Positions 1-22,694 of a stretch of DNA of 22,694 nucleotides are shown piece after piece (position 1 is the stretch's first letter; each line of letters begins with the position of its first letter). Below the pieces are notes generated by a model. The model saw only the letters and a program-made list of their open reading frames with translations. It was not told where the DNA came from and did not search any database. The DNA lies in the IMG/VR virus record IMGVR_UViG_3300034683_000004, positions 1-22,694 of that record, one strand, 5' to 3'. The translations under genes and the position numbers were made by a program. The stretch comes from a virus.

Positions 1-80
1 ATTCAATTGATAAGAATTATGTTTCAATTGAAGATTTACAAAAAACCATACTTGATGAAACCGGAATTGATGTAAAATAA
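1..80 (+). CDS. 3' end of an unidentified gene (partial)
   Basis: An open frame enters from the left edge and ends at a TAA at 78-80. The 25 visible residues (ending in DETGIDVK) are hydrophilic and acidic, like an ordinary soluble C-terminus. Another frame is also open to about 75, but its composition (IQLIRIMFQL...) looks less protein-like. The product cannot be identified. It lies upstream of the terminase genes, where phages of this type carry replication or regulatory genes, and a terminator separates it from the packaging genes. Confidence 0.45.
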   Translation, partial: SIDKNYVSIEDLQKTILDETGIDVK

Positions 81-81
81 A

Positions 82-102
82 ATGTCACATTGTATGTCAC
101 AT
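82..102. repeat. Tandem 9-bp direct repeat ATGTCACAT
   Basis: ATGTCACAT occurs at 82-90 and again at 94-102, separated by TGT, giving a 12-bp period. The core TGTCACA is itself symmetric. It lies just after the upstream gene's stop and about 150 bp before terS. A protein-binding site (operator or terminase recognition) is possible, but nothing in the sequence decides this. Confidence 0.4.
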
Positions 103-110
103 GCGTTCCC

Positions 111-139
111 TTGTAGTGCATTATTATAAATATTATTAT
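111..139 (+). promoter_or_regulatory. Weak candidate promoter upstream of terS
   Basis: TTGTAG at 111-116 (3 of 6 consensus bases) and TATTAT at 134-139 (5 of 6) are spaced by 17 bp. The -10 overlaps the left arm of the palindrome at 133-161, an arrangement that would suit an operator. The -35 match is poor and the region is AT-rich, so a chance match is likely. Any transcript would meet the terminator at 183-226 before terS. Confidence 0.2.
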
Positions 140-161
140 GATAACATAGTTATCATAATAA
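133..161. promoter_or_regulatory. Perfect 12-bp palindrome, possible operator
   Basis: TTATTATGATAA at 133-144 is exactly repeated as its reverse complement at 150-161, with a 5-base spacer (CATAG). The stem is almost all A/T and no U-tract follows, so it is not a typical intrinsic terminator. A dimeric repressor or activator site controlling the late operon is a plausible reading but is inferred only from position. Confidence 0.4.
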
Positions 162-182
162 AAATTACTATTATTCGTAAAA

Positions 183-226
183 AGAGAATGTTCAGGCTTA
201 CCTCCGGCTTGAATGTTCTCTTTTTT
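183..226 (+). terminator. Intrinsic terminator upstream of terS
   Basis: A 15-bp stem begins AGAGAATGTTCA and is closed by TGAATGTTCTCT. It contains three G-U wobbles and is followed by six T. It has the shape of a strong rho-independent terminator and marks the end of the upstream transcription unit. Late genes downstream therefore need read-through, antitermination or a promoter between it and terS. Confidence 0.85.
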
Positions 227-251
227 AATTTATAGAAAGGCAGGTGATACT

Positions 252-836
252 ATGGCAAAGTTGACTGAACAGCAGAAAAGATTTGTTGATGAATATTTGA
301 TTGACCTTAATGCAACCAGGGCTTATAAAGCAGCATATAAGAACGTGAAAAAAGATGAAGTTGCAGCAAGTGCAGCGGTTCGGTTGTTAAGAAATGTTAA
401 GGTTCAGGGGTATATGAAGGAAAGGCAGCAAGCACTTCAAGAAAGAACATCAATCACGCAGGATATGGTGCTTTTAGAACTGGCAAAGATAGCTTTCAGC
501 AATGGTTCTGATTTTGCCAAGGTTGTCACCAAGCCAAGAAAAAGACAGGTTTGGAATGAAACAACCCAAGAATATGAAGAAAAAGAGTTTGAAGAACAGT
601 TTGTTGAATTAGTTGATACTGATTCCCTTCCCCCTGAAAAAAGGGCAGCTATTGCATCAATTAAAGAAGGTAAATATGGAATTGAAGTTAGTTCATGTGA
701 TAAAGTCAAGGCTTTAGAACTGATTGGGAAGCATCTTGGGATGTTTAAGGATAAGGTTGAAATATCAGGTCAAGTCAATAATCCATTTGAAGGGCTTACA
801 ACTGAAGAACTGAAGAAGTTGATATATGATGAATAA
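252..836 (+). CDS. terS: Terminase small subunit
   Basis: The 194-aa product binds the packaging initiation site on concatemeric phage DNA and recruits the large terminase subunit. The N-terminal segment (MAKLTEQQKRFVDEYL, then NATRAYKAAY) is the signature of the Terminase_2 (Xtmb/PBSX-type) family with its helix-turn-helix DNA-binding region. The C-terminal part (LTTEELKKLIYDE) is the usual TerL-contacting tail. The start was set at 252 because AGAAAGGCAGGTG lies just upstream. An in-frame ATG at 213 lies inside the terminator hairpin and is not credible. The 3' end overlaps terL by 11 bp, so translation is probably coupled. Confidence 0.9.
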   Translation: MAKLTEQQKRFVDEYLIDLNATRAYKAAYKNVKKDEVAASAAVRLLRNVKVQGYMKERQQALQERTSITQDMVLLELAKIAFSNGSDFAKVVTKPRKRQVWNETTQEYEEKEFEEQFVELVDTDSLPPEKRAAIASIKEGKYGIEVSSCDKVKALELIGKHLGMFKDKVEISGQVNNPFEGLTTEELKKLIYDE

Positions 837-2232
837 GCAGCTTCTAAAACTACATGCTAAAATTGAACTTGCAAGACGTGAGTTCTTTTTTTATTGCAAT
901 CTGAAAGCACCTGATTTTTATAAATTGGATAGACAATACCTAATTGAATTCTGTAATGACCTTCAGGAATTTTATGAAGGTGATGATGAAGTTCTTGTTG
1001 TGAATATGCCGCCAAGACATGGAAAATCAAGAACAGCGGGATTATTTGTTGAATGGGTTCTTGGTAAAAACAAAAAAGAAAAAATCATGACAGGTTCATA
1101 TAATGAAACCCTTTCAACCATGTTTTCAAAGAATGTCAGAAATAGCATCCAAGAAGAAAAGGTTGATGAATTAAAACCTGTTTATTCTGATGTTTTTCCT
1201 GACACCAAGATTAAACAAGGTGATGGGGCAATGAACCTTTGGTCATTAGAAGGTGGATACAACAATTACTTGGCAACTTCTCCAACCGGTACTGCAACAG
1301 GTTTTGGTTGTACTTTGATGATTATTGATGACCTTATTAAGAACGCACAGGAAGCCTACAATGAAGAAGTTCTTCAAAAGCATTGGGATTGGTTCACAAA
1401 TACTATGCTTTCCAGGCTTGAAGAAGGCGGGAAAATCATCATTATCATGACCAGGTGGGCAACTGGTGATTTAGCTGGAAGGGCTTTGGAACATTATAAA
1501 GAACAGGGTGCAAAAATAAAGCATATCACCATGAAAGCCTTACAAGATGATGGTTCAATGTTGTGTCCTGAAGTGCTTTCATATAAGTCATACCAAGCAA
1601 AGATTAAAGCAATGGGGTTGGATATAGCATCAGCAAACTATCAACAAGAACCTATTGATATAAAAGGTAAGCTTTACACCAACTTTAAGACATACAAGAA
1701 GTTGCCAATGGATGAAAAAGGCAACCTTTTATTTACTGAAATCAGAAATTACACGGATACTGCCGATACTGGTGAAGATTACTTGTGTTCCATCAACTAT
1801 GGTGTTTATAACAATGAAGCTTATGTGCTTAATGTTCTTTATAGTAAGGATGGAATGGAAATCACTGAACCAGCAACAGCCAAGATGATTTATGAAGATG
1901 GTGTGAATGTTGCTGATATTGAATCAAATAATGGTGGTCGTGGGTTCGCAAGAGCAGTTGAAAGGATACTGAAAGAAAAGTATCACAGTAATAAAACACA
2001 AATTAACCCATTCCATCAATCCAAGAATAAACAGGCAAGAATCCTTTCCAATTCAACCTGGGTTATGAACCATATTTATTTCCCTGTTAATTGGAATGAC
2101 AGATTCCCTGAATACTATGCGGCAATGACCAAATATCAGAAAGAAGGTAAGAACCTTCATGATGATGCACCTGATGCAACAACAGGAATAGCAGAAAAGA
2201 TTGGTCAGGGGAATACATTCAGTTTTGATTAA
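826..2232 (+). CDS. terL: Terminase large subunit (packaging ATPase/nuclease)
   Basis: This 468-aa motor protein pumps DNA into the prohead and cuts it. The N-terminal ATPase has a Walker A PPRHGKS at residues 62-68, a Walker B LMIIDD at 164-169 and a coupling motif MTRW at 208-211. The C-terminal RNase H-like nuclease carries acidic clusters at DTADTG (311-316), VADIES (362-367) and HDDAPDA (445-451), suited to two-metal catalysis. Length and order are normal for the family and the protein looks intact. There are two adjacent ATGs (826 and 829), both within terS, and either could be used. Confidence 0.95.
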   Translation: MMNKQLLKLHAKIELARREFFFYCNLKAPDFYKLDRQYLIEFCNDLQEFYEGDDEVLVVNMPPRHGKSRTAGLFVEWVLGKNKKEKIMTGSYNETLSTMFSKNVRNSIQEEKVDELKPVYSDVFPDTKIKQGDGAMNLWSLEGGYNNYLATSPTGTATGFGCTLMIIDDLIKNAQEAYNEEVLQKHWDWFTNTMLSRLEEGGKIIIIMTRWATGDLAGRALEHYKEQGAKIKHITMKALQDDGSMLCPEVLSYKSYQAKIKAMGLDIASANYQQEPIDIKGKLYTNFKTYKKLPMDEKGNLLFTEIRNYTDTADTGEDYLCSINYGVYNNEAYVLNVLYSKDGMEITEPATAKMIYEDGVNVADIESNNGGRGFARAVERILKEKYHSNKTQINPFHQSKNKQARILSNSTWVMNHIYFPVNWNDRFPEYYAAMTKYQKEGKNLHDDAPDATTGIAEKIGQGNTFSFD

Positions 2233-2249
2233 GAAAGGGGTGAATTAGA

Positions 2250-3749
2250 ATGTTCAATATTTTTAGTGAAATGGCAAGAATCAACAACATTATTAAACAG
2301 GGTGCAAAAACCAAGATGACTGATAAAGAATTCCTTGAACTTGAAATTGCCAAGTGGAAGAATTCACCCAAGCGCAAAGCAATGATTACTGGTGAAAAGT
2401 ATTATCAAGGTGAACATGATATTCTTTCACGTAAAAGAACCGTTATTGGTAAAGATGGATTGCTTCAGGAAGTTGAAAACCTGCCAAATAATAAGATTGT
2501 TGATAATCAGTATGCAAAAATGGTTGACCAAAAGGTGAATTACCTTCTTGGAAAGCCTTTGACATTTAGCACTGAAAATAAACAATATGAAGCGGCACTG
2601 AAGAAGGTATTCAATAAAAAATTCCATAGAACCTTAAAAAACCTTGGTGAAGATTCATTGAATGGCGGTATTGGATGGCTGCATCCTTATTATAATGACC
2701 AAGGTGAACTTTGTTTCAAGAAGTTTGAACCTTATGAAATCCTTCCATTTTGGACTGATGCAGAACATACAATTCTTGATGTTGCAGTCAGGTTGTATGA
2801 AGTTGAAGCCTATGAAGGAAAGCGGGAAAAGATTATTGAAAAGGTTGAAGTTTATTCAGCCAAAGGAATTGACAGGTACATTCTTGAAAAAGGCAGCTTA
2901 ATTCCTGATATTGAAAATCCATCAAGTAACCATATGGTCATTGAAGATGAAGATGGTAGCGTTAAAGGTTATAATTGGGGCAAGATTCCATTGATACCTT
3001 TCAAATATAACAATAAAGAAACGCCGCTAATCAAAAGGGTGAAATCCTTGCAAGATGGAATCAACACCATGCTTTCTGATTTTGAAAATAACATGCAGGA
3101 AGATGCAAGGAATACCATTCTTGTTATTAAAAACTATGATGGGCAAAACCTTGCTGAATTTAGGCATAACCTTGCAACTTATGGTGCAGTTAAAGTTAAA
3201 ACAATTGATGGTTCTGCTGGTGAAGTTGATACTCTGACAATTGAAGTTAATGCTGATAATTACAAAGCAATCCTGGAATTATTCAAAAAGGCATTGATTG
3301 AAAATGCAAGGGGTTATGATGCCAAGGATGACAGAATGAACGGTAATCCAAACCAAATGAATATTCAATCCATGTATTCAGACATAGACTTGGATGCAAA
3401 CGGAATGGAAACTGAATATCAGGCTTCCTTTGAAGAACTGCTTTGGTTTGTAAATACCCATCTTGCCAATACTGGACAAGGCAACTATGAGGGTGAAGAA
3501 ATAGAAATAATCTTCAACAGGGATATTCTTATCAATGAATCTGAAACAATTGATAATTGTTCCAAGTCGGTTGGTATTCTTTCAAATGAAACCATTGTTT
3601 CACAGCATCCTTGGACTTCTGATGTTAAGAAGGAACTTCAAAGAATCAAGGATGAAAAACAAGAAGCAATGGATGAATATGCTAATGCTTTCAATCCTGT
3701 AAACCCTTCAGGAAATGAAGGCGGTGATATGAATGGCAATAACAATTGA
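2250..3749 (+). CDS. Portal protein, SPP1 gp6-like
   Basis: This 499-aa product forms the dodecameric ring at the unique capsid vertex through which DNA passes. Recognisable stretches of the SPP1 Gp6-type portal family are NKIVDNQYAKMVDQKVNYLL (about 80-100), where the KVNYLLGKP core is typical, and KIPLIPFKYN in the middle. The last 30 residues are a low-complexity Asn/Gly tail. It has a good ribosome binding site (GAAAGGGGTGAA) and sits between terL and the head morphogenesis gene, as expected. Its end overlaps the next gene by 17 bp. Confidence 0.93.
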   Translation: MFNIFSEMARINNIIKQGAKTKMTDKEFLELEIAKWKNSPKRKAMITGEKYYQGEHDILSRKRTVIGKDGLLQEVENLPNNKIVDNQYAKMVDQKVNYLLGKPLTFSTENKQYEAALKKVFNKKFHRTLKNLGEDSLNGGIGWLHPYYNDQGELCFKKFEPYEILPFWTDAEHTILDVAVRLYEVEAYEGKREKIIEKVEVYSAKGIDRYILEKGSLIPDIENPSSNHMVIEDEDGSVKGYNWGKIPLIPFKYNNKETPLIKRVKSLQDGINTMLSDFENNMQEDARNTILVIKNYDGQNLAEFRHNLATYGAVKVKTIDGSAGEVDTLTIEVNADNYKAILELFKKALIENARGYDAKDDRMNGNPNQMNIQSMYSDIDLDANGMETEYQASFEELLWFVNTHLANTGQGNYEGEEIEIIFNRDILINESETIDNCSKSVGILSNETIVSQHPWTSDVKKELQRIKDEKQEAMDEYANAFNPVNPSGNEGGDMNGNNN

Positions 3750-5631
3750 CCAACTGAAAAAAAGACCAACTTCAAACTATTGGAAAAAAAGAATGGAAAT
3801 CCTTGAAGCGGCACAACTTCAAAAAGGTCAAGCCTACTTTGCAACTTTAGAAAAGCAGTTCAAGGAAGCTTCAGCAAACATTGAAAAAGAAATTGCTGTT
3901 TGGTATCAAAGATTTGCAATCAATAATAATATCAGTATGGCTGAAGCAAAACAGCTTCTGAATACCAAAGAACTTGCTGAATTCAGGTGGGATGTTAAAG
4001 AATACATTAAGTATGGTGAAGAAAATGCTTTAAACCAGAAATGGATGAAGGAACTTGAAAATGCTTCAGCAAGGGTTCATATTTCCAGGCTGGAAGCTTT
4101 AAAGCTTCAGATGCAACAACAGGTTGAAGTTCTATATGGGAATCATACTGATGGGCTTGATAAACTGCTGCGGGATATTTATTCGGATGGTTATTATCAT
4201 ACAGCCTGGGAAATTCAGAAGGGGTTCAATATTGGCTGGGATTTGCATGACTTGAACAGCAACCAACTTGATAAGGTGCTTTCAAAGCCTTGGACAACAG
4301 ACGGTAAAACATTCAGTGATAGAATATGGACTAACAAACAGCAACTTATTGGTTCACTTCAAACCCATTTAACACAGGCAGTCATAAGAGGTCAAGCACC
4401 TGATAAGGCAATCAAGAGCATAGCAGAGGAATTCAGGGTAAGTAAAAACAAGGCTGGTAGATTGGTAATGACTGAATCTGCTGCTTTTGCTTCTGCATCA
4501 CAAAGAGATGCTTTTAATGCCTTGAATGTGAAAAGGTTTGAAATTGTCGCAACCCTTGATAATCGAACCAGTGAAATTTGCCAAGAACTTGACGGTCATG
4601 TGTTTAACATGAAGGATTTTGAAGTTGGGGTGACAGCACCCCCCTTCCATGCCTGGTGTAGAACAACCACTGTTCCCTATTTTGATGATAATTATGGGGA
4701 ACGTGCTGCAAGGGGTGCTGATGGAAAAGTTTATTATGTTCCTTCTAATATGAAATATTCTGATTGGAAGAAAACCTTTGTTGATGGCGGTTCAAAAGAT
4801 GGATTGGAAGAAGTTCTTCCTGGGAATATAATACACAATGAAACCATTAGTAATTTTAAAAATATCTATGAACAGTGGGATAAGAAAAATGTTAAAGATT
4901 TTGCATCAAGCATTGTAAATCATGAAAACTTACCATTAACAGTTCAAAGGTATCAATTAAGTGGTGCAAAAGGTCAATGTCAATTAAATTATAGAAATCC
5001 TGAAATGGAGGTAATTACTTATGAATTGAATAGTGAAGATATTAGGGATGTAGAATATCAAGTGAAAACAGCATTTCATGAACTGTTTCATGCTAAATCT
5101 AATGGATTGGTTCATGATATTGGTGAAATTTCATTTGAAGATTGGGCTTATGTTGATGATATTTTTGCTGAAGCAACATCACATTATATTGTTAAATCAA
5201 TTGGAATCAATAAGGAACTTGCACCAGCTTATGCAACACACCTTATCAACTCACTGCCAAAACTCAAAAGTTTACCTGAATTCAGTTCATGTAAGACAAT
5301 AGCTGATTTTGGTGAAGTTGCATATAAATTCAGATTTTCAACCAGTGGTAATGCAAAATGGAAGTCAATATTAAATGTTGTAAACAATACAAAACATGAT
5401 ATAATAGAATATAGCAAAAGTTATATTGATTACATTGAAAAAAATAAAAGTGAACTGATTGATAAGTTGTTGGAAAATATGCCACAGTATTCAGCTTACA
5501 AAAGTAATATGATTGATGACATAGACGGTGCAATAAAGAGTATAAATAATGGATATAATTTAAGTGGTAATGAGAAAATTATTTTTGAAAATGCTTTGAT
5601 TATTAGCATGAATAGATTGGGGGTAAAATAA
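3733..5631 (+). CDS. Minor head protein (SPP1 gp7/Mu F-like) fused to a putative zinc-metallopeptidase domain
   Basis: Residues 1-350 resemble the SPP1 gp7/Mu gpF head morphogenesis family, which binds the portal and enters the capsid. Seen are a helical N-terminus, LDNRTSEICQELDGHVF at 275-291 and APPFHAWCRT at 302-311. Family members without extensions are roughly half this length. The extra part (about 365-632) contains HELFH (449-453) and a downstream EATSH (480-484). This HExxH-plus-distant-Glu layout fits gluzincin metallopeptidases. The C-terminal coding half is visibly more AT-rich: sampled 60-base blocks around 5281, 5401 and 5521 have about 30, 18 and 25% GC, against 42-45% around 4081 and 4381. 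This suggests a separately acquired domain. Such head-protein extensions may be effectors delivered with DNA; that role is inferred. Confidence 0.88.
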   Translation: MAITIDQLKKRPTSNYWKKRMEILEAAQLQKGQAYFATLEKQFKEASANIEKEIAVWYQRFAINNNISMAEAKQLLNTKELAEFRWDVKEYIKYGEENALNQKWMKELENASARVHISRLEALKLQMQQQVEVLYGNHTDGLDKLLRDIYSDGYYHTAWEIQKGFNIGWDLHDLNSNQLDKVLSKPWTTDGKTFSDRIWTNKQQLIGSLQTHLTQAVIRGQAPDKAIKSIAEEFRVSKNKAGRLVMTESAAFASASQRDAFNALNVKRFEIVATLDNRTSEICQELDGHVFNMKDFEVGVTAPPFHAWCRTTTVPYFDDNYGERAARGADGKVYYVPSNMKYSDWKKTFVDGGSKDGLEEVLPGNIIHNETISNFKNIYEQWDKKNVKDFASSIVNHENLPLTVQRYQLSGAKGQCQLNYRNPEMEVITYELNSEDIRDVEYQVKTAFHELFHAKSNGLVHDIGEISFEDWAYVDDIFAEATSHYIVKSIGINKELAPAYATHLINSLPKLKSLPEFSSCKTIADFGEVAYKFRFSTSGNAKWKSILNVVNNTKHDIIEYSKSYIDYIEKNKSELIDKLLENMPQYSAYKSNMIDDIDGAIKSINNGYNLSGNEKIIFENALIISMNRLGVK

Positions 5632-5632
5632 T

Positions 5633-5818
5633 ATGCCTTATATCCCAAGAGATTGGATCAAAGACAAGAAAAATGAATTGACCATCCATGAAATATTGAA
5701 TAAATTTCTTAATTCTGATATAAACCTTGATATTGATTTGGTGGTTAAAGAATTGAAAGATATTGGTGAAACTGTTATTGCTGATAAAATCATGGATGGT
5801 ATTTTAACAGTTGATTGA
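5633..5818 (+). CDS. Small acidic hypothetical protein, possible partner of the upstream peptidase domain
   Basis: This 61-aa protein was not recognised. It is predicted mostly helical and acidic, with no signal peptide or membrane segment. It begins one base after the stop of the head protein gene (TAATATG) with GGGGG upstream, and is followed at once by an intrinsic terminator. It is AT-rich like the C-terminal extension of its neighbour. The tight pairing would suit an inhibitor or immunity protein, but no sequence feature proves this, and it could equally be an ordinary small phage protein. Confidence 0.7.
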   Translation: MPYIPRDWIKDKKNELTIHEILNKFLNSDINLDIDLVVKELKDIGETVIADKIMDGILTVD

Positions 5819-5845
5819 AAATTGAAAATTAAATTTCAAAAATTA

Positions 5846-5873
5846 AGCACTTGCAGAAATGCAGGTGCTTTTT
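5846..5873 (+). terminator. Intrinsic terminator after the head protein pair
   Basis: AGCACTTGCA (46-55) pairs with TGCAGGTGCT (60-69) with one G-U wobble, around a GAAA tetraloop, followed by a short T run. It would reduce transcription into the scaffold and capsid genes unless antiterminated or supplied by another promoter. Confidence 0.85.
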
Positions 5874-5936
5874 CTATGGGAAAATTATGGGGTGATAATT
5901 ATGAAACATTGAAATTTTAATAAAGAAGGTGGTTAG

Positions 5937-6051
5937 TTGCTGAAAATCAAGAAGTCACATTTTAATGGATTTATTGAAGTAAAAAATTCGTCATTTTGGT
6001 ATTGTTGACGGTAAAGAACAAGACAAATTTCATGGTTCGTCACCCATGTAA
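5937..6051 (+). pseudogene. Possible decayed small ORF between terminator and scaffold gene
   Basis: A TTG at 5937 preceded by AAGAAGGTGG opens a 23-codon frame (..HFNGFIEVKNSSF) that stops at 6006. If one base is skipped in the TTTT run at 5994-5997, reading continues as FGIVDGKEQDKFHGSSPM to a TAA at 6049. The joined product would be about 37 aa. The good ribosome binding site and protein-like composition on both sides of the slip suggest a frameshifted small gene. Chance cannot be excluded, and the product is unknown. Confidence 0.25.
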
Positions 6052-6082
6052 AACAACGTGATTTGAAAGGATGGTAATGAAT

Positions 6083-6664
6083 ATGAAAAAAGAAGATTTT
6101 ATTAAATTAGGATTTACTGAAGAACAGGCTGAAAAGGCTGCTGAAGCATCAGCGGAAGAACTTAAAGGTTTCATTCCAAAGTCAAGGTTTGATGAAGTGA
6201 ATGAAGCTAAAAAGCAGCTTGAACAGGATATTAAGACCAGGGATGAACAGCTTGAAGCTTTAAAGAAAGTGGATGCTGCTGGTTTACAGGCTGAAATTGA
6301 TAAACTTCAAAAGGAAAACAAAGCTGCAAAAGAAAAGTATGAAGCTGATTTGAAGAAAATCCAAATTGATAATGCAGTTGAAAAGGCACTTCTTGCTGCA
6401 AAAGCAAAGAATGTCAAAGCAGTTAAAGCATTACTTGACCTTGAAAATGCTGAATTTGATGGTGAAAATATAAAAGGCTTGGATGAACAATTGAAAAAGC
6501 TTCAAGAAAGTGAAGATTCCAAGTTCCTCTTTGATGTTGAAACCAAAAAACAGCCAACATTCAAGGGAATTAAACCTGGTGAAAAGAGTGATAAAACACC
6601 AGGTGAAGGTGCGCCAAATTCGCTTGCTGAAGCGATAAAGATGCACTTTCAATCTAATGAATAA
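6083..6664 (+). CDS. Capsid scaffolding protein (phage minor structural GP20 family)
   Basis: This 193-aa, highly charged, almost wholly helical protein sits just before the major capsid gene. An N-terminal module MKKEDFIKLGFTEEQAEKAA is followed by FIPKSRFDEVNEAKKQL and a long coiled coil with heptad-like Leu/Lys/Glu spacing (about 50-140). The C-terminus is a short flexible tail. This is the usual form of GP20-type scaffolds, which template prohead assembly and then leave. The start at 6083 was preferred because GAAAGGATGG at 6065-6074 is correctly spaced for it. In-frame ATGs at 6071 and 6077 overlap or crowd that site. Confidence 0.88.
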   Translation: MKKEDFIKLGFTEEQAEKAAEASAEELKGFIPKSRFDEVNEAKKQLEQDIKTRDEQLEALKKVDAAGLQAEIDKLQKENKAAKEKYEADLKKIQIDNAVEKALLAAKAKNVKAVKALLDLENAEFDGENIKGLDEQLKKLQESEDSKFLFDVETKKQPTFKGIKPGEKSDKTPGEGAPNSLAEAIKMHFQSNE

Positions 6665-6698
6665 TAGAAAACTAACATTTTGAAAGGTGGTAATATGA

Positions 6699-7655
6699 AT
6701 GGCTATTACATTAGCTGAAGCAAAACTTAATGTTCAGGATGCCCTTCAGATGGGTATTATTGATGAATTTGCAAAATCCAATTTTCTCTTTAACAATTTG
6801 ACTTTTGATGATTGTGTTTCTCCAACTGGCGGCGGTGCAACTCTTACCTATGGATATACAAGGCTTATCACACAGCCAACAGCCGCATTTAGGGCAGTAA
6901 ATACTGAATATACACCACAGGAAGTTGCAAGGCAAAGATATACTGTTGATTTAAAGGTATTCGGTGGGGCTTTTGAAATTGACAGGGTTATTGCCAATAT
7001 GGGCGGTATCGTTGATGAAGTTACACTTCAGATGCAGCAGAAAATTAAAGCAGCTTCTGCATTGTTTAATGATACTGTAATCAATGGTGATTCTGCTGTT
7101 GATGCAAAGGCTTTTGATGGACTTGAAAAAGCATTGACAGGTTCTTCAACTGAATATATTCCTGGTGCTGCAATTGACCTTTCCACTTCTGCTGCGGTTG
7201 ATACAAATTGGAAAGTATTCCTTGACTTATTGGATGAATTTTTGATGGGGCTTGATGGAACACCTTCATTCATTGGTGGTAACTTAAAGCTTATTGCCAA
7301 GATTCGTGCTTGCGCAAGACGTGCTGGAATGTATATGGTAAGCAAGAATGACTTTGGTCAACAGATTGAACAATATGGTAATATTCCACTGATTGACTTT
7401 GGTGCAAAAGCTGGTTCAAACAATCCTGTTGTTGCTATTAATGGGGTAACTGGTGAAACTTCACTTTATGCAGCAAGACTTGGTTTGGATGGATTCCATG
7501 CTGTTTCTATGGCTGGTGTTCCTCCTGTTCAATCTTGGTTGCCTGACTTTAAGACTGCTGGTGCGGTTAAGAAGGGTGAAGTTGAAATGGTTGCTGCTGT
7601 TGCACTTAAAGCAACAAAGGCTGCTGGGGTTATGCGTAAGATTAAAGTTCAGTAA
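6699..7655 (+). CDS. Major capsid protein
   Basis: This 318-aa product is assigned as the major capsid protein, the main shell subunit. It lies directly after the scaffold and has a strong ribosome binding site (GAAAGGTGG). The sequence is mixed alpha/beta and Ala/Gly-rich, with FGGAFEIDRVIANMG (about 89-103) and a following MQQKIKAASALFNDTVINGD helix, as in HK97-fold capsid proteins of Firmicutes phages with a separate scaffold. No N-terminal delta domain or protease gene is visible, which agrees with use of a dedicated scaffold. A hairpin follows the gene and may limit read-through. Confidence 0.88.
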   Translation: MAITLAEAKLNVQDALQMGIIDEFAKSNFLFNNLTFDDCVSPTGGGATLTYGYTRLITQPTAAFRAVNTEYTPQEVARQRYTVDLKVFGGAFEIDRVIANMGGIVDEVTLQMQQKIKAASALFNDTVINGDSAVDAKAFDGLEKALTGSSTEYIPGAAIDLSTSAAVDTNWKVFLDLLDEFLMGLDGTPSFIGGNLKLIAKIRACARRAGMYMVSKNDFGQQIEQYGNIPLIDFGAKAGSNNPVVAINGVTGETSLYAARLGLDGFHAVSMAGVPPVQSWLPDFKTAGAVKKGEVEMVAAVALKATKAAGVMRKIKVQ

Positions 7656-7659
7656 TATA

Positions 7660-7709
7660 AAGGGTATTTCAGCTATATGCTGGAATCCCCTTCTATTTGC
7701 ATTTTTTGA
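7660..7709 (+). terminator. Terminator-like hairpin after the major capsid gene
   Basis: AAGGGTATTTCAGC (7660-7673) pairs with GCTGGAATCCCCTT (7679-7692) around TATAT, with one mismatch and one wobble. A T-rich stretch ends in TTTTTT at 7703-7708. The U-tract is displaced by about 10 nt, so termination may be partial. It could also act as a 3' stability element for the abundant capsid message. Confidence 0.65.
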
Positions 7710-7728
7710 ATAAGGATGGTGAAAAGCA

Positions 7729-7926
7729 ATGGCAAAGATACTTTGTCCAAATAAAGAATATAGCGGGGTTTCTGCATCAGTTACCTTTGTAAATGGTGTT
7801 GGTGAAACTGATAATCCACAGTTGATTGATTGGTTTAAAAGTCATGGTTACACTGTTGAAGAAAATGCTGAAAAAGATGAAGACGGTTCTGAAGAAACCA
7901 AAACCAGGCGCAAGAAAACTGAATAA
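7729..7926 (+). CDS. Small hypothetical head protein after capsid
   Basis: This 65-aa product has a short beta-rich domain (VSASVTFVNGVGETDN), a QLIDWFKSHGYTVEE segment and a highly charged tail ending KTRRKKTE. Small proteins with this VTFVNG...LIDWFKxxGY pattern are common between the capsid and connector genes of Firmicutes phages. The role is not established here. It has a good ribosome binding site (AAGGATGGTG) and is spaced closely to the next gene. Confidence 0.75.
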   Translation: MAKILCPNKEYSGVSASVTFVNGVGETDNPQLIDWFKSHGYTVEENAEKDEDGSEETKTRRKKTE

Positions 7927-7940
7927 AGGATGTGATAATT

Positions 7941-8324
7941 ATGCTTGAAGATGTAAAAGCAAGGCTGGGTTCATTCGGCTATACAGTAACTGAAGCTGAT
8001 TCCTGGGTTCTTGGCTTCATCATTCAGAAAGTGGAAAATCACATCAAAAATGATTGCAATGTTGATGCTGTTCCTAATGGACTTCATAACATTGCAGTTG
8101 ATATGGTAGTTGGTGAATTTCTATTAAGCAAAAAATCCACAGGACGATTAACAGGGTTTGATTTATCAGCGGCGGTTAAACAGATTCAAGAAGGTGACAC
8201 CAATATCACTTATGCCATTGGTAGTGGTGATAGTACACCTGAACAAAGATTGGATATGTTAATTTCATACTTGATGAATCATGGAAAGGGTGAATTTGCT
8301 TCATATAGGTGTTTCAAATGGTAA
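7941..8324 (+). CDS. Head-tail connector protein (YqbG/gp6-like adaptor)
   Basis: This 127-aa helical protein occupies the connector position and resembles the DUF3199/YqbG-type head-tail adaptors that sit under the portal ring. Examples are MLEDVKARLGSFGYTVTEAD at the start and VPNGLHNIAVDMVVGEFLL in the middle. The start was set at ATG 7941, spaced 6-7 bases from AAAGGATGTG; an upstream in-frame GTG at 7932 lies within that site. It overlaps the next gene by 7 bp (ATGGTAA). Confidence 0.75.
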   Translation: MLEDVKARLGSFGYTVTEADSWVLGFIIQKVENHIKNDCNVDAVPNGLHNIAVDMVVGEFLLSKKSTGRLTGFDLSAAVKQIQEGDTNITYAIGSGDSTPEQRLDMLISYLMNHGKGEFASYRCFKW

Positions 8325-8671
8325 AATCAGCACTTGAATTATTGTGGAAAGGAACTTGTTCCATATTCATCAGGCAGGAAAGGCAAAACCCAATCAATAA
8401 AAGAATTGAATTTGTTGAAGTTCCTATTTATGAGAATCAACCCTGTAAACTATCATTCAAAACCATAACCAGCACCAATGAAAACAACAATGTTGCTGAA
8501 GTAACCCAAGTTCAGAAATTGTTTATTTCCAATCAGGTAAACATTCCAGCAGGTTCAAAGGTTGTTGTTACACAAAACGGTAAAACCAATAAATATGAAA
8601 GAAGCGGTGAACCTGCGGTTTATTCAAACCATCAAGAAATCACCCTGGTATTATTCAAGGGGTGGGCTTAA
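8318..8671 (+). CDS. Head closure protein (YqbH/XkdH position)
   Basis: This 117-aa, beta-rich protein has conserved blocks QPCKLSFKTI, NVAEVTQVQKLFIS and IPAGSKVVVTQNGKTNKYERSG. These fit the head-closure family (SPP1 gp16/YqbH type) that plugs the connector after packaging. The start ATG at 8318 overlaps the end of the connector gene. Its stop overlaps the next ATG in TAATG, indicating coupled translation. The assignment rests on position plus family resemblance. Confidence 0.7.
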   Translation: MVKSALELLWKGTCSIFIRQERQNPINKRIEFVEVPIYENQPCKLSFKTITSTNENNNVAEVTQVQKLFISNQVNIPAGSKVVVTQNGKTNKYERSGEPAVYSNHQEITLVLFKGWA

Positions 8672-9168
8672 TGGCAAGATGGGGGAATTGTGATTTCAGC
8701 CAATTAAAAGACCTACAAAAGCGAATGGAAAAACTGCAAAGGAATGATTTTCAAGCCTTTTGTGAAGAATGTGCAAAAGAACTTGCTGCAAGATTGTTGG
8801 CAAAGGTAATTAAAAGAACACCTGTTGGACAGTATGAACCATCAACTGGTAAAATGGGGGGCACTTTAAGACGTGGATGGACTGCCAAAACTGAAGAAGA
8901 AGCAAAGTCAGGTGGAAATCAAAATGCCAAAGCTTATGCTGATTCTTTACAAGTGACAAAAATGGGTGATGTGTACCAAATTGAAATAATCAATCCAGTT
9001 CATTATGCTTCTTATGTTGAATATGGACACAGAACAAGAAACCATAAAGGATGGGTTCCTGGAAGATTTATGCTTACCATTTCAGAAAAGGAACTTGATG
9101 CACAAGCACCCAAGATATTGGAAAAGAAATTGATGAAATACTTGGGGGAATGTTTAGATGGTCAATGA
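8671..9168 (+). CDS. xkdI: HK97 gp10-like tail completion protein (XkdI/YqbI-like)
   Basis: This 165-aa protein has the hallmark layout of the HK97 gp10 family. Its N-terminal helix LKDLQKRMEKL is followed by AARLLAKVIKRTPVG, then GGTLRRGWTA, and the C-terminal block INPVHYASYVEYGHRTRNH..VPGRFML. Members act in the neck or tail completion step. The start at 8671 is coupled to the upstream stop (TAATG) and is preceded by AAGGGGTGGG. An in-frame GTG at 8662 is inside that ribosome binding site. It overlaps the next gene by 11 bp. Confidence 0.85.
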   Translation: MARWGNCDFSQLKDLQKRMEKLQRNDFQAFCEECAKELAARLLAKVIKRTPVGQYEPSTGKMGGTLRRGWTAKTEEEAKSGGNQNAKAYADSLQVTKMGDVYQIEIINPVHYASYVEYGHRTRNHKGWVPGRFMLTISEKELDAQAPKILEKKLMKYLGECLDGQ

Positions 9169-9586
9169 TTTAATTGATGCTATATCCATTAAACTGAACC
9201 AAGTATTTGGTGATGGTAAAAGAATATACAGTGAAACGGTGAAGCAGGGTTTGCAAGAACCTTGTTTTTTTATTGCTGTTCTGAATCCATTGCAAACCCA
9301 AATGATAGGGAATAGATACTTCAGGCAACATCCTTTTGATATTCATTATTTCCCTGCTGTTCAGGATAACAACAATGAACTTCAGGGAATGGCTTCAAAT
9401 TTATTTGATGCTTTGGAGTATGTAACCCTTACAAATGGTGACTTGGTTCATGGAACTGAAATGCACTATGAAGTTGTTGATGGTGTGCTTCACTTCTTTG
9501 TGGATTACAACATGTTTATTAAGAAGGTTGAAATTCCTGCGGATAATATGGGAACCTTGACAGTCAATAATGGTGTGAAAGGGTGA
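9158..9586 (+). CDS. xkdJ: Tail terminator/completion protein (XkdJ-like)
   Basis: This 142-aa product starts MVNDLIDAISIKLNQVFGDG and contains QGLQEPCFFIAVLNPLQTQ and HPFDIHYFP. This pattern is typical of the small protein between gp10-like and sheath genes in PBSX-type phages. It probably caps the tail tube at the neck. GGGGGAATG provides a ribosome binding site inside the upstream gene. The family name follows gene order and sequence style; the function is inferred from equivalents. Confidence 0.72.
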   Translation: MVNDLIDAISIKLNQVFGDGKRIYSETVKQGLQEPCFFIAVLNPLQTQMIGNRYFRQHPFDIHYFPAVQDNNNELQGMASNLFDALEYVTLTNGDLVHGTEMHYEVVDGVLHFFVDYNMFIKKVEIPADNMGTLTVNNGVKG

Positions 9587-9590
9587 TTGA

Positions 9591-9785
9591 ATGGCTGTTA
9601 AAAAGAAAAATGAAAGTGAACAAGTGGCTGAAGTGTTTACTTTTACAAAAGAACAAATTGTTTCAGCCAAAAAATACAAACACAAACAAGATGTTGTGAA
9701 TGTAGTTCTTAAAGATGGTCAGCTATACACTTTGGATGAAGTTGATGACCTGATTGAAAAATTCATGAAAGAGAAGGTGAACTAA
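9591..9785 (+). CDS. Small conserved phage protein before tail sheath
   Basis: This 64-aa protein has a Lys-rich N-terminus (MAVKKKNESEQV), a KEQIVSAKKYKHKQDVVNVVL core and an acidic/helical C-terminus (LDEVDDLIEKFM). Small proteins like this often sit directly upstream of the sheath gene in clostridial contractile phages. The role is unknown. The ribosome binding site is GAAAGGGTGATTG, and the stop is one base from the sheath gene start. Confidence 0.75.
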   Translation: MAVKKKNESEQVAEVFTFTKEQIVSAKKYKHKQDVVNVVLKDGQLYTLDEVDDLIEKFMKEKVN

Positions 9786-9786
9786 A

Positions 9787-11100
9787 ATGGCACTTGGCGG
9801 TGGTACTTTTTTAGTACAAAATAAGGTATTACCTGGCACTTATATCAATTTTGTAAGTGCGGCAAGAGCATCAGCAAGTCTTTCAGACAGAGGGGTTGTA
9901 GCAATGCCGCTTGAACTTGATTGGGGTGCTGATGATACAGTTTTTACAGTGACAGCAGAAGAATTTCAAAAGAATTCACTAAAGTTCTTCGGTTATCCTT
10001 ATGACCATGAAAAAATGAAGGGTTTAAGGGATTTGTTTAAAAATATTAACACTGGTCATTTTTATAAATTGATGAACAATGGGGTTGCTGCTTCTAATAC
10101 TTATTGCACTGCAAAATGCAAAGGTGTTAGAGGTAATGACCTGAAAACAGTTATTGCAGTTAATGCGGATGATGTTGCAAAGATGGATGTTTCAACTTAT
10201 CTTGGAACACAACTTGTTGATAAGCAGACAGTTCTTCCAAACACTGATAATTTAGTTGATACTGATTGGGTTGTTTGGAAATCAAATGTTGTACTTGCAC
10301 CAACTGCTGGTTTACCTTTAACCCTTGGAAGTAATGGTGCTGCTGTTACTGGAACACAATACCAAGATTTCCTTAATGCGATTGAATCTTTCAACTTCAA
10401 TATAATTGGTTGCTTGTCTACAACACCAGCAATAATTGATTTGATTGTTCAGTTTACAAAGCGTTTAAGGGATACAATTGGGGTGAAGTTTCAGGCGGTT
10501 GTTTATAGAACTGCTTCTGACTATGAAGGAATCATATCAGTTGAAAATAAAGTTACTGATGTTGGTGTTCCTGAATCTTCTTTGGTTTATTGGGTAACTG
10601 GTGCTGAAGCTGGTTGTGCGGTAAATAAAAGCTTGACTAATAAAAAATATGATGGTGAATTCACTGTTGATACTGCATATAAACAATCTGAACTTGAAGC
10701 AGCAATTCAGGGTGGAAAATTCATATTCCACAAGGTTGGTAATGATGTTCGTGTGCTTGAAGATATTAACACATTCATTACTGTCACAAATGAAAAATCA
10801 AGTGATTTCAGCAGTAATCAAACTATTAGGGTTCTTGACCAAATAGCAAATGATATTGCTTCTTTGTTTAATACAAAGTATTTAGGAAATGTTCCAAATG
10901 ATGCTGCTGGAAGAATAAGCTTGTGGAATGACATTGTTACGCACCATCAGCAGTTACAGACTATTAGAGCAATTGAAGATTTTAACCCTGATTTGGTGGT
11001 TGTTAAAGCAGGAAACACCAAAAAAGCTGTTGTGGTAAGTGATGTTGTAACACCAGTTAATGCAATGGCACAACTATATATGTCGGTTGTGGTTCAATAA
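9787..11100 (+). CDS. xkdK: Tail sheath protein (contractile)
   Basis: This 437-aa protein is the contractile sheath that drives the tube through the envelope. Evidence includes the N-terminal MALGGGTFLVQNKVLPGTYI, the ASLSDRGVVAMPLELDWG block (about 30-47) and the C-terminal TIRVLDQIANDIASLFNTKY near 350-370. All are characteristic of XkdK-type sheaths. The length is typical. Its presence makes this a myovirus rather than a siphovirus. It is followed by the tube gene with only 16 bases between. Confidence 0.95.
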   Translation: MALGGGTFLVQNKVLPGTYINFVSAARASASLSDRGVVAMPLELDWGADDTVFTVTAEEFQKNSLKFFGYPYDHEKMKGLRDLFKNINTGHFYKLMNNGVAASNTYCTAKCKGVRGNDLKTVIAVNADDVAKMDVSTYLGTQLVDKQTVLPNTDNLVDTDWVVWKSNVVLAPTAGLPLTLGSNGAAVTGTQYQDFLNAIESFNFNIIGCLSTTPAIIDLIVQFTKRLRDTIGVKFQAVVYRTASDYEGIISVENKVTDVGVPESSLVYWVTGAEAGCAVNKSLTNKKYDGEFTVDTAYKQSELEAAIQGGKFIFHKVGNDVRVLEDINTFITVTNEKSSDFSSNQTIRVLDQIANDIASLFNTKYLGNVPNDAAGRISLWNDIVTHHQQLQTIRAIEDFNPDLVVVKAGNTKKAVVVSDVVTPVNAMAQLYMSVVVQ

Positions 11101-11116
11101 GAAAGGAGTGTAATGA

Positions 11117-11587
11117 ATGGCTAATGCAATGAATGCAAAAGATGCTGTTAGTGCTTCTCTTGCTGAATGCTTTGTTACAATTGAAGGAAACAGATATAAT
11201 TTCATGCAAGCAATTAATTTGGAAGCCAACTTTGAAAAGACAAAATCTGAAATCCCTATTCTTGGTAAAACAGGAAAGGGAAATAAGTCAACTGGTTGGA
11301 AAGGAACAGGTAATGCAACTTTCCATTATAACACCAGTATCTTCAGGGAACTTCTTTACAGGTATAAAAACACTGGTGAAGATATTTACTTTGATATTCA
11401 GGTTACAAATGAAGACCCAACATCCAGTGTTGGAAGGCAAACTGTTATTTTGAAGGGTTGTAACCTTGATGGTGGACTTCTTACCAAGTTTGATGCTGAT
11501 GCTGAATACTTGGATGAAAACATTGACTTCACCTTTGAAGATTTTGAAATCCCTGAAAAATTTAACTTACTTGCTGGTATGAGATAA
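11117..11587 (+). CDS. xkdM: Tail tube protein
   Basis: This 156-aa beta-rich protein forms the inner tube of the contractile tail. Stretches such as VTIEGNRYNFMQAINLEANF, ILGKTGKGNKSTGWKGTGNA and FEDFEIPEKF are hallmarks of the XkdM (DUF2001) family. It has a strong ribosome binding site (GAAAGGAGTG) and the expected place after the sheath. No anomaly was seen. Confidence 0.93.
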   Translation: MANAMNAKDAVSASLAECFVTIEGNRYNFMQAINLEANFEKTKSEIPILGKTGKGNKSTGWKGTGNATFHYNTSIFRELLYRYKNTGEDIYFDIQVTNEDPTSSVGRQTVILKGCNLDGGLLTKFDADAEYLDENIDFTFEDFEIPEKFNLLAGMR

Positions 11588-11604
11588 AAGAAAGGATGAT
11601 TTGA

Positions 11605-12033
11605 ATGGGTAATTTATCAGGCTTTTTAGCGCAAAATGCGCTTAAAGTTGAAAATGTAAAATATGTTGCTTCAAAAAGATTTCTTGATGAAAATGGTCAG
11701 CCGATTCCTTGGGAAATACGTTGCATCACTTCAACTGAAGATGAAGAATTAAGAAAAGCTTGCACAAAACGTGTTCCCGTTCCTGGTAAACGCAATCAGT
11801 TTACACCTGAAACTGATTATAACCTTTACCTTGGGAAGCTTGCTGCAAAATGTACTGCTTATCCAAACCTTGATGATGCTGAATTGCAAAACAGCTATGG
11901 TGTAATGGGTGCGGATGCACTGCTTAAAACCATGCTAACACCTGGGGAATATGCTGATTACTTGACAAAGGTTCAGGAAGTCAATGGTTTTGAAATAACC
12001 TTTGAAGATGCGGTTGATGAAGCAAAAAACTAA
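11605..12033 (+). CDS. xkdN: Tail assembly chaperone, zero-frame product (XkdN-like)
   Basis: This 142-aa protein matches the XkdN-type tail assembly chaperones that coat the tape measure during tail assembly. Recognisable blocks are KYVASKRFLDENGQPIPWEI, TEDEELRKACT and LGKLAAKCTAYPNLDDAELQ. It lies between tube and tape measure genes. The last three sense codons GCA AAA AAC precede TAA and contain the slippery heptamer A AAA AAC. A fraction of ribosomes should therefore shift to -1 and make a longer form with the 12030-12215 extension, about 203 aa in total. Confidence 0.92.
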   Translation: MGNLSGFLAQNALKVENVKYVASKRFLDENGQPIPWEIRCITSTEDEELRKACTKRVPVPGKRNQFTPETDYNLYLGKLAAKCTAYPNLDDAELQNSYGVMGADALLKTMLTPGEYADYLTKVQEVNGFEITFEDAVDEAKN

Positions 12034-12080
12034 TAAGTGAAGGTGATTTTGAAGCAAATATTGCTTATTATTGCCTTCAC
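12024..12080 (+). promoter_or_regulatory. Programmed -1 frameshift signal: slippery site plus stem-loop
   Basis: The heptamer A AAA AAC is at 12024-12030 in the correct zero-frame phase and directly precedes the stop TAA. Six bases later GTGAAGG (12037-12043) can pair perfectly with CCTTCAC (12074-12080). A second perfect stem, AAGCAA (12052-12057) with TTGCTT (12061-12066), is nested in the loop. Slippery site, spacer and stem match the standard arrangement of -1 frameshift stimulators. Confidence 0.85.
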
Positions 12081-12215
12081 AAATTTCATTTACTTCCATC
12101 TCAATTTTTACAGCTTGATAGGCAGGAAAGGGCTTTTATTGTGGCTGCAATTCAAATAAAGATTGAAGAAGATAAGAAGCGGGAAAAACAAATAAAGAAA
12201 CCTAAAAGAAGATAG
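12030..12215 (+). CDS. -1 frame extension of the tail assembly chaperone (GT-like)
   Basis: After a -1 slip at A AAA AAC, reading continues from CTA at 12030 for 61 codons to TAG at 12213-12215. The extension is helical and ends in a very basic tail (KKPKRR). Its core AYYCLHKFHLLPSQFLQLDR has the look of the second-frame domain in phage chaperones. No suitable ATG and ribosome binding site exist to make it independently, so it is best explained as the frameshift product, equivalent to lambda gpGT. The extended form would bind both tape measure and tube subunits, as known for lambda. Confidence 0.85.
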   Translation, partial: LISEGDFEANIAYYCLHKFHLLPSQFLQLDRQERAFIVAAIQIKIEEDKKREKQIKKPKRR

Positions 12216-12249
12216 CAGGATGGTTTATTGCAGTGACCATCCTGCTTTT
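12214..12249 (+). terminator. Terminator-like hairpin upstream of the tape measure gene
   Basis: AGCAGGATGGT (12214-12224) is a perfect 11-bp complement of ACCATCCTGCT (12236-12246), with an 11-base loop and TTTTCTTT after the stem. It starts within the stop codon of the chaperone extension. It would give partial termination before the tape measure gene, keeping this low-copy protein below the tube and sheath. Confidence 0.75.
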
Positions 12250-12271
12250 CTTTGTAAAGGCAGGTGAGAAC

Positions 12272-14380
12272 ATGGCAACAATAAGAACTGCAATCCAAAT
12301 TACTGATGGTATGTCACCAGCTTTTAGAAGTATGAACAAAGCAATGAATATTGTTTTGAACAGCTTTGAAGCACTTCAAACAGCTTCACATAATGCTGTT
12401 GATACCAGCAGTATTCAAAGAGCAAGGGAAGAATTGGCAAGGGCTGAAACATCCTTCAATGATGTTGAAAGAGAAATCAGGGAAGCCAATCTACAACAAC
12501 AGCAATTTAATGAAAGTATTAGAAATGGTCAATCTGCTGCTGATGGGCTTCGTGGGAAAATCACACAAATTGCTGCTGCGGTTGGGGCTTATCTTGGTAT
12601 AACAAAAACCCTTGATTTTGCTGATGAATTGACTTCCACAAAGGCAAGACTTGACCTAATGAATGATGGTTTACAAACTACTGCTGAACTTCAAAATATG
12701 ATTTATGCTTCTGCACAAAGGTCAAGAACTTCTTATCTTGATACTGCCCAAGCGGTTGCAAAGCTTGGAATCTTGGCAAAAGATGCTTTTTCAAGTAATA
12801 AAGAAATGGTTGCTTTTGCTGAACAGATGAATAAACAGTTTAAAATTGGCGGTGCAAGCATCCAGGAACAAACTGCTGCAATGTATCAGTTGACCCAAGC
12901 AATGGCTGCTGGAAGGCTTCAGGGTGATGAATTCAGGTCAATCATGGAAAATGCACCTATGCTTGCCCAAGCAATTGCTAAATATACAGGAAAATCAATT
13001 GGTGAACTTCGTGAAATGTCAAGTGAAGGCTTGATTACTGCGGATGTTATTAAGAACGCAATGTTTGCATCAGCAGATGAAACGAACAAAAAGTTTGCTG
13101 AATTACCAATTACTTTTGGTCAGATATGGACTTCAATTAAAAATAAAGCAATAAAAGCCTTTGACCCTGTACTTACTAAAATCAGTGAAATAACACAAAA
13201 TGATGACTTTGAAAAATTGACTAATAACATTGTTGGTGGAATTGTGATTGTGGCAAGTGCCGCTGCTTGGCTTTTTGAAATATTAACTTCAATTGCTGGT
13301 GTGATTTCAGACAATTGGTCATGGCTTGAACCTATTGTTTGGGGGCTTGTGGCTGCTTTCATTGCTTATAATGCAGTTTCATTTATAACTAATACAATCC
13401 TGGCTGTTCAGGGATTTATGGCAAAAGTAGCGGCAGCAGGGCAAATGATGCAAGCGGGTGCAACTTTCACAGCAACAGCAGCGCAATATGGACTTAATGC
13501 AGCTTTGTATGCTTGCCCATTAACTTGGATTATCATATTGATTATTGCTTTGATTGCTTTATTCTATGCGGCAGTTGCGGCAATCAATCATTTTGCTGGA
13601 ACATCAGTAAGCGCAACAGGAATTATTGCTGGTGCTTTCATGGTTGCCCTTGCTTTTATCGGTAACTTATTTGTTGGTTTATGGAATTTAATTATTGATG
13701 TGGTGGCTGCTATTTGGAATGTAATTGCATCAGTTGCAGAATTTCTTGCCAATGTTTTCAATGACCCAATTAGTTCTATTGTTCGGTCGTTTGCTGGAAT
13801 GGCTGATGCGGTTCTTGGAATTCTTCAAGGAATTGCTAAAGCTATTGATGCAATTTTTGGTTCTAACCTTGCTGGGGCTGTTAGTGGTTGGAGAAGTGGA
13901 CTTCAGGGGGCTGTTAATGATTTAGTTGGTGAAGCTGAAATAAAAGTTCCAAGAATGGATACCAGTTCATTGTATATGAACAGGTTTGAATATGGTGCTG
14001 CTTGGGATACTGGTTATACAGCTGGTGAAAGTTTTGAAAAGAACTTTGACATTAGAAACATTCTTGGTGGTGCTGCAAATTCATTGGATGCTTATGAATT
14101 AGGTAATAATCTTGATGGCATTTATAAAGGTGTTGGTGATACAGCAGCCAATACAGCTTCAATGAAAGATTCAATGGATGTAACTACTGAAGAATTGAAA
14201 TATATGCGTGATTTAGCAGAACAGGAAGTAATAAACCGCTTTACAACTGCTGAAATTAAAATTGACATGAACAATGAAAACCATATAAATTCAGAAATGG
14301 ATTTGGATGGTGTTGTGACATACCTTGAAGAAAAGTTATATGAAACTATGCAAATTGCTGCGGAAGGGGTGCATGAGTAA
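12272..14380 (+). CDS. Tape measure protein
   Basis: This 702-aa protein sets tail length. The N-terminal domain (about 90-290) is the phage tape-measure N-terminal type, e.g. MAAGRLQGDEFRSIMENAP at 211-229. Four hydrophobic segments follow (about 319-345, 353-380, 418-438, 450-492), as expected for a protein that inserts into the host membrane during injection. The start at 12272 is chosen for AAAGGCAGGTGAGAAC upstream; an in-frame GTG at 12233 lies in the hairpin. At about 1.5 Angstrom per residue the tail would be near 100 nm, an estimate only. The stop overlaps the next start (TAATG). Confidence 0.93.
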   Translation: MATIRTAIQITDGMSPAFRSMNKAMNIVLNSFEALQTASHNAVDTSSIQRAREELARAETSFNDVEREIREANLQQQQFNESIRNGQSAADGLRGKITQIAAAVGAYLGITKTLDFADELTSTKARLDLMNDGLQTTAELQNMIYASAQRSRTSYLDTAQAVAKLGILAKDAFSSNKEMVAFAEQMNKQFKIGGASIQEQTAAMYQLTQAMAAGRLQGDEFRSIMENAPMLAQAIAKYTGKSIGELREMSSEGLITADVIKNAMFASADETNKKFAELPITFGQIWTSIKNKAIKAFDPVLTKISEITQNDDFEKLTNNIVGGIVIVASAAAWLFEILTSIAGVISDNWSWLEPIVWGLVAAFIAYNAVSFITNTILAVQGFMAKVAAAGQMMQAGATFTATAAQYGLNAALYACPLTWIIILIIALIALFYAAVAAINHFAGTSVSATGIIAGAFMVALAFIGNLFVGLWNLIIDVVAAIWNVIASVAEFLANVFNDPISSIVRSFAGMADAVLGILQGIAKAIDAIFGSNLAGAVSGWRSGLQGAVNDLVGEAEIKVPRMDTSSLYMNRFEYGAAWDTGYTAGESFEKNFDIRNILGGAANSLDAYELGNNLDGIYKGVGDTAANTASMKDSMDVTTEELKYMRDLAEQEVINRFTTAEIKIDMNNENHINSEMDLDGVVTYLEEKLYETMQIAAEGVHE

Positions 14381-15054
14381 TGGCATACATTGTTTATTTG
14401 GATGGTGTTGCTTTACCCATCACACCTTCCAAAATACAAATGAAGATAAAAAATCAAAATAAAACTATAAACCTGATAAATGATGGTGAGGTTAATATAT
14501 TAAAATCTGCTGGATTAACTGAAATTACTTTTGATGCAATTATTCCACAGGTTAAATATCCTTTTGCAGTTTATTCAAGTGGGTTTAAAAATGCGGAATT
14601 TTTCCTGAATAAATTTGAAAGCTTGAAAACCAGGAAAAAGCCATTTCAATTCATTTGTTCAAGAACTTCACCTTCGGGGAAGTTGTTTTTTGATACTAAT
14701 ATTAAAGTTTCTTTAGAAGATTACAAGATTGAAGAAAATGCTTCGGATGGTCAAGATTTAAGGGTTACAATTGCTTTAAAACAATATAAGGATTATGGAA
14801 CAAAACTTGTAAATATAACAGTTAAACAAACAGCATCAACAACCACAAAAGCAACTGTAAAACCTTCAAGACCTGCTGAAACAGCACCGGCTTTAAAAAC
14901 TTATACAGTAAAAAGTGGTGATACCCTTTGGGGAATAGCAAAGAAATGTTTAGGAAATGGCAGCAGATACACTGAAATATATAACTTGAATAAAAATAAA
15001 ATCAAAAACCCTAACTTGATATATCCTGGTCAAGTATTAACTTTACCAAGTTAG
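14380..15054 (+). CDS. xkdP: LysM-domain tail/baseplate protein (XkdP-like)
   Basis: This 224-aa protein has an N-terminal domain (MAYIVYLDGVALPITPSKIQ) typical of XkdP and a C-terminal LysM module at about 173-222, YTVKSGDTLWGIAKK...NPNLIYPGQVLTLP. LysM binds peptidoglycan glycan strands, so the protein probably anchors or guides the tail tip at the cell wall. A Thr/Ala/Pro-rich linker joins the two parts. Its start overlaps the tape measure stop by one base. Confidence 0.92.
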   Translation: MAYIVYLDGVALPITPSKIQMKIKNQNKTINLINDGEVNILKSAGLTEITFDAIIPQVKYPFAVYSSGFKNAEFFLNKFESLKTRKKPFQFICSRTSPSGKLFFDTNIKVSLEDYKIEENASDGQDLRVTIALKQYKDYGTKLVNITVKQTASTTTKATVKPSRPAETAPALKTYTVKSGDTLWGIAKKCLGNGSRYTEIYNLNKNKIKNPNLIYPGQVLTLPS

Positions 15055-15066
15055 GGGGTGTTTTAT

Positions 15067-16023
15067 TTGATTGAACTTTTAATTCAGAACGGAAATAAAG
15101 TATATCAGCCAATAGTTGAAGAAGGAATCAAATGGGAAACAGAAAGGAAAGGTCAGCCTGGGAAGCTGACTTTTTCTATTGTAAAAGATTCTATCATTGA
15201 TTTCCAGGAAGGAAATCCTGTCAGTTTTAAAGTTGATGGTGTAAAAGTTTTTTATGGTTTTGTATTTAAAAAGGACCGTGACAAGGGTAATCTTATCAAT
15301 GTTACTGCTTATGACCAACTTCGATATTTTAAAAATAAAGACACCTATGTTTATTCAAATAAAACAGCAGGTGAGTTGATTCAAATGATTGCAGAAGATT
15401 TTAACCTGAATGTTGGTGTATTAGAAGATACAGGATTCAAAATTGCATCAAGGGTTGAAGATAATAAAAGCTTGTTTGATATTGTTCAAAATGCGCTGGA
15501 TTTAACTTTGCAAAGTAAAAACAAATTATATGTATTGTTTGATGATTTTGGGAAATTGACTTTGAAAGATGTTGAATCAATGAAGTTAAATTTGATGATT
15601 GATGATGAAACAGGCGAAAATTTCAAATACACTTCATCCATTGATGGTGAAACATACAACAAAATTAAATTATCTTATGAAAATGAAAAAGCGGGAAAAA
15701 GAGAAATCTATATTTCCCAAGATTCAAGTAATATCAACAATTGGGGTGTATTGCAATACTTTGAAACTATTGATGACAAGGTGAATGGAAAAGCAAAGGC
15801 TGATGCTTTACTAAAATTATATAACAAAAAAACCCGCAATCTTACAATATCCAATGCGTTTGGTGATGTAAGGGTTAGGGCTGGATGTTCAATTCCAATA
15901 AAACTAAACCTTGGTGATATAAATGTTCAGAACTTCATGTTAGTTGAAAAAGTACAGCATACCTTTGATAATGATGAACACATGATGAATCTGACATTAA
16001 GAGGGGGTGGGTTCAGTGCCTAA
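15067..16023 (+). CDS. xkdQ: Baseplate hub protein (XkdQ-like)
   Basis: This 318-aa protein resembles the XkdQ/gpD-type hub at the end of the tail tube: MIELLIQNGNKVYQPIVEEG at the start, then FYGFVFKKDRDKGNLINVTAYDQLRYF, typical of this family. TTG at 15067 is taken as the start because AGGGGGTG (15053-15060) is spaced correctly for it. An in-frame GTG at 15058 overlaps that site. The 3' end overlaps the next gene by 8 bp. Confidence 0.88.
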   Translation: MIELLIQNGNKVYQPIVEEGIKWETERKGQPGKLTFSIVKDSIIDFQEGNPVSFKVDGVKVFYGFVFKKDRDKGNLINVTAYDQLRYFKNKDTYVYSNKTAGELIQMIAEDFNLNVGVLEDTGFKIASRVEDNKSLFDIVQNALDLTLQSKNKLYVLFDDFGKLTLKDVESMKLNLMIDDETGENFKYTSSIDGETYNKIKLSYENEKAGKREIYISQDSSNINNWGVLQYFETIDDKVNGKAKADALLKLYNKKTRNLTISNAFGDVRVRAGCSIPIKLNLGDINVQNFMLVEKVQHTFDNDEHMMNLTLRGGGFSA

Positions 16024-16411
16024 CTTGATTGAAATAATTAAACAAGCTGCGGTTGAAGCAGTAAAAGCATCAAACCCTTGTGCAATTATGTTTGGAAAAG
16101 TAATAAGTACATCTCCATTAAAAATAAATGTGGAACAACGTTTAACCTTGGATGAATCACACTTAATTTTGACATCTAATGTTAGGGATTACAAAACAAA
16201 AATTAGTTTTGATAATCCTGGAATTAAAAATATTGTTAAAAATTACAGCATGGATGATATTCCAGGAACTGATTACAAGCTTAGTTACCAACAGCCAATA
16301 CAAAATGAAATTACTGTTTACAACGGGTTAAAAATGAATGAATCTGTTATGCTGCTTCAGATTCAAGGTGGTCAAAAATATATTGTTTTAGATAGGGTGG
16401 TGATTGAATGA
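16016..16411 (+). CDS. xkdR: Baseplate protein, DUF2577 (XkdR-like)
   Basis: This 131-aa protein matches the XkdR/DUF2577 family in its N-terminal helix (LIEIIKQAAVEAVKASNP), its GKVISTSPLKINVEQRLTL strand block and the closing LLQIQGGQKYIVLDRV. It is thought to form part of the baseplate hub or spike region. The start is GTG 16016, spaced from AGGGGGTGGG; GTG 16007 in the same frame is inside the ribosome binding site. It overlaps the following gene by 4 bp (ATGA). Confidence 0.85.
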   Translation: MPNLIEIIKQAAVEAVKASNPCAIMFGKVISTSPLKINVEQRLTLDESHLILTSNVRDYKTKISFDNPGIKNIVKNYSMDDIPGTDYKLSYQQPIQNEITVYNGLKMNESVMLLQIQGGQKYIVLDRVVIE

Positions 16412-16809
16412 TTCCAGCAGTAAATGATGATTTACAAAGAGATTTTGAATTTGAAGAAGAAAGTTCAAACACTTATAAGATTAACCTTGATAAATCAATT
16501 ATTGCTGGATATGTTGATGAACATGAAGCTATGGTTCAAGCAATTTATTTGATTCTAAACATAGAAAGATATGAACATTTGATTTATAGCTGGGATTATG
16601 GAATTGAATTGATAGATTTGTTTGGACAACCAATACCATTTGTTCTTCCTGAACTAAAAAGAAGGATAACTGAAGCCTTAATGCAGGATACAAGAATAAC
16701 TGGTGTTGATAACTTTTCTTTTGAAACTAACAAAGGAAAAGTTCATGCAACATTCACTGTCAGCACAATATTTGGAAATATTGAAGCAGAAAAGGTGGTG
16801 ACAATTTAA
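16408..16809 (+). CDS. xkdS: Baseplate wedge protein, DUF2634/gp25-like (XkdS-like)
   Basis: This 133-aa protein shows the XkdS/DUF2634 core: YLILNIERYEHLIYSWDYGI, ELIDLFGQP and LKRRITEALMQDTRI. This is the gp25-like wedge fold that links sheath and baseplate. It is coupled by ATGA to xkdR and by a one-base overlap to the next gene. No odd features. Confidence 0.9.
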   Translation: MIPAVNDDLQRDFEFEEESSNTYKINLDKSIIAGYVDEHEAMVQAIYLILNIERYEHLIYSWDYGIELIDLFGQPIPFVLPELKRRITEALMQDTRITGVDNFSFETNKGKVHATFTVSTIFGNIEAEKVVTI

Positions 16810-17867
16810 TGTATGAAAAAATGACTTTTGAAGTAATCCTGCAAAGGATGCTTGGCCAAGTTCCAAACACAGTTGATAAACGTGAAGGTTCAATAATTTA
16901 CAATGCACTTGCACCAGCGGCTGTTGAACTTCAAAACATGTATATTGAATTTGATTGGATTTTGAATCAATCTTTTGCTGATACAGCACAAAGGGATTAT
17001 CTAATCAGACGGTGCGCTGAAAGAGGTATAATTCCTGAACCTGCAACCAAAGCAATTCTTCAAGGTAATTTTAATGTTGATATTCCAATTGGTTCAAGAT
17101 TTTCACTTGATAATTTGAATTATAAAGCCATTGGAAAAATTGCAGATGGTGTATTCAAAATGGAATGTGAAACTGTTGGGAAAATTGGAAATCAAACACT
17201 TGGTACACTTATTCCAATTGATTATATTGAAGGTTTAACAAGTGCTAAATTAACTGCTGTTTTGATACCTGGTGAAGATGAAGAAGATACTGAAGTTTTA
17301 AGACAAAGATATTTGAACTCATTTAAAACAAACTCATACGGTGGAAACAAGCAGGATTATATTCAGAAAACAAATGCCATTCCAGGTGTTGGTTCAACAA
17401 AAGTAACCCCAATTTGGAAAGGGGGCGGTACTGTCAAGCTTACAATTCTTGATTCTGGTTTTAACAAGGCTTCAAGTGCCTTAATTGATACTGTTCAAAA
17501 AGCGATTGACCCAAGCAATTCACCAGGTCAAGGGCTTGGAATTGCACCAATTGGTCATATAGTAACTGTTGACACTGCAACCGAAGTAATAGTCAATATT
17601 ACAACCACTGTCACATTGGACACTGGTTACACCTGGGGAATGGTTGAACCTGATGTTCTTGCTGCAATGAAAGCTTATATGTTGGAAATCAGAACTGATT
17701 GGGCAAACCAAAATCAAAGTTATGTCAGAATAGCGCAAATTGAAACCAGGATGCTTGCAATTAAAGGTATAATTGATATTTCAGGTACAAAGATAAATGG
17801 TTTAGCACAAAACCTGACATTAAATAATTATGAAATACCTGTATTGGGGGCGGTGATTGCATCATGA
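16809..17867 (+). CDS. xkdT: Baseplate J-like protein (XkdT-like)
   Basis: This 352-aa protein has the baseplate J (PF04865) signature. An N-terminal REGSIIYNALAPAAVELQ and DYLIRRCAERGI are followed by EDTEVLRQRYLNSFKTNSYG and the IPGVGSTKVTPIW block. In T4 the equivalent gp6 forms the ring of wedges that opens on contraction. It overlaps xkdS by one base and xkdU by four. Confidence 0.94.
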   Translation: MYEKMTFEVILQRMLGQVPNTVDKREGSIIYNALAPAAVELQNMYIEFDWILNQSFADTAQRDYLIRRCAERGIIPEPATKAILQGNFNVDIPIGSRFSLDNLNYKAIGKIADGVFKMECETVGKIGNQTLGTLIPIDYIEGLTSAKLTAVLIPGEDEEDTEVLRQRYLNSFKTNSYGGNKQDYIQKTNAIPGVGSTKVTPIWKGGGTVKLTILDSGFNKASSALIDTVQKAIDPSNSPGQGLGIAPIGHIVTVDTATEVIVNITTTVTLDTGYTWGMVEPDVLAAMKAYMLEIRTDWANQNQSYVRIAQIETRMLAIKGIIDISGTKINGLAQNLTLNNYEIPVLGAVIAS

Positions 17868-18565
17868 AAAGAACACCTGATTTAATTTCTTACCTTCCCC
17901 ACGTTCTTCAGGTAGTAAGAGAATTTCAAGCAATAAGTAATGTTGAAAATCCTGAATTTCAGGTTGTGTTTGATACTTCAGAACAGGTTTTAAACAACTT
18001 GTTTATTCAAACTGGTGACCTTGATGGAATCAAGCGATATGAAAAAATATTAAAAATAAAACCATCAGAAAATGACACCCTGGAAACAAGAAGATTTAGG
18101 GTGTTATCAAGATGGAACGATAGGATTCCTTATACATGGAATTCACTTATTGAAAAACTCAATACCTTATGCGGAAAAGGCAATTACACAATTAATTTAC
18201 AAAATGACATATACACTTTGAATATTGAAACACATTTAGGTGTATATGGAACAGTTGATGAATTGAATATTTTGCTTGATGGTATTATTCCATGCAACTT
18301 GATTATTATTGCCAACAATGTTTTATATGGTGGAAGTGAAATTCCGCTTTATTTTGGAAGTGCGATTTCAAGCGGTGTTCATTATATGTTATCTTCTGAC
18401 TTTAATGGTCAGTATTCACTTGATGCAAGCTTGTTCAATGGTGCTGCTGTTTCTGAAGCAGCAGTTTATCAATTAACCAGTGACATGCAAACAACATTGA
18501 GTACAAGCGGAACGGTAACAAATACAAGTGTTCCTGTTGTTGGTTCACACATTGAATTATCATAA
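17864..18565 (+). CDS. xkdU: Baseplate/tail fibre connector, DUF2313 (XkdU/YmfQ-like)
   Basis: This 233-aa protein starts MKRTPDLISYLPHVLQVVRE, the usual opening of YmfQ/DUF2313 proteins. It contains ETRRFRVLSRWNDRIPYTWNSLIEKLN and the CGKGNYTINL block. About 50 extra C-terminal residues are Ser/Thr/Ala-rich. It normally links the baseplate to the fibres, which fits the fibre gene 21 bases downstream. Confidence 0.9.
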   Translation: MKRTPDLISYLPHVLQVVREFQAISNVENPEFQVVFDTSEQVLNNLFIQTGDLDGIKRYEKILKIKPSENDTLETRRFRVLSRWNDRIPYTWNSLIEKLNTLCGKGNYTINLQNDIYTLNIETHLGVYGTVDELNILLDGIIPCNLIIIANNVLYGGSEIPLYFGSAISSGVHYMLSSDFNGQYSLDASLFNGAAVSEAAVYQLTSDMQTTLSTSGTVTNTSVPVVGSHIELS

Positions 18566-18586
18566 AAGAAAGGCGGTATATGAAAA

Positions 18587-20368
18587 ATGGCAAGTTTTAA
18601 TCCAACAATTATTACTTCAAAAGGTCATGCGCTCATGGCTAAAATTATGGCTGGTACAGCGACCCCAAAATTTAGCAAAGTTTCTGTTTCAGATTATCAA
18701 TATGCAAGCGGAACAAATTATGAAGCCTTGACCAGTTTAAGCAGCATTAAACAGACTGCACTTGTTTCAGAAGTTTCAAAAATAAATAATGCTGCTGTCA
18801 AAGTAAGTGCTGCTTTAAGCAATGCGGATTTGGTTACAGGGTATTATTTAAGGAATATCGGTTTATATGCTATTGACCCACAAGAAGGTGAAATCCTTTA
18901 TTCTATCACAACAGCAATTCAACCTGATTGGATTCCCCCAAACAGTGGAATTAGTGCTTCAAGCATCTTAATTGACTTGATAACAGTTGTTTCAAATGCT
19001 TCCAATGTTTCTGTTGATGTTGACCCAAATGCAACTGCAACAGTATCACAAATTCAAGCCTTGGAATCTAAAATTGCTGATGTAAAGGGCTTTGTTGGCT
19101 ACAATGAAAATGATGTTTATGGTGTGGAAGTTGATTTTGAAAATAAGACTTTTACCAGGCTTGCTGGCGCAATTAATAAACTTCCTGGGGTTGATTTTAA
19201 TGGAATCAATGCCTTTGGTGGAAGAAAAAGATGCAGCTTGACTGATGATGGAAAAGTTCTTGCTTATTATGGTGAACCAGGATACAGTGAAACTGGTGCA
19301 ACAACAGTTGAAATTACAAAGAATTCAGTAACTTATCCAGTTGGAACAAAGGTTCAGTGCATGGTGGAACAGCCAAAATTCTATTATAAAGTTGTTCCAA
19401 TTAAACTTTCACCAATTACTGATGGTATTGGCTATCATTTAAGAAAAGCAAGATATTATGTTTCTGATTATCCAAAACCAGGATTCAAGATTCACCCTGC
19501 GTTTGTCAGAAACGGTGTTGAAAAATCTAAAATTTATCTTCCCGCTTATGAAGCTTCAATCTTTGATGTTTCAGCAAATGCTTATTTATTAGCTGATGAA
19601 CAGGTTGCAGACTTCACAGTTGGAACAGGTGATAAACTTTGTTCGATTGCCAATGCAAAACCAGCAAGCGGTTTGACACAAAACTTGACCAGGGCAAATA
19701 TGAGAAAGCTTGCAAATAACAGGGGTGCTGGATGGCAACAGAAAGATGTTTTATGTGTTTCAGCAACTCAAATGCTATTTATGATTGAATATGCGGCTTT
19801 GAACATGCAAACAGCCATTGGTGCAGGTGTTACCAATAAAGTTGATGATGCTGCATCAAACATGGCTGAACTTACTGGTGCAACAGCAAACCTTGGTAAT
19901 GCTTCAGGTGCGGTTACAAATACAAATGGTTGGACTGTTATTTCTTACAGAGGTGAAGAAAACTTCTTCGGTAACAATTGGAAGTGGGTTGACGGTTTGA
20001 ATATAGAATGTAACAACCTGCATTATGCTTGGTATGCTGACAACAGCTTTGCGGATGATATAAAAACAGCACCTTACAAAAATGCAGGTTTTACTTTGGC
20101 AAAGGCAAATGGTTATGTTTCAGCCTTTGGTTGGTCAGAAACTTGTGATTTCTTGTTCTTACCTACTGAAGTGCTTGGAACTTCTGCTTTACCTGTTGGG
20201 GATTACTTCTATCAAAATGCAGCTTATGGAGGTTTCTTGGTCGCTCGATTGGGCGGTGATTGGAATAGTGGCTCGGGCGCTGGTGGTTTCTATTGGAATG
20301 TGGGTAATGCTTCTTCTCTTCGGACTCGGGATATCGGCGGCGGGGCGGTGTATGTTCCAGCGGCTTGA
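18587..20368 (+). CDS. Tail fibre/receptor-binding protein, DGR target
   Basis: This 593-aa protein has an N-terminal collar-fibre domain (MASFNPTIITSKGHALMAKI; GYYLRNIGLYAIDPQEGEIL near 86-105), which attaches to the baseplate. A C-terminal domain (about 300-593) has the look of the C-type-lectin/formylglycine-enzyme-like fold that displays DGR-variable residues: GWQQKDVLCVSATQMLFMIEY, then DWNSGSG and FYWNV. Residues 549-589 are the variable region, leaving only VPAA after it. The ribosome binding site is AAAGAAAGGCGG. The fibre is expected to bind the host surface, and the DGR downstream would diversify that contact. The lectin-like fold is inferred from motifs and context. Confidence 0.93.
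   Translation: MASFNPTIITSKGHALMAKIMAGTATPKFSKVSVSDYQYASGTNYEALTSLSSIKQTALVSEVSKINNAAVKVSAALSNADLVTGYYLRNIGLYAIDPQEGEILYSITTAIQPDWIPPNSGISASSILIDLITVVSNASNVSVDVDPNATATVSQIQALESKIADVKGFVGYNENDVYGVEVDFENKTFTRLAGAINKLPGVDFNGINAFGGRKRCSLTDDGKVLAYYGEPGYSETGATTVEITKNSVTYPVGTKVQCMVEQPKFYYKVVPIKLSPITDGIGYHLRKARYYVSDYPKPGFKIHPAFVRNGVEKSKIYLPAYEASIFDVSANAYLLADEQVADFTVGTGDKLCSIANAKPASGLTQNLTRANMRKLANNRGAGWQQKDVLCVSATQMLFMIEYAALNMQTAIGAGVTNKVDDAASNMAELTGATANLGNASGAVTNTNGWTVISYRGEENFFGNNWKWVDGLNIECNNLHYAWYADNSFADDIKTAPYKNAGFTLAKANGYVSAFGWSETCDFLFLPTEVLGTSALPVGDYFYQNAAYGGFLVARLGGDWNSGSGAGGFYWNVGNASSLRTRDIGGGAVYVPAA
20231..20354 (+). repeat. DGR variable region (VR) in the fibre gene
   Basis: This stretch aligns without gaps to the template at 20439-20562. 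In the 123-bp codon-aligned part there are 24 differences, every one at a TR adenine: 20 A to G, 2 A to C, 2 A to T. No C, G or T of the template is changed. They alter 17 of 41 codons at the protein level (residues 549-589) and 4 codons silently. Outside these limits similarity falls away at once on both sides. Confidence 0.95.
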
Positions 20369-20438
20369 TGAAGTAATTTAAAACTCAATATACGGGCAAA
20401 CAGATTATGCAATATGGTTAAACAAAAGAAGTTTCACC

Positions 20439-20562
20439 AGTTTCTTAGTCACTCAATTAGGCAGTAATTGGAATAATGGCTCGAACACTGGTAGTTTCTA
20501 TTGGAATGTGAATAATGCTTCTTCTAATCGGAATCGGAATATCAGCAGCAGGGCAGTAAATG
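20439..20562 (+). repeat. DGR template repeat (TR)
   Basis: This non-coding copy of the fibre end lies 208 bp after the VR and 154 bp before the reverse transcriptase gene. It contains 38 adenines in 123 bp, of which 24 are substituted in the VR. It holds 11 AAT or AAC codons in the VR frame, the codon class typical of DGR templates because adenine mutagenesis yields many residues. None of its 41 codons can become a stop by changing adenines. It would be transcribed and reverse-transcribed with adenine errors. Confidence 0.95.
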
Positions 20563-20591
20563 CACTTAAACAAAAAAACCCTGTTAAAATC

Positions 20592-20669
20592 ATGTTTGCC
20601 CTGCCTCTTGGCAAAACATAAAAATTATCTAAACCTGTATTGGTAGGTTTGAAAATTAACTTTCAAAAC
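20592..20669 (+). other. Hairpin-rich leader between TR and reverse transcriptase
   Basis: Several inverted repeats follow the TR. ATGTTTGCC (20592-20600) pairs with GGCAAAACAT (20610-20619) with one bulged A. AAACCT (20631-20636) pairs with AGGTTT (20645-20650). GTTTGAAA (20647-20654) pairs with TTTCAAAAC (20661-20669) with one bulge. None has a T run after it, so they are not terminators. Structured RNA beyond the TR is needed for cDNA priming in the Bordetella phage DGR, and this segment is a candidate for that role. Together with the TR it accounts for most of the gene-free interval 20369-20715. Confidence 0.5.
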
Positions 20670-20715
20670 CGTTTGAAGATTCGGGGTTAGTGCATACAAC
20701 AATGAGGGGTAATCT

Positions 20716-21774
20716 ATGAAAAGATATGGTAATTTATACAGCAAAATTTATGATATGAATAATTTAAAATTTGCCCACAGAAACGCAAGAAAAGGGAAGG
20801 GATGGTATAAAGAAGTAAAAATGGTTGATGCAGATGAAGAATATTATTTGAAGTTGCTTCAAGAAATGCTCATAAATAAAACATATAAAACTTCTGAATA
20901 CGAAACCTTTCTTAAAAAGGAGGGCTTGAAAGAACGTGAAATTTATAAGTTACCATACTTCCCTGATAGGATTTGTCAATGGGCAATTATGCAAGTTATT
21001 GAACCTATTCTGATAAATAACTTTACCAAAGACACCTATTCAGCCATTCCAGGCAGAGGAATTCACCTTGTAAAGAAGCGGCTGATTAAAGCAATTCAAA
21101 ATGATGTTCCTGGTACACAATATACTTTGAAGCTTGATGTAAAAAAATATTATCCAAGTATAAACCATGATATTTTAAAAGCCAAGTATAGGCGAATTTT
21201 TAAAGATGATAACCTTCTTTGGTTACTTGATGAAATTATTGATTCCACACCTAGTGATACAGGAATTCCTATTGGGAACTATCTTTCACAGTACAGCGGT
21301 AATTTTTATCTTTCATCTTTTGACCACTGGATTAAAGAAGTCAAAAAGGTGAAGTATTATTTTAGGTATATGGATGACATTGTTATCTTTGGAAGAACCA
21401 AAGAAGAACTGCATCAACTAAAACATGATATTGAAGAATACTTAATGAATGAACTGAAGTTGACTATTAAGGAAAATTGGCAGGTGTTCCCCACTTTTGT
21501 AAGGGGTGTTGATTATGTAGGATACAGAACCTTTTTAAACTATTCTCTATTAAGAAAATCAACATGTAAAGCTTTCAAGCGCAAAATGCTTAATATTAGG
21601 AAGAAGTGCTTAAATGGTAAAGGTATGACATTTTCTGAATGGTGTTCAATCAATTCTTATAAGGGATGGTTGATGTGGTGTGATAGTTATAGGCTTACTG
21701 AAAAATATATTGCACCAATTCAGTCTTTTGCAGATGATTACTATAAACATAAAATTAAAAGAAAGGTGGATTAA
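20716..21774 (+). CDS. DGR reverse transcriptase
   Basis: This 352-aa reverse transcriptase would copy the TR RNA into adenine-mutated cDNA. Motifs seen in order: LPYFPDRICQWAI (79-91); LKLDVKKYYPSI with catalytic Asp141; GIPIGNYLSQ (183-192), the DGR form of motif 4, where group II intron enzymes have QGxxxSP; YMDD (218-221) with the catalytic Asp pair 220-221; and GVDYVGYR (264-271). Size is normal for DGR enzymes, with no maturase or endonuclease domain. The ribosome binding site is GAGGGG at 20704-20709. It is followed directly by small tail genes on the same strand. Confidence 0.95.
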   Translation: MKRYGNLYSKIYDMNNLKFAHRNARKGKGWYKEVKMVDADEEYYLKLLQEMLINKTYKTSEYETFLKKEGLKEREIYKLPYFPDRICQWAIMQVIEPILINNFTKDTYSAIPGRGIHLVKKRLIKAIQNDVPGTQYTLKLDVKKYYPSINHDILKAKYRRIFKDDNLLWLLDEIIDSTPSDTGIPIGNYLSQYSGNFYLSSFDHWIKEVKKVKYYFRYMDDIVIFGRTKEELHQLKHDIEEYLMNELKLTIKENWQVFPTFVRGVDYVGYRTFLNYSLLRKSTCKAFKRKMLNIRKKCLNGKGMTFSEWCSINSYKGWLMWCDSYRLTEKYIAPIQSFADDYYKHKIKRKVD

Positions 21775-21776
21775 AA

Positions 21777-22043
21777 ATGGTCAATTATGGAACTGTAAAA
21801 AGTACAGTAAAACCAAGTGAACTTGTAATTGATGAATTCAATGTTTGGGTTCATACCAATATCATTGAAGTAAGTGAAAATATTGGTGGAGAAAATGAAT
21901 TTATTGGCTTCCAATTTGATTGTGTTCAGTATGGTAAAGATGAATATATTAAGTTGATGTCAAAAAAGAATCAAAGCTTGGAACAGCAAATAACAGATGC
22001 ACAACTTGCCCTGGTTGAATTATATGAGAGGATGGTGGTATAA
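21777..22043 (+). CDS. Hypothetical tail-associated protein
   Basis: This 88-aa acidic protein opens MVNYGTVKSTVKPSELVIDE, has a WVHTNI/GFQFDCVQY beta-like core and ends with a short helical or coiled segment (LEQQITDAQLALVELYERM). Small proteins of this kind follow fibre genes in clostridial phages. The function is not known. It begins two bases after the reverse transcriptase stop with AAAGAAAGGTGG, so it shares its transcript. It is shorter and more acidic than typical DGR Avd proteins, so it is not called as one. Confidence 0.8.
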   Translation: MVNYGTVKSTVKPSELVIDEFNVWVHTNIIEVSENIGGENEFIGFQFDCVQYGKDEYIKLMSKKNQSLEQQITDAQLALVELYERMVV

Positions 22044-22157
22044 ATGGCAAAGATTTATGCTGATTTAATCAGAAAAGGACTAAAAACCATTGATGATGTG
22101 CCTGAAAGAATTAGGGCTGAAGTTCAAGCAATTTTGGATAGTGAATCCAATGCTTAA
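22044..22157 (+). CDS. Small CD1375-family-like protein, copy 1
   Basis: This 37-aa product starts MAKIYADLIRKGLKTIDDVP and its ATG follows the previous TAA without a gap; GAGAGGATGGTGG is the ribosome binding site. The xxIYAxLIxKGxKTxxxVPxxI pattern marks the tiny CD1375-like proteins seen after tail fibre genes in Firmicutes phages. The role is unknown. A second, related protein follows at 22192. Confidence 0.75.
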   Translation: MAKIYADLIRKGLKTIDDVPERIRAEVQAILDSESNA

Positions 22158-22191
22158 ACTTTTATTATTTTTTATGAGAAAGGATGTAGAT

Positions 22192-22320
22192 ATGATGGCA
22201 ATTATCTATGCAACTTTGATTGTTAAGGGTAAGAAAACTTTTACTGAAGTTCCTGACAAAATCAAAGAGCAGGTAAGACAGGTTTTAATTGACCTGGAAT
22301 GTGAAGAATTGGCTGCTTAA
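22192..22320 (+). CDS. Small CD1375-family-like protein, copy 2
   Basis: This 42-aa product (MMAIIYATLIVKGKKTFTEV...) shares the IYAxLIxKGxKTxxxVPxxI pattern with the gene just upstream and so looks like a diverged tandem duplicate. AGAAAGG at 22177-22183 is well placed for ATG 22192 (or 22195). An in-frame ATG at 22090 lies inside the upstream gene in another frame and is unlikely to be the start. A terminator follows. Confidence 0.75.
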   Translation: MMAIIYATLIVKGKKTFTEVPDKIKEQVRQVLIDLECEELAA

Positions 22321-22335
22321 TAACAGATTCTTCAA

Positions 22336-22370
22336 ACCCCCTTGCAGTTATATGTGAGGGGTATTTTTTA
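22336..22370 (+). terminator. Intrinsic terminator at the end of the tail module
   Basis: ACCCC (with a bulged C) and TTGCA pair with TGTGA and GGGGT across a short loop, followed by ATTTTTTA. It separates the tail-fibre/DGR transcript from the next gene, which has its own ribosome binding site. Confidence 0.7.
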
Positions 22371-22391
22371 TTTTGGAAGGATGGTGGTGTG

Positions 22392-22694
22392 ATGACAGTT
22401 GAAGTTGCACTTTTAATTTCAGGTATTTCAGTTGCATTTGGAATTTATGCTGGTGTTGCAAACCTCAAAAGAAACCAAAAATTTGATGATAAAAAAGATG
22501 CCACTGAAATGACCACAGTTATTGTGAAACTTGAAAATATCGGCAATGGCATCACTGAAATCAAAAGCGAAATGTCAAATGTTAAAAATGACATTAAAGA
22601 GGATAGGGAAAGAATTATCAGGGTTGAAGAATCTGCAAAACAGGCGCACAAAAGGCTTGATTCCCTTGAAAAATATAAAAAACTTGGTGATTCA
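22392..22694 (+). CDS. Membrane-anchored coiled-coil protein, probably lysis module (partial)
   Basis: The first 101 codons are present and the gene runs off the window. An N-terminal hydrophobic segment (VALLISGISVAFGIYAGVA, residues 5-23) is followed by a charged helical region with repeated KLENIGNGITEIKSEM-type heptads. This form, one membrane segment plus a coiled coil just after the tail module, is common for small holin-associated or XhlA-like proteins. Here the membrane segment is N-terminal, whereas in XhlA it is C-terminal, so the exact family is open. The start ATG 22392 follows GGAAGGATGGTGGTG. Confidence 0.75.
   Translation, partial: MTVEVALLISGISVAFGIYAGVANLKRNQKFDDKKDATEMTTVIVKLENIGNGITEIKSEMSNVKNDIKEDRERIIRVEESAKQAHKRLDSLEKYKKLGDS

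What the first reader, a model, noticed from the sequence alone, without database searches (positions are those of the whole stretch)
12024..12215. Programmed -1 frameshift making a GT-like tail chaperone
A AAA AAC in phase, placed right before the stop, with a stem starting 6 nt downstream (perfect 7-bp outer, 6-bp inner) and a 61-codon -1 extension. Standard gene callers would leave 12034-12271 as an unexplained gap.
Basis: partly seen in the sequence, partly recalled or inferred. Interest (0 to 1): 0.55.

Follow-up and report, generated by a model that had tools for sequence, protein, structure and literature searches.

The report
Frameshift-made phage tail-assembly chaperone
This phage carries the signals of a well-known trick, a ribosome slip near the end of a tail-chaperone gene that makes a second, longer chaperone; the site is real and strongly conserved, but it is a new example of a familiar mechanism, not a new one.

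Summary
In a contractile-tail gene block, the XkdN/YqbN-type chaperone gene (11605-12033, PF08890) ends in an in-phase A AAA AAC heptamer directly before its stop. A stem-loop begins 6 nt downstream and a 61-codon -1-frame extension runs to 12215. Relatives confirm it: in-phase A AAA AAN in 189 of 191 loci (182 AAAAAAC); the exceptions are a phage with both parts in one frame and a decayed copy. The extension is under purifying selection only in the -1 frame (pN/pS 0.24; 1.47 and 2.13 in the others). Heptamer wobble bases are frozen (Lys AAA 157/157). The stem beats a synonymous-codon null, with compensatory changes in relatives. This is lambda G/GT-type programmed -1 frameshifting: a new member of a known kind. 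Side results: the stem's 5' arm stays while its 3' partner differs between lineages; four PHROG 'unknown function' families match the window's extension; some relatives bury the tape-measure ribosome-binding site in a hairpin behind the extension's stop. Stems are not convincing in some relatives. No frameshifting was measured.

The parts
9787..11100 (+). tail sheath gene (context)
   Evidence: PF04984/PF17481/PF17482 and PHROG 279
11117..11587 (+). tail tube gene, XkdM-like (context; expected partner of the extension by analogy with lambda)
   Evidence: PF09393 E 9.8e-55; PHROG 365
11605..12033 (+). tail assembly chaperone, XkdN/YqbN type, 142 aa: the 'G' product
   Evidence: PF08890 E 4.5e-51; PHROG 389; AlphaFold model pLDDT 88.7 matches 3klu YqbN
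12024..12030 (+). slippery heptamer A AAA AAC, in phase with the chaperone frame
   Evidence: read directly; in phase in 189 of 191 loci as A AAA AAN
12031..12033 (+). zero-frame stop codon TAA
12037..12080 (+). probable stimulatory stem-loop: 11-bp outer helix 12037-12047 / 12070-12080, 6-bp inner helix 12052-12057 / 12061-12066
   Evidence: fold z -4.4; synonymous null z -2.9, 0/200; covariation in relatives chosen for pairing
12030..12215 (+). -1 frame extension, 61 codons plus TAG: the 'T-like' C-terminal part of the 203-aa fusion
   Evidence: open frame; conserved in relatives; pN/pS 0.24 in this frame only; three-helix model pLDDT 83.9
12214..12246 (+). 12-bp hairpin overlapping the extension's stop codon, followed by a T-rich stretch, before the tape measure gene; role unknown
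   Evidence: fold z -4.5, -3.2 with other limits; similar hairpins with changed sequence in near relatives
12272..14380 (+). tape measure gene (context; expected partner of the chaperone part)
   Evidence: PF20155 E 1.1e-49; PHROG 1068

Best explanation
A programmed -1 ribosomal frameshift of the lambda G/GT kind. Most ribosomes read the chaperone gene to the TAA at 12031 and make the 142-aa XkdN-type chaperone. A minority, held up by the stem-loop that starts 6 nt after A AAA AAC, slip back one base with tRNAs in both sites and continue in the -1 frame to TAG 12213, giving a 203-aa fusion. [quoted passage not shown] both leave before the tail is mature. Shown here: gene identity, heptamer, frame, extension, conservation, selection and a predicted stem. 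Inferred: that slippage happens, its rate, and the two binding roles.
For: Family and synteny. In-phase A AAA AAN in 189 of 191 loci, 160 distinct extension sequences. Frozen wobble bases in the 157 distinct sequences counted: Lys AAA 157/157 (background in the same genes 1009 AAA: 729 AAG), preceding codon ends in A 157/157 over six codons, Asn AAC 151: AAT 2 (background AAC 411: AAT 725). Extension pN/pS 0.24 in the -1 frame against 1.47 and 2.13 in the others. Extension median 63 codons counted from the heptamer start in 158 complete cases. In the window the only ATG/GTG/TTG in the extension is codon index 39 of 63, and 113 of 160 lack one up to codon index 15, so separate initiation could not make the conserved beginning. 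Stem: 91 of 157 relatives at z <= -2 against synonymous recoding. Covariation in 50 chosen sequences: 51 double-changed cells against 18.3 in shuffles, 0/500.
Against: No expression data. A AAA AAC is much less shift-prone than A AAA AAG in E. coli (PMC5009743, passages), so the rate may be low. The stem is not universal: in one C. difficile phage group (L052-L082, L110-L112) z lies between about +1 and -2, and in the Lactobacillus phages near 0. Much of the pairing is already imposed by the protein: over 112 ungapped relatives the mean is 8.03 of 11 outer pairs against 6.86 in synonymous recodings. The 50 sequences of the covariation test were chosen for 9 or more of 11 outer pairs, which inflates pairing, and sliding the partner by -3 also gives 7 pairs with double changes, though fewer cells (18). 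EJ-1 (L089) encodes both parts in one frame, so some phages may do without the slip, unless that is a sequencing error. No match of the extension to a Pfam chaperone family.
Confidence: 0.95

Rival explanations
1. The extension is a separate small gene, translated from its own start by coupling to the chaperone's stop.
For: Five of 17 annotated phage records call a short separate ORF inside the extension.
Against: Only one ATG/GTG/TTG (codon index 39 of 63) in the window's extension; 113 of 160 relatives have none up to index 15, yet residues near the beginning (KKLI, D8, AYYCLHK) are among the most conserved. It does not explain the frozen heptamer.
Confidence: 0.02
2. RNA polymerase slippage on the A run, not ribosome slippage, makes the fused product.
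For: A subgroup of relatives has A9 before the stop (L177, L182, L187, L199, L202-L207); polymerase slippage is used for dnaX in Thermus thermophilus (PMC5009743, passage; the run length there is recalled, not read).
Against: The window and nearly all relatives have A6 in phase followed by C (182 of 191 AAAAAAC); a downstream stem with covariation is not needed for polymerase slippage.
Confidence: 0.03
3. A chance heptamer or a sequencing error at the gene end.
For: A-rich genome; poly-A runs are error-prone.
Against: 189 of 191 loci keep it in phase; -1 frame selection; 157 of 158 complete extensions are open for 45 codons or more.
Confidence: 0.005

Closest known systems
Phage lambda G / GT tail assembly chaperones (about 30:1)
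   Same: [quoted passage not shown] gene order as here (recalled).
   Different: The gene here belongs to PF08890; the heptamer differs (lambda's GGGAAAG is recalled); contractile-tail module; rate unknown here.
Bacillus phage SPP1 17.5 / 17.5* (UUUUUUC, putative -1)
   Same: Gram-positive phage, homopolymer heptamer ending in C, G/GT analogues (PMC6316719, passages).
   Different: Siphovirus; other heptamer; I did not compare the proteins.
TP901-1 gpG / gpT (GGGAAAG)
   Same: -1 slip at the 3' end of gpG; the slippery site was mutated experimentally (PMC4493119, passages).
   Different: Siphovirus; other heptamer; proteins not compared.
Haloarchaeal virus HCTV-2 and Paenibacillus larvae phage Dragolir
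   Same: A_AAA_AAC named as g-t shift site in HCTV-2 (PMC5009743, passage), and possibly AAAAAAC in Dragolir (PMC6003738, passage).
   Different: Homology of their chaperones to XkdN not tested.
XkdN/YqbN family (PF08890; PDB 3klu)
   Same: The zero-frame product belongs here: E 4.5e-51, Z 15.9, 33% identity over 117 residues.
   Different: The Pfam match and the 3klu alignment cover only the zero-frame product.

Membership tests
XkdN/YqbN tail assembly chaperone family (PF08890, PHROG 389) | score above the curated Pfam cut-off over the full model | tested here: met
   172.8 bits against 27, residues 4-141 on model 1-135
XkdN/YqbN tail assembly chaperone family (PF08890, PHROG 389) | fold of the solved member YqbN | tested here: met
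   3klu: Foldseek E 8e-10, TM 0.91 by target; VIA-align Z 15.9, rmsd 1.4 over 117 residues
lambda G/GT-type programmed frameshift | chaperone gene directly between tail tube and tape measure genes | tested here: met
lambda G/GT-type programmed frameshift | X XXY YYZ heptamer in phase near the 3' end, extension in the -1 frame | tested here: met
   189 of 191 loci
lambda G/GT-type programmed frameshift | extension conserved as protein and under purifying selection | tested here: met
lambda G/GT-type programmed frameshift | downstream RNA structure (common stimulator, not universal) | tested here: met
   predicted in the window with covariation in relatives; its effect on slippage is untested
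lambda G/GT-type programmed frameshift | measured low-level slippage giving two products in a fixed ratio | not testable with these tools
   needs reporter or mass spectrometry
lambda G/GT-type programmed frameshift | common part binds the tape measure, extension binds the tube protein; neither in the virion | not testable with these tools
   Only indirect: an XkdN-like chaperone (gp57) was missing from phiCD508 virions by mass spectrometry (PMC11948020, passage)
lambda G/GT-type programmed frameshift | detectable sequence homology to lambda gpG or gpT | tested here: inconclusive
   only PF08890 for the chaperone, no Pfam chaperone family for the extension; lambda proteins were not compared directly

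The most novel reading that the evidence does not exclude
One slip may set two doses at once. Only frameshifted ribosomes reach the extension's stop, which in the window overlaps a 12-bp hairpin ending 25 nt before the tape measure start. In 26 of 77 testable relatives the tape measure's Shine-Dalgarno sequence is predicted mostly buried (16 with p <= 0.05 where about 4 are expected; the loci are related, and 80 more of 157 could not be tested). Arriving ribosomes would open it, so tape measure synthesis would be coupled to GT synthesis. In the window itself the Shine-Dalgarno sequence is not buried more than chance (p 0.62), so the hairpin there would have to act otherwise, for instance as a transcription attenuator.
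Probability: 0.1. Interest if true: 0.55.

Novelty: new member of a known kind. Interest (0 to 1): 0.27.

Why it matters
It adds a cleanly conserved branch, the XkdN/YqbN contractile-tail chaperones (by the named records mostly phages and prophages of Firmicutes), to the known tail-chaperone frameshifts. None of the 17 annotated phage records that I opened shows the joined product, and several PHROG families without a function are probably pieces of it. The conserved choice of A AAA AAC, reported as weaker than A AAA AAG in E. coli, and a stem whose 5' arm stays while its 3' partner changes, make the tuning of slippage testable by comparison.

Tried and rejected
Separate translation of the extension, polymerase slippage and chance were considered and are listed as rivals. 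Stop-codon readthrough was rejected because it would stay in the zero frame. A Shine-Dalgarno-like stimulator upstream of the heptamer was looked at: 129 of 160 genes have 3 or 4 of 6 matches to AGGAGG and 17 have 5; no control was run, so no conclusion. My automatic stem classes (81 local, 63 long-range, 13 weak of 157) are crude: several C. difficile sequences fall into 'long-range' with z near 0. The terminator scan did not list the hairpin at 12214-12246, whose loop exceeds its limit. Pfam on 42 extensions gave only stray hits (best 0.008); NCBIfam gave none for either part of the window's product. The fold search listed no other known tail chaperone beside 3klu; weak rows were not used. 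One search drew the same genomes as and added almost nothing. Loci left out of the 191: seven re-fetched copies (L121-L127), the window's own copy L001, two 31-aa contig-end hits and one 668-aa low-score hit that were not fetched, and L199-L207, examined apart. The stem-pair count leaves out 48 of 160 sequences (46 with an indel or no proline at the anchor position, 2 short).

Full report
Setting. The window is a 22.7-kb virus record without a completeness estimate. It carries terminase, SPP1-type portal, scaffold and major head protein genes on the left, then tail sheath, tube, XkdN-type chaperone, tape measure, a LysM protein, a YqbQ-like protein, sheath initiator and baseplate genes. This resembles the PBSX order of contractile tails (recalled; the gene identities are from the calls).

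The observation. The chaperone gene ends GAA GCA AAA AAC TAA. A AAA AAC (12024-12030) is in phase; the -1 frame stays open for 61 codons to TAG at 12213-12215. Folding gives an 11-bp outer and a 6-bp inner helix starting 6 nt after the heptamer, -19.9 kcal/mol, z -4.4 against dinucleotide shuffles and z -2.9 (0 of 200) against recodings that keep the extension's protein. A product of 203 aa would result.

Conservation. After dropping duplicates, 191 loci including the window were examined. In-phase heptamers: AAAAAAC 182, AAAAAAT 3, AAAAAAA 3, AAAAAAG 1, none 2. The two without are EJ-1 (L089), where both parts lie in one frame of 198 aa because of a one-base difference from its near-identical relative upstream of the heptamer, natural or a sequencing error, and L195, a decayed copy with an internal stop. 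One AAAAAAT locus (L189) has A8 and its extension is not in the -1 frame. Among 160 distinct extension sequences the zero-frame stop follows the heptamer directly (141) or one codon later (15) in all but four. The samples are not independent: many C. difficile copies are near-identical.

Selection. Over 42 codons of the extension, among the window and 21 relatives, pooled pN/pS is 0.24 in the -1 frame, 1.47 in the zero frame and 2.13 in the third. In the heptamer, Lys is AAA in 157 of 157 (background 1009 AAA to 729 AAG in the same genes), the codon before it ends in A in 157 of 157 although it is GCA, GTA, ATA, CTA, AAA or TTA, and Asn is AAC 151 times to AAT 2 (background 411 to 725). The C is partly tied to the leucine codon of the -1 frame, so AAC over AAT is not purely a decoding choice. 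A AAA AAC is reported as much less shift-prone than A AAA AAG in E. coli (PMC5009743, passages), so its near-fixation fits a low slip rate supported by a stem; this is inference.

The stem in relatives. Of 157 distinct sequences, 91 fold at z <= -2 and 123 at z <= -1 against synonymous recoding. In the 112 that align without gaps, 54 form at least 9 of the 11 outer pairs of the window, 16 form all 7 pairs of a longer-range stem that uses nearly the same 5' arm but pairs about 21-25 nt further downstream, and 5 of these can form both. Pair counts alone exceed the synonymous null only modestly (8.03 against 6.86 of 11; 4.71 against 4.13 of 7), because the protein already imposes much of the pairing. 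Forty-seven form neither; by eye some of these have a register-shifted local hairpin, while one C. difficile group and the Lactobacillus phages show nothing convincing. In 50 distinct sequences with the window's stem, double-sided changes number 51 against 18.3 in shuffles (0 of 500; at most 23 when the partner is slid), and the covariation score is 0.199 against 0.116 in shuffles and at most 0.081 when the partner is slid. The wobble bases of the downstream His, Leu and Cys codons follow second-position changes upstream. The set was chosen for pairing, so the figures lean upward.

Proteins. The chaperone model (pLDDT 88.7) matches YqbN 3klu. The extension is predicted as three helices with a basic tail (pLDDT 83.9). 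Seven PHROG families match extensions of 42 relatives, all without a name or description; the four that match the window's own extension are labelled unknown function. They are probably fragments of this product.

Literature. A review describes -1, -2 or +1 slips in tail chaperone genes of tailed phages, with lambda at about 30:1 and the T part binding the tube protein (PMC5009743, passages). GeneTack's authors measured 6% and 7% slippage in two genes of a tail-chaperone cluster (PMC3711429, passages). Searches for XkdN with frameshift, PBSX with translational frameshift, tail assembly chaperone with frameshift and other terms, XkdN-like with chaperone, AAAAAAC with frameshift, phage and tail, and diffocin with frameshift showed no paper on a frameshift in an XkdN-type gene in the listings or in the passages I read. 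Only open papers are held, and the key 2004 survey by Xu and colleagues is not, so I do not claim that it is unpublished.

Verdict. The finding is real and correctly interpreted. It is a new member of a known kind; the interest is in the breadth, the fixed site and the two side observations (changing stem partner; hairpins before the tape measure gene).

Noticed in passing
window 18587-22043: What looks like a diversity-generating retroelement: tail fibre gene with a variable repeat (20232-20354), template repeat (20440-20562, 81% identical; all 23 differences lie at template adenines), Rfam RT-17 RNA (20597-20699), reverse transcriptase (20716-21774) and an 88-aa gene of PHROG 18126.
   Followed up: partly
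window 12214-12246: A 12-bp hairpin overlapping the extension's stop and followed by a T-rich stretch, before the tape measure gene; near relatives keep a hairpin with changed sequence. It could be an attenuator. Over 157 loci 38 have z < -2 in this place.
   Followed up: partly
L103, L114, L019, L049, L032, L034 and others, between extension stop and tape measure start: The tape measure gene's Shine-Dalgarno sequence is paired in a hairpin right behind the extension's stop; 26 of 77 testable loci have predicted accessibility under 0.2, 16 with p <= 0.05; 80 of 157 loci were not testable.
   Followed up: partly
L177, L182, L187, L199, L202-L207 (A9); L200 (A8G); L189, L201 (A8): A subgroup has A9 before TAG instead of A AAA AAC; one copy reads A8G, and two have A8 with the extension in the other frame. 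Ribosome or polymerase slippage is open there.
   Followed up: partly
L089 (phage EJ-1): Chaperone and extension are encoded in a single frame; the heptamer letters remain but out of phase. Natural fusion or sequencing error.
   Followed up: partly
PHROG 10943, 20560, 5646, 33439, 28231: These families match the -1 extension of 40, 39, 35, 35 and 20 of 42 relatives and are probably frameshift extensions called as separate genes; the first four are labelled unknown function, the label of 28231 was not shown.
   Followed up: partly
L082, L088, L098 (PP767789, OL774875, MZ983385): XkdN-type chaperones annotated as 'portal protein', probably a propagated naming error.
   Followed up: no
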